A DNA stretch of 54,369 nucleotides from Caldilineales bacterium (GTDB lineage Bacteria; Chloroflexota; Anaerolineae; J102): contig JAIBAP010000012.1 in assembly GCA_019695115.1 (NCBI GenBank), forward strand, positions 50,001 to 104,369, written 5' to 3'. Below, one piece after another: positions 1-54,369 of this stretch. The position numbers were made by a program, and so were the translations under genes. The notes beneath the pieces were generated by a model, which saw only the letters and a program-made list of their open reading frames with translations, did no database searches and was not told the origin of the DNA. Positions within the stretch are counted from its first letter, which is position 1, and every line of letters begins with the position of its first letter.

Positions 1-1472
1 GCGAGGGGGGCCGGGGCGGCAACATAGTTGCTATCGACCAACCGCACGGTCATGGGGCGGCCGACGGTGTTGGAGACGACCTGGCCGACGATGTCAATCG
101 CTCCCTGCACTTGTTCACGATGGAAATCGTGCTGAAAACTGATGACAAAGGCGTCGTTTTCGATGCCGACCGGCGCTCCGGAACGCATGATGGCCTGGAT
201 ACGCGGGTTGTGCTGGCGCATGGCATTGATGATCTGTTTCCACTGGGCATCGAGGGTGGCATCGGGAGGAGGGGGGGGCGAGGGGGGACGACCTGGCGGC
301 GACGATTGTGCCGGCGTCAAAGGTTGTTGGGCGACAGCCGAAAGGACGGGGGAGGGTGGGGCGGGAGCGGCCACAGGGGGGGCAGTCACGGCGCCGACGC
401 CGATGATGTCGAGGAGGGCAAGCTCGACCGGCAGGTAGCCCGCAAAGGGGGTCTTGAGGGCGATGCCGGCTTCGTTGAGGCTGCGAATGGCGTGCAGGAT
501 CTGGGTGGGCTGGAAGCGCTGGGCCTGAACTTTGATGGTTTCGAGGACGGCATCGGGGAGATCGACCAGGCTTGTGTCGCGACCGACGTTGAGGAGGAGG
601 AGGGTGCGAAGGTGGTCGATGAGTTGGCTGACGAGTTGGCCAAGTTCGACGCCCTGACCGACGAGGCGATGGAATTGACCAAGCACCGCCGCAGGGTCGC
701 CGCCGGCGATGGCATCGATCAGATCGCTGACGGCTGCACCCGATACCATGCCCAGGATGCCGCGCACCAACTCGGCGTCGACTTCCTGGTGGCCGTAGGC
801 GGTGATCTGGTCGAGGAGGCTGATGGCGTCGCGCATGGAGCCGGTAGCGGCGCGGGCGATGATGGCCAGGGCTTCAGGCGAGACCTGCAAGCCTTCGCGC
901 GCGGCCAGCAGCCCCAGATGGCGGGCGATCTCACGCGTGCTGATGCGGTGAAAATCATAGCGCTGGCAGCGGGAGATGACGGTGGCGGGGATTTTGTGCG
1001 GTTCGGTGGTGGCGAGGATGAAGATGACGTGTGGGGGCGGCTCTTCCAGGGTCTTCAAAAGGGCGTTGAAGGCGGAGGTGGAGAGCATGTGGACTTCGTC
1101 GATGACGTAGACTTTGTAGGCGGCTTCAGTGGGGGCGAAGGCGACGCGGTCGCGCAGTTCGCGCACATCATCGACGCTGGTGTTGGAAGCAGCGTCGATC
1201 TCGATCAGGTCGAGGAGTCGGCCTTCGTTGATGGCCTGGCAGATGGCGCAGGTGTTATCGGGGCGAGCGCCGACATCCGTGGCCAGGCAGTTGACGGCTT
1301 TGGCCAGGATGCGGGCGGTGCTGGTCTTGCCGGTGCCGCGCGGCCCCGTAAACAGGAAGGCGTGGCCGATCCGCCCCTGGCGCAGGGCGTTGCGCAGGGT
1401 GTCGGCGACGTGATCCTGGCCGATGAGGTCGTCGAAGGCTTGGGGACGGTAGCGGCGGTAGAGGGCTTGCAT
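1..1472 (-). CDS. dnaX: DNA polymerase III subunit gamma/tau (3' end beyond window)
   Basis: Clamp-loader ATPase of the replicative polymerase. I read it on the minus strand from ATG at 1470-1472 to the window edge, 490 codons without a stop. Visible motifs: N-terminal YRRYRPQAFDDLIGQ, P-loop GPRGTGKT (residues 43-50), LIEIDAASNTSVDD, the Walker B-type box VIDEVHML, and the SRC sensor region (ISRCQRYDF). After about residue 365 there is a Pro/Ala-rich linker and the start of the tau-specific region. Oddity: the zinc module has Cys62, Cys75 and Cys78 but Asp72 where the family normally has a fourth Cys. A long plus-strand reading frame over the same DNA is a shadow. Identity is certain; the C-terminus is not in view. 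Confidence 0.95.
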   Translation of the reverse strand, partial: MQALYRRYRPQAFDDLIGQDHVADTLRNALRQGRIGHAFLFTGPRGTGKTSTARILAKAVNCLATDVGARPDNTCAICQAINEGRLLDLIEIDAASNTSVDDVRELRDRVAFAPTEAAYKVYVIDEVHMLSTSAFNALLKTLEEPPPHVIFILATTEPHKIPATVISRCQRYDFHRISTREIARHLGLLAAREGLQVSPEALAIIARAATGSMRDAISLLDQITAYGHQEVDAELVRGILGMVSGAAVSDLIDAIAGGDPAAVLGQFHRLVGQGVELGQLVSQLIDHLRTLLLLNVGRDTSLVDLPDAVLETIKVQAQRFQPTQILHAIRSLNEAGIALKTPFAGYLPVELALLDIIGVGAVTAPPVAAPAPPSPVLSAVAQQPLTPAQSSPPGRPPSPPPPPDATLDAQWKQIINAMRQHNPRIQAIMRSGAPVGIENDAFVISFQHDFHREQVQGAIDIVGQVVSNTVGRPMTVRLVDSNYVAAPAPL

Positions 1473-1491
1473 GGCCGGAGGTCGGGATGGT

Positions 1492-1649
1492 TCAGTAACT
1501 GCGGAGCTGGAACTGGTCGGTGTTGAGCACTTCCATCAGACCATCGATGATGCCGAGTATGATCAAGCCCTGGCGTTCGCCATGCGTGATAAGGCTGGGA
1601 TCGACGTTTCTAGATAATCGACACGATAGGTGAGGATTTCGACGGCCAT
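1492..1649 (-). pseudogene. Small ORF broken by a frameshift, upstream of dnaX
   Basis: A promoter-like element (1688-1696) and a good Shine-Dalgarno (GAGGTG, about 5 nt before ATG at 1647-1649) lead into a frame reading MAVEILTYRVDYLETS, which stops at 1563 after 28 codons. The neighbouring frame continues with protein-like sequence (HGERQGLIILGIIDGLMEVL) to a TGA at 1492. The simplest reading is a small protein of about 53 residues broken by one frameshift or a sequencing indel. I do not recognise the family. Alternatively only the 28-codon ORF is translated as a dnaX leader. Confidence 0.35.
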
Positions 1650-1687
1650 AGTTTCACCTCACTGCCGGGAAAGAGTGAGCAGCGGGT

Positions 1688-1696
1688 AGTATAGCA
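1688..1696 (-). promoter_or_regulatory. Extended -10 promoter element (TGCTATACT)
   Basis: On the minus strand TGCTATACT has an extended -10 (TG at -15/-14) plus TATACT. It lies about 40 nt before the small ORF at 1649 and probably also serves dnaX. The same sequence precedes several other genes in this window. No convincing -35 box was seen. Confidence 0.5.
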
Positions 1697-1752
1697 CTCA
1701 TCGTGGTTGACGGTCTACCGGCGGGATGGCTTGCCGTGAGATCGATCGTCTC

Positions 1753-2157
1753 TCAGCCGCGCAAGGTCGCCCACGGCGCCTCGTTCGACATGTCGATCAG
1801 GGCCGGGCCGGCGAAGACGGCCGGGGAAAGGATGGCGAGGAAGATCAGGTCGGTGTCTCCGGCGTTGTGGGTGGCGTGGACGACATCGGCGGGGATATGG
1901 GCAGCGTCGCCTGGCCCCAGGATGCGGAACTCCCGATCCACCCATTGCTCGGCCTGACCCGAAACGACATAGATGATCTCCTCCAGGCTGGGGTGGCGGT
2001 GGAATCGGTGGGCCTGGCCGGGCGGCATGGTCACACGCACGAGTTGGAGTAAGTCGGCCTGGGTGAGCCCGGCGCGGCTGATCCATTCGTGCGGCCCCCA
2101 GGGCGAACTGTGGGTCTGTGCATCGGCGGCGGTGATGAAGCGAAGGGTGGTGTTCAT
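1753..2157 (-). CDS. Cupin domain protein
   Basis: A single-domain cupin of 134 residues. The first cupin motif shows as HRFHRHPSLEEIIYVVSG (His-x-His with a downstream Glu), followed by a second motif around GPGDAAHIPADVVHATHN, giving the usual His/Glu metal-ligand set. The substrate cannot be told; small cupins of this kind are metal-binding beta barrels acting in sugar or aromatic metabolism or as ligand sensors. The gene lies 10 nt downstream of the amidase gene on the same strand, so the two are probably co-transcribed. Confidence 0.85.
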   Translation of the reverse strand: MNTTLRFITAADAQTHSSPWGPHEWISRAGLTQADLLQLVRVTMPPGQAHRFHRHPSLEEIIYVVSGQAEQWVDREFRILGPGDAAHIPADVVHATHNAGDTDLIFLAILSPAVFAGPALIDMSNEAPWATLRG

Positions 2158-2167
2158 GGCAGGAGGG

Positions 2168-2950
2168 TCAGAAGTTGTAGCATTCGGGCCGGCGGTCGCT
2201 GAGGACGGGGATGCGACGGCGGACTTCGTCGGCCTGGGCCAGGTCGATGGCCGCGGTCAGGAGGGTGGTCGAGTCGCCGTCAGCCTCAGCCAGGGTCTCG
2301 CCCCAGGCGTCGATGAGGGCCGAATGGCCGCAGAAGGTGTTGGCGCGGTCGCGGCCGACACGGTTGGCGGCGGCGATGAAGCATTGGTCTTCGATGGCGC
2401 GCGCCCGCAGCAAGGTGCGCCAATGCGCAAGCCGGGGGTGCGGCCATTCGCTGGGGAGGAGGATGAGGCGGGCGCCGGCCACGGCATAGCCGCGAAAGAG
2501 TTCGGGAAAGCGGAGGTCGTAGCAGATGGCGAGTCCGGTCAGGCCCCAGGGCAGATCGTAGAGACCGGGGGCGGCGCCGGCAGTCAGCCAGCGATCCTCG
2601 GCCATGGGGCCAAAGCGATGGATCTTGCAGTACGGAGCCAAAATCTGGCCCTGGGGACCGAACCAGGGGGCGGCGTTGAAGACGCCGCCGGGCAGGCGGA
2701 CGAGGAAGGAGCCGGTGATCCAGAGGCGATAGGCGCAGGCCCAACCGGAAAGGACATGGGCAGTGTAGCCATCCAGGGTTTCGGCTAATTCGCCGGCCCG
2801 CTCCAGATCGTAGCCGGTGGTCCACAATTCGGGAAGAACCAGAAGGTCGGAGCCACGGCGCCAGGCCTCGAGCACCAGGGGATGGGCGGCTTCGAGGTTG
2901 GCGCGCACATCCCCCAGGAGAATATCGGTTTGGGCGAGGGAGAGGAGCAT
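2168..2950 (-). CDS. Carbon-nitrogen hydrolase (nitrilase superfamily, omega-amidase-like)
   Basis: Cytoplasmic amidase of the nitrilase superfamily, 260 residues, normal for single-domain members. The catalytic triad is visible: Glu41 (LPELW), Lys109 (YCKIHRF) and Cys143 (CYDLRFPELF), with the conserved LLPSEWPHPR region after it. The CYDLRFPE box and overall size fit the omega-amidase/NIT2 branch, which hydrolyses alpha-keto acid amides, but other small amidases cannot be excluded. It heads a two-gene minus-strand unit with the cupin. Its upstream region is entirely tandem repeat, so its promoter lies in or beyond the repeat. Confidence 0.85.
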   Translation of the reverse strand: MLLSLAQTDILLGDVRANLEAAHPLVLEAWRRGSDLLVLPELWTTGYDLERAGELAETLDGYTAHVLSGWACAYRLWITGSFLVRLPGGVFNAAPWFGPQGQILAPYCKIHRFGPMAEDRWLTAGAAPGLYDLPWGLTGLAICYDLRFPELFRGYAVAGARLILLPSEWPHPRLAHWRTLLRARAIEDQCFIAAANRVGRDRANTFCGHSALIDAWGETLAEADGDSTTLLTAAIDLAQADEVRRRIPVLSDRRPECYNF

Positions 2951-3110
2951 GGGGAGGGGCAGGTCGCAGGTCGCAGGTGGCAGGGGGCAGGTCGCAAGTC
3001 GCAGGTGGCAGGGGGCAGGGGGCAGGTCGCAGGTGGCAAGTCTTCGTTGACTGTTGATTGTTGACTGTTGACTGTTTCGCCTTGTCTACTTGTCTACTTG
3101 TCTCCCTGTT
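2951..3110. repeat. Intergenic heptanucleotide/octanucleotide repeat block
   Basis: Three repeat types in series: a period-7 GGCAGGT/CGCAGGT block (about 2953-3040), a period-7 TTGACTG/TTGATTG block (about 3047-3076) and a period-8 TTGTCTAC block (about 3080-3105). The last part forms the 3' end and stop codon of the membrane protein gene at 3094. The same units recur at many other sites in the window. Confidence 0.85.
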
Positions 3111-4008
3111 TACTCGCTTCCAAGAGAGCGTCGAGGGCGGCGCCAGGGTCGCTGAGGTCGGCAGAGCGCAGGTCGGCGGGGAGGTCTTCGGGGGTGGGTG
3201 CGACAGGCTGGACGGGTTGGGCGGGCTGGCCGGCGCGGGTGATGCGGGCCGGGGCCGGTTCGACGACGGGGGCGAGTGCAGTCTGTTGTTTTTCCAGGGC
3301 TTCGGCGGGAACCGTGGGCGCAGTTGGTTTGGGGCTGGCGCGACCAGTGATCAGGCGGAAGAAGAAGAACGAACCCAGGAGGATGAGGACGATGGGCCAC
3401 AGGCGCACGATGGTGACGGCGGTGGGGCTGGCAATGCCGGTGGTGAGGACGGTGAGGGCAAACATGAACAGAACGCCCGCCATGACCAGCGCCCACAAGA
3501 AACGGCGAAAAGCGCCGCCGAGGAGGAAGAGTAGCAGGAAGCTGAGGGCAAAGCCGCCAAACAGCGCCGCGCCCAGAATGTGCTGCGAGTCTTCCGGAAC
3601 ACCCATGCCCAAGCCCACCAGGGCGATGACGGCGATGGTCCCCGCCTGTAAAATCGCCCACCAACGGTCGCGGCGGTTGCTGAGGAAGAGGATCAAGAAT
3701 CCGGCGGCCATCGAAGCCAGGAACAAGGCGCCCAGCCATTCGGGACGGATCGTCTCGATGGTGCTGAGATAGACGATGCTGCCCAGCCCCAGAAAACTGA
3801 CGCCAGGGATGACATAGAGCCATTCATCGCGCCGGAAAGCCAGGAAGACGAGAAAGCCGAGTCCGGCAAGGGCCAGCACACCGGCGGCGATGTAGGCGAC
3901 CAGGAGTTGATAGGGATCGAAGATACCGAAGTTGTAAAGCAGGGCGGCGACGCCGATCACGAACAGGACGAGGCCCCAAAGGAAGGTGTTCAGGCGGGTG
4001 CGTGGCAT
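3094..4008 (-). CDS. Polytopic membrane protein of unknown function
   Basis: 304 residues starting MPRTRLNTFLWG at ATG 4006-4008; a longer upstream frame is not protein-like. About seven or eight hydrophobic helices fill residues 8-225, with short positive loops (FRRDEW, NRRDRWW). A cytoplasmic or surface tail of about 75 residues follows, rich in Pro, Ala and Gln. I do not recognise the family. The last codons (EASKQGDK) and the TAG stop are made from the GTAGACAAG tandem repeat. Divergently placed relative to mevalonate kinase, with about 145 bp between them. Confidence 0.75.
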   Translation of the reverse strand: MPRTRLNTFLWGLVLFVIGVAALLYNFGIFDPYQLLVAYIAAGVLALAGLGFLVFLAFRRDEWLYVIPGVSFLGLGSIVYLSTIETIRPEWLGALFLASMAAGFLILFLSNRRDRWWAILQAGTIAVIALVGLGMGVPEDSQHILGAALFGGFALSFLLLFLLGGAFRRFLWALVMAGVLFMFALTVLTTGIASPTAVTIVRLWPIVLILLGSFFFFRLITGRASPKPTAPTVPAEALEKQQTALAPVVEPAPARITRAGQPAQPVQPVAPTPEDLPADLRSADLSDPGAALDALLEASKQGDK

Positions 4009-4137
4009 AGCTATTGGCTCCAGGCCGGGGTTGAGAGACGATGAAGGCAGAGACGATGGCAGGATGATACCAGCGGTGGAAGAGCAGCGCCAATCACCAG
4101 GCGACGGCGGTTGCCGCTGCACGGGCAGCGCTGGCGA

Positions 4138-4146
4138 TGCTATACT
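4138..4146 (+). promoter_or_regulatory. Extended -10 element 7 nt before the mevalonate kinase start
   Basis: TGCTATACT ends 7 nt before the ATG at 4154. A start point at the normal distance would lie at or next to the A of ATG, so the transcript is probably leaderless; no Shine-Dalgarno fits in the gap. Confidence 0.5.
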
Positions 4147-4153
4147 TGGGGCC

Positions 4154-5110
4154 ATGAACACCCCCTCAGCCATCGCCTCCGGCCAGGCGCCGGGAAAGAT
4201 CATCCTCTTTGGCGAACACGCTGTCGTCTACGGCCACCCGGCCATCGCCGCGCCCGTGCATCAACTGCGAGCCTACGCCGCCGTTTTCGAGGATGGCGAG
4301 TGTGTGGTCGAAGCGCCGGACATCGGTCGCCGCATTCGGGTGGAAGAAGCGGCCAGGGACGATCCGCTGGCGCAGGTCGTGCGCCTGCTTTGCAGCCAGG
4401 TGGGGCGGCCGCTGCCACGATGGCGGGTGATGGTGCGGTCGCAGATCCCGGTTGCCTCTGGGTTGGGGAGCGGGGCGGCGGTGGCGGCGGCGATGGCCCG
4501 CGCCCTACTGGCGGCTTTTGGGGTAGAATGGCCCCCTGACCGGGTTTCGGCCCTGGTGTATGAGGTGGAAAAGATGCACCACGGTTCACCGAGCGGCGTG
4601 GACAACACAGTGGTGGTCTACGGCCGGCCGGTGTGGTTCGTGCGCGGGCGGCCGCCGGAGCCATTTGCCGTTGGCGCGCCCCTGCACTTGCTCATCGCCG
4701 ACACCGGCATCGCCAGCTCCACCCGCGTGGCCGTGGGCGATGTACGCGCCGCCTGGCAAGCTGACCCGGCCCGTTTCGAGGCGCTGTTCGACCGCATCGG
4801 CCATCTCGTCCGGCAAACGCGAGACTGGATCGAGACGGGGGAAACAGCCGCTTTAGGAGGTGCGATGGACGAGAATCACGCCCTGTTGAACGCGATCGGC
4901 GTCGGGTCGCCCGAACTCGACCGGCTGTGCCAGGCGGCCCGGAAAGCGGGCGCACTGGGGGCCAAGCTCAGCGGTGGGGGCAGGGGCGGAAATATGATCG
5001 CTTTGGTGCAGCCAGAAAGCCGTGAGCGCGTCGAACAGGCGTTGTTGGCGGCTGGGGCCAGACAGGTGGTGGGGACACAGGTCCCCCCATCGACGCCTGA
5101 CGGGTCTTGA
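4154..5110 (+). CDS. mvk: Mevalonate kinase
   Basis: GHMP-family kinase, 318 residues, that phosphorylates (R)-mevalonate in the mevalonate route to isoprenoids. Visible motifs in order: PGKIILFGEHAVVYG at the N-terminus, the ATP-binding glycine loop PVASGLGSGAAVAAAMA near residue 100, the substrate loop HGSPSGVDNTVV near residue 150, and the C-terminal KLSGGGRGGNMIAL. The start at 4154 follows an extended -10 by 7 nt. No other mevalonate-pathway gene is in view. The 3' end runs into a palindrome shared with the convergent MaoC gene. Confidence 0.93.
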   Translation: MNTPSAIASGQAPGKIILFGEHAVVYGHPAIAAPVHQLRAYAAVFEDGECVVEAPDIGRRIRVEEAARDDPLAQVVRLLCSQVGRPLPRWRVMVRSQIPVASGLGSGAAVAAAMARALLAAFGVEWPPDRVSALVYEVEKMHHGSPSGVDNTVVVYGRPVWFVRGRPPEPFAVGAPLHLLIADTGIASSTRVAVGDVRAAWQADPARFEALFDRIGHLVRQTRDWIETGETAALGGAMDENHALLNAIGVGSPELDRLCQAARKAGALGAKLSGGGRGGNMIALVQPESRERVEQALLAAGARQVVGTQVPPSTPDGS

Positions 5111-5132
5111 CAAAATCTGTCAGGCGTCGATG
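5088..5132. terminator. Bidirectional terminator-like palindrome
   Basis: Perfect 14-bp arms, CATCGACGCCTGAC (5088-5101) and GTCAGGCGTCGATG (5119-5132), around a 17-nt loop. It sits between convergent mevalonate kinase and MaoC genes and contains the last codons of both. There is no long T-tract, so termination strength is uncertain. Confidence 0.65.
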
Positions 5133-5578
5133 GGCCGGCGCAGGAACAGCACTGTGCGGGTGAAGTCGATGACGACGACGCCGTGCTGGTTGCGGCCGGT
5201 GTGTCGCAGCCTGACGATGCCGCGGTCGGGCTGCGAGCGAGAGGGGCGCATCTCCAGCACCTCGGTCTCGACATAGAGCGTGTCGCCGTGGAACATGGGC
5301 TGGGGATGTTGAACGGCATCGTAGCCCAGGTTGGCGACGATAGTGCCTTCGGTCAGGTCGGCCACCGTCAGGCCCACGGCCAGGCCGAGGGTGAAAAGGC
5401 CGTTGACAATGCGCTGGCCGAACTGAGTTTTGGCGGCGAAGTCCTCGTTGATGTGCAGGGGTTGGGTGTTCATCGTCAGGGCCGAAAAGAGGACATTGTC
5501 CATCTCGGTGACGGTACGGCCCAGGTTGTGGCTGATGCGCTGGCCAACGGCCAGATCGTCGAAGTATTTTCCGGCCAT
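5120..5578 (-). CDS. MaoC-family (hot-dog) hydratase/dehydratase
   Basis: 152-residue single hot-dog domain. The R-hydratase signature is recognisable: NTQPLHINEDFAAKTQFGQR carries the conserved Asn-x-x-x-x-His-x-x-x-x-x-A region, followed by IVNGLFTLGLAVGL. Members hydrate enoyl-CoA or related acyl-CoA esters; the FSALTMNTQPLH variant resembles the mesaconyl-CoA-hydratase-like branch, but the substrate cannot be fixed. Monocistronic, convergent with mevalonate kinase, with its TGA stop inside the shared palindrome. Confidence 0.85.
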   Translation of the reverse strand: MAGKYFDDLAVGQRISHNLGRTVTEMDNVLFSALTMNTQPLHINEDFAAKTQFGQRIVNGLFTLGLAVGLTVADLTEGTIVANLGYDAVQHPQPMFHGDTLYVETEVLEMRPSRSQPDRGIVRLRHTGRNQHGVVVIDFTRTVLFLRRPIDA

Positions 5579-5726
5579 GTGACTCGATGCTTGGAAGTTG
5601 AGATAAGGGTCGGTTAGACTCTGGGTAAGAAAACGCCGCTGCTGTTACGTCGAAAGGCGGTCATCTGTGCGCTTGTGTGCGCACGCCGCCCTTCCCATTC
5701 TATCCAAAACGGAGTCTCTCACCCCA

Positions 5727-6188
5727 ATGTCAACTTTGAATATCGGCGACCCGGCCCCGGATTTCGCGGCCTCGACCGACGCCGGCGCCACCATCCGGCT
5801 TTCCGACTACCGCGGCAAGCGCGTGGTGCTCTATTTCTACCCGGCCGATGACACGCCCGGCTGCACCAAGCAGGCCTGTGGCTTTCGCGACAACTACCCG
5901 CTGATCGAGGAGAAGAATGCCGTCGTCTTGGGCGTCAGCCCGGATGACAGCAAGTCGCACCAGAAGTTCCGCACCAAGTTCGACCTTCCCTTCACCCTTC
6001 TGGTCGATCAGGATCACCAGATCGCCGAACAGTACGGCGCCTGGGGCGAGAAATCGATGTACGGCAAAACCTACATGGGCATCCTCCGCAGCCATTTCGT
6101 GATCGACGAGGCCGGCCACATCGCCGCCCTGCACTACAAAGTCAGCGCCGACGACAGCGTCGCCGAGGCCCTCGCCGCCCTCTCCTGA
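5727..6188 (+). CDS. bcp: Thioredoxin-dependent thiol peroxidase (Bcp/PrxQ)
   Basis: Atypical 2-Cys peroxiredoxin of 153 residues. The peroxidatic Cys46 and resolving Cys51 are in TPGCTKQACGFRDN, matching the Bcp spacing, and the peroxiredoxin core (YFYPADDTPGC, VLGVSPDD, LLVDQDHQIAEQYGAWGEK) is complete. It reduces hydrogen and organic peroxides in the cytoplasm using thioredoxin. The start at 5727 (MSTLNIGDPAPDF) was chosen because the upstream frame is not protein-like. It is followed by a pyrimidine-rich repeat and the glycosyltransferase. Confidence 0.95.
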   Translation: MSTLNIGDPAPDFAASTDAGATIRLSDYRGKRVVLYFYPADDTPGCTKQACGFRDNYPLIEEKNAVVLGVSPDDSKSHQKFRTKFDLPFTLLVDQDHQIAEQYGAWGEKSMYGKTYMGILRSHFVIDEAGHIAALHYKVSADDSVAEALAALS

Positions 6189-6251
6189 TCCCCTCCCCCT
6201 CCACCCTCCCCCCGTCTCCCCCTCCCTCCGTCTCTGCGTCCCTGCGTCCCC
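6189..6251. repeat. Pyrimidine-rich repeat (CCCTCCGTCTC / GCGTCCCT units)
   Basis: Tract of CCCTCC, GTCTC and CTGCGTCCC units. It is the reverse-complement family of the GGGACGCAGGGAGG units that encode a linker in the E2 gene near 32500-32690 and that recur at 14135 and 42470. The glycosyltransferase TTG start lies directly after it. Confidence 0.7.
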
Positions 6252-7463
6252 TTGCCCCTCCGTCTCCTCCTCCTCCTCCCCACCTCACCCCTCCCTGTCT
6301 TCAGTGGTGGGCGGGTGCGGATGTTCGAGGTAGTGCGGCGGCTGGCCCGACGCCATGAGGTCAGTGTTGCCGGCTTCTGGCGGAACGAGGAAGCGCGCCG
6401 GGGCTGGCAGCAACTGGGGCGCGAGCTTAACATCGAGGTTCAGGCCGTGCCCTTCACCCGCCTTCGCCCCGACCGGCGGCTGCCGGGGCTGCTGCGGCGG
6501 CGATGGCAGGGCTGGAGGCAGGGCGAGCCGGGCGACGCCGGCGCCTGGGATCAGCCGGCCATGCATGCGGCCCTGCGGCGGATGATGGCCGGGCAGCGCT
6601 TCGACCTCCTGCAAGTCGAGTGGCCCTACCTGGCGCCCTACGCCCTGACAACCCCCCAACTCCCCCGGCTGCTGATCACGCACGACATCTTTAGCGTGGC
6701 TCTGGCCCGCCGCGCCGGGCTGGCCGCCGGGCGCCAGCAGAAACGGCTGGAGCGAGAGGCCGCTGCCTGGGCCAGCTACGAGAGCCGAATCTATCCTCAG
6801 TTCCAGGCTGTGGCGGCGATGTCGGCTGAGGATGCAGCCGTCATCCGCCAACGGGCGCCGGCCGCCAACGTTGTCGTGCTGCCAAACGGCGTCGATACGG
6901 CCCACTTCACCCCCGGCGAGATCCGACCCCAGCCGCGCCATCTGATCTTCGTCGGCTCGCCCACCCATGTCCCCAACCTCGACGCCGCCTGCTGGCTGCT
7001 GAACGAACTCTGGCCCGAGCTGCGTCGCCGCCGCCCCGACTTGCGCCTGACCCTGGTCAATCTCGACCATCCACAGGTGCGCAAGCTCCAGCAGCCTGGG
7101 GTCGAGATCAGCGGCCGGTTGCCCGACCTGCGGCCGGTCTACGGCCAGGCCGACCTCGCCATCGTCCCCTTGCGGGCCGGGTCGGGCACACGGCTGAAGA
7201 TCCTGGAGGCCTTCGCTGCCGGGCTGCCGGTGGTCAGCACGCCGGTCGGCCACGAAGGGCTGGAGGTCGTCCCCGGCCGCCACTTGCTCAGCGCCGAGAA
7301 CGGCCCGGCCTTGATCGAAGCCATCGAAACCCTGCTCGACGATGTCGAACTGCGCCGAAGGCTGGCAGCCAATGCCCGGCAGCTGGCCGTCTCCCGCTAT
7401 GATTGGGAGCTCATCGTCGACCAGCACGACGCCATCTACCACCAACTTTGCCAACGCCCATGA
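6252..7463 (+). CDS. Glycosyltransferase family 4-type (GT-B fold)
   Basis: 403-residue GT-B glycosyltransferase transferring a sugar from an activated donor, probably to a cell-surface glycan or lipid. The N-terminal acceptor domain begins LLLLPTSPLPVFSGGRVRMF. The hinge region holds LPNGVDTAHFTP, and the donor site shows GSGTRLKILEAFAAGLPVVS with the E-x7-E type arrangement and the following TPVGHEGLEV. The TTG at 6252 is the best start in frame; a start a few codons later is possible. Its stop overlaps the ATG of the DsbA-like gene (ATGA), so the two are translationally coupled. Confidence 0.88.
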   Translation: MPLRLLLLLPTSPLPVFSGGRVRMFEVVRRLARRHEVSVAGFWRNEEARRGWQQLGRELNIEVQAVPFTRLRPDRRLPGLLRRRWQGWRQGEPGDAGAWDQPAMHAALRRMMAGQRFDLLQVEWPYLAPYALTTPQLPRLLITHDIFSVALARRAGLAAGRQQKRLEREAAAWASYESRIYPQFQAVAAMSAEDAAVIRQRAPAANVVVLPNGVDTAHFTPGEIRPQPRHLIFVGSPTHVPNLDAACWLLNELWPELRRRRPDLRLTLVNLDHPQVRKLQQPGVEISGRLPDLRPVYGQADLAIVPLRAGSGTRLKILEAFAAGLPVVSTPVGHEGLEVVPGRHLLSAENGPALIEAIETLLDDVELRRRLAANARQLAVSRYDWELIVDQHDAIYHQLCQRP

Positions 7464-8266
7464 AAACCCGCATCTTGTTCCTTCTCCTCCCCCTCGCCGC
7501 TTTGGTGGGGGCGTGTGGCGGCGCGTCCATCAGACTAACGACCGCGCCGGCGACGCTGGTCGTGGCGATGGCAGCCGAGCCAACGACGCCGCCAAAGGCC
7601 GACCCGACTGCCACCGTCGCCCCACTCCCCAGCCCGGAAGCCACGCCAGCCGAGACGCCGACCGCCGCCCCGGCGCCCACCGCTGAACCTGAACCAACTG
7701 CGCTGCCGGCGCCAACCGATTGGGCCGAGTTCGAAAGCCGGACAGCCGACGGGTTCTATGTGCGCGGGAACCCCGACGCGCCCATCCTCATCCTCGACTA
7801 TTCCGACTTCCTCTGAGGGGCCTGCCGCGCGCACGTGTTGCGCACCGAACCAGCTCTTATCGAAGCCTATGTCCGCACCGGCCAGGCCAGATTGCAGTTC
7901 TGGCATATCCTCGACCACGCCAACGCCTCGGTGCAGGCGTCGATGGCGGCCGAATGCGCCGGAGAGCAGGGCGCTTTCTGGCGGATGCACGATGCGCTGT
8001 TCGAGAATCAGGAACAGTTGTGGGGAGCGGACCCGGAAACGCATGTCGGTCTGGCCGCCAACCTCGGCCTCGATGCCGAAGCCTTCCGGCAGTGCATGGC
8101 CGGCGGGGTGAAGGAGAAGGTCATCGCCATTGACCGGCAGGCTAAGGCAGCCGGGGTGCGCATCCGCCCCACTTTTGACATCAGCACGGCCGGCGGCGCC
8201 AGCCAACGGCTGCAAGGATCTCCGCCCATCGACCAGTGGCAGACCTTGCTCGACGCCTTGCAGTAG
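7460..8266 (+). CDS. DsbA-like thioredoxin-fold lipoprotein, candidate selenoprotein (TGA at residue 119)
   Basis: Read through the TGA at 7814-7816, the frame gives 268 residues. It has a lipoprotein signal with lipobox LVGAC (Cys19), a Thr/Pro/Ala linker to about residue 85, then a DsbA/thioredoxin-fold domain. The active site reads LDYSDFL-(TGA)-GACRAHV, where the family has CxxC, so TGA stands exactly for the first catalytic Cys and Cys122 is the second. The domain continues normally: AAECAGEQGAFWRMHDALFE, then the cis-Pro loop VRIRPTFDI and a final helix. A SECIS-like hairpin follows the TGA. It would act outside the membrane as a disulfide oxidoreductase with Sec-x-x-Cys. The alternative is a nonsense mutation of a Cys codon. 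Confidence 0.75.
7817..7850 (+). promoter_or_regulatory. Candidate bacterial SECIS element after TGA 7814-7816
   Basis: The mRNA after the TGA can form a hairpin GCGCA (7829-7833), loop CGTGT (7834-7838), TGCGC (7839-7843). The loop starts 18 nt after the TGA and has G in its second position, similar to the distance and loop-G rule of E. coli fdhF. A C/A mismatch and weaker outer pairs lie below the stem. Folded by eye only. Confidence 0.45.
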
Positions 8267-8275
8267 GTGATGACC

Positions 8276-8860
8276 ATGCTTCAGCGTATCTGTGTCTTTT
8301 GCGGCTCGAATCCGGGTCATAACGGCGCTTATCAACAGACGGCGACCGAGTTGGGCCGGCTGCTGGCGGCGGAGGGCATCGGCCTGGTCTACGGCGGCGG
8401 GCGGGTGGGGATCATGGGCACGCTGGCCGATGCCGCCCTGGCTGGGGGAGGCCAGGTGATCGGCATCCTGCCGGCGGCCATGAACCGGCCCGGCATCCCT
8501 CACCCCGGCCTGACCGAGCTGCACATCGTCGATTCGATGCACAACCGCAAGGCGACGATGATCGCGCTTGCGGATGCTTTCATCGCCTTGCCCGGTGGCA
8601 TGGGCACGCTGGATGAGCTGTTCGAGGCCCTGACTCTGAGCCAGCTCGGTTATCAGCCCAAACCGATCGGCATCCTCAATGTCGCCGGGTATTACGACCC
8701 ATTGCTGGCGATGATCGAACACGCCATCGAGCATGGCTTTGTGCGGCCGCAGCACCGGGGCATCTTTGCCGTGGCCGAAGACCCCGCCATCCTCCTGAGC
8801 CAGCTGCGCCGCTTTCTGCACCCGGCCGGGTCGAAGTGGACGACGCTGGATCCCGACTGA
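8276..8860 (+). CDS. LOG-family protein (TIGR00730-type)
   Basis: About 195 residues, the usual size for LOG proteins, which are Rossmann-type phosphoribohydrolases acting on nucleoside 5'-monophosphates (cytokinin-riboside monophosphate in characterised members). Motifs: RICVFCGSNPG at the N-terminus, YGGGRVGIMG, and the family signature ALPGGMGTLDELFEALT. Three in-frame starts cluster here (GTG 8267, ATG 8270, ATG 8276). I prefer 8276 because AGGTG lies 7 nt before it. Separated by only a few bases from the upstream selenoprotein gene and by one base from the downstream TauE gene, so a four-gene operon starting with the glycosyltransferase is likely. Confidence 0.88.
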   Translation: MLQRICVFCGSNPGHNGAYQQTATELGRLLAAEGIGLVYGGGRVGIMGTLADAALAGGGQVIGILPAAMNRPGIPHPGLTELHIVDSMHNRKATMIALADAFIALPGGMGTLDELFEALTLSQLGYQPKPIGILNVAGYYDPLLAMIEHAIEHGFVRPQHRGIFAVAEDPAILLSQLRRFLHPAGSKWTTLDPD

Positions 8861-8861
8861 G

Positions 8862-9611
8862 ATGAATCCGCTGCTCATCCTGGCCGCCATTGCCGCCGGT
8901 TTTGCCGCCGGGTTCATCAACACCCTGGCCGGGAATGGTTCGTCGATCACGCTGCCGTTGCTGATTTTTATGGGGCTGCCGCCCACGGTGGCCAACGGCG
9001 CCAATCGCATCGGCGTCATCGCCCAGACGATGATGAGCACCTTCACCTATCACCGGCAGGGGGTGCTGCCCTGGCGCGATGGGCTGCGGCTGGTGGCGCC
9101 GGCGGCGCTGGGCGGGCTGGTGGGGGCGATGATCGCCGTCGATCTGGACGAGGAGAAGATGCGGCTGGCGATTGGCGGCATGCTGGTGCTCAGTTTCTTC
9201 CTCATCCTGCTGCGCCCCGAACGCTGGCTGCATGGTCGGGCCGAGGGCGCCCGGCCGATCCGCTGGTTCGATCTCCTGATCTTTTTCGCCATCGGCGTCT
9301 ACGGCGGTTTCATCCAGGCGGGGGTGGGGATTTTCCTGCTGATGGGGCTGGTGTTGGGGCTGGGTCACAATCTGATGAAAGGGAATGCGATCAAGTCCTT
9401 CCTGGTGCTGGCGCTGAATCTGGTGGCGTTTGCGGTCTTCATCCGCCACGGCCAGGTGGATTGGCTGATGGGCGGCATCCTGGCGGTGGGGCAGGTCGCG
9501 GGGGCCTGGGCCGCGGCCCGGATGGCGGTACAGCCTGCGGCCCAGCGGTGGGTGTACCGACTGTTGCTGGTGGTGGTGGTCGTGTCGGCGGTGCAGATCT
9601 TCTTGGGCTGA
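8862..9611 (+). CDS. TauE/SafE-family sulfite exporter-like permease
   Basis: 249-residue integral membrane protein with about eight hydrophobic segments and the TauE/SafE pattern: AGFAAGFINTLAGNGSSIT at the N-terminus and the repeat-related FIQAGVGIFLL around residue 150. The family exports or imports sulfur-containing anions and small organic acids; the substrate here is unknown. The start ATG at 8862 follows the LOG stop codon by one base. No sulfur-metabolism genes lie next to it, so the role stays open. Confidence 0.87.
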   Translation: MNPLLILAAIAAGFAAGFINTLAGNGSSITLPLLIFMGLPPTVANGANRIGVIAQTMMSTFTYHRQGVLPWRDGLRLVAPAALGGLVGAMIAVDLDEEKMRLAIGGMLVLSFFLILLRPERWLHGRAEGARPIRWFDLLIFFAIGVYGGFIQAGVGIFLLMGLVLGLGHNLMKGNAIKSFLVLALNLVAFAVFIRHGQVDWLMGGILAVGQVAGAWAAARMAVQPAAQRWVYRLLLVVVVVSAVQIFLG

Positions 9612-9657
9612 TGGCCTGGAGCGCGACGGCGAGGCGAAGACGGCCTGTGGGATGGGT

Positions 9658-9686
9658 TTGGGACTGGCGGTAGGTGGTGTTAAAAT
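9658..9686 (+). promoter_or_regulatory. Sigma-70-type promoter for coxG
   Basis: TTGGGA (9658-9663), a 17-bp spacer and TAAAAT (9681-9686), followed by a leader of about 80 nt that ends with AGGAG 8 nt before the coxG ATG. Confidence 0.5.
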
Positions 9687-9772
9687 CCAAACGATAAACG
9701 GAAGTGCAGCTACCAAGACGCACACAACATTTGCGTCTATCATCGATTTACTTCAAAACAGGAGAAAATGCC

Positions 9773-10426
9773 ATGGAACTGGCTGGCAATTACACATTTT
9801 CGGCCCCGCGCCAGGTGGTTTGGGACTCGATCATGAATCCCGAAGTGCTGCAAAACATCCTTCCCGGCTGCGAGAGCCTGGAACGGGTCAGCGACACCGA
9901 GTACAACGGCGTCCTGAATTTGAGGGTGGGGCCTGTGCAGGGCAAGTTCGCCGGCAAGGTGTACCTTTCGGATCTGAATCAGCCTGAGAGTTTCCACCTC
10001 GACATCGACGGCCAGGGCGCAGCGGGTTTCGTGCGCGGGGGCGGCGACGCCCGGCTGGAGGCGATGGATGGCCAGACGGTGCTGACGTATGAAGGCAAGG
10101 CCGACGTGGGTGGGCGCATCGCCAGTGTGGGCCAACGCCTGCTCGACACCTCGGCCCGGTCGATCACCCGCCAGAGTCTGGAAAGCCTCGACCGGCTCAC
10201 CCAGGCGCAGGTGCAGCCGCCGGCGGCCGCCGAAGAGGGCGCGCCTGCCCCCACCCCGGCGCCCGTCTTCACCCCGCCCAGCGAGGCGCAGATGGCGGCG
10301 GGCGTGGCCAAGGATGTGTTCGAGGAGTATGTGCCAGCCGAATATCGCCCCTTCGTGATCGCCGCTGCGGCAGTGGGCGGGCTGCTGTTCGTGGTCTGGC
10401 TGCTGCGCAAGGTCTTTGGGCGCTAG
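9773..10426 (+). CDS. coxG: CoxG-like SRPBCC protein with C-terminal membrane anchor
   Basis: 217 residues. The first about 145 form an SRPBCC (START-like) domain of the CoxG type: MELAGNYTFSAPRQVVWDS, NPEVLQNILPGCESLE and VGPVQGKFAGKV are typical. A Pro/Ala-rich linker and a final hydrophobic helix (FVIAAAAVGGLLFVVWLLRK) anchor it to the membrane. CoxG proteins accompany molybdenum hydroxylases of the CO dehydrogenase type and recruit the enzyme to the membrane, but no cox structural genes are in this window. The start at 9773 is supported by AGGAG at 9760-9764. An overlapping ATG at 9768 is in another frame. Confidence 0.85.
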   Translation: MELAGNYTFSAPRQVVWDSIMNPEVLQNILPGCESLERVSDTEYNGVLNLRVGPVQGKFAGKVYLSDLNQPESFHLDIDGQGAAGFVRGGGDARLEAMDGQTVLTYEGKADVGGRIASVGQRLLDTSARSITRQSLESLDRLTQAQVQPPAAAEEGAPAPTPAPVFTPPSEAQMAAGVAKDVFEEYVPAEYRPFVIAAAAVGGLLFVVWLLRKVFGR

Positions 10427-10434
10427 GTGCTGTC

Positions 10435-10830
10435 ATGCATACGCCGGTTGGCCATCCGATTCTCGACAGGTTGCGCCCGCAAGCACGACAGGCGTTGGTC
10501 GCTTACCTCACCCGTATAGCACAAGCCTACCCCAATGATGTTACTTCGGTAACGCTCTATGGGTCGCAGGCACGCGGAGAGTCGCATGGCGAATCAGATA
10601 TCGATTTGCTCGTGCTCATTCGGCGCGACAGCATGGGCTTACGCCAGACGCTATCGGATTTGGCCTGGACCGTTCAGTTCGAGTACGGAGTTGTCATCTC
10701 GGATATCATCCGCAATCTAGACCAGTGGGAACAAATGCGCCGCGAGCGATTCCCCTTCTACCAGAATATCGAGCGCGAGGGCCTGGTTCTATGGAAGAGT
10801 ACGCCCGAGCTTATGCCCGCTTACGCCTAG
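10435..10830 (+). CDS. MNT-type nucleotidyltransferase (antitoxin of HEPN/MNT module)
   Basis: 131 residues of minimal nucleotidyltransferase fold. The signature GSQARGES...ESDIDLLV is intact (Gly43-Ser44, Asp55, Asp57), so it should be catalytically competent. In characterised HEPN/MNT pairs this protein inactivates the HEPN partner by AMPylating it. It overlaps the HEPN gene by 40 nt, which ties the two translationally. Base composition is visibly less GC-rich than the neighbours, compatible with acquisition by transfer. Confidence 0.85.
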   Translation: MHTPVGHPILDRLRPQARQALVAYLTRIAQAYPNDVTSVTLYGSQARGESHGESDIDLLVLIRRDSMGLRQTLSDLAWTVQFEYGVVISDIIRNLDQWEQMRRERFPFYQNIEREGLVLWKSTPELMPAYA

Positions 10831-11192
10831 AGCGTGCAAGAGAGGAACTACAGACAGCAGAGGAGAACATCGCCAATGGGCACTTCCGTGCTGCTGTAAG
10901 TCGTTCCTATTATGCGATATTCTATATGGCATCGGCCGCCTTGTTCAGTCAGTCGGTGCAGCGTAGCAAGCATTCTGGGGTCGAATCGGCGTTTGCAGAA
11001 CACCTCGTCAAGTCAGGTCAAATCGAGTCCGTTTACAGCCGCAGCTATCAGCGTGTGCGTCGCTTGCGAGAAGAAGCAGACTATGCCGAGCGCGTCGAGA
11101 TTGATGAATCGACTGCTCGCCAAACACTGGCCGAGGCTGAGCGATTCGTCACACGCGTTGAGAAGTTCCTGAACGAAGTCGAGATCCTGTAA
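10791..11192 (+). CDS. HEPN-domain protein (toxin-like partner)
   Basis: 133 residues, all-helical HEPN domain: RAREELQTAEENIANGHF, then SRSYYAIFYMASAALF and a basic C-terminal helical region. HEPN toxins are RNases with an R-x4-6-H active site. Here the expected position reads Arg38-SYYAIF-Tyr45, with Tyr in place of the His. Either the RNase activity is lost or the true catalytic residues are different. The start at 10791 gives the usual N-terminus; a longer upstream frame overlaps more of the MNT gene and is unlikely. Confidence 0.8.
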   Translation: MEEYARAYARLRLERAREELQTAEENIANGHFRAAVSRSYYAIFYMASAALFSQSVQRSKHSGVESAFAEHLVKSGQIESVYSRSYQRVRRLREEADYAERVEIDESTARQTLAEAERFVTRVEKFLNEVEIL

Positions 11193-11338
11193 TCCCACCT
11201 GGCATCCCTGATGCCGAACATCGCAGCACCGGTCCCACCAGGGACCGTTCAGCCAGATCTGCAGCATCAACTCGTGTGCTAAACGGAGTCGGAGCGATAG
11301 ACCTCGATAGCGTCAGCCAACGTGTGGATTACTTCACT

Positions 11339-11932
11339 ATGCCCAACCGCCTCATCATCGCCCTCTCCGGCGCCTCTGGCCAGATCTACGGCATCCGTCT
11401 GCTGGAAATCCTGAAGCAGACGGCTGAGATCGAGACGCACGTCGTCATTTCGCCCTCGGCGGCGATGACGATCGCTCAAGAGACAAGCTACACCCCTAAA
11501 CAGGTCGAAGCCCTGGCCGATGTGCTCTATCGGCCGGGCGACATCGGCGCCGCCATCGCCTCCGGCAGCTTCGAGACGATGGGGATGATCGTGGCGCCCT
11601 GCTCGATCAAATCGCTCAGCAGCATCGCCCACAGCTACGACGCCGACCTGCTCACCCGCGCCGCCGATGTGCAATTGAAGGAGGGCCGGCCGGTGGTGCT
11701 GGTGGTGCGAGAGACGCCGTTGCACCTGGGCCATCTGCGGCTGATGACCCAGGCGGCCGAGATCGGCTGCGTCATTTTCCCGCCCGTCCCGGCCTTCTAC
11801 GCCCTGCCGCAGACGCTCGACGACATGATCGATGCCACCTGTGGCCGCATCCTGGCCCGCATCGGCATCGCCAACGAGTTCTTCAAGGAATGGGTGGGGA
11901 TGAGGGGGAGGAGGGTGGAGGGTGGGGATTAG
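11339..11932 (+). CDS. ubiX: Flavin prenyltransferase UbiX
   Basis: 197 residues. UbiX joins dimethylallyl phosphate to FMN, making the prenylated flavin used by UbiD-type decarboxylases. The N-terminus LIIALSGASGQIYGIRLLE is the phosphate/flavin-binding loop. MIVAPCSIKSLSSIAHSY and the RETPLHLGHLRLM segment hold the conserved Ser/Glu and prenyl-site residues. No ubiD partner is in view. The start at 11339 matches the family N-terminus. The TAG stop is part of a short GGAGATTGG repeat. Confidence 0.93.
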   Translation: MPNRLIIALSGASGQIYGIRLLEILKQTAEIETHVVISPSAAMTIAQETSYTPKQVEALADVLYRPGDIGAAIASGSFETMGMIVAPCSIKSLSSIAHSYDADLLTRAADVQLKEGRPVVLVVRETPLHLGHLRLMTQAAEIGCVIFPPVPAFYALPQTLDDMIDATCGRILARIGIANEFFKEWVGMRGRRVEGGD

Positions 11933-11965
11933 AGATTGGAGAGTGGAGATTGGCAGTTTGCAGGC
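11925..11965. repeat. Short GGAGATTGG-type heptad repeat
   Basis: GGGATTAGAGATTGGAGAGT and on to GGAGATTGGCAG: period-7 units of the same family as the CCAATCT blocks at 15270-15312 and 29345-29458. It supplies the ubiX stop codon. Confidence 0.6.
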
Positions 11966-12032
11966 TGGTTGACGCCTGTGTTATGATTTCGTCAGCAGAG
12001 TATCATATTTTCTTGACGATATGGGATGATCC

Positions 12033-13451
12033 ATGAGATTCATCAACCGCACCCGTGAACTGGCCGATCTGGAAGACTTGTGGCGGCGGCCCGGCGCCCA
12101 GATGGTGGTGGTGTATGGCCGCAGGCGCACCGGCAAAACCACTTTACTGACCCGATTTCTACAAGAAAAGCCCCATCTGTTCTGGGTGGCTGACCGTTTT
12201 CCGGCGGCGACGCTTCTGGGTGATTTCTCGCGGGCCATTTTCGGCTTCGAACACCCCGATCTGCAGCCCGAAACCGGCTTCACGTATCCCAGCTGGGAAA
12301 TGGCCTTGCGCGCTCTGGCCGTGCTGGGGCGCGAACGACGCCTGGGGGTGGTGATGGATGAGCTTCCCTATGCCGTCGAGTCCGAGCCGGGCCTGCCATC
12401 GCTCTTGCAGCGAATTTGGGATCACGAACTGAAGGAGACCCAGGTCTTTCTGGCCCTTTGCGGCAGTCAGATCGGCATGATGGAGCGCGAACTGATGAGC
12501 TATCGCGCACCGCTGTATGGTCGCCGCACCGGGCAGGTGTTGTTGCGGCCGATGGATTTCGCCGCGTTGCGCGAGTATTTTCCACTGTGGAGCACGGCGC
12601 AACAGGTGACGGCCTACGCCATCCTCGGCGGGGTGCCATCCTATTGGGAACAGTTCGACCCCGGTCACAGCCTGGAAGCGAACATCCGCGAGCGGATCCT
12701 GCGTCCAAGCAACCTTCTTTACCTGGAGCCGGCCTTTCTGGTGAACGAAGAACTGCGCGAGCCGCGCAACTACCTGGGCATCCTGCGCGCCATCGGTCAA
12801 GGCCAACGCCAGATGGTCGATATTGCTGCTGCTTCGGGCGTTCCTCGCACCAATCTCTCGCGTTATCTCGAGACCCTGCGCGAGCTGCGGCTAATCGAAC
12901 GCCGCCTCCCCGTCACCGAACGCAATCCTGAAACAAGCCGCCGCGGGCTGTATCGGTTGAGCGACAACTATCTGGCTTTCTATTTTCGCTTCGTCGCTCC
13001 CTTCCGCGAGGATCTGGAGCAGGGCTATGCCGAACGCGCCTGGCAGACCATCGACCAACAACTACCGGCTTTTGTCGGCGCCACCGCTTTCGAGGAGATC
13101 TGCCGCGAATGGGTGTGGCGGCAGGGCATGGCCGGACGCCTGCCCTTCAGTCCCGAGCAGGTGGGAAGCTATTGGGATCGCAGCACACAGGTGGATGTAG
13201 TGGCCCTCGACCGTCGCGAACGCGTGGTCCTGTTGGGCGAGGCGCGCTGGACGTCGCGTCCCCTGACCGTGCAGACGCTGGACGAATTACGGGGCAAGGC
13301 CGCCGCCGTGCTCCCTGAACCCGGCTGGCGCTACCTCTACGCCCTTTTTTCTCGTAGCGGCTTCAGCGAGGCGCTGCAACAAGAGGCAGAACGCGCCGGC
13401 GTCCTGCTCGTCAGCCTGGAGACGCTGGTCGGCGACAGCGCCGGCGCTTGA
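12033..13451 (+). CDS. AAA ATPase of the archaeal-ATPase/DUF234 family
   Basis: 472 residues. The N-terminal STAND-like ATPase has the P-loop YGRRRTGKTTLL (residues 28-39) and Walker B LGVVMDELPYA. It is followed by a winged-helix segment (SGVPRTNLSRYLETLRELRL). The C-terminal DUF234 domain has a PD-(D/E)xK-nuclease-like pattern: QVDVVALDRR then VLLGEARW. The family is common in mobile and defence-rich parts of bacterial and archaeal genomes, and its role is not settled. Transcribed alone; the downstream region is repeat. Confidence 0.88.
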   Translation: MRFINRTRELADLEDLWRRPGAQMVVVYGRRRTGKTTLLTRFLQEKPHLFWVADRFPAATLLGDFSRAIFGFEHPDLQPETGFTYPSWEMALRALAVLGRERRLGVVMDELPYAVESEPGLPSLLQRIWDHELKETQVFLALCGSQIGMMERELMSYRAPLYGRRTGQVLLRPMDFAALREYFPLWSTAQQVTAYAILGGVPSYWEQFDPGHSLEANIRERILRPSNLLYLEPAFLVNEELREPRNYLGILRAIGQGQRQMVDIAAASGVPRTNLSRYLETLRELRLIERRLPVTERNPETSRRGLYRLSDNYLAFYFRFVAPFREDLEQGYAERAWQTIDQQLPAFVGATAFEEICREWVWRQGMAGRLPFSPEQVGSYWDRSTQVDVVALDRRERVVLLGEARWTSRPLTVQTLDELRGKAAAVLPEPGWRYLYALFSRSGFSEALQQEAERAGVLLVSLETLVGDSAGA

Positions 13452-13499
13452 ATGGACGACAGATAGGCCGAGTGGGAACGATCATCAGGAGACACTATC

Positions 13500-13700
13500 C
13501 CCCACCCGCCATCCTTCATTTCACTCAGCACAGGCCAGTCACCCCCCACCTGCGACCCCCCACCTGCCGCCTGCGATCCTTCGTCTCACTCAGGACAGGC
13601 TCTGCCACCTGCCATCCTTCGTTTCACTCAGAGCCTGCCCTGAACGGAGTGAAGGGACAAGCTCTGCCACCTGCCACCTGCGACTTGCCACTTGCCCCCC
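13500..13700. repeat. Intergenic CCACCTGCCACCTGCGA heptad repeats
   Basis: Period-7 CCACCTG/CGACCCC/CGACTTG units (about 13540-13570 and 13655-13695), interrupted by longer repeats around ATCCTTCGTTTCACTCA (copies near 13512, 13577 and 13615). It is the complementary strand of the GGCAGGT family at 2953, 17140 and 31676. The TTG start of the next gene is inside the last unit. Confidence 0.8.
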
Positions 13701-14183
13701 ACCACCTTCCTCACCTCCCACAACACCCTCTCCCTGGCCACGGCCGGCCCGGACGGAACCCCACACGCGGCCGCCGTCTTCTACGCCGTGGCCGACGACC
13801 TGACCTTGTACTTCCTCTCGGAACCAAAGACGCTGCACGCCCAACATATCGGCGCCGGGGCGAGGGTGGCGGGCACGATCGAGGCAAATGACCAGGACTG
13901 GAAGAGCATCCGCGGGCTACAACTGCACGGCTGGGCCGAGCCATGTTCGGGAATCGAGGAAGAACGCGCCCGCGCCGTCTACGCCGCCCGCTTTCCCTTC
14001 GTCGCCCGCGCCAGCGATGTATCCATCGCCACTCTGGCCGGCCCGCTCTCCCGCGCCCGTTACTACAAGCTCACGCCCACATGGATACGGTTGATCGACA
14101 ACACGCTGGGGTTTGGGCATAAGGAGGAGTGGGGGGTGGAGGAGACGCAGGGAGGGGGAGACGCAGGGAGGGGGGACAGGTAG
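13692..14183 (+). CDS. Pyridoxamine 5'-phosphate oxidase-like FMN-binding protein
   Basis: 163 residues of the split-barrel flavin-binding fold: FLTSHNTLSLATAGPDGTPH then AAAVFYAVADDLTLYFLSE are the family's first strands. The later WKSIRGLQLHGWAEP and RYYKLTPTWIRLIDN segments complete the barrel. Members are flavin or heme/F420-dependent oxidoreductases; the cofactor is not determined. The only reasonable start is TTG at 13692, embedded in the repeat. The last about 18 codons (glycine-rich) and the TAG stop come from GGGAGACGCAGGGAGG and GTAGACAAG repeats, so the C-terminal tail is probably repeat invasion rather than domain. Confidence 0.8.
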   Translation: MPPTTFLTSHNTLSLATAGPDGTPHAAAVFYAVADDLTLYFLSEPKTLHAQHIGAGARVAGTIEANDQDWKSIRGLQLHGWAEPCSGIEEERARAVYAARFPFVARASDVSIATLAGPLSRARYYKLTPTWIRLIDNTLGFGHKEEWGVEETQGGGDAGRGDR

Positions 14184-14200
14184 ACAAGGAAACGAGGGGT
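14135..14200. repeat. GGGAGACGCAGGGAGG and GTAGACAAG repeats at the gene end
   Basis: Two copies of GGAGACGCAGGGAGGG followed by ACAGGTAGACAAGG. They overlap the 3' end of the PNPOx-like gene and supply its stop. Both units recur in the E2 gene linkers. Confidence 0.6.
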
Positions 14201-14258
14201 GATGGGGTAGGGGGTTGAGGGGCTTTTCGGTTGGGAGTGGCTGCGATTTTGGGTCGGA

Positions 14259-14305
14259 GCCGAATTTGTGTACTCTGCCTACATAAATTTTGCCGAATTT
14301 GTGTA
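14259..14305 (+). promoter_or_regulatory. Operator-like triple half-site upstream of the methyltransferase
   Basis: AATTTGTGTA (14263-14272), 7 bp, TACATAAATT (inverted, 9 of 10 matching), 6 bp, then AATTTGTGTA again (14296-14305). Two half-sites face each other and the third repeats the first. This AT-rich island stands out in GC-rich surroundings 14-60 bp before the start codon. The binding protein is unknown. Confidence 0.5.
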
Positions 14306-14318
14306 GTGTGTAATCGAC

Positions 14319-15116
14319 ATGCCTCCATACTCAGCCCAAACTCTGGACATGCAGACCAATAACCAATCTCCAATCTCCCCTCCCCCACCCCGCCGCAGCG
14401 ACGACAAGGGCGCCGCCCTCGGCCACCCCTCCTACGTCTGGCGGGCGGGGCAGGAGCGGCGGCTGGACCTCATCCGCCGGTGGGCGCGGGTGGAGGGGGC
14501 GGATGTGCTGGTGGATGGGGCCGGGGTGGGGATGTACAGCCGGCATCTGGCCGCAGCCGGGGCGCGGGTCGCCTCCATCGACATCGACCACGCCAGCATG
14601 GTCATTGCCAGCCAGACCGTGAACAACTGTGTGGTGGCTGCGTGCGAGGCGCTGCCCTTTGCCAGCGGCAGCTTCGACACCGTCTTCTCGCACGAGGTGC
14701 TGGAGCATGTGCGGGATGACGCCGTCACGTTGCGCGAGGCCGCCCGTGTGCTGCGCCCCGGCGGCCGCCTCGTCCTCTTCACGCCCAACCGCCTCTACCC
14801 CTTCGAGACGCACGGCCACTACTGGCGGGGCAAGTATCACTTCGGCAACACACCGCTGATCAACTGGCTGCCCGACGCCCTGCGCGACCGCCTGGCCCCG
14901 CACGTGCGCGCCTACACTCGCGCCGACCTCCGCCGCCTGCTGGCGCCCCTGCCCCTGCGCCTCCTCTGCTTCACCCAGGTCTATCCCGGCTACGACAACA
15001 TCATCTATCGCTTCCCCAGGCTGGGCCGGCTGGTGCGCGGGGCCACGTACACGCTCGAAAACACCCCCCTGCGCGCCTTCGGCATCTCCCACTTCCTGGT
15101 CGCGGAGCGATTCTGA
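14319..15116 (+). CDS. SAM-dependent methyltransferase (class I, type 11)
   Basis: About 265 residues. The Rossmann methyltransferase core is clear: LVDGAGVGMYSRHLAAAGAR (motif I region), SIDIDHASMVIA (motif II), SFDTVFSHEVLEHVRDD (motif IV) and LRPGGRLVLFTPNRLYPFE (motifs V-VI). The substrate is unknown; the context of surface-glycan-type genes is only suggestive. The ATG at 14319 precedes a stretch TNNQSPISPPPPR that is translated from the CCAATCT repeat. The true start could be later in the frame, near GHPSYVWRAG. Confidence 0.82.
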   Translation: MPPYSAQTLDMQTNNQSPISPPPPRRSDDKGAALGHPSYVWRAGQERRLDLIRRWARVEGADVLVDGAGVGMYSRHLAAAGARVASIDIDHASMVIASQTVNNCVVAACEALPFASGSFDTVFSHEVLEHVRDDAVTLREAARVLRPGGRLVLFTPNRLYPFETHGHYWRGKYHFGNTPLINWLPDALRDRLAPHVRAYTRADLRRLLAPLPLRLLCFTQVYPGYDNIIYRFPRLGRLVRGATYTLENTPLRAFGISHFLVAERF

Positions 15117-15185
15117 CCACACCAAGCCACGAAGCGCACAAAGGGAACACAAAGTCTCGTCTTATTCGTCTGTAAGCCAGTGCTC

Positions 15186-15214
15186 TTGGTTCCCGCGATC
15201 CCCTGTGCTACACT
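15186..15214 (+). promoter_or_regulatory. Sigma-70-type promoter upstream of the VanW gene
   Basis: TTGGTT (15186-15191), 17 bp, and extended -10 TGCTACACT (ending 15214). The transcript would start just before the repeat block and carry it in its 5' leader. Confidence 0.55.
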
Positions 15215-15218
15215 CCGA

Positions 15219-15312
15219 CCAGTGGTCAGTGGTCAGTGGTCAGTAGTCAGTAGTTAGAATCAGTAACCAGTAACCAATCTCCAATCTCCAATCTCCAATC
15301 TCCAATCTCCTC
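15219..15312. repeat. CAGTGGT and CCAATCT heptad repeats in the VanW gene leader
   Basis: CAGTGGT x3 passes into CAGTAGT, CAGTAAC and then CCAATCT repeated five times. All have period 7. The block lies between the promoter at 15186 and the ATG at 15314, so it is transcribed as a 5' UTR. Confidence 0.85.
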
Positions 15313-15313
15313 C

Positions 15314-17131
15314 ATGTCTCCCTCTGCTTCCGCCTATCCCGCCCGCCGCGGCTCGTTTCTGGCCGCCTTCCTCGTCTGGCTGCTGCTGCCCGTTCTGCTG
15401 GCGGCCGGCGCGCTGGCCTGGTTCGAGTGGAGCTACGTCGGCCGCATCTATCCGGGCGTGCAGGCGCTGGGCGTGAACCTGGGCGGGATGACGCCCGAGC
15501 GGGCGACGGCGGCGCTCACCGAGGCGGTCGGCCAGTATGCTCCCCCGCCGATCAGCCTGCGCTACGGCGATGAGGTGTGGGAACTGCCCGCCGAGGAGGT
15601 GGGGCTGCGGCCGGATGTGAACCGGCTGGTGCGGCAAGCCTATCTGGTGGGGCGCACCGCCCGGCTGGAAGAGAATCTGCGGACGCAATGGGCCACCCTG
15701 TGGCAAGGGCGCCGGATCGAGCCAGAACTGGCCGCTCCGCCTGGGAGCATCGCCAACGCCATCGCCGCCCGCACCGCTCAGCTCAACCGCCCGGCCACCG
15801 AAGCCCAGCTGAGCCTCGATAACCTGCAAGTCGTCGTCAGCGGCGCCGAAGCCGGCCGGAGGGTCGATCTGGAGGCGACGACGGCGGCCGTGCTCGACCG
15901 CCTGGCCAGCGGGCGCGGCGGGGTGGTGGATGTCAGTGTGCACCAGGTGGCTGCGGCCGGCGCCGATTTGGGCGACGATCAATCCGCGTTGCAGGACATG
16001 CTCAACCGCACCATCGTTCTCGCCGACCCGCGCGGCGACTTTCAATTTGCCCTCGACCCAGCCACGATGGCGGGCATGTTGACCTGGGTCCGGGACGAAA
16101 ACGCCGTCGGAGGGCTGCGGCCGGTGTTGAAGACCGAGGCGGCGCGGGTGGTGGTGGAGGCGTGGGCGCAGCAAGTGGCGCGGCCACCGCTCAACGCCCG
16201 CTTCGACTTCGACCCCAAGCGCAACCAGTTGATCGAGCTTTCGCCCAGCAGCGATGGCTACGCCCTGGAGGTCGATGCCACCGTGGCTGCCATCGCCCGG
16301 GCCGTCTCGTCCGGCCAGACGCAAGTCGCCCTGCCCATCCAGATCGTGCGCCCGGCCATCGCCTCGGAGGACGCGCCCAACCTGGGGATCACGGAATTGG
16401 TGGCCGAGGGCAGCACCAACTTCGCCGGTTCCAGCGCCGACCGGGTGCAGAATATCGAGGTGGGGGCGGCCAAATTCGTGGGCGTGGTCATCCCGCCTGA
16501 CGGCGTCTTCTCGTTCAACGAGCATGTGGGCGATGTGACCGCGGCCAACGGTTTCCAGGATGCGCTCGTCATCCAGGGCGACACGACGGCGGTGGGCATC
16601 GGCGGCGGCATCTGCCAGGTGAGCACGACGGTGTTCCGGGCCGCCTGGTATGGCGGTTTCCCCATCCTCGAACGCTGGAATCACGGCTATGTGGTGCGTT
16701 GGTACGGCGCACCTGGGCTAGACGCCACCATCTACACGCCTAAGGTCGATTTCAAGTTCAAGAATACGACCGGCCATCATCTGCTGATCAAACCCATCGT
16801 CGATACGGTCAAAGGCATCATCACCTTCCAGTTCTACGGCACCCGGCCCGATTGGCGGGTGGAGACGACCGACCCCGTCTATGCGAAACGAACGCCGCCG
16901 CCGGCCCCGCTCTATGTCGAGGATCCCGGCCTGGCCTCTGGCCGGGTGGTGCAGTTCGATTGGGCCGTTGAGGGGCTAGAGGCATCGGCCAGCCGTCGCG
17001 TCCTGGCTGCAGATGGAACGGTGCTGCTGAACGATACGCTCAAAAGCCGTTATCTGCCGTGGCAGGCCAAGTTCCGCTTTGGGCCAGGGTTCGAGCCGCC
17101 GGCCGGGGCCGAGGTGGAGAGGGCGGGATAG
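15314..17131 (+). CDS. VanW family protein with peptidoglycan-binding-like repeats
   Basis: 605 residues. An N-terminal membrane anchor (residues 15-37, AAFLVWLLLPVLLAAGALAW) leads to two PG_binding_4-like domains. The first starts YPGVQALGVNLGGMTPERAT; the second is around residues 190-330. The VanW domain (about residues 375-510) shows EVGAAKFVGVVIPPDGVFSF, GGGICQVSTTVFRAAW and RWNHGYVVRWYG. VanW proteins are extracytoplasmic and thought to act on the cell envelope, but their exact reaction is unknown. It has its own promoter and is followed by repeats. Confidence 0.9.
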   Translation: MSPSASAYPARRGSFLAAFLVWLLLPVLLAAGALAWFEWSYVGRIYPGVQALGVNLGGMTPERATAALTEAVGQYAPPPISLRYGDEVWELPAEEVGLRPDVNRLVRQAYLVGRTARLEENLRTQWATLWQGRRIEPELAAPPGSIANAIAARTAQLNRPATEAQLSLDNLQVVVSGAEAGRRVDLEATTAAVLDRLASGRGGVVDVSVHQVAAAGADLGDDQSALQDMLNRTIVLADPRGDFQFALDPATMAGMLTWVRDENAVGGLRPVLKTEAARVVVEAWAQQVARPPLNARFDFDPKRNQLIELSPSSDGYALEVDATVAAIARAVSSGQTQVALPIQIVRPAIASEDAPNLGITELVAEGSTNFAGSSADRVQNIEVGAAKFVGVVIPPDGVFSFNEHVGDVTAANGFQDALVIQGDTTAVGIGGGICQVSTTVFRAAWYGGFPILERWNHGYVVRWYGAPGLDATIYTPKVDFKFKNTTGHHLLIKPIVDTVKGIITFQFYGTRPDWRVETTDPVYAKRTPPPAPLYVEDPGLASGRVVQFDWAVEGLEASASRRVLAADGTVLLNDTLKSRYLPWQAKFRFGPGFEPPAGAEVERAG

Positions 17132-17315
17132 GGGGGCAGGGGGCAGGTCGCAGGGGGCAAGTGGCGGGTCGCAGGGGGCAGGTGGCAGGTCGCAGGTGGC
17201 AGGTGGCAGGGGGGGCGGGTCGCAGGTGGTAACTGATAACTGATAACTGATAACTGGCTCCATTCGTGCCATTCGTGATCGATCCATTTCGCAATCCGAA
17301 ATTCGCAATCCGAAA
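17132..17315. repeat. GGCAGGT, AACTGAT and CGCAATCCGAAATT repeats
   Basis: A GGCAGGT/CGCAGGT period-7 block (17137-17227), AACTGAT x4 (17230-17257), then CGCAATCCGAAATT twice (about 17290-17318). Nothing protein-like is read from it. The GntR promoter begins just downstream. Confidence 0.8.
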
Positions 17316-17338
17316 TTCACAACCCCTCCCCTGCGATT

Positions 17339-17391
17339 TTGACAGGACGGGCGACTATACCTTATTATACATCTATAGTCGTCGCTATACC
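17339..17391 (+). promoter_or_regulatory. GntR gene promoter with overlapping palindromic operator
   Basis: -35 TTGACA (17339-17344), 18 bp, -10 TATTAT (17363-17368). Inverted arms CGACTATA (17352-17359) and TATAGTCG (17374-17381) flank the -10, and a third similar half-site GCTATACC lies at 17384-17391. This placement is typical of autorepression by the GntR protein encoded next. Confidence 0.65.
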
Positions 17392-17420
17392 TTTTGCTGT
17401 CATCGTCCTTGTTCCCTGGC

Positions 17421-18254
17421 ATGTATCCCACCCTCGACCGCACCGGCCCCACCCCGATCTATCTCCAGATCAAGGAGTGGATGCGCCAACAGATCACGTC
17501 CGGCGCCTGGCCCAGGAGCTTCAAGCTGCGCCCGGAGGTCGATCTGGCCGACGAGATGGAAGTCAGCCGGGGGACGATGCGCAAAGCGATCGAAGAACTG
17601 ACCGAAGAGGGCCTGCTGACGCGCACCCACGGTCGGGGCACATTCGTCGCCTCGGAAGTGCTGGAGCAGGCGCTGGCCGACCGCATGATCACCTTCTCCG
17701 AGGACTTGATCAGCCGCGGCATCCCCTTCACCACCCACGTCTTCGCGGCCACCCTGACCCAGGCCACGCCGCGATTGGCAGCCAAACTGGGACTTGAGGC
17801 TGGCCAGGAAATCTTCCTGCTCAAGCGCATGCGGATGGTCGAGGGCGAGGCGCTGGTGGCGTCGCACAGCTATGTGGTGCACCAACACTGTCCGGGCATC
17901 GCTGCGGTCGATTTCGAGCGCAGCCGCCTGTTCGAGGTGCTGGAAGACCAGTTCGGGTTGCGGGTGGCGCGCGGGCGGCGCACCTTTCAGGCTCTGGAAG
18001 CCGACGCCGACACTGCCGCCCGCCTGGGCATCGTCGCCGGCGCGCCGGTGATGTACATCGAACAGTTCTCCTATCTCGAAACCGGCGCCCTGGTCGAGTT
18101 TTCGGAAGTCTGGCTGCGCGGCGACCGTTTCAAGCTCATCACCGATGCCCGGCGCAACGGCCTGTCGGCCCTGTCGATGGCGCCTGCGCACGGCGATGCG
18201 GACAATCATACTGACATCATCCTCACCCCACCGCTCCAGGAGACCCACCCATGA
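17421..18254 (+). CDS. GntR/HutC-type transcriptional regulator (UTRA domain)
   Basis: 277 residues. The N-terminal winged helix-turn-helix (residues 10-78) reads TPIYLQIKEWMRQQ, then LADEMEVSRGTMRKAIEELT and GLLTRTHGRGTFV. A UTRA effector-binding domain fills residues 95-245 (LKRMRMVEGEALVASHSYV, APVMYIEQFSYLETGALVEF). It is expected to be a ligand-responsive repressor, probably autoregulated through the palindrome at 17352-17381. The start ATG at 17421 (MYPTLDRTGPTPIY) matches the family N-terminus. Its TGA overlaps the ATG of the corrinoid protein gene, so regulator and target are translationally coupled. Confidence 0.9.
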   Translation: MYPTLDRTGPTPIYLQIKEWMRQQITSGAWPRSFKLRPEVDLADEMEVSRGTMRKAIEELTEEGLLTRTHGRGTFVASEVLEQALADRMITFSEDLISRGIPFTTHVFAATLTQATPRLAAKLGLEAGQEIFLLKRMRMVEGEALVASHSYVVHQHCPGIAAVDFERSRLFEVLEDQFGLRVARGRRTFQALEADADTAARLGIVAGAPVMYIEQFSYLETGALVEFSEVWLRGDRFKLITDARRNGLSALSMAPAHGDADNHTDIILTPPLQETHP

Positions 18255-18904
18255 GCCGCCGAGAAGAAATCCTCGATGGACTTTACGACCACACCCTCAA
18301 TGGCGAAGAAGAACCGGTTGTCGAGCTGACTAACGAAGGCCTGGCAATCGGCCTCGGCCCGCACGAAATCCTGTTCGAAGCCCTCATCCCCTCGTTGGAA
18401 GAAGTCGGCCGCCTGTTCGAGGCCGGCGAATACTTTGTGCCCGAGATGCTGGTCTCGGCCAACGCCATGAAAGGTTCGATGGAAATCCTGCAGCCGCTCA
18501 TCGCCCAGACCGGCGCCAAACCAATTGGCACCTTTGTCATGGGCACGGTCAAAGGCGACATCCACGACATCGGCAAGAACTTGTGCAATGTCATGCTCGA
18601 AGGCGCCGGCTTCAAAGTCATCGACCTGGGTGTGAATGTGGCCCCGGAAAAGTTCATCGAAGCCATCCGCACCCACCAGCCTGAGGCTGTGGGGATGAGC
18701 GCCTTTCTGACCACCACCATGCCGATGCAAAAGGTCACGATCACGGCCATCGAGGAAGCGGGGCTGCGCGACAAGGTGAAAATCCTTGTCGGCGGCGCCC
18801 CGGTCACGCAGGAATTCGCCGAGAAGATCGGCGCCGATGGCTACGCCCCCGACGCCAACTCGACCGTGCGCCTGACCAAGAAGCTGATTGGGCTGACGGC
18901 GTAA
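18251..18904 (+). CDS. Corrinoid-binding methyltransferase protein (MtaC/MtbC-like)
   Basis: 217 residues. A helical B12-binding cap (residues 1-88, with EAGEYFVPEMLVSANAMKGS) precedes a Rossmann B12 domain. The signature GDIHDIGKN gives the cobalt-coordinating His105, with VIDLGVNVAPEKFIEA and KILVGGAPVTQEFAEKIGAD following. Such proteins carry methyl groups on cobalamin between a substrate methyltransferase and an acceptor protein. No substrate methyltransferase or activator gene is adjacent, so the partner must lie elsewhere. It is the last gene of the operon with GntR and ends in a strong palindrome. Confidence 0.9.
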   Translation: MSRREEILDGLYDHTLNGEEEPVVELTNEGLAIGLGPHEILFEALIPSLEEVGRLFEAGEYFVPEMLVSANAMKGSMEILQPLIAQTGAKPIGTFVMGTVKGDIHDIGKNLCNVMLEGAGFKVIDLGVNVAPEKFIEAIRTHQPEAVGMSAFLTTTMPMQKVTITAIEEAGLRDKVKILVGGAPVTQEFAEKIGADGYAPDANSTVRLTKKLIGLTA

Positions 18905-18909
18905 GCATC

Positions 18910-18951
18910 GAAGCCGCCTGGCAGGTCTGGCCAGACCTGTCAGGCGGCTTC
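18910..18951. terminator. Near-perfect 42-nt palindrome between convergent genes
   Basis: Arms of 21 nt at 18910-18930 and 18931-18951 differ at one position (a G-T pair in RNA). The core is CAGGTCTGGCCAGACCTG. The last codons and TGA of PPK2 lie inside it. It probably terminates both converging transcripts, though no T-tract follows. Confidence 0.65.
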
Positions 18952-19821
18952 GTTCATCAACATCTCCCTGGCCTGGACCAGATCCTGCTTCTGCTCTTCG
19001 CTCAGGGTGGGATAGGCCAGGTTCAAGTTTCGCATTGCCTCGCCGATGATGCCGGCCACGGCCAGGCGGGTGAACCATTTGCGGTCGGCGGGGATGATGT
19101 ACCAGGGCGCCCAGGTGGTGCTGGTGTTGCTGAGAACATCTTCGTAAGCGCGCATGTAATCATCCCACAGGGCGCGTTCTTTGACATCGCCCGACGAAAA
19201 CTTCCAGTTTTTCTCCTCCATGTCGATGCGCTCCAAAAAGCGTTTCTTCTGCTCGTCTTTGGAGACATGGAGGAAGAACTTGAGGACGACCGTGCCGTTG
19301 TCCACCAGATAACGCTCGAAATTGTTCATCTCCCGAAAACGGCGCTTCCAGATACCCTTGTCTTTGAGACGAGCGGGCAAGCGCTGGCCGGCGAGGATGG
19401 GAGGATGGACGCGCACCACCAGGGTTTCTTCGTAGTAGGAGCGGTTGTGGATGCCGATACGACCGCGTTCGGGCAGGGCTTTGAAATTGCGCCACATGTA
19501 GTCGTGATCCATCTCCTCGGGCGAAGGAACCTTGAAGCTGAAGACCTGGGTGCCCTGGGGATTGAGGCCCGACATCACATGCTTGATGATGCCATCCTTC
19601 CCGGCGGCGTCCATGGCCTGGAGGATGACGAGGAGCGAATATTGATCCTGGGCGTAAAGCCTGTCCTGGAGCCGCGCCAGCTCGCGCACGCCGTCTTCCA
19701 GGGCTTCGGCCGCCTCGGATTTTTCCACGAAGTCGCCCTTGCCGGCAGGGTCGTAATCCTTCAACGAAATCCTCTTGCCGGGTGGGACGCGCAGGGTCGT
19801 GCTGTATTCTTGTGGTTTCAT
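18940..19821 (-). CDS. ppk2: Polyphosphate kinase 2 family protein
   Basis: 293 residues. PPK2 uses polyphosphate to phosphorylate nucleoside mono- or diphosphates. The Walker A-type loop is MDAAGKDGIIKHVMSGLNP (Asp71, Lys75), followed by the lid/substrate segments FSFKVPSPEEMDHDYMWR and RSYYEETLVVRVHP and by ADRKWFTRLAV. Length and sequence style fit the single-domain class that acts on AMP/ADP, but the class cannot be fixed by eye. AGGAAG lies about 8 nt before the ATG. Monocistronic. Confidence 0.92.
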   Translation of the reverse strand: MKPQEYSTTLRVPPGKRISLKDYDPAGKGDFVEKSEAAEALEDGVRELARLQDRLYAQDQYSLLVILQAMDAAGKDGIIKHVMSGLNPQGTQVFSFKVPSPEEMDHDYMWRNFKALPERGRIGIHNRSYYEETLVVRVHPPILAGQRLPARLKDKGIWKRRFREMNNFERYLVDNGTVVLKFFLHVSKDEQKKRFLERIDMEEKNWKFSSGDVKERALWDDYMRAYEDVLSNTSTTWAPWYIIPADRKWFTRLAVAGIIGEAMRNLNLAYPTLSEEQKQDLVQAREMLMNEAA

Positions 19822-19969
19822 ATCGATGTCTTCCTGAAGCTGATGGGTGGGGAAGGGAAAGGGGTCGAACGAAGGTATCAGTTCGGGTGCGGCGCCCTTC
19901 GAGCGACTTGCGCAGTGCGTCGCACCGCAAAGGTGAACACTTACGAACGAGGTTGTTGCAGCAGCAATC
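19822..19969. other. Intergenic region with one GTGCGTCGCAC palindrome
   Basis: This is the leader of ppk2 and the downstream region of the GHL10 gene. Around 19915-19937 lies TTGCGCAGTGCGTCGCACCG, a copy of the palindromic GTGCGWCGCAC element also seen at 28337 and 30258. Nothing else was recognised. Confidence 0.4.
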
Positions 19970-21421
19970 CTACCAGAATTTCGCCAGCAAGCTAATATCG
20001 GCCGTCGCCACTTGTCCGGCCGCCACCGTCACCCTGGTTGGCGGCAGCGAAAGATCGTCGAGCAGAGGCGTGAGGGTGTAGTCGCCAGGCAGAAGGCGGG
20101 TGGCGCCAAAGAAACCCGTCCCTGAGACGACAATGGGCGGCAACTCGACGCCATCTGCAGCCGTGAGCAGGAGACTGACGCCATCGCCCGGTCGGCCGTC
20201 CTCGAAGCTGGCAAAGCCTTTGATCGCACCCAGGGTGGGTTCGGTCTTCCAGGGCATGACGGGGGGCGGGACGAAGGTGGGGAACACCGCCCGCTCGCCC
20301 TCGACCAGGGCAGACAAGAAGGCCGCCCGCGGCAGGAGATTCACATTCGTGTTGGCATAGGCATAAAAGCAGTGCCCTTGCGCCCGGCCGCCGTTGGCCG
20401 CCGGCGCCCGCACCCGCGTCACCTGGTCGAGGGTGTGATCGATCGAGTTGAGAAAAGCGCCCAGGCCGATGGCCAGATGGCCGTCGGCGTGATGGTCTTT
20501 TTCCCAGGCCAGCCAGGCATCGAACCATGCCCGCTGGCGGGCGTCGGCCTCGCGGTCATAGTTCATGGGGATGGCCAGGTCGAGGATGCCCTCGCGCAGC
20601 CAGGCGATCCAGTCCTGGAAGACGCTGCCATAGGCGCTGCCGGCCTGCCATTGGGCCGCGGTCGTTGGCCCGTTGCCCCAGGCGATGGCGGCCAGGCTGA
20701 GTTTGACGTCCGGCCTTAGCGCCGTCGCCTCCAGATAGATCTGGCGCATGAGCTGCGTCATCTGGTCGCGACGCCAGCCCTGCCAGGCGGGGTCGGTGGC
20801 CGCAGGAGTTCCGGCGGCGCCGGTGGCGGCGCGGAAACGAGCCAGGCTGACGGGGTTGTAGCCGAACTGTTGGCCGGGGTAGCGAAAACGGTCGAAGTGG
20901 AGGCCATCCACCTGGTAGTGGGCCAGCAGATGGAGGCTGACATCCACCAGGTGTTGGGCGGCGGCGGGATGGCCGGGGTCGATGTGGAGCGTGCCCTCGC
21001 TGATCTGGCTGCCATCGGCGGCCAGGGTCAACCAGAGGGCGTCATCGGTGGTGGAGGGGCCGTGGCGGTGATAGATGTGGTGCGGGTCGGCTGGCGGGGC
21101 AGCGGCAGCAGCCAGGGGCATGGCCGCCAACCAGGCGTGGACTTCGAGGCCGGCGGCGTGGGCGTGCTCGATCAGGTCGGCCAGGGGATCGAAATCAGGC
21201 TGGTCGCGCAGGTCAGGGGCGCGCGGCTCCAGACTGTAGTTGTAGTACGAGTCGGCGCGACGTCGAACCTGGGCGATGATGGCATTGCCGTTGGCCGCCC
21301 GCACCTCGGCCACCAGTTGCTCGATCTCCGCCCGCGATTTGATGCCCGGATGAAAGGCATCGACCCAGAAGCCGCGCCATTCCCCGATCATCTCGCGAGT
21401 GAGGCCGTGGTCGTCTGTCAC
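19970..21421 (-). CDS. GHL10-type (DUF187) glycoside hydrolase-like protein
   Basis: 483 residues from the GTG at 21419-21421, or 473 from ATG at 21389-21391. A TIM-barrel of the GHL10 family is recognisable: EWRGFWVDAFHPGIKS, NAIIAQVRRRADSYYNY, GLEVHAWLAA, YQVDGLHFDRFRYPG and WLREGILDLAIPMNYD. The last about 100 residues form an Ig-like/beta-sandwich domain. The family is predicted to cleave glycosidic bonds in surface or exogenous glycans. There is no signal peptide, which is unusual for this family. The GTG start overlaps the stop of the AbiEii-like gene upstream. Confidence 0.85.
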   Translation of the reverse strand: MTDDHGLTREMIGEWRGFWVDAFHPGIKSRAEIEQLVAEVRAANGNAIIAQVRRRADSYYNYSLEPRAPDLRDQPDFDPLADLIEHAHAAGLEVHAWLAAMPLAAAAAPPADPHHIYHRHGPSTTDDALWLTLAADGSQISEGTLHIDPGHPAAAQHLVDVSLHLLAHYQVDGLHFDRFRYPGQQFGYNPVSLARFRAATGAAGTPAATDPAWQGWRRDQMTQLMRQIYLEATALRPDVKLSLAAIAWGNGPTTAAQWQAGSAYGSVFQDWIAWLREGILDLAIPMNYDREADARQRAWFDAWLAWEKDHHADGHLAIGLGAFLNSIDHTLDQVTRVRAPAANGGRAQGHCFYAYANTNVNLLPRAAFLSALVEGERAVFPTFVPPPVMPWKTEPTLGAIKGFASFEDGRPGDGVSLLLTAADGVELPPIVVSGTGFFGATRLLPGDYTLTPLLDDLSLPPTRVTVAAGQVATADISLLAKFW

Positions 21422-22152
21422 ATCGAGATTCCAGGAAAGCCAGGGCCGTTGTGGCTGAGCGCGCCCCGTCTCGCGCCCCGCTGAGCTTTATCGCGCTCGC
21501 GCTCCACAACATAGCGGGCGCCGGCCTCGGCATAGCGTTTGACTTCTGCCCACTTGATTGGGGTAGCCAAATCGGGCAGGGGTTGCCGTTCGGCGTCATC
21601 GAAATAGGCCAGCGCGCGTGCCAAAATTGTCGTGAAGTCGGGGCGATCGGTGTATTTCTGGTCGGCCAGGTCGATCAGCCGTGTCAGCGGGGCAAGCTGT
21701 CGCAAGCAAAAGATGTCGACAAAATCCCGTCTCGTCCCTCGATCTTTGATCGCGGCCAGCTTCATCAAGCCGATATCGATGGGCGAAGCTACGGCCAGAC
21801 CCTTGAGGCTGAGGGGCGGCTCGATGAGCGGATGATGCTGAGAGATGAAACTCACTTCGCTGCCAAACATACGGCTGTAGATCATCCCGTTTCGTTCAGC
21901 CGTGATCTCGAACCCGCCCACACCGCTGAGCGCAGCACGGATTTCCTCGCGCTCTGCCTGCTCCAGGTTTGCGGTCGTCGAAAACCAGTCCAGGTCTTGG
22001 GACAGGCGATGGCCGATCTGTAGCGCCAACGCCGTGCCGCCGGCCAGATAGAAAGCGCCCATGAACGGGAGACCGGCGAGTGCTTCGAGCGCCTGACGGC
22101 AGCCAAGCGTGATCATCTGCCAATGTGGCGTGAAGGTGGTTGACACGGTCAC
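21418..22152 (-). CDS. AbiEii-type nucleotidyltransferase (toxin-like)
   Basis: About 244 residues. The nucleotidyltransferase core is visible: FYLAGGTALALQIGHRLSQD followed by LDWFST (the G[GS]TALAL...S.DLD[WF] signature of AbiEii proteins). The central IDIGLMKLAAIKDRGTRRDF then VDIFCL is equally typical. In AbiE systems this protein modifies cellular substrates, and its toxicity is held down by a partner. I chose the GTG at 22150-22152, which overlaps the stop of the DUF6922 gene (GTGA); GTG at 22146 is also possible. It is followed with a 4-nt overlap by the GHL10 gene. Confidence 0.85.
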   Translation of the reverse strand: MTVSTTFTPHWQMITLGCRQALEALAGLPFMGAFYLAGGTALALQIGHRLSQDLDWFSTTANLEQAEREEIRAALSGVGGFEITAERNGMIYSRMFGSEVSFISQHHPLIEPPLSLKGLAVASPIDIGLMKLAAIKDRGTRRDFVDIFCLRQLAPLTRLIDLADQKYTDRPDFTTILARALAYFDDAERQPLPDLATPIKWAEVKRYAEAGARYVVERERDKAQRGARRGALSHNGPGFPGISM

Positions 22153-22463
22153 CACCTTTCCGCCTGCGTCTCGAGCGCCCATGCCGGCGCCTCGAATCGC
22201 TGGATGTCGAGCACCAGTTTCCAGAGGGCAAAGGAACGCCGCGAAAGGCTGCGAAATCCCCACCTCCGCACCCAATCCCGCACGCCGCGCTCGTGATAGT
22301 GGTCGAACAGCCAGTTGACCTGGCTCCAGTCTCCGCGTTCAAGGATCCGTTCCATGATCACATGGCGATGCTTGCGCACATCGATGCCGGCGAAGTTGTA
22401 TTCCGGGAACAACCAGGCAGTCGATTCCGGCAAAGTTGTCGCCTGGCTTGATTCGTGCGCCAT
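22149..22463 (-). CDS. DUF6922-type small protein (AbiEii partner)
   Basis: 104 residues. Core pattern: TAWLFPEYNFAGIDVRKHRH, then VIMERILERGDW and LSRRSFALWKLVL, a small helical protein usually encoded just before AbiEii-type nucleotidyltransferases. Its function is unproven; the position suggests an antitoxin or adaptor. AGGAG lies 2-3 nt before the ATG at 22461-22463. A TAAAAT -10-like box sits about 55 nt upstream at 22514-22519. Coupled to the nucleotidyltransferase by a GTGA overlap. Confidence 0.75.
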   Translation of the reverse strand: MAHESSQATTLPESTAWLFPEYNFAGIDVRKHRHVIMERILERGDWSQVNWLFDHYHERGVRDWVRRWGFRSLSRRSFALWKLVLDIQRFEAPAWALETQAERW

Positions 22464-22581
22464 ACTCTCCTTGACCTCGCTTCACTCCGTGCAGGTGAAT
22501 TGAATGTGTGTCATTTTACCATGCCCGCCCCCTGGCGGCAACCGCCCCGGCGCCCCAGTCACCGTGCGAAACACGGCCAAA

Positions 22582-24720
22582 TCAGCGGCCGGGCGGCGCC
22601 ACGGCCAGGGGTGCGATCTGCTCACCGCCGACGTCGCCGCCATCCAGCCGCAGGCTCAGGCCCACGAAGTTGCTGGAACCGAGTTGGCTCAGCCCCAGCC
22701 GAGCCAGGGGGATGGCAAGCTCGACCAGATTGGCGCCCAGACAGTGCGCCACCGGCCCCTGCCCGGCCCAGGAACCATCCACCCGGCGGTGCAAAAAAGC
22801 GGCGCTGCCCTGGCCCAGACCCAGGAGATACTCACCGGCCACGGTGCGAAGCTGCAAATCGAGCTGGCGGCCGGCCACGGGCGAGGCCAGTTCGATGCGC
22901 ACATAAAGCGAGGCATCGTCATTGGCCAGGCGCACGGCCTCGATCTTGCCCCCGGCTTGCTGCATGGCCCCGGTCGAGAGGGTCGGGCGCAACACCTGGG
23001 CCGCAGCCCATTGGGCGAATGGATCGGGGTCGGCGTTGAGGCGCGGGCTGAGGAAGGTGGGGCGCTGCGGCGGGCGCTGGTTGAGGCCCTGGATGGGGGT
23101 GAGGGCGCCGGGCGGCGGCTCCTGGCCCATGAGACGGTAGGCCGTGGCCAGGTAGTCGAGAAAGGCCTGGTCGAAGAGGGCGTCCTGGTCGCTGGAGTTG
23201 CGCCAGGAATACCACCAGAACCAGTCCGAGCCTTCGGCGGCGAAGATGGCATGGCGGACGGCCCGAACCTTTTCTGGGGGTGGGTTGCCAACCAACCAGG
23301 CCGCGAAGCTGGCGCGCAGATCGCGCAGCCGGCTCCAGGCTTCGGTGTGTTCGGGGTCGCCGATCCAGGTGCTGAAATCGCCCCGAATCCACGAGCCGGT
23401 GGCCAATTGGGGGAGGGTGTCCACGGGCGGGTGGGCGGCCAGATGCTCGGAGACGGTGACGGCGCGCAGGTCGGGGTCGCTCTGCAAGCGGCCATAGAGG
23501 GCGTGCAGAAAGACATCGCCGTTGTGCTCGTAGTGCTCCCAGCAGTTCTCGCCATCGAGGATGATGCTGACCAGACCGGGTTGCGGTTGGCGGCGCAGTT
23601 GGTGGGCGATGTGTTTGAGACGGACGATCATATCCTCGGCCGCCTGCTCGCCGCCCAGGCTTTTGTAGGTGAAGCCGATGCGGTCGGAGAGATTGTGGTC
23701 GCGGAAGACCAGGTCGATGGCGCCCGGCTGGCCATCCCCGGCTTCATCTGGGGGCATGGGGAAACGGTAGGGGCGATAGAGCACATCCGGGCGGTGGATG
23801 AAATCGCCGGCGTCGCGGTGGAAGTAGAAGTCGAGGCTGCGGCCGAGGATGGCTTCGTCGGTGGCCAGCCAGCGGATGCCATTCCGGGCCGCCAGCGCCG
23901 CCACAGCCGGTGAGACGGAACCTTCGCTGGGCCACATCCCCGCCGGCGCCCGCCCCATCAGTTCGGTGTAAAGGCCAACGCCATCGGCGATTTGGGCGTC
24001 GGCGTCGGCGGGGAAACAGAAGGGCGGGGCGGGAAGGGCGACGCCAGGCGAGGGCAGGCGGGCGGCGTCGCTATCTACCAGGAGGGGCAGGATGGGGTGG
24101 AAGTAGGGGATGGTGATGATTTCGATCTGCCCGGCCTCTTGCAGACGGCGGTAGGCGGCCAGGACTTCGCCTGCAATCTCGAGATGTCGTTCGATCAGGG
24201 CGGCGGCCTCGTCCAGGCTGAAATCCCTGCCCTTGTCCACCAGATGGGCCAGGAAAGGGTCGGTTTCCAACAGGTTGGGGTCGGTCCAGGCCAGGTTGAA
24301 CCACACGATCAAATCGCGATAGCTCTGCTCGGAGAAATAGTCGGGGTTGAGCAGGGCCAGATGGCGGCGGTCCAGGAGGGCGGCATAGGGCGGGTGGCGC
24401 CGGATGATGTTATCCCACTGGATGCTAAAGCAGATGTTGAGCAGGTAACGCTTGTCGTCGGGGCTGAAGTAGGGCTGCCGGGCCAGGATCATCAGGCGAT
24501 CCTGCAAGCGGCCGGCGGCGTAATCCCGGAGTTGTTCGGCCAACGAGGGGGCCAGGGTGAAGGTGATATGGACGCCCGGAAAACGTTCGACCACCTGGGC
24601 CATGTGCAGGTAGTCTTTGCTGGCGTGCAGCCGCACCCAGGGCAGCACGGCGATATCCGAGCCGGGCGGCCGGTAATACGGCTGGTGCATGTGCCAGATG
24701 AGGGCGACGTGGAGGGGCAT
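22582..24720 (-). CDS. Glycoside hydrolase family 57 protein
   Basis: 712 residues. The GH57 beta/alpha barrel starts HVALIWHMHQPYYRPP with the family's first His-x-His motif. It continues with WPSEGSVSPAVAALAARNGI then RWLATDEA (catalytic-region motifs) and IILDGENCWEHYEHNG, with the C-terminal helical GSDWFWWYSW region. The last about 130 residues are a beta-rich domain. GH57 enzymes are alpha-amylases, 4-alpha-glucanotransferases or branching enzymes, and the subtype is unclear. The start at 24720 is chosen because the upstream frame (NPQSAIRNSQFAIR) is translated repeat DNA. Confidence 0.9.
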   Translation of the reverse strand: MPLHVALIWHMHQPYYRPPGSDIAVLPWVRLHASKDYLHMAQVVERFPGVHITFTLAPSLAEQLRDYAAGRLQDRLMILARQPYFSPDDKRYLLNICFSIQWDNIIRRHPPYAALLDRRHLALLNPDYFSEQSYRDLIVWFNLAWTDPNLLETDPFLAHLVDKGRDFSLDEAAALIERHLEIAGEVLAAYRRLQEAGQIEIITIPYFHPILPLLVDSDAARLPSPGVALPAPPFCFPADADAQIADGVGLYTELMGRAPAGMWPSEGSVSPAVAALAARNGIRWLATDEAILGRSLDFYFHRDAGDFIHRPDVLYRPYRFPMPPDEAGDGQPGAIDLVFRDHNLSDRIGFTYKSLGGEQAAEDMIVRLKHIAHQLRRQPQPGLVSIILDGENCWEHYEHNGDVFLHALYGRLQSDPDLRAVTVSEHLAAHPPVDTLPQLATGSWIRGDFSTWIGDPEHTEAWSRLRDLRASFAAWLVGNPPPEKVRAVRHAIFAAEGSDWFWWYSWRNSSDQDALFDQAFLDYLATAYRLMGQEPPPGALTPIQGLNQRPPQRPTFLSPRLNADPDPFAQWAAAQVLRPTLSTGAMQQAGGKIEAVRLANDDASLYVRIELASPVAGRQLDLQLRTVAGEYLLGLGQGSAAFLHRRVDGSWAGQGPVAHCLGANLVELAIPLARLGLSQLGSSNFVGLSLRLDGGDVGGEQIAPLAVAPPGR

Positions 24721-24800
24721 GCGGATTGCGAATTGCGAATTGCGGATTGCGGATTGCGGATTGATCCGTTCCGCAATCCGCAATCCCAAATCCGAAATTG
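24721..24800. repeat. GCGAATT/GCGGATT heptad repeat
   Basis: GCGGATT, GCGAATT x2, GCGGATT x3, then GATCCGTTCCGCAATCCGCA, period 7 with an inverted second half. It lies between lysS and the GH57 gene. A related block is at 17290-17318. Confidence 0.8.
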
Positions 24801-24802
24801 GA

Positions 24803-26305
24803 TTAGGCTTCGGGGCGGAGGTGAGGGAAGAGGATGACCTCGCGGATGTTGTCCTGGCCGGTGAAGAGCATGGTCAGGCGGTCGATGCCCATGCCAAAGC
24901 CGCCGGCCGGGGGCATGCCATAGCTGAGGGCATTGACATAGTCCTCGTCCACCGGGTGCGCCTCTTTGTCGCCGGCGGCGAAGTCGCGGCCCTGGTCGAT
25001 GAAGCGCTGCAACTGATCGAGGGGGTCGTTCAGTTCACTGAAGGCATTGCACAGCTCGAAGCCGCCGGCAAAGCCCTCGAAACGCTCGACCGTATCTGCC
25101 GTCCCCGGTTTGCGCTTGGCCAGCGGCGAAACATCCAGGGGATAATCGATCAGAAACGTGGGTTGGATCAGGGTCGGCTCCACGAAATGGCTGAGCAATT
25201 TGTCGATCAGCTTGCCGCGCGAGGCGTCGGCGGCGGCGTCGATGCCCCGCGCCCGCATCGCCGCCCGCAGGCCCTCGGCGTCGCGATACAGCTCGTAGTC
25301 GATGCCGCTGGCCTCGATGATGGCCTGGCGCAAGGGGATGCGCGGCCAGGGCGGGGTGAAGTCGATGCTGTGCTCGCCCCAGCGGATCGTCCACCCCCCC
25401 GTCACCTGCTCGGCCACGAAGCAGAGCATCTCCTCGGTGCGCCGCATGACGCCATGATAGTCGGTGTAGGCTTCGTAGAACTCGAGCTGGGTGAATTCGG
25501 GGTTGTGTTTGTAGCTGATGCCTTCGTTGCGGAAATCCCGACCGATCTCGTACACCCGGTCGTAGCCGCCCACCAGCAGTCGCTTGAGGTACAGCTCGAA
25601 GCTGATGCGCAGATAGAGGTCCTGGTGCAGGTAGTTGTGATGGGTGACGAAAGGCTCGGCCGCGGCCCCGCCGTAGAGGGGCTGGAGGATGGGGGTCTCG
25701 ACTTCGAGGAAATCCTGGCCGTCCAGATAGGCGCGCAGGGCGCGCACGATGGCCGCGCGCAGCCGGAAGATATCGCGCCCTTCGGGATTGGCCAGCAGGT
25801 CGAGATAGCGTTGGCGCTGGCGGACTTCGGGGTCGCGCAGGCCGCGCCATTTGTCGGGCATGGGCTTCAGGGTTTTGGCCAGCAGCACGATGGCCGCTGC
25901 CTGGCAGGTGACTTCGCCCGTGCGGGTGGTGATCATGCCGCCGCTGACGCCGACGATGTCGCCCAAATCCAGGTTCTTCTGGAAGAAGTCATAGCCATCG
26001 GCCCCGACCAGGTTCTGTTGCAGCATGATCTGCACCCGGCCGCTGCCGTCCTCGATGTGCGCAAACGCGACCTTGCCCATCACCCGCCGCGAGACCATGC
26101 GGCCCGCCAGGTGGACGGGGGGATGCCCGGCCGCCAGTTCGCCCGACTCGTAGGCCGCCAGCGCCTGGGCGATGGTGTGGCTGCGCTGCACCTGAGGCGG
26201 ATAGGGATCGACGCCGGCCTGGCGCAACCGCTCCAGTTTCTGGCGGCGGGCGATTTCCTGGTCGAGCAGGTCGTGTTCGGAAGGGAGAGGGGGGGGTGAG
26301 GTCAT
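24803..26305 (-). CDS. lysS: Lysyl-tRNA synthetase (class II)
   Basis: 500 residues, normal for LysRS-II. An N-terminal OB-fold anticodon-binding domain (residues 60-165, around LAGRMVSRRVMGKVAFAHIE) leads into the class II core. Motif 1 is near LEVETPILQPLYGGAAAEPF, motif 2 is RVYEIGRDFRNEG with HNPEFTQLEFYEAYTDY, and motif 3 is GGFGMGIDRLTMLFT. All essential elements are present. It lies downstream of greA on the same strand, but an intrinsic terminator separates them. A greA-lysS arrangement is common in bacteria. Confidence 0.97.
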   Translation of the reverse strand: MTSPPPLPSEHDLLDQEIARRQKLERLRQAGVDPYPPQVQRSHTIAQALAAYESGELAAGHPPVHLAGRMVSRRVMGKVAFAHIEDGSGRVQIMLQQNLVGADGYDFFQKNLDLGDIVGVSGGMITTRTGEVTCQAAAIVLLAKTLKPMPDKWRGLRDPEVRQRQRYLDLLANPEGRDIFRLRAAIVRALRAYLDGQDFLEVETPILQPLYGGAAAEPFVTHHNYLHQDLYLRISFELYLKRLLVGGYDRVYEIGRDFRNEGISYKHNPEFTQLEFYEAYTDYHGVMRRTEEMLCFVAEQVTGGWTIRWGEHSIDFTPPWPRIPLRQAIIEASGIDYELYRDAEGLRAAMRARGIDAAADASRGKLIDKLLSHFVEPTLIQPTFLIDYPLDVSPLAKRKPGTADTVERFEGFAGGFELCNAFSELNDPLDQLQRFIDQGRDFAAGDKEAHPVDEDYVNALSYGMPPAGGFGMGIDRLTMLFTGQDNIREVILFPHLRPEA

Positions 26306-26323
26306 GGGTGGGGTTCGAGGATG

Positions 26324-26373
26324 AAAAAAGCCCGGACCGATCAGGGGGACGACAACGGCATCGGGCCGGGCTT
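26324..26373 (-). terminator. Rho-independent terminator after greA
   Basis: On the minus strand the stem AAGCCCGG...CCGGGCTT, with inner CCGAT/ATCGG pairing, is followed by TTTTTT (26324-26329). It lies between greA and lysS. Confidence 0.8.
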
Positions 26374-26404
26374 GTGCAATCGCAACGGAGCGGCGGTCAG
26401 AAAA

Positions 26405-26890
26405 TCACTCGATGGCGACGATCTCGTATTTCATCTCGCCGCCGGGTGTGTTGACCCTGACGACGGCGCCGGCGCGCTGGCCCATCAGGGCCACGCCGGT
26501 GGGTGAGCTGTTGGAGATGCGGCCATGGCTGGGGTCGGCCTCGGCCGAGCCAACGATAGTGTAGGCTTCCTCATCGCCGAACTCGAGGTCGCGGATGCGC
26601 ACCGTTCGTCCCAGACCGACGACATCGGCCGGGCCATCTTCTTTGTCGATGAAGACGGCGTATTTGATTTTTTCTCGCAGTTCGAGGATGCGGCCTTCGT
26701 TCATTCCGGCCTGGTATTTGGCCTCGTCGTAGCCGGCGTTTTCCGACACGTCTCCCTCGGCTTTGGCGGCGGCGATGAAGTTGGCGATTTCGGGCCGGCG
26801 GACGCTCTCGCGCCAGTCCAGCTCGTCCTTTACTTTCGCCAACCCCTCGCGGGTGATGTATACGACTTTGTCCTTATCATTGTTATTCAT
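26405..26890 (-). CDS. greA: Transcription elongation factor GreA
   Basis: 161 residues. The N-terminal coiled coil carries the acidic tip GDVSENAGYDEAKYQ that reaches the RNA polymerase active site to stimulate transcript cleavage. The C-terminal FKBP-like domain includes SPTGVALMGQRAGAVVRV. The ATG at 26888-26890 is used; a TTG two codons earlier is less likely. It is preceded by a promoter, two intrinsic-terminator hairpins and a possible 21-codon leader ORF ending in ATGA at this start, suggesting attenuation. Confidence 0.95.
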   Translation of the reverse strand: MNNNDKDKVVYITREGLAKVKDELDWRESVRRPEIANFIAAAKAEGDVSENAGYDEAKYQAGMNEGRILELREKIKYAVFIDKEDGPADVVGLGRTVRIRDLEFGDEEAYTIVGSAEADPSHGRISNSSPTGVALMGQRAGAVVRVNTPGGEMKYEIVAIE

Positions 26891-26952
26891 CGACAACTAA
26901 TCACTTGTAGGGCATGAAAAAGGGCGCGCAGGGCGCCCACGTGGTCTTGCAT
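26887..26952 (-). CDS. Possible greA leader peptide (21 codons)
   Basis: ATG at 26950-26952 opens a frame MQDHVGALRALFHALQVISC plus one Arg, whose TGA overlaps the greA ATG (ATGA). Terminator hairpin 26917-26938 lies within it, so translation could control folding. Only a weak ribosome site (GGCGGG directly before ATG) supports it. Confidence 0.3.
   Translation of the reverse strand: MQDHVGALRALFHALQVISCR
26917..26938 (-). terminator. Leader terminator 2 upstream of greA
   Basis: Minus-strand stem GGGCGC, loop CCTGC, GCGCCC followed by TTTTT. It is compact and strong, located about 30 nt before the greA start inside the transcribed leader. Confidence 0.7.
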
Positions 26953-26966
26953 CCCGCCAACACGAC

Positions 26967-27001
26967 AAAAAAAGAAGAACTGAGGCCGGGGTCTCAGTTC
27001 T
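26967..27001 (-). terminator. Leader terminator 1 upstream of greA
   Basis: Minus-strand stem AGAACTGAG / CTCAGTTCT with an 8-nt loop, followed by TTC and seven T residues. It starts about 20 nt after the predicted transcription start and would release a short leader RNA of about 55 nt. Confidence 0.75.
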
Positions 27002-27026
27002 GTGGGGGCAGGTCGGGTGAGGGCGC

Positions 27027-27055
27027 ATTATAGGGCAGATGGCCGCCGATGGCAA
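27027..27055 (-). promoter_or_regulatory. Promoter of the greA leader
   Basis: Minus-strand TTGCCA (27050-27055), 17-bp spacer, TATAAT (27027-27032). A near-consensus sigma-70-type promoter with a start expected near 27020. Confidence 0.7.
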
Positions 27056-27099
27056 AAAACGGACTTGAACGGAAGCCAAAGTGACTGGGGGTTGGGATG

Positions 27100-27295
27100 G
27101 GCTTGTCGTGGTGGACGTGAAACGTGTTTCGTGTTGCGTGTTTCGTGATCCGTGAGGCGTGAAGCGTGAGGCGTGAAGCGTGAGAAGCCGTCGCCTACTT
27201 CCACGGAACACGGAACACGCCTCACCCTTTCGCACGTAGGCGTGCTCACTCCTCACGCAACACGGAACCCGGAACACGGAACACACCTCTTAGCG
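27100..27295. repeat. CGTGAGG/CGTGAAG and GGAACAC heptad repeats
   Basis: Period-7 units: CGTGTTT/CGTGTTG (27120-27146), CGTGAGG/CGTGAAG alternating (27150-27183), GGAACAC and related units (27206-27290). The two halves are loosely complementary (CGTGTTTCGTG versus CACGGAACACG). No gene was seen in the stretch 27056-27371. Confidence 0.75.
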
Positions 27296-27371
27296 CCGTA
27301 AGAACCGGATACGGCGCGCCATCTTTGGGGTGCTCTACTCCGCCACCCCCTTTCTTTCACGGTCTCGAAGC

Positions 27372-28325
27372 ATGTCACCTCAAGTCCACGGCATCCACCA
27401 TGTCACCGCCATTGCCGGCGACCCCCAAGAGAATCTGAACTTCTATGTCGGCGTGTTGGGTCTGCGCCTGGTCAAGCGCAGCGTCAACCAGGACGCGCCC
27501 GACACCTACCATCTTTTTTACGCCGACGCCGCCGGCACCCCCGGCACCGACCTCACCTTCTTCCCCTGGCCGGCCATGGCCCCCGGGCGCGCGGGCGTCG
27601 GTCTGGTGATGGAGGTCGCCTTCGCCATCCCCAGCGGCAGCCTGGCCTATTGGCAGGAGCGGCTGGCGCGTTTGGGGGTGAGCGCCAGCAAGACCGAAAC
27701 GCGCTTTGGCGAGACCGCGCTCCCGTTCGAGGATCCGCACGGTCTGCGTTTGGCCCTGATCGAGACCAGCGGCGAGCGCCCCTTCGTCGCCTGGCCGCAA
27801 AGCCCCGTCCCGGTCGAGCACCAACTACGGGGGATGCACAGCGTGCGGCTGTGGGAGCGGCGGCTGACCCCCACCGAGGCCCTGCTCACCCGGCAGCTTG
27901 GCTTCGACTTCCTGGGCGAAGAGGATGGCTGGCGGCGCTACGGCGTGGACGGCGGCGGCCCCGGTAAGCTGGTCGAGCTGAGGGAATTGCCAGGCGAACG
28001 GACGGGCGCCTGGGGCGTGGGCGCCGTGCATCACGTGGCCTGGCGCGTGACCGACGAGGCCGAGGAATGGCAGGTGCGCGGGGCCGTGGCTGCCACGGGC
28101 CTGCAACCCACCGCGCTCATCGACCGCTTCTGGTTCAAGTCGGTCTATTTCCGCGAGCCAGGCGGGGTGCTCTTCGAGCTGGCCACTGATGGCCCCGGCT
28201 TCGACCGCGACGAAAACATGGCCCACCTGGGCGAACAACTTATCCTGCCGCCCTGGCTGGAGCCTCAGCGTCCGGCCATCGAGTCGGGCCTGCCGCCGTT
28301 GCACCTCCCCCGTCTGCCGGCCTGA
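27372..28325 (+). CDS. Ring-cleaving dioxygenase-like VOC protein (MhqO/MhqA type)
   Basis: 317 residues with two glyoxalase/VOC modules. The N-terminal module begins VHGIHHVTAIAGDPQENLNF then YVGVLGLRLVKRSVNQD, the hallmark of the MhqO/MhqA group named ring-cleaving dioxygenases. The second module starts near LRGMHSVRLWERRL, and its metal-site segment is VGAVHHVAWRV with the late YFREPGGVLFELATDGPGF. Metal-dependent extradiol-type or hydroquinone-related activity is annotated for the family, but the substrate is unknown. The start at 27372 fits the family N-terminus. Confidence 0.88.
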   Translation: MSPQVHGIHHVTAIAGDPQENLNFYVGVLGLRLVKRSVNQDAPDTYHLFYADAAGTPGTDLTFFPWPAMAPGRAGVGLVMEVAFAIPSGSLAYWQERLARLGVSASKTETRFGETALPFEDPHGLRLALIETSGERPFVAWPQSPVPVEHQLRGMHSVRLWERRLTPTEALLTRQLGFDFLGEEDGWRRYGVDGGGPGKLVELRELPGERTGAWGVGAVHHVAWRVTDEAEEWQVRGAVAATGLQPTALIDRFWFKSVYFREPGGVLFELATDGPGFDRDENMAHLGEQLILPPWLEPQRPAIESGLPPLHLPRLPA

Positions 28326-28336
28326 CCCGGAATGAA

Positions 28337-28367
28337 GGTGCGTCGCACCTCGCAGGTGCGACGCACC
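28337..28367. terminator. Perfect palindrome (GTGCGTCGCAC type) between convergent genes
   Basis: GGTGCGTCGCACCT (28337-28350), 3-nt loop CGC, AGGTGCGACGCACC (28354-28367). It sits between the dioxygenase gene and etfA, and may terminate both. The same core appears at 30258-30292 and 19915-19937. Confidence 0.6.
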
Positions 28368-28376
28368 GAGAACACG

Positions 28377-29342
28377 CTACTTGTTGAGTTTGGTCTTGGC
28401 CGCCTGGGTGATGGCCGGCACCACCTCGAACAGGTCGCCGACGATGCCGTAGTTGGCCACGCTGAACATCGGCGACTCGCTATCCTTGTTGATGGCCACG
28501 ATCACCTTGCTGGAACCCATCCCGGCCAGGTGCTGCACGGCGCCGCTGATGCCGCAGGCGATATAGACATCGGGCCGCACCACCTTGCCGGTCTGGCCGA
28601 CCTGGTGTTTGTAGGGGATGAAGCCGGCATCGACGGCCGCGCGCGAGGCGCCGACCGCGCCGCCCAAGACCGCCGCCAGGTCGCCGATCAGCTTGAAGCC
28701 TTGGGCCGGGTCCTTGGCCACGCCGCGCCCGCCCGAAACGATGATGCTGGCGTCGGTCAGGCTGACTTCGCCGGTCTCGGCCCGCTCGACCGCTTTGACC
28801 TGCACCCTGGCAGACCCCGCCGCCGGGGCCACGGCCACCACCTCGGCCGCGGCGCCAGTGGCGGGGGCGGGAGCAGCCGCGCGCGGGCGCAGGGTGGCGA
28901 TCTGGGGCTTGCCATCCACGGTCACATCGGCCAGGATATTGCCCGAATAGATGGGCCGCACCCCCACCAGCTTGCCGCCCTCGGCTTTCAGTTCCAGACA
29001 GTCGGCGATCATCCCGGCGTTCAGGTCGAAGCCGACCGCCGTCGCCAGGTCGCGACCGTTGCCCGTATGCGAGACCAAGAAGGCCTCGGCGCCGCTCTGG
29101 GCCAGCACGGCCTTGACATCGGCGGTAAAGAGGTCGAGATCGAACAGCGCCCGGCTGGCATCGTCGATGACATAGACCCTGACGGCCCCGCGCGACCCTG
29201 CCTCGGCCGCCACCCCGGCCACATTCTGGCCGATGACCACCGCCTCGACCTCGCCGCCCAGGCTCAGCGCCTTGCCCAGAGCTTCCCAACTGCTGCCCAC
29301 GGCCATGCCGTTGTCTGTTTCAACGAATACAAGAGTTTTCAT
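28377..29342 (-). CDS. etfA: Electron transfer flavoprotein subunit alpha
   Basis: 321 residues. ETF carries electrons from acyl-CoA dehydrogenases to the membrane quinone pool. The N-terminal domain begins TLVFVETDNGMAVGSSWEAL. The C-terminal FAD-binding domain shows VVSGGRGV-type sequence (here VSGGRGVAKDP), VGASRAAVDAGF, QVGQTGKVVRPDVYIACGIS and AINKDSESPMFSVANYGIVG. Complete and normal length. GGAGAATGAT gives the ribosome site. Last gene of the acd-etfB-etfA set, separated from etfB by a repeat block. Confidence 0.97.
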   Translation of the reverse strand: MKTLVFVETDNGMAVGSSWEALGKALSLGGEVEAVVIGQNVAGVAAEAGSRGAVRVYVIDDASRALFDLDLFTADVKAVLAQSGAEAFLVSHTGNGRDLATAVGFDLNAGMIADCLELKAEGGKLVGVRPIYSGNILADVTVDGKPQIATLRPRAAAPAPATGAAAEVVAVAPAAGSARVQVKAVERAETGEVSLTDASIIVSGGRGVAKDPAQGFKLIGDLAAVLGGAVGASRAAVDAGFIPYKHQVGQTGKVVRPDVYIACGISGAVQHLAGMGSSKVIVAINKDSESPMFSVANYGIVGDLFEVVPAITQAAKTKLNK

Positions 29343-29344
29343 AT

Positions 29345-29457
29345 CATTCTCCGTTTTTGTTGGTTATTGGAGATTGGTTATTGGAGATTGGTTATTGGAG
29401 ATTCTAATAACCAATTACCAATAACTAATAACTAATTACCAATAACTAATCTCCTGA
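29345..29457. repeat. GGAGATT/GGTTATT heptad repeat between etfB and etfA
   Basis: GGTTATT and GGAGATT alternate from 29360 to 29402, then the complementary AATAACCAATTACC/AATAACT units to 29452. The two halves could pair as a long weak hairpin in the etf mRNA. Confidence 0.8.
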
Positions 29458-30225
29458 TCAAAGCACTTTCTCGGCCAAGAGGGCGTCGATCAGTGCGGCG
29501 GCGGATTCGGCGGGGGAGCCGTTGAGCATCACGACTTTGGCGTCGCGGGCGGGCGGCTTGCGGAAACCGCCGGCGTGAACCACCGGGGCCGGGACGCTGG
29601 CGCCCAGGTCGGCGGCCGTCCAGACCGGGATTTCGATTTTGGCGGCCTTGCGGATGTTGATGAAGGTGGGGTAGCGGGGTTCGCCGATCTCTTTGATCAC
29701 CGAGAGCACGGCCGGGGCGGGGGCTGTGACGGTGTGCCGGGCCTGGCCGACCGCACGTTCGACGGTGATGCTGGTCTCGCTGGCCGAGATCACTTTGGCC
29801 ACACCGGTCAATACCGGCCAGCCCAGCGCCCGGCCCAGGGCCACCGGCACCGTGCCGCTATTGCCGTCCACCGTGTTTTGCCCGGTAATGGCATAGGTGA
29901 CGTTGCCCATCTTGTGGATGGCCGCGGCCAAGAGTTTGGCCACGCCCCAGGCATCGGCGGTTTCGTCTTTGACCAGGGTGGCGTCTTTGCAGCCCATCGC
30001 CAGGGCGCTGCGCAGCCGCTCGCTGGCATCGTCGCCGCCCACGGTGATGGCGCCGGCCTCACCGCCGTAGTTTTCCATCATCTGGATGCCGCCCTCGAGG
30101 GCGTTTTCATCCCAGGGATTGACGACCATCTGCACGCTGAGCTTGCCGCTGGCCGCCTCTTCGGGCTTGACCTTGGGCAGTTCGGCGGTGTCTGGCGTCT
30201 GTTTGATACAGATCAGGTATCGCAT
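29458..30225 (-). CDS. etfB: Electron transfer flavoprotein subunit beta
   Basis: 255 residues, AMP-binding partner of EtfA. Typical N-terminus MRYLICIKQTPDTAELP, then VVNPWDENALEGGIQM, and the ETF-beta signature around VERAVGQARHTVTAPAPAVL followed by EPRYPTFINIRKAAK. The start at 30225 is fixed by AAGGAG 7 nt upstream; an upstream in-frame extension is not protein-like. It forms the ETF heterodimer with the next gene. Confidence 0.97.
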   Translation of the reverse strand: MRYLICIKQTPDTAELPKVKPEEAASGKLSVQMVVNPWDENALEGGIQMMENYGGEAGAITVGGDDASERLRSALAMGCKDATLVKDETADAWGVAKLLAAAIHKMGNVTYAITGQNTVDGNSGTVPVALGRALGWPVLTGVAKVISASETSITVERAVGQARHTVTAPAPAVLSVIKEIGEPRYPTFINIRKAAKIEIPVWTAADLGASVPAPVVHAGGFRKPPARDAKVVMLNGSPAESAAALIDALLAEKVL

Positions 30226-30257
30226 CGAATGGCTCCTTGTGGGAATTGAATCAAGTT

Positions 30258-30292
30258 CAAGTGCGACGCACGTTGAACGTGCGTCGCACTTG
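30258..30292. repeat. Perfect 35-nt palindrome between acd and etfB
   Basis: CAAGTGCGACGCACGTT (30258-30274), one central base, AACGTGCGTCGCACTTG (30276-30292). The GTGCGACGCAC core recurs at 28337 and 19915. It lies inside a same-strand gene set, so it may act as an RNA stabiliser or partial terminator, or be a mobile palindromic unit. Confidence 0.65.
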
Positions 30293-30339
30293 CAAGCTAC
30301 AACATTTTCATCCTTCCTGTCCATGATCTAGGTCATGGT

Positions 30340-31554
30340 TCAGGCTTCGGCCCCCCAGAAATCGGGGTCGTAGGCGGGCAGTTCGCAGCGCAGGGCTTTG
30401 TCTTCACGGTAGCCGAGGACGTAATCGGCCTGGATGAGCTGCTGGAGTTCGCGCGTGCCCTCGTAGATCACCGCTCCCTTCGAGTTGCGCAGAAAACGTT
30501 CGACATCGTACTCGTCCGAGAAGCCGTAGGCGCCGTGCACCTGGATGGCGTCGGAGGCCGAGTCGAAGCTGGCGTCGGTGCAGAACCATTTGGCCAGGGT
30601 GGTCTCGCGCGTGTTCCGCATCCCCTGGTTTTTCATCCATCCCGCCCGGTAGACCAAGAGCTGCCCGGCGTCCGCCCGCTGCACCATGTGCGAGATCATG
30701 CGTTTGACCAGCTGGTGCTCGCCGATCTCGACGCCGAAGGTCTTGCGGGCGTGGGCATAGGCGATGGAGGCGTCGAGCGAGGCCCGCGTGAGGCCCAGTG
30801 CGCCCGCGGCCACGGTGTAGCGGCCGTTGTCAAGACACGACATGGCGATCTTGAAGCCCTCGCCCTCGAAGCCGAGGCGATGGCTGGCCGGGACGCGCAC
30901 TTCGTCGCAGTGCACCCAGCCGGTGTTGCCGGCGCGCACGCCCAGTTTGCCGTGGATGGAGCCGGTGGTGACGCCCTTCATGTCGCGCGTGACCATGAAG
31001 GCGGAGATGCCCTGGTGGGCGGGTTTGGCGTGCGGGTCGGTCTTGGCGAACCAGAGGAAGTGATCGGCTACATCGGCCAGGCTGATCCAGGTCTTTTCGC
31101 CAGAGAGGATGTAATCGTCGCCATCTTTGCGGGCGGTCGAGCGCAGGGCGACGACGTCGGTGCCGGCGCCCGGTTCGGTCAGGCAGAAGGCGGCGATCTT
31201 CTCCCCCCGCGCCTGTGGGGCCAGGAACATCTGCCGTTGTTCTTCGGTGCCCCACTGGAACACGCCCAGCGAATTGAGGCCGTTGTGTACCGAGATGATG
31301 ACGCGGGCGCTGGTGTCGGCGTACTCCAATTCCTCGGCGACGATGCCCAGGCTGATGTAGTCGAACCCGGCCCCGCCGTAGCGCACCGGCACCGAGATGC
31401 CCAGCAGCCCCGCCGCCGCCATCTTGCCCAGGAGCGAACGGTCGAAGACTTGATGGCGGTCGTTTTCCTTGATGTTGGGGAGGATTTCTTTGGCGGCGAA
31501 GTCGCGCACCGCCTGGCGCACTTGTTGATGTTCGGGGCTAAAGGCAAAATCCAT
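30340..31554 (-). CDS. Acyl-CoA dehydrogenase
   Basis: 404 residues. FAD-dependent dehydrogenase that introduces an alpha-beta double bond in an acyl-CoA and passes electrons to ETF, encoded next to it. Motifs: [40 protein letters not shown] (substrate/FAD-binding signature), and the C-terminal [20 protein letters not shown] followed by YEGTRE with the catalytic Glu. The chain-length specificity is not clear. I use ATG 31552-31554 (AAGGAAG upstream) rather than the frame start at 31581. Confidence 0.95.
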
Positions 31555-31623
31555 TTCTCCGCTTCCTTGCGCAGCGAGCATGTGGTTGAAGACAAGGCCA
31601 TGCGACGGTGCATGACGCGCTGC

Positions 31624-31632
31624 ATTATATCA
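31624..31632 (-). promoter_or_regulatory. Extended -10 promoter of acd-etfB-etfA
   Basis: Minus-strand TGATATAAT: TG extension and TATAAT at 31624-31629, giving a leader of about 60 nt. The expected -35 zone lies in TTCTCTAC repeat units. Confidence 0.5.
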
Positions 31633-31639
31633 GTTGTGG

Positions 31640-31800
31640 TAGAGAAGTAGAGAAGTAGACAAGGGCGAGTGGCAAGTGGCAGGTGGCAGGTGGCAGGTGG
31701 CAGGTGGCAGGTGGCAGGTGGCAAGTTGACTGTTGATTGTTGACTGTTGAATGTTGACTGTTCTCGCCCTTATCCACTTGTCTACCTGTCTACTTGTCTA
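31640..31800. repeat. Large repeat block: GTAGAGAA, GGCAGGT, TTGACTG, TTGTCTAC units
   Basis: AGTAGAGAAGTAGACAAGGG, then GGCAGGT seven times (31677-31725), TTGACTG/TTGATTG five times (31726-31763), then TTGTCTAC/CTGTCTAC (31778-31801). The outer arms GACAAGGGCGAG and CTCGCCCTT...TTGTC are complementary, so the block is a large imperfect inverted repeat. It ends in the stop codon of the E2 gene. Confidence 0.85.
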
Positions 31801-33222
31801 CTCCCCCCATCCCTCCAACTCAGCCTTGACCGCGCTGACGAAGGCGTCGGCGCCGGCCCCGTCGAGGATGCGATGGTCGAAGGTGAAGCTGAGGTAGGCG
31901 ATGGGGCGGATGGCGATGACATCGTCGGCGTCGGGCAACAAGGGATGGCCGCGGCTGATGACCACCGGGGCTTTGTGGATTTTGCCCACGCCCAGGATGC
32001 CCGCCTGCGGCTGGTTGATGATCGGTGTGGCCAGAAGGCTGCCGCCGGTGCCGTGGTTGGTGAGGGTGAAGGTGCCGCCCTGGATTTCGTCCGGCGCCAG
32101 GTTGCTGCTGCGCCCGCGCTGGGCCAGGTCCTCGACCGCCCGCGCCAGGCCCAGCAGGTTGTACGAGTCGGCGTGCTTGATCACGGGCACGATCAGGCCG
32201 TCAGGGATGGCGACGGCGACGCCGACGTGGATGCTCCGGTGGACGACGATGCCCTCCTCGCTCCACGAGCTGTTGGCCAGCGGGTGTTGCTTGAGGCCGG
32301 CGACGATGGCGGCAACGAAATAGGGGGTGAAGGTCAGGTTGGCGCCGTCGCGGGCAAAGGCGTCTTTGTGGGCATAGCGATGGCGCACCACGGCAGTCAT
32401 GTCGCAGTCGAAGACGGTGGTGACGTGCGGCGATGTGCGCTTGGATTGCACCATGTGCTCGGCGATGAGCCGGCGCATGCGGTTGAGGGCGCGGAGGTCG
32501 GGGGGTGGGGACGGAGGGACGGAGGGAGGGAGGGACGCAGGGACGGAGGGAGGGAGGGACGCAGGGACGGTGGGAGGGGGAGACGCAGGGAGGGTGGGAG
32601 GGAGGGACGCAGGGACGGTGGGAGGGGGAGACGCGGGGACGGTGGGAGGGAGGGACGCAGGGACGGAGGGAGGGAGAGACGGAGGGACGGGGCGGGCGGC
32701 GAGGAAGGCGAGGATGTCTTGTTTGCGGATGCGGCCTTTGAGTCCTGTGCCCTGAATCTGACTCAGGTCAAGGCTGTGTTCCGCCGCCAGCCGCGCCACC
32801 ACCGGGCTGATGAAGCCGAGGTCAGCAGCCTGACCAGGCAACGCCCCGGCGCCACGATCCCAGGCAACGCTCTGATCACCCTCCCCTTCGCCCCCAACTT
32901 TCGGCTCGCCACCGCCCTTGTCTACCTGTCTACTTGTTTCCTTGTCTACCTGTCTACTTGTTTCCTCGTCTACTTCCCCAGCCTCGCCAATCACCCCCAA
33001 CACCGTTCCCGCCGGGACAGTGGCGCCGGCGGGGACGAGGATTTTCAGCAGCAGGCCGCTGGCCGGGCTGGGCAGTTCGGTATCGACTTTGTCGGTGGAG
33101 ATTTCCAGCAGCGGGGCCAGTTTCTCCACGCGCTGGCCCTCGTCTGCCAGCCAGCGGCTGACGGTGCCTTCGACGACGGTTTCGCCCAGTTTGGGCATGA
33201 GGATGTTGGTGGGCATAGGCAT
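31798..33222 (-). CDS. Dihydrolipoamide acyltransferase (E2 of a 2-oxoacid dehydrogenase complex)
   Basis: 474 residues. Lipoyl domain (residues 4-80) with EISTDKVDTELPSPASG, lipoylated Lys45. Linker 1 follows (about 82-118). The E3/E1-binding domain (about 137-175) reads FISPVVARLAAEHSLDLSQI then QGTGLKGRIRKQDIL. Linker 2 (about 178-240) is Ser/Pro/Ala/Val-rich. The catalytic domain (about 241-474) ends SFTFDHRILDGAGAD with the HxxxDG active site. It accepts the acyl group on lipoamide and transfers it to CoA. No E1 or E3 gene is adjacent. Both linkers are encoded by DNA repeats found in intergenic regions. Confidence 0.93.
   Translation of the reverse strand: MPMPTNILMPKLGETVVEGTVSRWLADEGQRVEKLAPLLEISTDKVDTELPSPASGLLLKILVPAGATVPAGTVLGVIGEAGEVDEETSRQVDKETSRQVDKGGGEPKVGGEGEGDQSVAWDRGAGALPGQAADLGFISPVVARLAAEHSLDLSQIQGTGLKGRIRKQDILAFLAARPVPPSLPPSVPASLPPTVPASPPPTVPASLPPTLPASPPPTVPASLPPSVPASLPPSVPPSPPPDLRALNRMRRLIAEHMVQSKRTSPHVTTVFDCDMTAVVRHRYAHKDAFARDGANLTFTPYFVAAIVAGLKQHPLANSSWSEEGIVVHRSIHVGVAVAIPDGLIVPVIKHADSYNLLGLARAVEDLAQRGRSSNLAPDEIQGGTFTLTNHGTGGSLLATPIINQPQAGILGVGKIHKAPVVISRGHPLLPDADDVIAIRPIAYLSFTFDHRILDGAGADAFVSAVKAELEGWGE
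32500..32690. repeat. 24-nt repeat array encoding E2 linker 2
   Basis: Array of GGGAGGGACGCAGGGAC-type units, roughly 24 nt each (with 20-nt variants). In the minus frame it translates as repeated VPASLPPT/VPASPPPT octads. Same unit family as 6189-6251, 14135-14180 and 42470-42535. Confidence 0.85.
32917..32977. repeat. TTGTCTACCTGTCTAC repeat encoding E2 linker 1
   Basis: Two copies of a 24-nt unit containing TTGTCTACCTGTCTACTTGT with TTCC. In the minus frame it gives ETSRQVDK twice. The same units form intergenic blocks at 3080 and 31778. Confidence 0.85.
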
Positions 33223-33230
33223 ACTCTCCT

Positions 33231-34058
33231 TTATTCCCCCTCACAACACGAATCCGCCAGCAACACCTGCCCCTCCGCCGCCTGGCCGCCGGGCAGCAGG
33301 TGCAGGTGCCCGCCATAGGCCGCCAGCAGATTGGCCGGGGTGAGAACCTGGGCCGGGGGGCCAAAGACCACCAACCGGCGGTTGAGCAACATCATACGGT
33401 CGAATTGGGCCGCCGCCTGGTCGAGGTCGTGCGTGGCCACCAGCACGGTGATGCCCAGCGCCTTGAGCGCATCCAGCACCTCGAAGATGGCCTGTTGGCT
33501 GGGCGCATCCAGCCCGTTCAGCGGCTCGTCCAAAAGCAACAACTCGGCCTCCTGCGCCAGCGCCCGGGCCAGAAACACACGCTGCTGCTGTCCGCCCGAA
33601 AGCTCGCCGATGCGCCGCCGCGAAAGCTCCTGCATCCGCACACGCTCCAGCGCAGCCTCCACCACCTGCCAGTCTCGCTGGCGCGGCCAGCGGAACAGCC
33701 CGATCTTGCCGCTGCGCCCCATCATCACCACATCCGCCACCGTCACCGGAAAGCTCCAATCCACCTGGCTACGCTGTGGCACATAGGCCACACACAGATG
33801 CTCACCCGGCGGCTGCCCGAAGATACGCAGCGACCCGGCGGTGGGCCGCAACAGCCCGGCGATCACCTTGAACAGCGTGCTCTTGCCGGCGCCGTTCGGC
33901 CCCACCACCGCCACGCGCTCGCCCCGCCCCAGCTCGAAGCTGACCCCATCCAGCGCCACGACGCCATCGTAGCGCACGCTGACGCCGTCCAGAACCAGCG
34001 AGGGGGAGCCGGAGAGGTGCGAGGCGGCCGAGTAGCGGAGATGGTGGAGAGTTTGCAT
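33231..34058 (-). CDS. Metal-type ABC transporter ATP-binding protein (ZnuC/MntB-like)
   Basis: 275 residues. A complete ABC domain: Walker A VGPNGAGKSTLF, Q-loop CVAYVPQRSQVDW, signature ELSGGQQQRVFLARAL, Walker B LLLLDEPLNGLD and H-loop VATHDLDQ. The QVDWSFPVTVADVVMMGR stretch is typical of zinc/manganese/iron importers. It lies next to a Fur-family gene, supporting a metal role, but no permease or binding-protein gene is adjacent; the E2 gene follows. The start at 34058 (MQTLHHLRYS) is tentative, since the frame opens further upstream. Confidence 0.88.
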   Translation of the reverse strand: MQTLHHLRYSAASHLSGSPSLVLDGVSVRYDGVVALDGVSFELGRGERVAVVGPNGAGKSTLFKVIAGLLRPTAGSLRIFGQPPGEHLCVAYVPQRSQVDWSFPVTVADVVMMGRSGKIGLFRWPRQRDWQVVEAALERVRMQELSRRRIGELSGGQQQRVFLARALAQEAELLLLDEPLNGLDAPSQQAIFEVLDALKALGITVLVATHDLDQAAAQFDRMMLLNRRLVVFGPPAQVLTPANLLAAYGGHLHLLPGGQAAEGQVLLADSCCEGE

Positions 34059-34125
34059 GGGAAGGGTGCGCGGATGAACGCGGAGCGATGTAGAAGATAG
34101 GTGGGACACGGATTCAACGGATGAA

Positions 34126-34151
34126 CACGGATCAAATTCGTATGATCCGTG
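34126..34151. repeat. Inverted repeat CACGGATCA / TGATCCGTG
   Basis: 9-bp perfect arms around an 8-bp AT-rich centre, in the 120-bp gap between fur and the ABC gene. Could be an operator for the ABC gene or part of the surrounding ACGGATGAACACGGATC repeat. Confidence 0.4.
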
Positions 34152-34178
34152 ATCATCCGCCTTGATCTGTGTCCGAAC

Positions 34179-34604
34179 CTAAGCCGATTGGCAGTCCGGG
34201 CACAGGCCGTAGGCTTCGAGCAGGTGGCCGTGGATGCGGAAACCGGTGCGGGCCTCCAATTCGGGGATCAGTGGCGTCAGGCCGCAGGTGTCGAACTCGA
34301 ACGAACGCTGGCAGCGGGAACAAACCAGGTGGTGGTGCGCGCCGGTGGGCGTCAGTGTGTAGCGCACGACGGGGCCGCCGAGGGTGGCCGCCTGGCAGAT
34401 GCCCAACCGCGTCAACAAATCCAGCGTGCGATAAACCGAAGCCCGGCTGATCTCGGGCGCTTGCGCCTGCACCGCCTCCACCACCTCCGGCGCGGTCAGG
34501 TGGGCGCGAGCGGCCAGGGCCTCGACGACGGCGCGGCGGGCAGGCGTCAGGCGCGAATCGGCCCCACGCAGGGCTTGGAGGGCAAGGTCAGAAGGTTGGG
34601 ACAC
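34179..34604 (-). CDS. Fur-family metalloregulator
   Basis: 141 residues. Winged-helix DNA-binding domain (residues 12-80, RLTPARRAVVEALAARAHLT, SRASVYRTLDLL) and a metal-binding dimerisation domain with the GAHHHLVCSRCQRSFEFD site and two CxxC pairs (CSRC, CPDC) for structural zinc. The neighbour is a zinc/manganese-type ABC ATPase, so Zur or Mur/Fur are all possible. A Fur-box-like palindrome 20 bp upstream points to autoregulation. Confidence 0.92.
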   Translation of the reverse strand: MSQPSDLALQALRGADSRLTPARRAVVEALAARAHLTAPEVVEAVQAQAPEISRASVYRTLDLLTRLGICQAATLGGPVVRYTLTPTGAHHHLVCSRCQRSFEFDTCGLTPLIPELEARTGFRIHGHLLEAYGLCPDCQSA

Positions 34605-34623
34605 GGGAGCGGCCGGGGATAGA

Positions 34624-34638
34624 TGAGATTTCGTCTCA
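34624..34638 (-). promoter_or_regulatory. Fur-box-like operator
   Basis: TGAGATTTCGTCTCA read on the plus strand: a 7-1-7 type palindrome with TGAGA/TCTCA arms, resembling Fur/Zur boxes of the TGAGAAT-N-ATTCTCA kind. Located 20 bp before the fur start. Confidence 0.5.
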
Positions 34639-34698
34639 ATTGTAGGTCAGAAGGAGCGAAGCGGCAAGGCAAACGATCCGGCTACCCGTCGCCGGCAG

Positions 34699-37179
34699 TT
34701 ACGGCCTCCCTGCGTCCTTCGACTCCACCACACCGTAATAGACATCCAAACCCTCCAGCATCTGCTTATGCCAGGACTCGAAAGCCTGTTCCTCCTTCTT
34801 GACACGGACGACATCCAGACGTCGGAAAATCTCTGCTTGCACCCCGCGCGGATTGGCCACGAACGAAAAAGTGAAACCTTCGTCCGTAGCGGCGGTGCGG
34901 ATGATGACATCACCGAAATTCAGGATATTGGCCACAATGCCCTCCTGCTTGAGGTTGACGCTCTGAATACGTTCCAGGGGACTCTCGCGTTTGTTGCGAA
35001 AGATGAGCAGTGGCGTCGCTTCGATATCGATAATCCTGTCCTCGGTCAGAACATAGATGTCGTTGTGGTAATCGGCATACTGATAGATCAGCCAACCAAG
35101 ACAAAGGATCGCCAAAAACAACATCGGCGCAAATAGCTCGATCTTGCGCAGGCCAATGTCTTGAAAAGTTCCGTTGACGTCAAGCAGCATCAGGAAGACA
35201 AATATGAGTAGCAAAAGCAAAGGCACCGCGACGTGCTGTAAGAGATACAGCCAGTGTTTGCGCCATGTAATCGAGGTGGCGGCCGGTTTGGCGGCGCCGG
35301 CAGCTCGAGAGCGCCAACGCTGCGGCGCCAAACGCCGTAGTGCTTGCAGGAAGCGGCTGCTCATGCGTGGCGAGGGGACGTTTTCCCCCAACGCCCGCCG
35401 GCGGTCTGACGCCAAAATGGCCAGGCGCAGTTCACGCATCACTTTGGTGCGCATCCATTCCCGGCGCTGGCCGAGCTTCTGCGTTTTTGCTCCTGTCTGT
35501 TGAGTCAGAATAAGTTGCCGCACGAAATCGGGCCGTGGCGTTTGCGCAAAGACCATTGAGCTTTCTTTGACGGCGGCCCGGATATCGACATTGCCGAAAC
35601 CGAAGATACCACCCCAAAATCCTTGTTTCGAGTTCACATCTTCGATACTACGGGTCGAGACTTCGTATTGCGTAAAGTACAGCCACCAGAAGCGATCTCG
35701 GCGGATAACCCGATCTCGTGTCACAACATACATATCATCATAATAGTCGTTGATAATCAGATAAGACAATACGACAACGATCAACCACATAAGGGATTTA
35801 GCTACTAGGCCGATCTCGTCGCCGAAGAAAAGAGTTAAGATCACTGCCGGCAACGCCAGCAGGAGAACGATGACGATCCGAAGAAGCAGCCAGAGCACAT
35901 GCTTGCGCCCATACCAGATCAGTTGTTCGCCTTCCCCCAACCAGGGAAAGCGACGAACAGGGCCTTGCAGTTGTTTGAACTTCTGACGCAAAGCCATTCT
36001 GCCATGCCAAAGATCGGGCTTTTCGGCAAAGGCATATCCGAGATCTCGGCGATCGAGCAGGACGCAGGCCGCGCCGGCGATCGTCTTGGTGCTCGTGGCG
36101 CGCACGTTCATTTCTCTGGGACTTCCTTCCAGCAGGCCGGTGGCGCCATACCAGTCGTCATCGTCAGCCTTGAGATAGCCACGGGGCCTCACCCGTCCCT
36201 GGCCATCCATCCCCGTCACCACCGCTTCTCCCTCCTGCAGATAGACGACGCTGTAGCCAATATCCCCTTGCGTGGTGATGTCTTGACCTGCCGGCGTATA
36301 TTCCCACGATAGGAACTGGGCGAGATGCCGAAAGTGATCTTCGCCCATCTTCTCACCTTTGGTCGAATGGAATCTGGCGTCATCGAAGATGTCGTGGGCG
36401 ATTTTCACCATATCGATAGGTTGCTGAATCATCCCCTTGAACCGTGGAAAGGCACTGGCCAGGTTCTGGACGTGTTCGGCGCCGAGAAAGAAGGTGCTGG
36501 TGCGCACGTGCGCTGTGGCGCCGGAGGCGAGGCAGCTGCTCGTCGGCGCCATCCCTGGCGAAATGATGAAATTGCCTGCCGTGAGCCGCCAATTCGGCCT
36601 TGTCATTGCCGCCGGGCCGGTGATGCCAAGCTGTCCCCAATGGATGCCCCACAACCCGGATTTCGCGTCCAGCGGCAACTTGTGTCCGGCGTCGAAGGTC
36701 GTTTCCTCGATCACCTGGGTCATGAGTCGAAGTTCGTCATCGTGCAGGTCGCTGAACACAGGGATGCGACGCAAGCGCCGAGCGCATTCTTCGTGCAACA
36801 TCGTCTCGAAATAGTCTTTGCTGCGGTCGAGCAGAATCCGCACGCCGGCAGGAGTGATGGCGAGCGCCTCGGTGTTGGCGTCAGCCGTTGCCGTCGATGG
36901 ATTGACGCCCATGAACATCCCGTATTGCCCCACCGCCATGCCCGGCCCCACTTTGCGCCTGAACCACTGCGTCTTATCTCGTTCGGCGGTCTCGATCACC
37001 ATGCCGTTGATGACCCAAAACATGCTGCCGGGCTGCTCGCCCTGTGTGAAGAGCGTCTCCTTGGCTTTGAAAGGGACGACCGACATCTCCAGCGCCAGCG
37101 CCAGCTGCGATTGGTCATCGAAATTCTTGGCCCACGGATTGAACTTGAGAAAACTTTGCCAGATGGTCGGAGCAGCCAT
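34699..37179 (-). CDS. Membrane protein with cyclic-nucleotide-binding and two bacterial PH domains
   Basis: 826 residues from ATG 37177-37179 (GAGGGA about 11 nt upstream; ATG 37203 is an alternative). The N-terminal half has two cNMP-binding-like folds (residues about 20-150 with VVPFKAKETLFTQGEQPGS, and about 285-400 with YTPAGQDITTQGDIGYSVVY). Then come two copies of a hydrophobic helix pair plus a bPH2 domain: near 430-540 (DDMYVVTRDRVIRRDRFWW, IEDVNSKQGFWGGIFGFGNV) and near 650-770 (NDIYVLTEDRIIDIE, IQSVNLKQEGIVANILNFGD). I know of no defined function. It may be a membrane sensor coupling nucleotide or voltage-independent signals to lipid-facing PH domains. GC is lower than in the neighbours. 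Confidence 0.82.
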   Translation of the reverse strand: MAAPTIWQSFLKFNPWAKNFDDQSQLALALEMSVVPFKAKETLFTQGEQPGSMFWVINGMVIETAERDKTQWFRRKVGPGMAVGQYGMFMGVNPSTATADANTEALAITPAGVRILLDRSKDYFETMLHEECARRLRRIPVFSDLHDDELRLMTQVIEETTFDAGHKLPLDAKSGLWGIHWGQLGITGPAAMTRPNWRLTAGNFIISPGMAPTSSCLASGATAHVRTSTFFLGAEHVQNLASAFPRFKGMIQQPIDMVKIAHDIFDDARFHSTKGEKMGEDHFRHLAQFLSWEYTPAGQDITTQGDIGYSVVYLQEGEAVVTGMDGQGRVRPRGYLKADDDDWYGATGLLEGSPREMNVRATSTKTIAGAACVLLDRRDLGYAFAEKPDLWHGRMALRQKFKQLQGPVRRFPWLGEGEQLIWYGRKHVLWLLLRIVIVLLLALPAVILTLFFGDEIGLVAKSLMWLIVVVLSYLIINDYYDDMYVVTRDRVIRRDRFWWLYFTQYEVSTRSIEDVNSKQGFWGGIFGFGNVDIRAAVKESSMVFAQTPRPDFVRQLILTQQTGAKTQKLGQRREWMRTKVMRELRLAILASDRRRALGENVPSPRMSSRFLQALRRLAPQRWRSRAAGAAKPAATSITWRKHWLYLLQHVAVPLLLLLIFVFLMLLDVNGTFQDIGLRKIELFAPMLFLAILCLGWLIYQYADYHNDIYVLTEDRIIDIEATPLLIFRNKRESPLERIQSVNLKQEGIVANILNFGDVIIRTAATDEGFTFSFVANPRGVQAEIFRRLDVVRVKKEEQAFESWHKQMLEGLDVYYGVVESKDAGRP

Positions 37180-37231
37180 AGGACGACATCCCTCACTTGA
37201 CATCACGGCGGGGAATCAGCAGGGTTTGCGC

Positions 37232-37639
37232 TCAAATCTCCTTGTACACCTTTGCCAAACTCTCCCCATACACATCCATCTGCCAGGAACAGAACCAGCC
37301 GAAGGGGGTCAGTTCCACCTGGTAGCCGGTGGCGCGCAGCCGCTCGGCCAGGTCGAGCAGCAGCGTCTGGGCAAAGTCGGGGTCGGCGTTCTCACCGCCC
37401 AAATGGGTGAAGGTGTGGAGGACGATGGTGGCGAGCGAGCGTTTGTTCGCCAGCCACTTCAGATGTTTCAGGCTCTGGCGAAAGGCGCTGTCGCGTTGGG
37501 CCTCGTCCCGCCTCTCGACATGGATGAAGGCGACCACGGCCTCGGTCACGGCCCCAGGCTGGGCCGGAGGCGCGTCGGCAAGCGTCTGGCTGTGGGGCTG
37601 CCAGGCAAACGAACGGGCCAGGAAAGTGAGCAGACGCAT
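37232..37639 (-). CDS. Free-standing threonyl-tRNA synthetase editing-domain protein
   Basis: 135 residues resembling the archaeal ThrRS N-terminal editing domain (DTD-like fold), which removes serine mischarged on tRNA-Thr. Conserved points: VVAFIHVERRD, LKHLKWLANKRSLATIVLHT with FTHLGG, and the C-terminal YQVELTPFGWFCSWQMDVYG then SLAKVYKEI. There is no catalytic synthetase attached. The true start is ATG 37637-37639 (MRLLTFLARSF); the upstream frame is translated repeat. It may share a transcript with the cNMP/bPH gene downstream (about 50 bp gap). Confidence 0.85.
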   Translation of the reverse strand: MRLLTFLARSFAWQPHSQTLADAPPAQPGAVTEAVVAFIHVERRDEAQRDSAFRQSLKHLKWLANKRSLATIVLHTFTHLGGENADPDFAQTLLLDLAERLRATGYQVELTPFGWFCSWQMDVYGESLAKVYKEI

Positions 37640-37659
37640 GGGTGGGTGTCGGGTTCCGG

Positions 37660-37735
37660 GCGCCAGGTTCCGGGTCAGGCGTTGACCGTTGATTGTTGAC
37701 TGTTGATTGTTGACTGTTGACTGTTGCTTGTTCTC
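37660..37735. repeat. GGTTCCGGG and TTGACTG/TTGATTG repeats
   Basis: GGTTCCGGGCGCCAGGTTCC followed by TTGACCGTTGATTGTTGACT and TTGATTG/TTGACTG heptads to 37725. Same family as 3047 and 31726. Confidence 0.75.
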
Positions 37736-37763
37736 GCCCTCTCTGCCCTGATTATACACGCTG

Positions 37764-37772
37764 TGCTATCAT
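37764..37772 (+). promoter_or_regulatory. Extended -10 element 6 nt before the Nudix start
   Basis: TGCTATCAT ends 6 nt before ATG 37779. Same arrangement as at 4138 and 47230, suggesting a leaderless mRNA. Confidence 0.45.
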
Positions 37773-37778
37773 CCCACC

Positions 37779-38282
37779 ATGCCAGAACCCGCTTACGGCG
37801 CCGATCCCGGCCGCTATCAGTACATCCCGCGCGTCCTCGTCCTCGTCGCCGATGGCGACCGGGTGCTGCTCATCCGCCGGGGCCAGCACAAACGCCTGTG
37901 GCCGGGCAAATTCAATGCGCCCGGCGGCCATGTCGAGGCCGGCGAGGACCCCTACGCGGCGGCGCTGCGCGAGCTGGCCGAGGAGACAGGGCTGAGGTCG
38001 GGGCCGATGCAACTGGCCGGGCTTATTGTCGATGTCACCGGGCTGCCGCAGCTCGATATCCTTGTCTTCGTCTACCGGGCCGAGGTGCAGGGCGATGCCA
38101 CCCTGCGGGCCGGGCCGGAGGGCGAGCCGATGTGGGTGGGGCGGGGCGAGATGGCCGGCCTGGATCTGCTCCCCGACCTGCCGCACCTCCTGGCCCTGAC
38201 GCTGGACCAGCCCCGGTTCTTCTATCTCTACAAGACGCCCGCAGCCGGCGGCGGTGAACACACGGAAACGCGACTTGTGTAG
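37779..38282 (+). CDS. Nudix hydrolase
   Basis: 167 residues. The Nudix box is complete, GGHVEAGEDPYAAALRELAE followed by ETGL, matching Gx5Ex7REUxEExGU and giving the metal-binding Glu residues. The N-terminal strand PRVLVLVADGDRVLLIRRG and the GKFNAPGG approach are typical of the MutT-like 8-oxo-dGTP or general nucleotide-diphosphatase group. The substrate is not predictable. The start lies 6 nt after an extended -10. Confidence 0.92.
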   Translation: MPEPAYGADPGRYQYIPRVLVLVADGDRVLLIRRGQHKRLWPGKFNAPGGHVEAGEDPYAAALRELAEETGLRSGPMQLAGLIVDVTGLPQLDILVFVYRAEVQGDATLRAGPEGEPMWVGRGEMAGLDLLPDLPHLLALTLDQPRFFYLYKTPAAGGGEHTETRLV

Positions 38283-38333
38283 AGAACAGGCGCGGGGCGT
38301 CGAACCCAGGTCGCTTTCGGCCTAACCTGTTCT
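38283..38333 (+). terminator. Hairpin after the Nudix gene
   Basis: AGAACAGG (38283-38290) pairs with CCTGTTCT (38326-38333) around 35 nt. No T-tract follows. Between here and the alanine dehydrogenase start (38334-38434) no further gene was seen; a CATAAT box near 38363 may be its -10. Confidence 0.4.
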
Positions 38334-38434
38334 AGATCATATGCAAGGGGTCGGGGTGAGGGCATAATGGGGGGTGGCTGCTGCTTGCCGCCCTACCTTG
38401 CCGTTCAATCCCTTGTCATCGGAGTTCACCCACT

Positions 38435-39535
38435 ATGGACATCAGCCTACCCAGGGAGCGCCGCCCCGACGAATACCGCGCTGCCCTGGCGCCCGCCGGC
38501 GTCGAGACCCTGGTCAAAGCCGGCCATCGTCTTTTCGTCGAGCACAACGCCGGCCAGGGCGCTGGTTTCTCGGACGAGGATTATAGCGGGGCCGGTGCTC
38601 GCATCGTCTACAGCCAGGAGGAAGCCTACGGTCGCGGCCAACTGGTGGCCAAAGTGGCCCGGCCCACGGTCGAGGAACTACAGCTGATGCACGGCGACCA
38701 GATCCTGGTCGGGTTCCTGCACCTGGCGGCGGGGCGCCGCGACAAGGTGGACATCCTGCGCGCCCGCAATGTCTGCGCCATCGGCTGGGAGACGGTGGAG
38801 CGCGACGACGGCTGCCTGACCGTCCTGCAGAGCATCAGCGCCATCGCCGGCCGCTTGATGCCGCAGATCGTCGGTCGCTATCTGCAAAGCAACGAAGGCG
38901 GTCGCGGCGTCATCCTCAGCGGCACCTACTCGGTCCCGCCGGCCGAGGTGGTCATCCTGGGCGCGGGCACTTTCGGCACCGAGGCGGCGCTGGCGCTGGC
39001 CGGCAACCGGGCCTCGGTCTATGTGCTCGATGTCAACACCGACGCCCTCATCCGCTGCCATCGCCGGCTGGAAGGTCGTGGCATCACCATGGCCATGACC
39101 GATGCCAACCTGCGCAAAGTCGTAGGTTTTGCCGACGCTATCATCGGCGCCGTCCTTGTACCTGGACAACGGGCGCCGGTGATCCTGCGCCGCGAACATC
39201 TGCGCATGATGCGCCGGCGCTGCCTCTTTGTCGATGCCAGCATCGACCAGGGCGGCTGCGCCGAGACCAGCCGTCCCACTACGCACAGCAACCCCACTTA
39301 CACCGAAGAGGGCATCATCCACTATTGCGTGCCCAACATCACCAGCCTGGTCGGGCGGACGGCCACCCACGCCCTCTCCTACGCCACCGTCCCCTACCTG
39401 CTGGCCCTGGCCAATCTGGGATTGGAGCGGGCGCTGGCAACCTATGGCGAACTGGGGCGCGGGGTCAACGTGCGCGAGGGGCAGATCGTCCATCCCGGTC
39501 TCAGCGGCGCCACACGGTCGGAGGCAGGACGATGA
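38435..39535 (+). CDS. ald: Alanine dehydrogenase
   Basis: 366 residues. NAD-dependent interconversion of alanine and pyruvate plus ammonia. The N-terminal domain has the family's PRERRPDEYRAALAPAGVET and AGFSDEDY segments. The NAD-binding Rossmann core is VVILGAGTFGTEAALALAGN then VYVLDVN. The catalytic-domain end shows PNITSLVGRTATHALSYATV. Substitutions in the substrate region mean a related amino-acid dehydrogenase is possible. The TGA overlaps the ATG of the CoA-transferase, so the two form an operon. Confidence 0.88.
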   Translation: MDISLPRERRPDEYRAALAPAGVETLVKAGHRLFVEHNAGQGAGFSDEDYSGAGARIVYSQEEAYGRGQLVAKVARPTVEELQLMHGDQILVGFLHLAAGRRDKVDILRARNVCAIGWETVERDDGCLTVLQSISAIAGRLMPQIVGRYLQSNEGGRGVILSGTYSVPPAEVVILGAGTFGTEAALALAGNRASVYVLDVNTDALIRCHRRLEGRGITMAMTDANLRKVVGFADAIIGAVLVPGQRAPVILRREHLRMMRRRCLFVDASIDQGGCAETSRPTTHSNPTYTEEGIIHYCVPNITSLVGRTATHALSYATVPYLLALANLGLERALATYGELGRGVNVREGQIVHPGLSGATRSEAGR

Positions 39536-40836
39536 GCGCCTGGACACGCATCTACGAATCGAAAATCACCACCGCCGACCGGGCCGCGGCTGCCGTGCCC
39601 AATGGCGCCAGCATCTTCCTCACCGGCAACTGCTCGGTGCCCCGACAACTGCTGCGGGCGCTGGTCGATCGTGCTCGCGCCGACCAGGTCGAAGCCTTGC
39701 GCATCCACCAGGTGCTGACCATCGGCGACGCCGATTATGTCTCGCCCGACCTCGAAGGCAAGATGCGGGTGAACACCATGTTCGTCAGCCCCAACGTTCG
39801 CCAGGCCGTGAACGAAGGCCGGGCCGACTTCACGCCGGTCTTCCTGAGCGAGATCCCCGGTCTGTTCAAGCGCGGGATCGTGCCCCTGGACATCGCCTTC
39901 GTCCACCTTTCCCCGCCCGATGAACACGGGTTCTGTTCCTATGGCATCGAAGTAGGCCTGACCAAGCCCGCCGCCGAGTCGGCGGCGATGGTCATCGCCG
40001 AGGTCAACGACCGCATGCCGCGCACCCTGGGGGATAGCTTCATCCATGTCTCCAAACTCACCCATGTGGTGCAGGTGGATTATCCCCTGGTCGAGCTGCC
40101 GCAGGGCGAGCCGGGGGAGATGGAAAAGGCCATCGGCATGCACGTGGCCGAGTTGGTGCCCGATGGCGCCACCATGCAGTTGGGCATCGGCGCCATTCCC
40201 GACGGGGTGCTCTACTTCCTGCGCGACAAACGGCATCTAGGCATTCATACCGAGCTTTTCTCGGACGGTGTGGTCGACCTGGTGGAGCGCGGGGTGGTGA
40301 CGAACGAACGCAAGTCAGTCCATCGCGGCAAGATCATCTGCGGCTTCATCCTGGGGTCAGAACGCCTGTACCGCTTTGTCCACGACAACGCCATGGTCGA
40401 GTTTCACCCCCAGGATTATGTCAACGACCCCTTCGTCATCGCCCAGAACGACGCCATGGTCTCGATCAACTCGGCTATCGAGGTCGATCTAACCGGGCAA
40501 GTGTGCGCCGACTCGATGGGCCATTATTTCTACAGCGGCGTCGGCGGCCAGCTCGATTTCGTGCGCGGGGCCTCGCGCAGCAAAGGCGGACGCCCCATCA
40601 TCGCCCTCCCCTCCACCGCCAAGGACGGCGCCATCTCGCGCATCGTCCCGGCCCTGAAGCCCGGCGCCGGCGTGGTGACGACGCGCAACGATGTCCACTA
40701 CGTCGTCACCGAATATGGCGTCGCCGATCTCTACGGCAAGAGCATCCGCCAGCGCGTCGAAGCCCTGATCGCCATCGCCCACCCCAATTTCCGCGCCGAC
40801 TTGCGCCACCGGGCGCGCGAACTGCACTATCTCTGA
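39532..40836 (+). CDS. Acetyl-CoA hydrolase/transferase family protein (4-hydroxybutyrate CoA-transferase-like)
   Basis: 434 residues of the family I-type CoA-transferase fold. Recognisable parts: FLTGNCSVPRQLLRALVDRA, VFLSEIPGLF, DIAFVHLSPPDEHGFCSYGI, the catalytic-Glu segment GIHTELFSDGVVDLVERGVV, and C-terminal YVVTEYGVADLYGKSIRQR. The enzymes move CoA between acetate, butyrate, 4-hydroxybutyrate or related acids. The substrate is unknown, but coupling to alanine dehydrogenase suggests amino-acid fermentation or recycling. The start at 39532 is set by the ATGA overlap. Confidence 0.92.
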   Translation: MSAWTRIYESKITTADRAAAAVPNGASIFLTGNCSVPRQLLRALVDRARADQVEALRIHQVLTIGDADYVSPDLEGKMRVNTMFVSPNVRQAVNEGRADFTPVFLSEIPGLFKRGIVPLDIAFVHLSPPDEHGFCSYGIEVGLTKPAAESAAMVIAEVNDRMPRTLGDSFIHVSKLTHVVQVDYPLVELPQGEPGEMEKAIGMHVAELVPDGATMQLGIGAIPDGVLYFLRDKRHLGIHTELFSDGVVDLVERGVVTNERKSVHRGKIICGFILGSERLYRFVHDNAMVEFHPQDYVNDPFVIAQNDAMVSINSAIEVDLTGQVCADSMGHYFYSGVGGQLDFVRGASRSKGGRPIIALPSTAKDGAISRIVPALKPGAGVVTTRNDVHYVVTEYGVADLYGKSIRQRVEALIAIAHPNFRADLRHRARELHYL

Positions 40837-40852
40837 GTTCACCGCCCTGGTT

Positions 40853-42466
40853 TCAGTTCAGACTCGCCAACACATCCTCCGGCGTCAGCAGGCGGGGGTC
40901 GCGGAAGAGTTTGTTCACCTGGCTGGCGAAGACCATCGATTCGGCCATGACGCGGCGGGCGGGACCATCGACCACGATCTGCCCCTCGGCCATCAGCGCC
41001 ACCCGGTCGGCGGCGGCGGCGGCCAGTTCGACATCGTGCGTGGCCATGATCACGGTCTTGCCCTCGGCCCGCAGGGCTTGCAGCAGGGCGGCCAGGTTGT
41101 GCTTCTGGATGTAGTCGAGGCCGCGGGTGGGTTCGTCCAGCAAGATGAGGTCGGGGCCGGAGACGAGGACGGCGGCCAGGGCCAGGCGCTGTTTTTCGCC
41201 TACCGAAAGGTCGCGCGGGTGGCAGCCGGCCAGATGGTCGATGCCCAGCCGGGCCAGCAGGGCCAGGTCGGCGGCCGGGTCGGGTGGGAGGCGGTGGGCG
41301 CGGCGGCTGTAGGCCAGCTCGCCGGCTGAGGTCTCGGCAAAGAGCAGGCGGTCGGGGTTCTGAGGGACGTAGGCGACGCGGGAAGCCAGGATTTCGGTGG
41401 GGACGCGGGCGGCATCCTGGCCCAAGACGCTCACACCACCCTGCGCTGGCTTCAGTAGCCCCACCAGGTGTTTGAGCAGGGTGCTCTTGCCGCTGCCGTT
41501 GCGCCCCATGACCGCCAGGAACTCGCCGGGCGCGACCTTCAGGCTGACCCCGCGCAGGGCTTCGACGCCGTTGGCATAGCGATGCCACAGCCGGTCGACA
41601 AGTACGGCCGGAGGGCGACCGTTGGCCGCTGGCGTTGGGGGCAGGGCGGGCGGATGCAGGCGGTCTTTCAGGGCCAGGGCGAAGCGGCGGCCGTCTTTGA
41701 TCGTCAAGGGCAGGGGGTCCCAGGCCAGGGCTTTGCCCAGGGCGATGAGCGGCGGGGTGAGGGGCGCCTGGCCGAGCACCTCAGCCGGCCGGCCGAGCAC
41801 GGGCGGGCGGCCATCTCCCGGCCAATAGAGGATGTAGTCGGCGTATTGCACCACTCGCTCCAGCCGGTGTTCGGAGAGGACGACGGTGATGCCCAGGTCT
41901 TCGTTGAGTTGCCGCAAGGCCAGGAGGACTTCTTCGGCGGCCTGGGGGTCGAGCTGGGAGGTCGGCTCGTCGAGGACGAGGAGCTGGGGGTGCAGGGTGA
42001 GCACCGAGGCGATGGCCACCCGTTGTTTCTCGCCGCCCGATAGGCTGCTGACCGGGCGGGCGCGCAGATGGGCGATGCGCAGCTGGTCGAGCACCTCTTC
42101 CACGCGCTTGCGCATCACATCCTGCGGCAAGGCCCAGTTTTCGAGCGAAAAGGCCAGTTCGTCCTCGACCCTATCCACCACAAAGCCGGCGTCGGGGTCC
42201 TGGAAGACCATCCCCACCAGGTCGGACATGCCTTTGGGGGCCAGCGCCACCGGGTCGCGGCCATCCACCCGCACGGTTCCGCTCACCCGGCCGCCGTAGA
42301 AGTGCGGCGTCAGGCCGTTGAGGCTGCGCAGGAAGGTGGATTTGCCGGCGCCCGATGGCCCGATCACCAGGACGAAGGCGCCCTGTGGTAGCCGCAACGA
42401 GACGTCGGACAGGGTAGGGGCGGGCGCGCCGGTGTACTGGAAGCTGAAGTGGTCGAGGGTGATCAT
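40853..42466 (-). CDS. ECF transporter fused A-A' ATPase
   Basis: 537 residues with two ABC domains in one chain. Domain 1 has GPSGAGKSTFLRSLNGLTPH, LSGGEKQRVAIASVL and LLVLDEPTSQLD. Domain 2 (from about residue 290) has GRNGSGKSTLLKHLVGLLKP, LSVGEKQRLALAAVL and LILLDEPTRGLD. This tandem arrangement is typical of energy-coupling-factor transporters and powers vitamin uptake. Last gene of the riboswitch-controlled cobalamin operon, following the T subunit. A longer apparent frame upstream is the shadow of the permease gene. Confidence 0.92.
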   Translation of the reverse strand: MITLDHFSFQYTGAPAPTLSDVSLRLPQGAFVLVIGPSGAGKSTFLRSLNGLTPHFYGGRVSGTVRVDGRDPVALAPKGMSDLVGMVFQDPDAGFVVDRVEDELAFSLENWALPQDVMRKRVEEVLDQLRIAHLRARPVSSLSGGEKQRVAIASVLTLHPQLLVLDEPTSQLDPQAAEEVLLALRQLNEDLGITVVLSEHRLERVVQYADYILYWPGDGRPPVLGRPAEVLGQAPLTPPLIALGKALAWDPLPLTIKDGRRFALALKDRLHPPALPPTPAANGRPPAVLVDRLWHRYANGVEALRGVSLKVAPGEFLAVMGRNGSGKSTLLKHLVGLLKPAQGGVSVLGQDAARVPTEILASRVAYVPQNPDRLLFAETSAGELAYSRRAHRLPPDPAADLALLARLGIDHLAGCHPRDLSVGEKQRLALAAVLVSGPDLILLDEPTRGLDYIQKHNLAALLQALRAEGKTVIMATHDVELAAAAADRVALMAEGQIVVDGPARRVMAESMVFASQVNKLFRDPRLLTPEDVLASLN

Positions 42467-42469
42467 GAG

Positions 42470-42535
42470 GAGAGACGCAGGGAGGGAGAGAGGGACGCAG
42501 GGAGGGAGAGAGGGACGCAGGGAGGGAGAAGGCGT
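42470..42535. repeat. GAGAGAGGGACGCAGGGAGG repeat
   Basis: Three copies of a 20-nt unit between the permease and ATPase genes, belonging to the family that encodes E2 linker 2. The plus strand is purely purine-rich, so the mRNA leader of the ATPase gene is pyrimidine-rich and lacks a Shine-Dalgarno. Confidence 0.75.
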
Positions 42536-43623
42536 CAGGGGGTGGGTTGGGGCTGGGGGGCGGGGAAGAGGAGGGCGGGGGCCAGGAGGAGGGCGGGGAT
42601 CAGACCGAGGAGAGGATTGAAAGGCGGGAGGAGGGGGTAGGGCGGGTAGGGATAGTAGAAAAGGGCGCGAGGGAAAAAGAGGCTGGTGACCAGGTATCCG
42701 GCCAGAGCCAGAAGGCTGGCGGCCATCACCACTGTATCGGTTCGCCGCCAGAGCCAGCGACGATAGCGGCTGCGGGGGAGGCGCTGGCCCTGCCGCCACA
42801 AGAGGAGGACGAGGAGGAGGCTGCCCACCAGGATGAGCACCAGGCCCGGCCAGGCTGCTTCGGCGAGGAAGGAGCGGAGCAGCAGCCCGGCCAGCAGCAG
42901 GATCAACCCCGCCAGGATGCCTGCCCCCGCCCACTGCCGCCGGCGGGATGATTCCGCCCGGCCGACGTGGCCGAAGCCGCGCGCTTCCATCGATTCGGCC
43001 AGCTGGATGGCGCGGTCGAGGCCGATGCCGAGGAGGGAGACGAAGAGGGGTTGCATGTCGGCCAGGCCGCGGGTGCGGTGGCCGCGCAGCCGTTGGGCCT
43101 GGCGCAGTTCGCCCCAGGCCGCCACCGTTTCGGGGATGAAGGAGACGGCGATGGTGAGGGCGACGCCGGCCGGCAGGGCAAAGGCGGGGGTCAGGCGCAG
43201 GAGGGTGTGGGGGCCGACGGCGCTGTTGAAGGCGCTGAAGGCCAGGATCATGACCAGAAAGCCGAGGGCGCTGGTCAGGCCGTAGAGGATGGCTTCGAGG
43301 GTGATGGGGCCGCCGATGAGGGGCCAGGAGGCGGGCAGGCTGACGAGGCTGTAGTCGCCGGTGTGGGAAGTGAGGGCGTTGAAGGCGACGGTGAAGAGGC
43401 CGAGGAACAGGGCCAGACGGACGACCGGTTTCCAGACGGCGGGGCGGGTGTCGGTGAGGGCGGCGGTCCCGCCGGCAGGCTGGCGACGGACGAGGACGGC
43501 GAAGACGAAGCCGATGCTGACGACGGCGACCAGCAGATAGAGCGGGTTGCGGGTGAGCAGGCCGATGCCGAACGCCGCCGCCAACCAACTGATCCAGGCA
43601 TAGGGGTGGTAGCCGACCGTCAT
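42535..43623 (-). CDS. ECF transporter T component (CbiQ/EcfT-like permease)
   Basis: 362 residues. The EcfT transmembrane core (residues 1-260) contains the ATPase-coupling motif ESMEARGFGH and a preceding QRLRGHRTRG, the two Ala-Arg-Gly-type coupling helices of the family. It is about 100 residues longer than usual; the extension holds two or three more hydrophobic segments (VVMAASLLALAGYLVTSLFF, LIPALLLAPALLF). It joins the A-A' ATPase to a substrate-binding S component, which is not encoded nearby. Three bases separate it from the upstream DUF4430 gene. Confidence 0.88.
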   Translation of the reverse strand: MTVGYHPYAWISWLAAAFGIGLLTRNPLYLLVAVVSIGFVFAVLVRRQPAGGTAALTDTRPAVWKPVVRLALFLGLFTVAFNALTSHTGDYSLVSLPASWPLIGGPITLEAILYGLTSALGFLVMILAFSAFNSAVGPHTLLRLTPAFALPAGVALTIAVSFIPETVAAWGELRQAQRLRGHRTRGLADMQPLFVSLLGIGLDRAIQLAESMEARGFGHVGRAESSRRRQWAGAGILAGLILLLAGLLLRSFLAEAAWPGLVLILVGSLLLVLLLWRQGQRLPRSRYRRWLWRRTDTVVMAASLLALAGYLVTSLFFPRALFYYPYPPYPLLPPFNPLLGLIPALLLAPALLFPAPQPQPTP

Positions 43624-43626
43624 CGC

Positions 43627-44988
43627 TCAACCGGGCCGTTGCCGCAGGAGCGCCCAGGCGCCGGCAGCGATGACTGCGGCCAGCACCAGGACGAAGGCGC
43701 CGATAGTGACGAAGAGCCGCGCCGGGTTGGCCGCCGGGAGCCGGGCCGGCGCGGGGGTGAAGACGGGCACCGGTCTGGCCACCTGGCCGCCTTCGGCGGG
43801 GGGCGTGATCAGTGTGACCAGGACGGCTGTGGCGGTCGCGTCCGCCAGGCCCGGCAGGGGTGTGAGGGTGGCGCTGGTCGCGACTGTGGGCGAGGTCGAG
43901 GTTCCTGCTGCGGTTGGGGTGGGCGTTTCGCCAAACGCCGGTGTGGTTGTGGCCGCGGCGGGGAGCACCTCGAGATAGACGGAGGCGCGCTGCTGGTTGG
44001 CGCCCTGGACCGCCCGCAGGTTGTAGAGGGTGTCGGCGCTTGGGCAGACGCTAAGGGCCGAGGCCAGGGCCACGCTCTGTTCGGGCTGGTCGCCGGTTTG
44101 CAGGAAGGCGGCGGCGGCGCCTTCGACGCGCCAACGCAGGGTGGCGCACTGGCCGGCGGTGATGCTTTCCGGCTCGACGAACAGGCTGGCGGTGATGGCG
44201 GGGGAGGTGGCGCCAGGGACAGGTGTGGCCGTGGGGACGGGCGTGGAACTGGGCCTGAGCGTGGGCGAAGGGGTGGAGGTGAAGAGGGGGGTGGGGGTGA
44301 AGGAGGGTGTGGGGGTGGCCGTCAGGCTGCCGGTGGGGGTGGGTGTGGGGGTAAGGGTGGGGGTGGGGCTGAGGGTGACGCTGCCCGTGGCGGTGGCTGT
44401 GGGCGAGGGCGTCGGCGTGGCCAGCGGCGTGGCCGTGCGGGTGGGGGTGGCCGTCGGTGGGGGGGTGATGGTGGGGGTGGGCGTGCCGCCGGGGAAGCAG
44501 ATCTGCTCGAAGCTGAGCGCGGGCGGCTGTACGCCCGAATCGTTGATCGTCCCCAGCCCGTAGCCCCAGCCATCGACCATGCCGTTGCGGATCGTCGAGC
44601 CAGAGGCCCCGTAGTCGGCATAGACCCAGGCGCCGTTCTGGAGATGGTGGTAGGCCCAGTAGTTGCAGTTGCCCGCCCTTCTGCATTCGCAGAAACAGTC
44701 GTCGATGGGATAATCGCAGCCACTGGCGCGGTAGGCGTCGCCGATCTTGCAGACGGCGGCCCCGTAGTGCGAGTCGCCCTGCGTGATGAAACTCAATCCC
44801 GAACGCTGCAGCAGTTCATAGCCGCTGATGCTCTGCTCGTCGAAAGAAACGCAGACGCCTACCGCATCGCCGTTGCCGAATTGCACGACCAGGCCGGCCC
44901 GGTTCGGCCCCTGGGCCGCGCCCGGCCGTCCGGCCAGGGCGACGAGCAGCAGGAGTCCGAGGAGAAGAAAAAGCAAGCGGCGAGGCAT
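43627..44988 (-). CDS. Surface-anchored DUF4430 (transcobalamin beta-domain-like) protein
   Basis: 453 residues. Signal peptide 1-25 (RLLFLLLGLLLLVALAG). A DUF4430 domain follows (about 28-165) with SFDEQSISGYELLQRSG and NCNYWAYHHLQNGAWVYADY. This has an unusual cysteine cluster (Cys80, 91, 98, 100, 102, 108). Next is a Thr/Pro-rich stalk (168-255, TPTPTIT-like repeats), an Ig-like domain (265-345, SITAGQCATLRWRVEGAAAA), a second Thr/Pro stalk and a C-terminal membrane helix (VTIGAFVLVLAAVIAAGAWA). DUF4430 is related to the beta domain of intrinsic factor/transcobalamin. Operon position below a cobalamin riboswitch suggests corrinoid capture at the surface. Confidence 0.82.
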   Translation of the reverse strand: MPRRLLFLLLGLLLLVALAGRPGAAQGPNRAGLVVQFGNGDAVGVCVSFDEQSISGYELLQRSGLSFITQGDSHYGAAVCKIGDAYRASGCDYPIDDCFCECRRAGNCNYWAYHHLQNGAWVYADYGASGSTIRNGMVDGWGYGLGTINDSGVQPPALSFEQICFPGGTPTPTITPPPTATPTRTATPLATPTPSPTATATGSVTLSPTPTLTPTPTPTGSLTATPTPSFTPTPLFTSTPSPTLRPSSTPVPTATPVPGATSPAITASLFVEPESITAGQCATLRWRVEGAAAAFLQTGDQPEQSVALASALSVCPSADTLYNLRAVQGANQQRASVYLEVLPAAATTTPAFGETPTPTAAGTSTSPTVATSATLTPLPGLADATATAVLVTLITPPAEGGQVARPVPVFTPAPARLPAANPARLFVTIGAFVLVLAAVIAAGAWALLRQRPG

Positions 44989-45000
44989 GGGCGGCGCGAC

Positions 45001-45573
45001 CTATCGGGTGGAGCGGCGGCGGGCATAGGCGGCCAGGCCGGCCAGGCCGCTGCCCAACAGCAGCAGGGTGGCCGGCTCAGGGACTTCGGCCGGCGGGGGC
45101 GGCGTTTCCCGCTCGATCTGATCGAAGGTCTTGACCGGGGGATAGACGGTGGGGTTGAAGTTGGCGTCGAAGCCCGACCAGGCGAAACCCTCGACCGCGC
45201 GATCGCCCGGCTTGTAGTCGCCGACGCCGGTTTGGGCGATCTCCCAGGCGTTGCCGCTCAGATGGAAATAGGCCCAGTAGTGGGCGGGGTCGGCGAAGCA
45301 ATCGGCGGTCGTGGCCGGGTTGCCGACGCCGTCGATATTGCACAGGCCCGGCCCCCAGGGGAATTGCGCCAGCCCCACCGGAATGACGGCGGCATCGAGC
45401 ACCTGGGCGGCGGTGGCGTCGGCGGGCACGGTGACGATCTCGGTATAGGTGCGGGCCGGGAACTGAATGACCAGGGCCACACGCTTGCTTGCCGCCTGGG
45501 CAAAGGCGCTGGCCGTGAGCAGAAGGACACTGAAAACCACGAGAACGATAGTAAACAACGATCGACGATGCAT
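45001..45573 (-). CDS. DUF4430 protein with PEP-CTERM sorting signal
   Basis: 190 residues. Signal peptide (TIVLVVFSVLLLTASAFAQA), one DUF4430 domain (about 28-150) with PADATAAQVLDAAVIPVG, HYWAYFHLSGNAWEIAQTGV and GDYKPGDRAVEGFAWSG, and a C-terminal VPEPATLLLLGSGLAGLAAY plus ARRR tail, a classic PEP-CTERM motif processed by exosortase. It resembles the cobalamin-contacting beta domain of transcobalamins. It lies 12 nt upstream of the longer DUF4430 gene. No exosortase gene is in the window. Confidence 0.85.
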   Translation of the reverse strand: MHRRSLFTIVLVVFSVLLLTASAFAQAASKRVALVIQFPARTYTEIVTVPADATAAQVLDAAVIPVGLAQFPWGPGLCNIDGVGNPATTADCFADPAHYWAYFHLSGNAWEIAQTGVGDYKPGDRAVEGFAWSGFDANFNPTVYPPVKTFDQIERETPPPPAEVPEPATLLLLGSGLAGLAAYARRRSTR

Positions 45574-45595
45574 TGACGGCTCCTTTTGATGAATG

Positions 45596-45687
45596 TTGCG
45601 TGTTACGTGTTACGTGTTACGTGTTACGTGTTACTTCACATATGACTACTGATTACTGATCACTGATCACTGATTACCGATTACCGA
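45596..45687. repeat. GTTACGT and ACTGATC/ACCGATT heptad repeats
   Basis: GTTACGT x5 (45600-45632) then ACTGATT/ACTGATC/ACCGATT units (45646-45690). They run up to the stop codon of the toroid gene. Confidence 0.8.
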
Positions 45688-46719
45688 TTACTGCCCACTG
45701 ATCCGCGGCAAGAACACGCCAAACTGAGTGGTGAAATCCCCCGGATACGGGTGGAGCAGGGCGGGGAGGGCGTCGAGCGTGGCCAGCAGACGGCTTTCTT
45801 CGGCGCCGGGGCGATAGATGAAAGCGCCGCCGGCTGCCTGCAAGCCCAGCAGCACCTGAACCGGCGACTGTCCCTGTGGCTGAAAACGGGGGCCTTCGGG
45901 GTCCCATCCGGCCGCCAGGATGCCCTCGATGGCCAGGGCGGTCGAGTTGCTGTTGGTGGGGCCATCCCCCAGACCCCAGCCGCCATCGCCATGTTGGCGC
46001 GGCGCCAGATAGTTCAGGCCGGCGCTGTAGCTCGGATGATAGAGGGGCAGGCCCAGCCCGCGCAGCACTTGCAGGGTGCGGACGGTGGTGTCCAGGTCGG
46101 AGGGCGTGCTGAAGCCTTGCTCAGGGTGTGGTTCGACCCCCCAGCCCCAGCCGCCATCGGGCCGTTGTTGGGCGAGGATGGCCGGGAGCACACCGGCAGG
46201 GAGGGGGCGGCCGGCCTCGAGCAGGGCGAGGATGGCAAGGTCCTGGCGGAAGAAGAAATCGGCGTCGTACAGGCCCAGGTCGGGCAGGTAGCGGGCTTCG
46301 AGTTCGGCGATGAGGTCGAGGCCGCCGAACTGGCGGGGATCGGCGCCGGCGGCGACGACCGCCCGCAGCACCTTGCCCAGGCGTCCGGCATCGCGCCGCG
46401 CCAGATAGAGCGGCGCATCGGCCTCGCAGACCGCCAGCAGGCTGCGCCCACCCCGCGTCCAGGCCGGCCCGGCCGGGTTCTGCCCCGCCAGCGCCGCCAC
46501 CCAGGCGACATCGCACGAAGCCCCCACGCCGCCAATGCCCCCCTCGGCCTGTTGTTGCGTCTGCAGCCAGCCAAGCGCCGATGCGACTGCCAGCTGGCGG
46601 GCCGGCCAGTCGCCGGCCAGGGTCAGCGGCAGACGAGCCGGCGCATCGCCCACGCTGGCGGGGCGGAGCAAGATCGTAAGAACGAAGAAAAGGAGGAGGA
46701 ATCGCATCGATTTGCCCAT
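45688..46719 (-). CDS. Secreted alpha/alpha-toroid (prenyltransferase/squalene-cyclase-like) protein
   Basis: 343 residues from ATG 46717-46719; ATG 46707 (MRFLLLFFVLTILL) may be the true start. An N-terminal signal peptide precedes helical repeats with GW-type turns: LGWLQTQQQAEGGIGG, AILAQQRPDGGWGWG, STPSDLDTTVRTLQVLRGLG and YLAPRQHGDGGWGLGDGPTN. This alpha6/alpha6 barrel also forms the N-terminal domain of animal intrinsic factor and transcobalamin. First gene after the cobalamin riboswitch, so a corrinoid-binding role is inferred. Active-site Asp motifs of squalene cyclases are absent, which argues against an enzyme. Confidence 0.8.
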   Translation of the reverse strand: MGKSMRFLLLFFVLTILLRPASVGDAPARLPLTLAGDWPARQLAVASALGWLQTQQQAEGGIGGVGASCDVAWVAALAGQNPAGPAWTRGGRSLLAVCEADAPLYLARRDAGRLGKVLRAVVAAGADPRQFGGLDLIAELEARYLPDLGLYDADFFFRQDLAILALLEAGRPLPAGVLPAILAQQRPDGGWGWGVEPHPEQGFSTPSDLDTTVRTLQVLRGLGLPLYHPSYSAGLNYLAPRQHGDGGWGLGDGPTNSNSTALAIEGILAAGWDPEGPRFQPQGQSPVQVLLGLQAAGGAFIYRPGAEESRLLATLDALPALLHPYPGDFTTQFGVFLPRISGQ

Positions 46720-46774
46720 TCCCTGCTACGCCTGATCGGCGCCGGGCAACCGGGAAAGGCGAGGGCAAGGGACG

Positions 46775-46804
46775 AAAAAACCCCTCACCATCGCTGGCGA
46801 GGGG
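46775..46804 (-). terminator. Intrinsic terminator of the riboswitch expression platform
   Basis: Minus-strand CCCCTCGCC, 6-nt loop, GGTGAGGGG followed by TTTTTT. It lies about 55 nt before the toroid gene start, downstream of the aptamer. Confidence 0.8.
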
Positions 46805-46839
46805 TAAGGGTATCGATGACGATACCGGTGGCCCTGTCC

Positions 46840-47026
46840 GCGCAGGTGTCCGAGCTATCGCATCGCCGGGTTTTCTGGCTTGGGCCGAATGGCCCCAACA
46901 GTTGCGGGACAGCGCCGGATTGATTGAAGCTGGTCTGCCAGGGCAGAGGCTCCACACCGGACTTCCCCCGGCCATCTCCGGTCGAGATGGAAGGATGCGA
47001 TCAGGCAAAGGTGGTATGGAAATGTG
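46840..47026 (-). promoter_or_regulatory. Cobalamin riboswitch
   Basis: The minus strand carries the B12-aptamer signatures: GGGGAAGTCCGGTGTGGAGC (46950-46970), then TCCGGCGCTGTCCCGCAACT with GT (46896-46920, the B12 box), GCCAGAAAACCCGGC-type closing elements, and the long peripheral helices. The boundary is approximate. A promoter precedes it and an intrinsic terminator follows, so binding of a cobalamin should switch off transcription of the toroid-DUF4430-ECF operon. Confidence 0.88.
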
Positions 47027-47032
47027 GAGGGG

Positions 47033-47061
47033 AGCATACGGCAGAGCGAGGAATCTGTCAA
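47033..47061 (-). promoter_or_regulatory. Promoter of the cobalamin operon
   Basis: Minus-strand TTGACA (47056-47061), 17 bp, TATGCT (47033-47038). Transcription would start near 47026, at the beginning of the riboswitch. In 47062-47229 nothing else was recognised. Confidence 0.65.
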
Positions 47062-47229
47062 ATGAGACCGCGGCGTTGCGAGACAACGGCGACGGGCGCG
47101 CTCAACCACGGCCCGGCCAGCCGTCAGAGGGGCTGCGGTCCGACAGGGGCGGCGGCCAACGGCAGGTTCGCGGCCCGGCCCGCCGGCCTAAGGACTCGTC
47201 GCCAGCGTTACTCCATCCCGGTCGTTGTG

Positions 47230-47238
47230 TGCTATAAT
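47230..47238 (+). promoter_or_regulatory. Extended -10 element 7 nt before the membrane protein start
   Basis: TGCTATAAT ends 7 nt before ATG 47246, as at 4138. A leaderless transcript is likely. Confidence 0.5.
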
Positions 47239-47245
47239 GGGGCTT

Positions 47246-48349
47246 ATGCCACAAGCCTCTGCAGCCGCCAGCAAGCCGCTTGGCGTCATCGATGCCCTCC
47301 AGCGCGGGTTCAATCTCATCAATCGCCACCTCTGGCTCCTGCTGCCGCCGTTGGTGGTGGACATCTTTCTTTGGCGCGGTCCCAGGTTGTCGATCGCACC
47401 GCTGATCGACCGCCAATTCGACCTGCTGATGCAACAAGCGGCCTCGGCGACCTCGATGCCGGCCGAAGCCACCGCCATGATCGAAGGCTTGCGCCAGTCG
47501 TTGGTGAGCTTCAACCTCTTCTCCTTGCTGGCCGGCGTCATCACCGGTTTGCCGTCCTATCTTGCGCGGCTCGACGCCGCCGCCAGTCTGGGCGAGGGCG
47601 GGAGGGTGGCGCTGGTGGCAGATGCGCAGCCGGCGCTGCTCTATGCCGCGGCGCTGGTCCCGATCGGCCTGCTTATTGGCAGCCTGTGGCTGGCCCTGAT
47701 CGTGCGCTCGTTGAGCGCCGAAACAGACGAAGCCGCGTCGAGCGGTCGCAAGACTACGCCGGCAGTCGCAGCCGAAAACGTCGGGGCCGAACGGCTTAGT
47801 TGGGGTCAGACGCTGCGGCGGATAGGCTGGGCCTGGCTCAACCTGGGTCTCTATCTGGCGGCGCTGTTTGCGGCCACCTTTGTGGCTTTCTTTTTGTTCG
47901 TCATCGTCATGGCCCTGCTGGTGGCGGTGGCGGGAGCCAATGGCGTCGCTCTGGCCAGCGTGGCCTGGCTGATCTTCGTCTGGGCGGTGCTGTGGGTTGG
48001 CATCGGCCTCAGTTTCGTCGTCAGCGCGATTGTGTTGGATGGCGTCAATGTGGCGCGGGCCGCCTGGCGCAGCTTCAACGTCGTCGGGCGCAATCTCACC
48101 GCCACGATCGGCCTCCTCCTTCTTTCTTTCGTCCTGACCGAAGGTTTCGCCCGCATCTGGCTGCTGTTGAGCGGCAACAGCTGGGGCGTGCCCATCGGCA
48201 TGGTCGGCTATGCCTACATCGGCGCCGCCCTCACCGCCGCCACCCTGTTCTTCTACCGCGCCCGCTACCAGCACTGGCAACGGGCCCGCTCGGCTGTGAC
48301 CACTGCCCGGAGACAGGGAGCGGACGAATTCCCAACCCAGCAACAATAG
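47246..48349 (+). CDS. Polytopic membrane protein of unknown function
   Basis: 367 residues. Six or so long hydrophobic helices, e.g. HLWLLLPPLVVDIFLW near the N-terminus, AALVPIGLLIGSLWLALIVR, and LYLAALFAATFVAFFLFVIV then the following two. The pattern VIDALQRGFNLINRHLWLLL and the later ARAAWRSFNVVGRNLTATIG segment resemble glycerophosphoryl-diester or YhbE/DUF-type membrane proteins that scaffold other factors, but I cannot name the family. The ATG at 47246 follows an extended -10. Downstream is the AbiEii-like gene with a 5-nt gap. Confidence 0.75.
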   Translation: MPQASAAASKPLGVIDALQRGFNLINRHLWLLLPPLVVDIFLWRGPRLSIAPLIDRQFDLLMQQAASATSMPAEATAMIEGLRQSLVSFNLFSLLAGVITGLPSYLARLDAAASLGEGGRVALVADAQPALLYAAALVPIGLLIGSLWLALIVRSLSAETDEAASSGRKTTPAVAAENVGAERLSWGQTLRRIGWAWLNLGLYLAALFAATFVAFFLFVIVMALLVAVAGANGVALASVAWLIFVWAVLWVGIGLSFVVSAIVLDGVNVARAAWRSFNVVGRNLTATIGLLLLSFVLTEGFARIWLLLSGNSWGVPIGMVGYAYIGAALTAATLFFYRARYQHWQRARSAVTTARRQGADEFPTQQQ

Positions 48350-48354
48350 GCGCC

Positions 48355-50975
<2,621 letters not shown>

Positions 50976-50977
50976 TA

Positions 50978-51036
50978 ACCGAGACCTGCCGGGGCGTGCG
51001 AAGCTTTGCATCGCCAGCGCCCTGGCAGGTCTCGGT
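50978..51036. terminator. Hairpin between gyrB and the convergent DUF4276 gene
   Basis: ACCGAGACCTGCC (50978-50990) and GGCAGGTCTCGGT (51024-51036), perfect 13-bp arms around a 33-nt loop. The GGCAGGTCT core is shared with the palindrome at 18910. Confidence 0.6.
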
Positions 51037-51049
51037 CAATTGGCAAACA

Positions 51050-51709
51050 TTAGGCCAGCGATTCCAGCCTGGTCAACCAAGTGTCGAGGTGACTGCACTT
51101 CGATCTTATGATATCCAGACCGATGCGCTCGGCGATGAGTGGCCCGTGCACTCGTTTGCGATAGGCGGGGATATGCTTGGCGATGCGGGCTGCAGGATGG
51201 GTGCTCTCGCCCTCGTTGATCTCCTCCGGCGAGGCAAAGGGCAGAGCTTCCAGGCTCATCCTGTCTTTCAAGTGCAGATCGGGGAAGGCCGCTTCGATTT
51301 GCTCAGGCTGCGAGAACAGAAGGGCCTCGAATTCATGCAGAGTAAGAAATGGCAAGAAGGCGGGATGATCGATATCATCACGGAAGCGGTTTTCGAGATG
51401 CCGGACGCGGTCGAAACAAGAACCTGGTGGTAGATTGGCCTTGCCGGGGAAATCGCCGGGCAGATGGTAGTAGTCGAGCATCGTGCTGACGCCGGCCGCT
51501 CCTCTGTCGCCCAACAGTCGGCTGATGTCGTTCTTCACACGTGCATACGATGTAATCCCGCCCTTGAATGTGAGACCAGACTTGGTGCGTTTGGTGCGCG
51601 CCAGGGTAGGCTCAGGATGCAGGCCAAGCGTCCACAAGTGCGGCGCCAGCAGGTCGCGCACGAAGGTTTCTTCTGTCTGCCCTTCGACGTAGATCAGAAG
51701 GCGCTTCAT
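51050..51709 (-). CDS. DUF4276 family protein (Toprim-like partner of AAA ATPase)
   Basis: 219 residues. The start MKRLLIYVEGQTEETFVRDL carries the VEG-x-TE motif of Toprim-like nucleases, with further acidic motifs FLTLHEFEALLFSQP and IPAYRKRVHGPLIAERIGLD later. DUF4276 proteins are regularly encoded directly after an AAA ATPase, as here, where the ATG overlaps the ATPase stop (ATGA). The pair recalls Lactococcus AbiL-type abortive infection and other OLD-like nuclease systems. Function here is inferred. Confidence 0.82.
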   Translation of the reverse strand: MKRLLIYVEGQTEETFVRDLLAPHLWTLGLHPEPTLARTKRTKSGLTFKGGITSYARVKNDISRLLGDRGAAGVSTMLDYYHLPGDFPGKANLPPGSCFDRVRHLENRFRDDIDHPAFLPFLTLHEFEALLFSQPEQIEAAFPDLHLKDRMSLEALPFASPEEINEGESTHPAARIAKHIPAYRKRVHGPLIAERIGLDIIRSKCSHLDTWLTRLESLA

Positions 51710-52821
51710 GCGGCTGGTCTGCCTCCCAACACATTCTTTTCCCACAGATCGCCCAGGCCATAGTCTTCCAGCCAAGGCGCGATCGCGTCAGCGGAGAGGC
51801 GTTTGAACACGGACTGTCCGCCGTGGCGGTCAACCACGATGATGTCTTCAGGCTCGAATTGATTCACGAGGGTCACGGATTGGGTGGCGACGATGATCTG
51901 TGTTTTCTCGGACGTACTCTGAATCAGTTCTGCCAGCAGCGTGATTGCATAAGGATGCAGCCCTAGCTCGGGTTCATCAAGGAGGATGATGCCCGGCATC
52001 TTCTCAAGCGGCTGGAGCAACAGCGTCGCCAGGCTCATCAAACGCAGGGTGCCGTCCGAAAGAGAGTTGGCATCGAAATAGGCGTCCGACCCTCGCTCGC
52101 GCCACTCCAGTTTGATTTTATTCTCGTTGAGAGGGTTCGGCCTGAGCGCGAAATCGTCGAAGAAGGGCGCCGCCAGACGGATAAAATCGACGATGTTGCG
52201 ATAATGCGCTTCTTGTCGTTCGCGCAAGTAGAACAGATAGGCCGCCAAATTTGCGGCATCTTGCCTCAAAGAGATATTATCATCGATGTTACCATTTTGT
52301 TTTACCCTCGCAGAATCGCTTGTATCATGAAAATGAAACAATTCCAGACTTTGCATTGCCTGCAACAAATGATAGGCGACATCGCTTTCTTTTTGAGCCT
52401 TCGAAGACAGTCTGCTTTCGGGGTGGCCGGCGCCTAACTCCTCGAAGAAAGGCCTGAAGAATTTGCTGCGGTTATGAAAAGACACTGTCTCACTTTCAAA
52501 TACAAACGAGTCACTGGCGGTAGTGACCAAAGAACATTGATAGCCATTGAAGAGGTCATCGCCAACTTCAAACCGCAACCCGATCACAAGCCGCTCGGTA
52601 TTCTTCCTGCCATAATACAGAATCTGGTCGGCGCCGCCTGATCGGCCTATATGCAATTGCAGGTTTTCATCAACGAGGTGTTTGAGAAACCTGAAGACGC
52701 TGATGAAATTCGATTTGCCGGCGCCGTTGGCGCCAATCAAAATACTGAGCGGTCGTAGTTCGAGTTCAAGTTCACGTATCGATTTGTAGCCTTTCAGGGT
52801 GATTTTGACGAGCTTGTTCAT
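51706..52821 (-). CDS. AAA ATPase (SMC/OLD-like, AbiL-type)
   Basis: 371 residues. SMC-like ATPase: KITLKGYKSIRELELELRPL, P-loop SILIGANGAGKSNFISVFRF, ABC-type signature SLSDGTLRLMSLATLLLQPL, Walker B GIILLDEPELGLHP and the later IIVATQSVTLVNQFEPEDII. A central insertion (residues 95-270) replaces long coiled coils. Such ATPases gate a nuclease partner in phage defence. The start ATG 52819-52821 was chosen for the family N-terminus. GC content is clearly below that of gyrB, compatible with horizontal transfer. Confidence 0.88.
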   Translation of the reverse strand: MNKLVKITLKGYKSIRELELELRPLSILIGANGAGKSNFISVFRFLKHLVDENLQLHIGRSGGADQILYYGRKNTERLVIGLRFEVGDDLFNGYQCSLVTTASDSFVFESETVSFHNRSKFFRPFFEELGAGHPESRLSSKAQKESDVAYHLLQAMQSLELFHFHDTSDSARVKQNGNIDDNISLRQDAANLAAYLFYLRERQEAHYRNIVDFIRLAAPFFDDFALRPNPLNENKIKLEWRERGSDAYFDANSLSDGTLRLMSLATLLLQPLEKMPGIILLDEPELGLHPYAITLLAELIQSTSEKTQIIVATQSVTLVNQFEPEDIIVVDRHGGQSVFKRLSADAIAPWLEDYGLGDLWEKNVLGGRPAA

Positions 52822-52872
52822 GCCGCAGGCGTTCGAAAAGGGATGGAGAGAGCAATGGAACGGATGGAAGGA

Positions 52873-52881
52873 AGTATAGCA
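52873..52881 (-). promoter_or_regulatory. Extended -10 promoter of the AAA/DUF4276 operon
   Basis: Minus-strand TGCTATACT, about 45 nt before the operon start at 52821 once initiation distance is counted. Same sequence as at 1688 and 4138. Confidence 0.5.
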
Positions 52882-52991
52882 TCCTACCAGCAGTGGGCAT
52901 AACACCTTGAGTGAGGTAAAATACTTGCAGATGAACACTTACCCAGTCGTTATCATGCGCATCTCTTGCCCAACATCACCAACAGGTTGAT

Positions 52992-53633
52992 ATGCACATC
53001 ACCCTCTACCACGACACCGTCTGACCGTTCTGCCGCATCGGCAAGCGGCATTTGCAGCGGTCGCTGCAACACTGGCAGGGCGAGGCCGTTACGGTCGAGT
53101 ACCGGACCTTCCTGCTCAACCCGGCCATTCCACCCGAAGGCTACGATTTCGTCCCCTATATGCAGGCCAAGTTCGGCGGGCGGATCAGCCTGCAACAGGC
53201 CTTCGACGGCCCGCGGCGGCTGGGCGCAGCCAGCGGTCTGGTCTTCAACATGGACAGGATCAGCAAGGCCCCGAATTCGGTACTCTCCCACTGCCTCATT
53301 GCCCTGGCCCCCGCCGACCGTCGCTCCGACCTGGTCGATGATGTCTACGCCGCCTATTTCGAGCACGGGCAGGACATCGGCGACCTCGAGACCCTGTTGG
53401 GGATCGGCCAGAAGCACGGGCTGGAGGCCGGCAAACTGCGGGCGGAGTTGACCGGCGGGGCGGTGAAGCAGCAGGTTTTACAGGAGGCGGAAGAGGCCTA
53501 TCAACTCGGCGTCGACGCTGTGCCGTTGTTCGTCTTCAACCGTCGCTACGGTCTCACCGGCGCCCAACCGCCGGAGGTCATTCTCAATGCCCTGCGCCAG
53601 GTGGCGGCGCGCCAGGAGGGTGAGCCAGCATGA
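52992..53633 (+). CDS. FrnE/DsbA-family thioredoxin-fold oxidoreductase, candidate selenoprotein (TGA at residue 11)
   Basis: Read through the TGA at 53022-53024, the frame gives 213 residues of the FrnE-like DsbA family. The N-terminus is MHITLYHDTV-(TGA)-PFCRIGK, where the family has DTVCPWCRIGK, so TGA replaces the first catalytic Cys and Cys14 is the second. The helical insertion (NPAIPPEGYDFVPYMQAKFG, SHCLIALAPADR) and the cis-Pro loop DAVPLFVFNRRYGLTGAQPP are all intact. Without readthrough only a truncated protein from about 53052 would be made. AGG lies 8 nt before the ATG. Its TGA stop overlaps the next gene's ATG. Confidence 0.78.
53025..53052 (+). promoter_or_regulatory. Candidate bacterial SECIS element after TGA 53022-53024
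   Basis: TGCCGC (+7 to +12 after the TGA) pairs perfectly with GCGGCA (+21 to +26). Inside, a T-A pair can close a CGGC loop with G at its second position, 16-17 nt after the TGA. Folded by eye only. Confidence 0.45.
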
Positions 53634-54259
53634 AGATCGTCGTCTTTGGCGCCACCGGCGGCGCCGGGAGCGAAATCGTCGCGCAGGCGCTGGCGGCCGG
53701 ACATCAGGTCACAGCCTTTGTGCGCAACCCTGCCAAACTCAGCCTCCAGCATCCCAACCTGAGCCTGTTCCAGGGCGATGTGATGGACGCCGCTGCCGTG
53801 GAGCAGGCCGTCGCCGGGCAAGAGGCGGTCATCAGCGCCCTGGGGCCAACGCGTCCGCCCGTTGCCGGGATGATGGAGACGGCGGCCAGGAATATCGTCG
53901 CCGCTATGGACAAGCACGGCGTGCGCCGGCTCATCTCCACCACCGGGGCCGGGGTGCGCGACCCGCAAGACCAGCCCAAGCTGTTCGATCAGGTGATGAT
54001 GGGGCTGCTGAGGCTGCTGGCGAGAGATGTCCTGGCTGACTCGGCCGCCAATGCAGCGGTCCTGCGCAGCAGCAACCTGGATTGGACGATCGTCCGCTTT
54101 CCTCGGCTCACAGATGGGCCGCAGACGGGCAAGTATCGCGCCGGCTATGTGGGCAAGGATTCGGGCAGTCAGCTTTCCCGCGCCGATGGGGCCGAGTTCG
54201 TGCTGCGGGAGCTGGCCGAAGGCAAATTCATCAGGCAGATGCCGGTGGTCAGCTATTGA
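53630..54259 (+). CDS. NAD(P)-binding (atypical SDR / NmrA-like) protein
   Basis: 209 residues. Rossmann fold with MKIVVFGATGGAGSEIVAQA, AGHQVTAFVRNPAKL and LFQGDVMDAAAVEQAV, typical of the NAD(P)H-binding atypical SDR group (NmrA/BVR-B-like). RRLISTTGAGVRDPQDQPKL and LDWTIVRFPRLTDGPQTGKY complete the fold. Functions range from flavin or biliverdin reductases to redox sensors. Coupled by ATGA overlap to the FrnE-like gene, so a redox function is plausible. The last eight codons (RQMPVVSY) and the stop are duplicated in the tandem repeat after the gene. Confidence 0.88.
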   Translation: MKIVVFGATGGAGSEIVAQALAAGHQVTAFVRNPAKLSLQHPNLSLFQGDVMDAAAVEQAVAGQEAVISALGPTRPPVAGMMETAARNIVAAMDKHGVRRLISTTGAGVRDPQDQPKLFDQVMMGLLRLLARDVLADSAANAAVLRSSNLDWTIVRFPRLTDGPQTGKYRAGYVGKDSGSQLSRADGAEFVLRELAEGKFIRQMPVVSY

Positions 54260-54369
54260 CCTCGGTGGGCGGATTGCCAGGATGGGCGGATGGGGCAAAT
54301 ACAGCAGGCAGATGCCGGTGGTCAGCTATTGACCTCGGTGGGCGGATTGCCAGGATGGGCGGATGGGGC
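54232..54369. repeat. 73-bp tandem duplication at the window end
   Basis: 54232-54296 is repeated exactly at 54305-54369 (period 73), including the 3' end and stop of the upstream gene and a GGGCGGATTGCCAGGATGGG stretch. The second copy is cut by the window edge, so more copies may follow. Confidence 0.85.

Follow-up and report, generated by a model that had tools for sequence, protein, structure and literature searches.

A thioredoxin-like lipoprotein gene of Chloroflexota that very probably reads its internal TGA as selenocysteine

How should a gene be read that is complete from start to stop apart from a single TGA, when that codon falls on the first residue of a catalytic CxxC motif? Such a gene is found at 7460-8266 on the forward strand of a 54,369-nucleotide stretch of DNA from a Caldilineales bacterium, here termed the window, which was taken from an assembly of 6.0 Mb in 135 contigs. 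It has been put forward, in a preliminary description made from the letters of the window, that the frame is unbroken apart from the TGA, that the TGA replaces the first catalytic Cys, and that the product is a lipoprotein with a UxxC site. All three points are borne out by the comparisons below. With a probability of about 95%, the product is an exported, lipid-anchored oxidoreductase of the DsbA/Thioredoxin_4 fold with a Sec-x-x-Cys active site, in which selenocysteine (Sec) would be inserted at the UGA via a downstream hairpin. This reading is comparative, and it draws on the frame, the machinery genes, the Sec/Cys column, a covarying SECIS, the lipobox, the fold and the UxxC motif.

The frame begins with ATG, ends with TAG and has the TGA as its sole interruption. 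The read-through product contains 268 residues, with the TGA as residue 119 in SDFL-U-GAC (Table 1). Gene callers that do not support Sec would cut this gene short. The protein consists of a signal peptide and lipobox (MKTRILFLLLPLAALVGA-C19), a linker rich in Pro, Thr and Ala that ends near residue 90, and a thioredoxin-like domain with the active site SDFL-U119-GA-C122. The Pfam family Thioredoxin_4 (PF13462) matches residues 100-242 (2.6e-19) and thus spans both sides of the TGA. The residues that are invariant in an alignment of 35 rows include the lipobox Cys, D116, U/C119, C122, C166, C212 and P237, and C166 and C212 possibly form a second disulfide. The residue that precedes the cis-Pro is Arg or Gln across the whole family, whereas the CxxC paralogues in the genome have Thr there.

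Table 1. Positions in the window of the selenolipoprotein gene, its sites and its neighbors
Feature	Position	Strand	Basis
Glycosyltransferase, upstream gene	6252..7463	+	Pfam; adjoins the selenoprotein also in L042, L043, L055
Selenolipoprotein CDS, 268 residues with U119	7460..8266	+	NF041057, 250 bits; Thioredoxin_4, 2.6e-19
Lipobox Cys C19 (VGA-C), predicted lipid-anchor site	7514..7516	+	Invariant, 35-row alignment
UGA codon, very probably selenocysteine U119, first residue of UxxC	7814..7816	+	Comparison of relatives
Resolving Cys C122 of UxxC	7823..7825	+	Invariant, 35-row alignment
Bacterial SECIS hairpin	7827..7845	+	Covariation; fold; model match 44.4 bits, E 2.1e-10
Cys C166	7955..7957	+	Invariant, 35-row alignment
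Cys C212	8093..8095	+	Invariant, 35-row alignment
cis-Pro position P237 of the thioredoxin fold, Arg before it	8168..8170	+	Alignment
LOG-type "possible lysine decarboxylase" family protein, downstream	8267..8860	+	Pfam; kept in 6 loci
TauE/SafE family membrane protein, downstream	8862..9611	+	Pfam; kept in 6 loci

The protein is a further member of a known, curated (seleno)lipoprotein family, and the family is not new. The NCBIfam model NF041057, termed "Rcas_1661 family thioredoxin-like (seleno)lipoprotein", matches residues 10-266 with 250.3 bits compared to a curated cut-off of 190, covering model positions 3-246 of 247. The lipobox expected of the family is present in the window protein (N-terminal C19, invariant in the 35 rows), and lipidation is predicted. 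Family and window protein are alike in whole length, lipobox, UxxC and thioredoxin-like domain, with no difference of substance. The locus tag in the family name (Rcas) is that of Roseiflexus castenholzii, which belongs to another class of the phylum, and a literature search for the name Rcas_1661 gave no match. In a 2026 review (PMC13188914), the family is tabled as a "DsbG-like protein, UxxC" selenoprotein.

The fold places the protein more precisely. The AlphaFold model has a mean pLDDT of 89, with values of 95-99 over most of the domain, and its best matches among solved structures are of the DsbA type (top match 3f4r, 1.7e-12); a sequence search likewise finds DsbA/BdbD-type proteins as the closest solved structures. 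Wolbachia alpha-DsbA1 (3f4r), Corynebacterium diphtheriae TsdA (7unn) and B. subtilis BdbD (3eu3) share the thioredoxin fold with an inserted helical domain, but they carry Cys where the window protein has the putative Sec, and identity is about 18-27%. Chains of E. coli-type DsbG appear from about the 30th rank, with TMq of 0.36-0.42. An E. coli-type DsbG was rejected, as the window protein has only one folded domain, behind a linker of low model confidence, and not the N-terminal dimerisation domain of DsbG. The label "DsbG-like" used in reviews therefore seems loose. An assignment to DSBA (PF01323) was also rejected at 22.5 bits compared to the Pfam gathering cut-off of 25.6, and the protein is best described as Thioredoxin_4. 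DsbA-like selenoproteins known from the Sargasso Sea and from anaerobes (COG2761, PF01323; PMC1088965, PMC1794560) likewise have UxxC in a DsbA-type fold. However, they are a separate family in reviews (PF01323, not NF041057), and the window protein falls below the PF01323 cut-off.

Relatives were collected by searching with NF041057 in the class (298 genomes) and in the phylum (400 genomes), and two loci from genome contigs were added; the pairs L040/L054 and L043/L055 are near-copies. The homologue alignment that had been proposed as a check finds TGA at the exact column at 49 sites, this one included (L081 being the 49th), which come from numerous genera and families and have an otherwise intact frame, and TGC or TGT in the same column at 12 loci. 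In two genomes of one genus (L077 and L079), the selenoprotein gene is duplicated in tandem, and both copies have the TGA, followed by the same hairpin. An ordinary Cys-x-x-Cys DsbA gene could in principle have become a pseudogene by a nonsense mutation, or appear as one by a sequencing error, since one base change turns TGC or TGT into TGA and Cys versions occur in relatives. This is extremely improbable: recurrence of the TGA in the same column at 49 sites excludes a chance origin, its conservation across many genera means that it is no read error for TGT or TGC, and the codon is accompanied by a covarying hairpin. The gene thus very probably reads its internal TGA as selenocysteine at a thiol-redox active site, as judged from sequence comparison.

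The hairpin had been described as having a loop G 18-19 nucleotides downstream of the TGA. It is present, spanning +11 to +29 after the UGA, with a core stem of 7829-7833 paired to 7839-7843 and the loop CGUGU at 7834-7838, which places G at +19 and U at +20; this layout is backed comparatively. A check by folding of 7814-7860 gave a divided answer, in that the hairpin does form but is not more stable than shuffled sequences (z 0.45). Single-sequence folding was accordingly rejected as uninformative, and the support for the hairpin is comparative. According to PMC13188914, bacterial SECIS elements have a loop of 3-9 nucleotides, a stem of 4-16 base pairs, G in the first two loop positions, a distance of 16-37 nucleotides from the UGA and an energy limit of -7.5 kcal/mol. 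The window hairpin fits this consensus with a 5-nucleotide loop (CGUGY), a 5-base-pair core stem, a G-U step at loop positions 2 and 3, and a spacing of 17 nucleotides. Its energy is -7.3 kcal/mol for the 23-nucleotide piece, which is borderline for the hairpin alone, and -14.3 for a 47-nucleotide stretch.

Across 44 distinct sequences, the letters at +18 to +21 are CGUG in every one, which is narrower than the general bacterial consensus; the loop of L081 differs from the family consensus. In the seven-pair stem (+11 to +17 with +23 to +29), 90.9% of cells are paired compared to 63.1% when the 3′ letters are shuffled, and every slid register pairs at most 53%. Cells changed on both sides number 95 compared to 27.5 expected from shuffles, and stem covariation is 0.788 compared to 0.242, with 0 of 500 shuffles as high. 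The loop-closing pair +16/+24 is C-G in 26 sequences, U-A in 16 and U-G in 2 (Fisher 3.7e-10, relatedness ignored). As +16 is the first base of a His/Tyr codon and +24 the wobble base of a mostly Leu codon, protein coding is no explanation for this covariation. In L046, A-U at +17/+23 is swapped to U-A, and the window hairpin itself has one mismatch (+12/+28). The covariance model behind the match given in Table 1 was built from the 44 sequences, the window's own among them. A search of the whole genome with this model found only the gene itself as a convincing case; the next match (21 bits, E 0.05) was rejected as it lies in no recognisable selenoprotein frame.

The hairpin also bears on whether the TGA is a true stop that yields a truncated protein or two separate products. 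TGA is a standard stop, and some termination at Sec codons always occurs. However, with a stop here the thioredoxin fold would be broken off at its active site, Cys orthologues read straight through, and genes with TGA keep the hairpin, whereas those with Cys have mostly lost it (the +16/+24 pair is retained in 1 of 12 Cys loci, L075). A true stop is thus very unlikely, though slightly less so than a pseudogene.

Decoding of Sec would require dedicated machinery, and the four genes that the preliminary description had suggested looking for are all present. A tRNA-Sec scores 73 bits, above the Rfam cut-off, and is called by ARAGORN as tRNA-SeC with anticodon TCA (UCA), while SelA, SelB and SelD each exceed their curated cut-offs. 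The genome is thus equipped, by its gene content, to decode Sec, and the description's own counter-case of a genome lacking SelB and tRNA-Sec does not apply. Changed codes in which UGA encodes an amino acid are known in other bacteria, and by this precedent the UGA might be decoded as some other residue. This is about as improbable as a pseudogene, given that tRNA-Sec, SelA and SelB are present, that relatives have Cys in its place, and that the upstream glycosyltransferase gene, probably of the same operon, stops with TGA (7461-7463). The SelD gene (L023:1531-1533; contig C3:3875-4810) has its own in-frame TGA, in AACAG-U-ASK, and is probably itself a selenoprotein gene. In the window, a tRNA search found no tRNA-Sec, and ARAGORN called an 89-nucleotide tRNA-Thr (GGT) at 50144-50232 (-), inside long open frames; this call may be false because it is unusually long for tRNA-Thr and without an Rfam match. 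The sole Rfam match in the window is a cobalamin riboswitch at 46848-47011 (-), with 42 bits.

In the wider-phylum sample, SelA occurs in 15 of 15 genomes with the TGA gene compared to 6 of 13 with Cys only, 7 of these 13 being without SelA (Fisher p 0.0014, relatedness ignored). Within the class, the comparison is not significant (30 of 32 with the TGA gene, 30 of 38 controls; p 0.10), and SelA presence was rejected as a test there, SelA being common in the class. The two TGA genomes of the class sample without a full SelA have a short fragment (G047) or no real match (G248, 91% complete). In two genomes of one genus, the SelA match is split into two in-frame pieces (G183, C20:34064-35494; G236, C1:3959807-3961237) by roughly 95 additional bases, which lie between model positions 245/246 and 247 and look like an insertion common to both. 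Overall, TGA and SECIS go together, joined in part of the phylum by the Sec machinery, and the Cys relatives serve as matched controls.

The distribution of Sec and Cys was followed on a maximum-likelihood tree rooted with CxxC paralogues as outgroup, and another tree was built without the outgroup. On the rooted tree, the Cys rows fall within the Sec family, and the Sec label changes six times, at least five of these changes being forced by well-supported branches. One gain and about five losses of Sec is the simplest reading that the tree suggests, although gains and losses are not told apart by parsimony alone, and the tree has several weak deep forks and some long outgroup branches. Losses are favored because the SECIS loop is common to the family and because L075 retains a relic SECIS. 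L075, L076 and L069 belong to one genus and have nearly identical SECIS elements; L075 and its Sec sister L076 do not differ in the hairpin at all, but the codon is TGC in L075 and TGA in the other two. By its sequence, L075 has switched from Sec to Cys recently and keeps an intact relic SECIS. It is likely that Sec is ancestral in the family and was swapped for Cys about five times, once so recently that the Cys gene keeps its SECIS.

The gene neighborhood gives some indication of context. The gene's ATG overlaps with the stop of the glycosyltransferase gene (ATGA, 7460-7463), which is probably in the same operon, and the LOG-family gene begins at the base right after the selenoprotein stop. 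In relatives of the same taxonomic family (L040, L042, L043, L051, L054 and L055), the LOG and TauE genes also lie 3′ of the selenoprotein gene, and in three of these six loci the glycosyltransferase lies 5′. The same neighbors were not matched at the remaining loci, most of which reach only about 1.5 kb to either side. An AhpC/Bcp-type peroxiredoxin gene is found at 5667-6188 (+), just 5′ of the glycosyltransferase and selenoprotein genes. A tblastn search of plasmids found only distant DsbA-like proteins.

In the proposed mechanism, SelB with Sec-tRNA-Sec would bind the hairpin, and Sec would be inserted at the UGA in place of termination. Following export and processing at the lipobox, the linker would tether the protein through C19. 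Sec119 would attack a disulfide or an oxidised sulfur and C122 would resolve the intermediate, so that catalysis would run through a U119-C122 selenenylsulfide.

In general, the disulfide of DsbA is less stable and more oxidising than a selenenylsulfide. A role as the main disulfide-forming oxidase, as in DsbA, is suggested by the DsbA/BdbD-type proteins that are closest by fold and sequence, but it is rather unlikely. No VKOR gene lies beside the selenoprotein gene; that of the genome is found on contig C48 directly next to another DsbA-like gene, one with Cys, and the two form the usual oxidase pair, in another operon. Arg/Gln rather than Thr before the cis-Pro also argues against it. As to the direction of the redox reaction, we lean somewhat towards a reductase, isomerase or peroxide/sulfur-oxidation repair role, given that the genome already has a Cys DsbA beside VKOR and that a selenenylsulfide would be the weaker oxidant. 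A weak DsbD_TM match is found on contig C37.

The genome contains a second selenoprotein candidate (L012:1732-1734; contig C30, about 41960-43222). It is a J-domain-like and transmembrane protein with two tandem DsbA domains, UPYC (TGA) in the first and CPFC in the second, and a TlpA-like gene adjoins it. A strong hairpin with a loop unlike the consensus lies 3′ of its TGA, and similarly long frames with one TGA occur in several other genomes of the class.

No new kind of system is revealed here. As far as the literature searched shows, three modest additions appear to be made here, namely the covarying SECIS, the Cys gene with a relic SECIS and the number of Sec-to-Cys switches, and the operon conserved in relatives is a further one. 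The selenolipoprotein gene offers an unusually clear example of how an RNA element evolves under both protein and structure constraint. Sec-to-Cys substitutions have been described as rare and documented mainly in FdhA and SelD (PMC13188914). If Sec is indeed ancestral and was swapped about five times, this family would offer, against that statement, a natural series on when and why bacteria give up Sec.

Follow-up and report, generated by a model that had tools for sequence, protein, structure and literature searches.

A FrnE-like oxidoreductase gene in a Caldilineales bacterium very probably encodes selenocysteine at the first position of its active site

This study examined a frnE-like gene interrupted by an in-frame TGA in a 54,369-nucleotide stretch of DNA from a Caldilineales bacterium (Chloroflexota; GenBank assembly GCA_019695115.1, contig JAIBAP010000012.1). 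The entire stretch is referred to as the window, and all coordinates follow its numbering. The features at the locus are listed below; L050 and L051 denote the closest relatives of the gene, which together with the window gene are called the Sec trio.

52992..53633, forward strand: predicted frnE-like selenoprotein gene (213 aa, Sec at residue 11); PF01323 match; stop TGA at 53631-53633
53022..53024, forward strand: UGA codon predicted to specify selenocysteine at the first position of the U-P-F-C redox motif; TGA in L050 and L051, TGC or TGT in 14 relatives
53031..53050, forward strand: 6-bp stem TGCCGC-AUCGGCAA-GCGGCA of the original prediction; a true inverted repeat, judged not to be a SECIS
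53052..53069, forward strand: bacterial SECIS candidate, 7-bp stem TTGCAGC/GCTGCAA with loop GGUC (53059-53062); agrees with the published model and is kept in the Sec trio
53630..54259, forward strand: NAD(P)H-binding NmrA-like protein, predicted operon partner (PF13460, 1.4e-49)

The frame 52992-53633 lies approximately 740 bases from the contig end and is open except for a single internal TGA at codon 11, and its read-through product begins with MHITLYHDTV-U-PFC-RIGKRHLQRSL. This product matched the Pfam family DSBA (PF01323) over residues 3-201 (2.9e-27; 96 bits against a cut-off of 25.6) and aligned over its full length with the solved FrnE of Deinococcus radiodurans (5cnw/5cp1; 3e-31), with the TGA opposite the first active-site Cys. 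The open frame and these alignments confirmed the original prediction that the TGA at 53022-53024 occupies the place of the first Cys of a FrnE motif. In the AlphaFold model (pLDDT 94.4), for which the top PDB match was FrnE 5xwh (TM 0.90), helix 1 (residues 12-26) begins immediately after Sec11, and VP178 at the putative cis-Pro loop was invariant across the FrnE alignment. No signal peptide was seen by eye in the product (MHITLYHDTV), and the protein is therefore probably cytosolic; FrnE proteins have been predicted to be cytosolic (PMC8945050).

Translation might instead start downstream of the TGA, for example at the TTG at 53052 selected by a standard gene caller, and yield a shorter protein without the redox motif; a 193-aa frame (53052-53633) is indeed available under table 11. 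Such a start would discard strand 1 and the entire UPFC motif, the most conserved parts of the protein, and the TTG itself sits within the stem of the SECIS candidate. Furthermore, the ten codons preceding the TGA are kept as protein in relatives (MKITVYHDTV, MHITVFHDTV), indicating that the gene is not simply started downstream of the TGA, and we consider the chance that this explanation is correct to be minimal. The original prediction had also warned that automatic annotation would lose the gene; for frnE, standard calling would truncate it, and the active site would be gone.

A search for the Sec machinery, proposed in the original prediction, revealed that the source genome (5.99 Mb, 135 contigs, 100% complete, 2.3% contamination) encodes tRNA-Sec with a UCA anticodon (73 bits), SelA (553 bits), SelB (335 bits in total), and SelD (353 bits), all on contigs of this draft assembly other than that of the window. 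SelD carries its own in-frame TGA in CAGU, and an in-frame TGA is also present in one FdhA. The presence of tRNA-Sec, SelA, SelB, and SelD argues against the decoding of UGA as another amino acid, such as Trp, through code reassignment or near-cognate suppression, for which this analysis found no support. UGA serves as a normal stop in this genome, including at the end of the frnE-like gene, and relatives carry Cys, not Trp, at the position; the probability of such decoding is thus negligible.

Relatives were sought in 400 Chloroflexota genomes, of which 108 contained a match, including 56 whose match was interrupted by an in-frame TGA; in the extracted TGA matches, the TGA was located at the first Cys of CxxC. 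SelA and SelB were both present in 55 of the 56 TGA-FrnE genomes, and SelA was present in both remaining genomes of the Sec trio. Across the 400 genomes, SelA was found in 331; the family cut-offs were exceeded in 321 (SelA) and 307 (SelB), and the association with TGA-FrnE yielded Fisher p values of ~4e-5 (SelA) and ~4e-6 (SelB) when relatedness was ignored. On its own, this co-occurrence is weak evidence because genomes of the sampled phylum commonly have the Sec machinery. The original prediction had named retention of the TGA without the Sec machinery as a sign against Sec decoding, and one exception was observed: in G095, a 220-contig draft with a TGA FrnE, the SelA match was only fragmentary, and SelB gave none at the chosen threshold. 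This gap probably reflects draft incompleteness; otherwise, G095 is a counter-example.

The original prediction had also suggested an alignment of homologues for TGA/Cys pairs, and such pairs were found. The closest relatives, L050 (69% identity) and L051 (genome G332, 58%), both carry TGA. In 14 relatives from their clade, which are about 35-59% identical to the Sec trio, the codon is TGC or TGT. Two same-genus genomes had no frnE match at E <= 1e-40, and the nearest Sec/Cys comparison is therefore at 47-59% identity. In a FrnE tree from which the Sec residue had been excluded, the Sec trio formed one clade (SH-aLRT 99) nested within an otherwise Cys clade comprising the 14 Cys proteins (SH-aLRT 98). 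This nesting suggests that a single Cys-to-Sec replacement occurred in the ancestor of the three genomes, along with the evolution of the hairpin. L105 (G712), considered as a Sec form in a Cys genus, was rejected; its active site reads CPWC, and its TGA falls close to the C-terminus, at residue 207.

The hairpin at 53052-53069 agreed with every criterion of the published bSECIS model (loop of 3-9, stem of 4-16, G in the first two loop positions, spacing of 16-37, and <= -7.5 kcal; PMC13188914). Its loop follows the UGA by 34 nt, close to the upper limit of the spacing that the model allows, and its predicted energy is -9.4 kcal/mol. Folds of 45-54 nt kept the hairpin, and the fold of 60-72 nt preferred another pairing that breaks it. 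Among synonymous recodings, 3.7-10.6% per Sec gene gave an equally stable hairpin; the hairpin in any single gene is thus only modestly improbable, and the weight of the SECIS comes from its conservation. It was kept in all three Sec genes, being identical in L050 and differing in L051 by one G-C pair replaced by A-U, with both changes synonymous (CAG to CAA and CTG to TTG), and the homologous stem in the 14 Cys relatives retained only 2-5 of the seven pairs. Family-wide, a model-conforming hairpin was detected in 34 of 43 TGA genes versus 8 of 48 Cys genes (Fisher p 1.6e-9, relatedness ignored).

In the source genome, the TGA of SelD is followed by the hairpin GGCGCA-GGUCC-UGCGCC and that of FdhA by GUCACC-GGUCU-GGUGAC. 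The GGUC loop core is thus apparently common to frnE, SelD, and FdhA, and is plausibly the feature that this SelB would recognise. In frnE, the loop is supplied by the codon pair CGG-TCG; Sec members read HLQRSLQ (HLQ-RS-LQ), and several Cys members read HLQLALA (HLQ-LA-LA) or similar. Because CGG-TCG encodes the loop, the two residues RS in the Sec forms appear to be a consequence of the RNA signal, and RS in these forms versus LA in most Cys forms would offer an example of a SECIS constraint on protein sequence.

The original prediction had proposed a different signal, namely a perfect 6-bp stem at the right distance from the TGA. The stem is present (arms 53031-53036 and 53045-53050), but the distance is not right, since the UGA-to-loop spacing is only 12 nt; moreover, neither of the first two positions of the loop AUCGGCAA is a G. 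The stem is broken in the Sec relative L051 and intact in the Cys relative L023. As a SECIS, it therefore fails the published model in spacing and loop G and is not Sec-specific; conservation of the coding sequence for CRIGKRH accounts for it best. The hairpin at 53052-53069 is the better candidate.

A TGA is only one base away from TGC or TGT, and the codon could accordingly be a former Cys codon changed by a nonsense mutation, or one misread through a base error, in a gene that yields no full-length protein. The family provides an apparent precedent in L029 (G348). This gene was considered as a further independent Sec gain and rejected because no model SECIS follows its TGA and the codon is TGT in the congener G317 (L041, with a 1-base frameshift just after); its TGA may be an error or decay, and the pair of L029 and L041 is a useful negative control. 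In the Sec trio, by contrast, the TGA recurs at 58-69% identity in three genomes that were assembled independently, the remaining frame is intact, and purifying selection is evident on both sides of the TGA (dN/dS ~0.21 between the window gene and L050). In addition, the matching hairpin is limited to the TGA genes of the clade. Pseudogene formation or sequencing error is thus largely refuted by the shared TGA and SECIS, and we consider it very unlikely.

The complete machinery, the TGA/Cys pairs, the conserved SECIS candidate, and purifying selection together strongly support Sec decoding over decay, as the original prediction had proposed. We are highly confident that the gene product is a cytosolic FrnE-type DsbA-fold thiol-disulfide oxidoreductase in which Sec replaces the first active-site Cys (U11-P-F-C14) and the UGA is read through by means of the hairpin at 53052-53069. 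A ribosome meeting the UGA at codon 11 would receive Sec from SelB, which with Sec-tRNA(UCA) would bind the downstream GGUC-loop hairpin, and would then continue in frame as far as the stop ending at 53633. From its place at the N-terminal end of the first helix, Sec11 would provide the selenolate that attacks disulfides or oxidised thiols of the substrate; the resulting Se-S intermediate would be resolved by Cys14, and the enzyme would be regenerated by a cellular thioredoxin or glutathione system. We infer these steps, together with the catalytic direction (reduction, isomerisation, or oxidation) and the partners of the predicted oxidoreductase.

The start of the NmrA-like gene overlaps the frnE stop (ATGA), and an NmrA-like homologue adjoins frnE in L051 (70% identity) and the Cys-encoding frnE in L022 and L109. 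The overlap and the conserved adjacency suggest a redox-linked operon, without pointing to a specific substrate. At the very end of the contig, two tandem 73-nt copies (97% identical; 54221-54366) include the end of the NmrA-like gene and are probably an assembly artefact. Elsewhere in the window, a cobalamin riboswitch (RF00174, 42.1 bits) is located on the reverse strand at 46848-47011, and an ARAGORN call of tRNA-Thr (GGT) on the reverse strand at 50144-50232, within a long open frame, is possibly false.

A further TGA-containing gene is present in the window at 7460-8266 (forward strand), with the TGA at 7814-7816, a Thioredoxin_4 domain (3.1e-19), and the motif U-G-A-C; its product is a probable lipoprotein with the signal MKTRILFLLLPLAALVGAC. 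The TGA is followed by a weak 5-bp hairpin, GCGCA-CGUGU-UGCGC (spacing 17), the energy of which (-5.8 kcal) misses the published cut-off. The original prediction had considered this gene and frnE to be two unrelated thioredoxin-fold genes with the same substitution. Two such genes do exist, but they are not entirely unrelated; the product of this gene matches PF13462 and, weakly, PF01323, the family matched by the frnE-like product.

A second, distant FrnE-like clade was observed in the Chloroflexota sample (L064-L103, 40 loci; motif SDYIUPWCYVG); of 38 members sampled, 37 have TGA in place of the first active-site Cys. Most members have a hairpin with the loop 19-25 nt past the UGA, and the core stem columns are 82-97% paired, with several pair types. 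One member, L102 (G269), has Cys (TGC) and still carries a stable hairpin at the SECIS position, which suggests a recent Sec-to-Cys reversion. L100 and L103 (G208 and G276) form a deviant FrnE-like pair with the motif U-V-W-C on a long branch, and a model-conforming SECIS was not found in L100. No published description of this TGA clade was found in the literature searched. We lean towards the view that Sec entered Chloroflexota FrnE-fold enzymes more than once, through a recent replacement in the Sec trio with a new long-spacing GGUC SECIS and through an older, phylum-wide clade with a different hairpin and rare reversion. If this is true, the phylum would be a natural test of the joint gain and loss of Sec and its RNA signal.

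Under the Sec reading, an ordinary disulfide-handling enzyme would gain a more reactive active site, and the Chloroflexota would gain a well-supported Sec-containing FrnE. The Sec versions with the SECIS hairpin and the Cys versions lacking it form a clean pair for studying the benefit of Sec and the constraint of the SECIS on the protein. The overall picture of selenoprotein biology is unchanged by this gene.

COG2761 is the COG of FrnE. Sec DsbA-like UxxC proteins assigned to COG2761 were reported in 2005 in the Sargasso Sea selenoproteome (PMC1088965), and the finding is therefore not new in kind. DsbA-like selenoproteins were counted in later surveys (PMC5029168; PMC13188914, as "DsbA-like protein form 1"), and eukaryotic Sec-FrnE is listed in SelenoDB 2.0 (PMC3965025) and in an Archaeplastida survey (PMC6627142). 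The placement of the gene in a family with already known selenium versions is well supported; a literature search of incomplete coverage found no paper on Sec FrnE in Chloroflexota.

The DsbA-like selenoprotein of COG2761/PF01323 likewise belongs to the same Pfam family, has Sec first in UxxC, and has a bacterial SECIS just past the UGA, whereas the present gene is from Chloroflexota; this likeness is drawn from the published description. The Deinococcus radiodurans FrnE (DR_0659; 5cnw, 5cp1, 5xwh) resembles the frnE-like protein in full-length sequence and fold, and its CP(W/F)C position corresponds to UPFC, but its active site has Cys in place of the Sec predicted for the frnE-like protein. 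The D. radiodurans enzyme also has a C-terminal CX4C regeneration motif (PMC8945050) that is absent from the 213-aa frnE-like protein, in which C101 is the sole Cys besides Cys14; its regeneration must therefore differ. Because CX4C is also absent from some other FrnE proteins (PMC8945050), membership in FrnE is not excluded. The Sec-FrnE proteins of algae and animals are recognised selenoproteins of the FrnE/DsbA family, to which the frnE-like protein also belongs, but they depend on eukaryotic decoding with a 3'-UTR SECIS, whereas the gene described here has a candidate bacterial in-frame SECIS.
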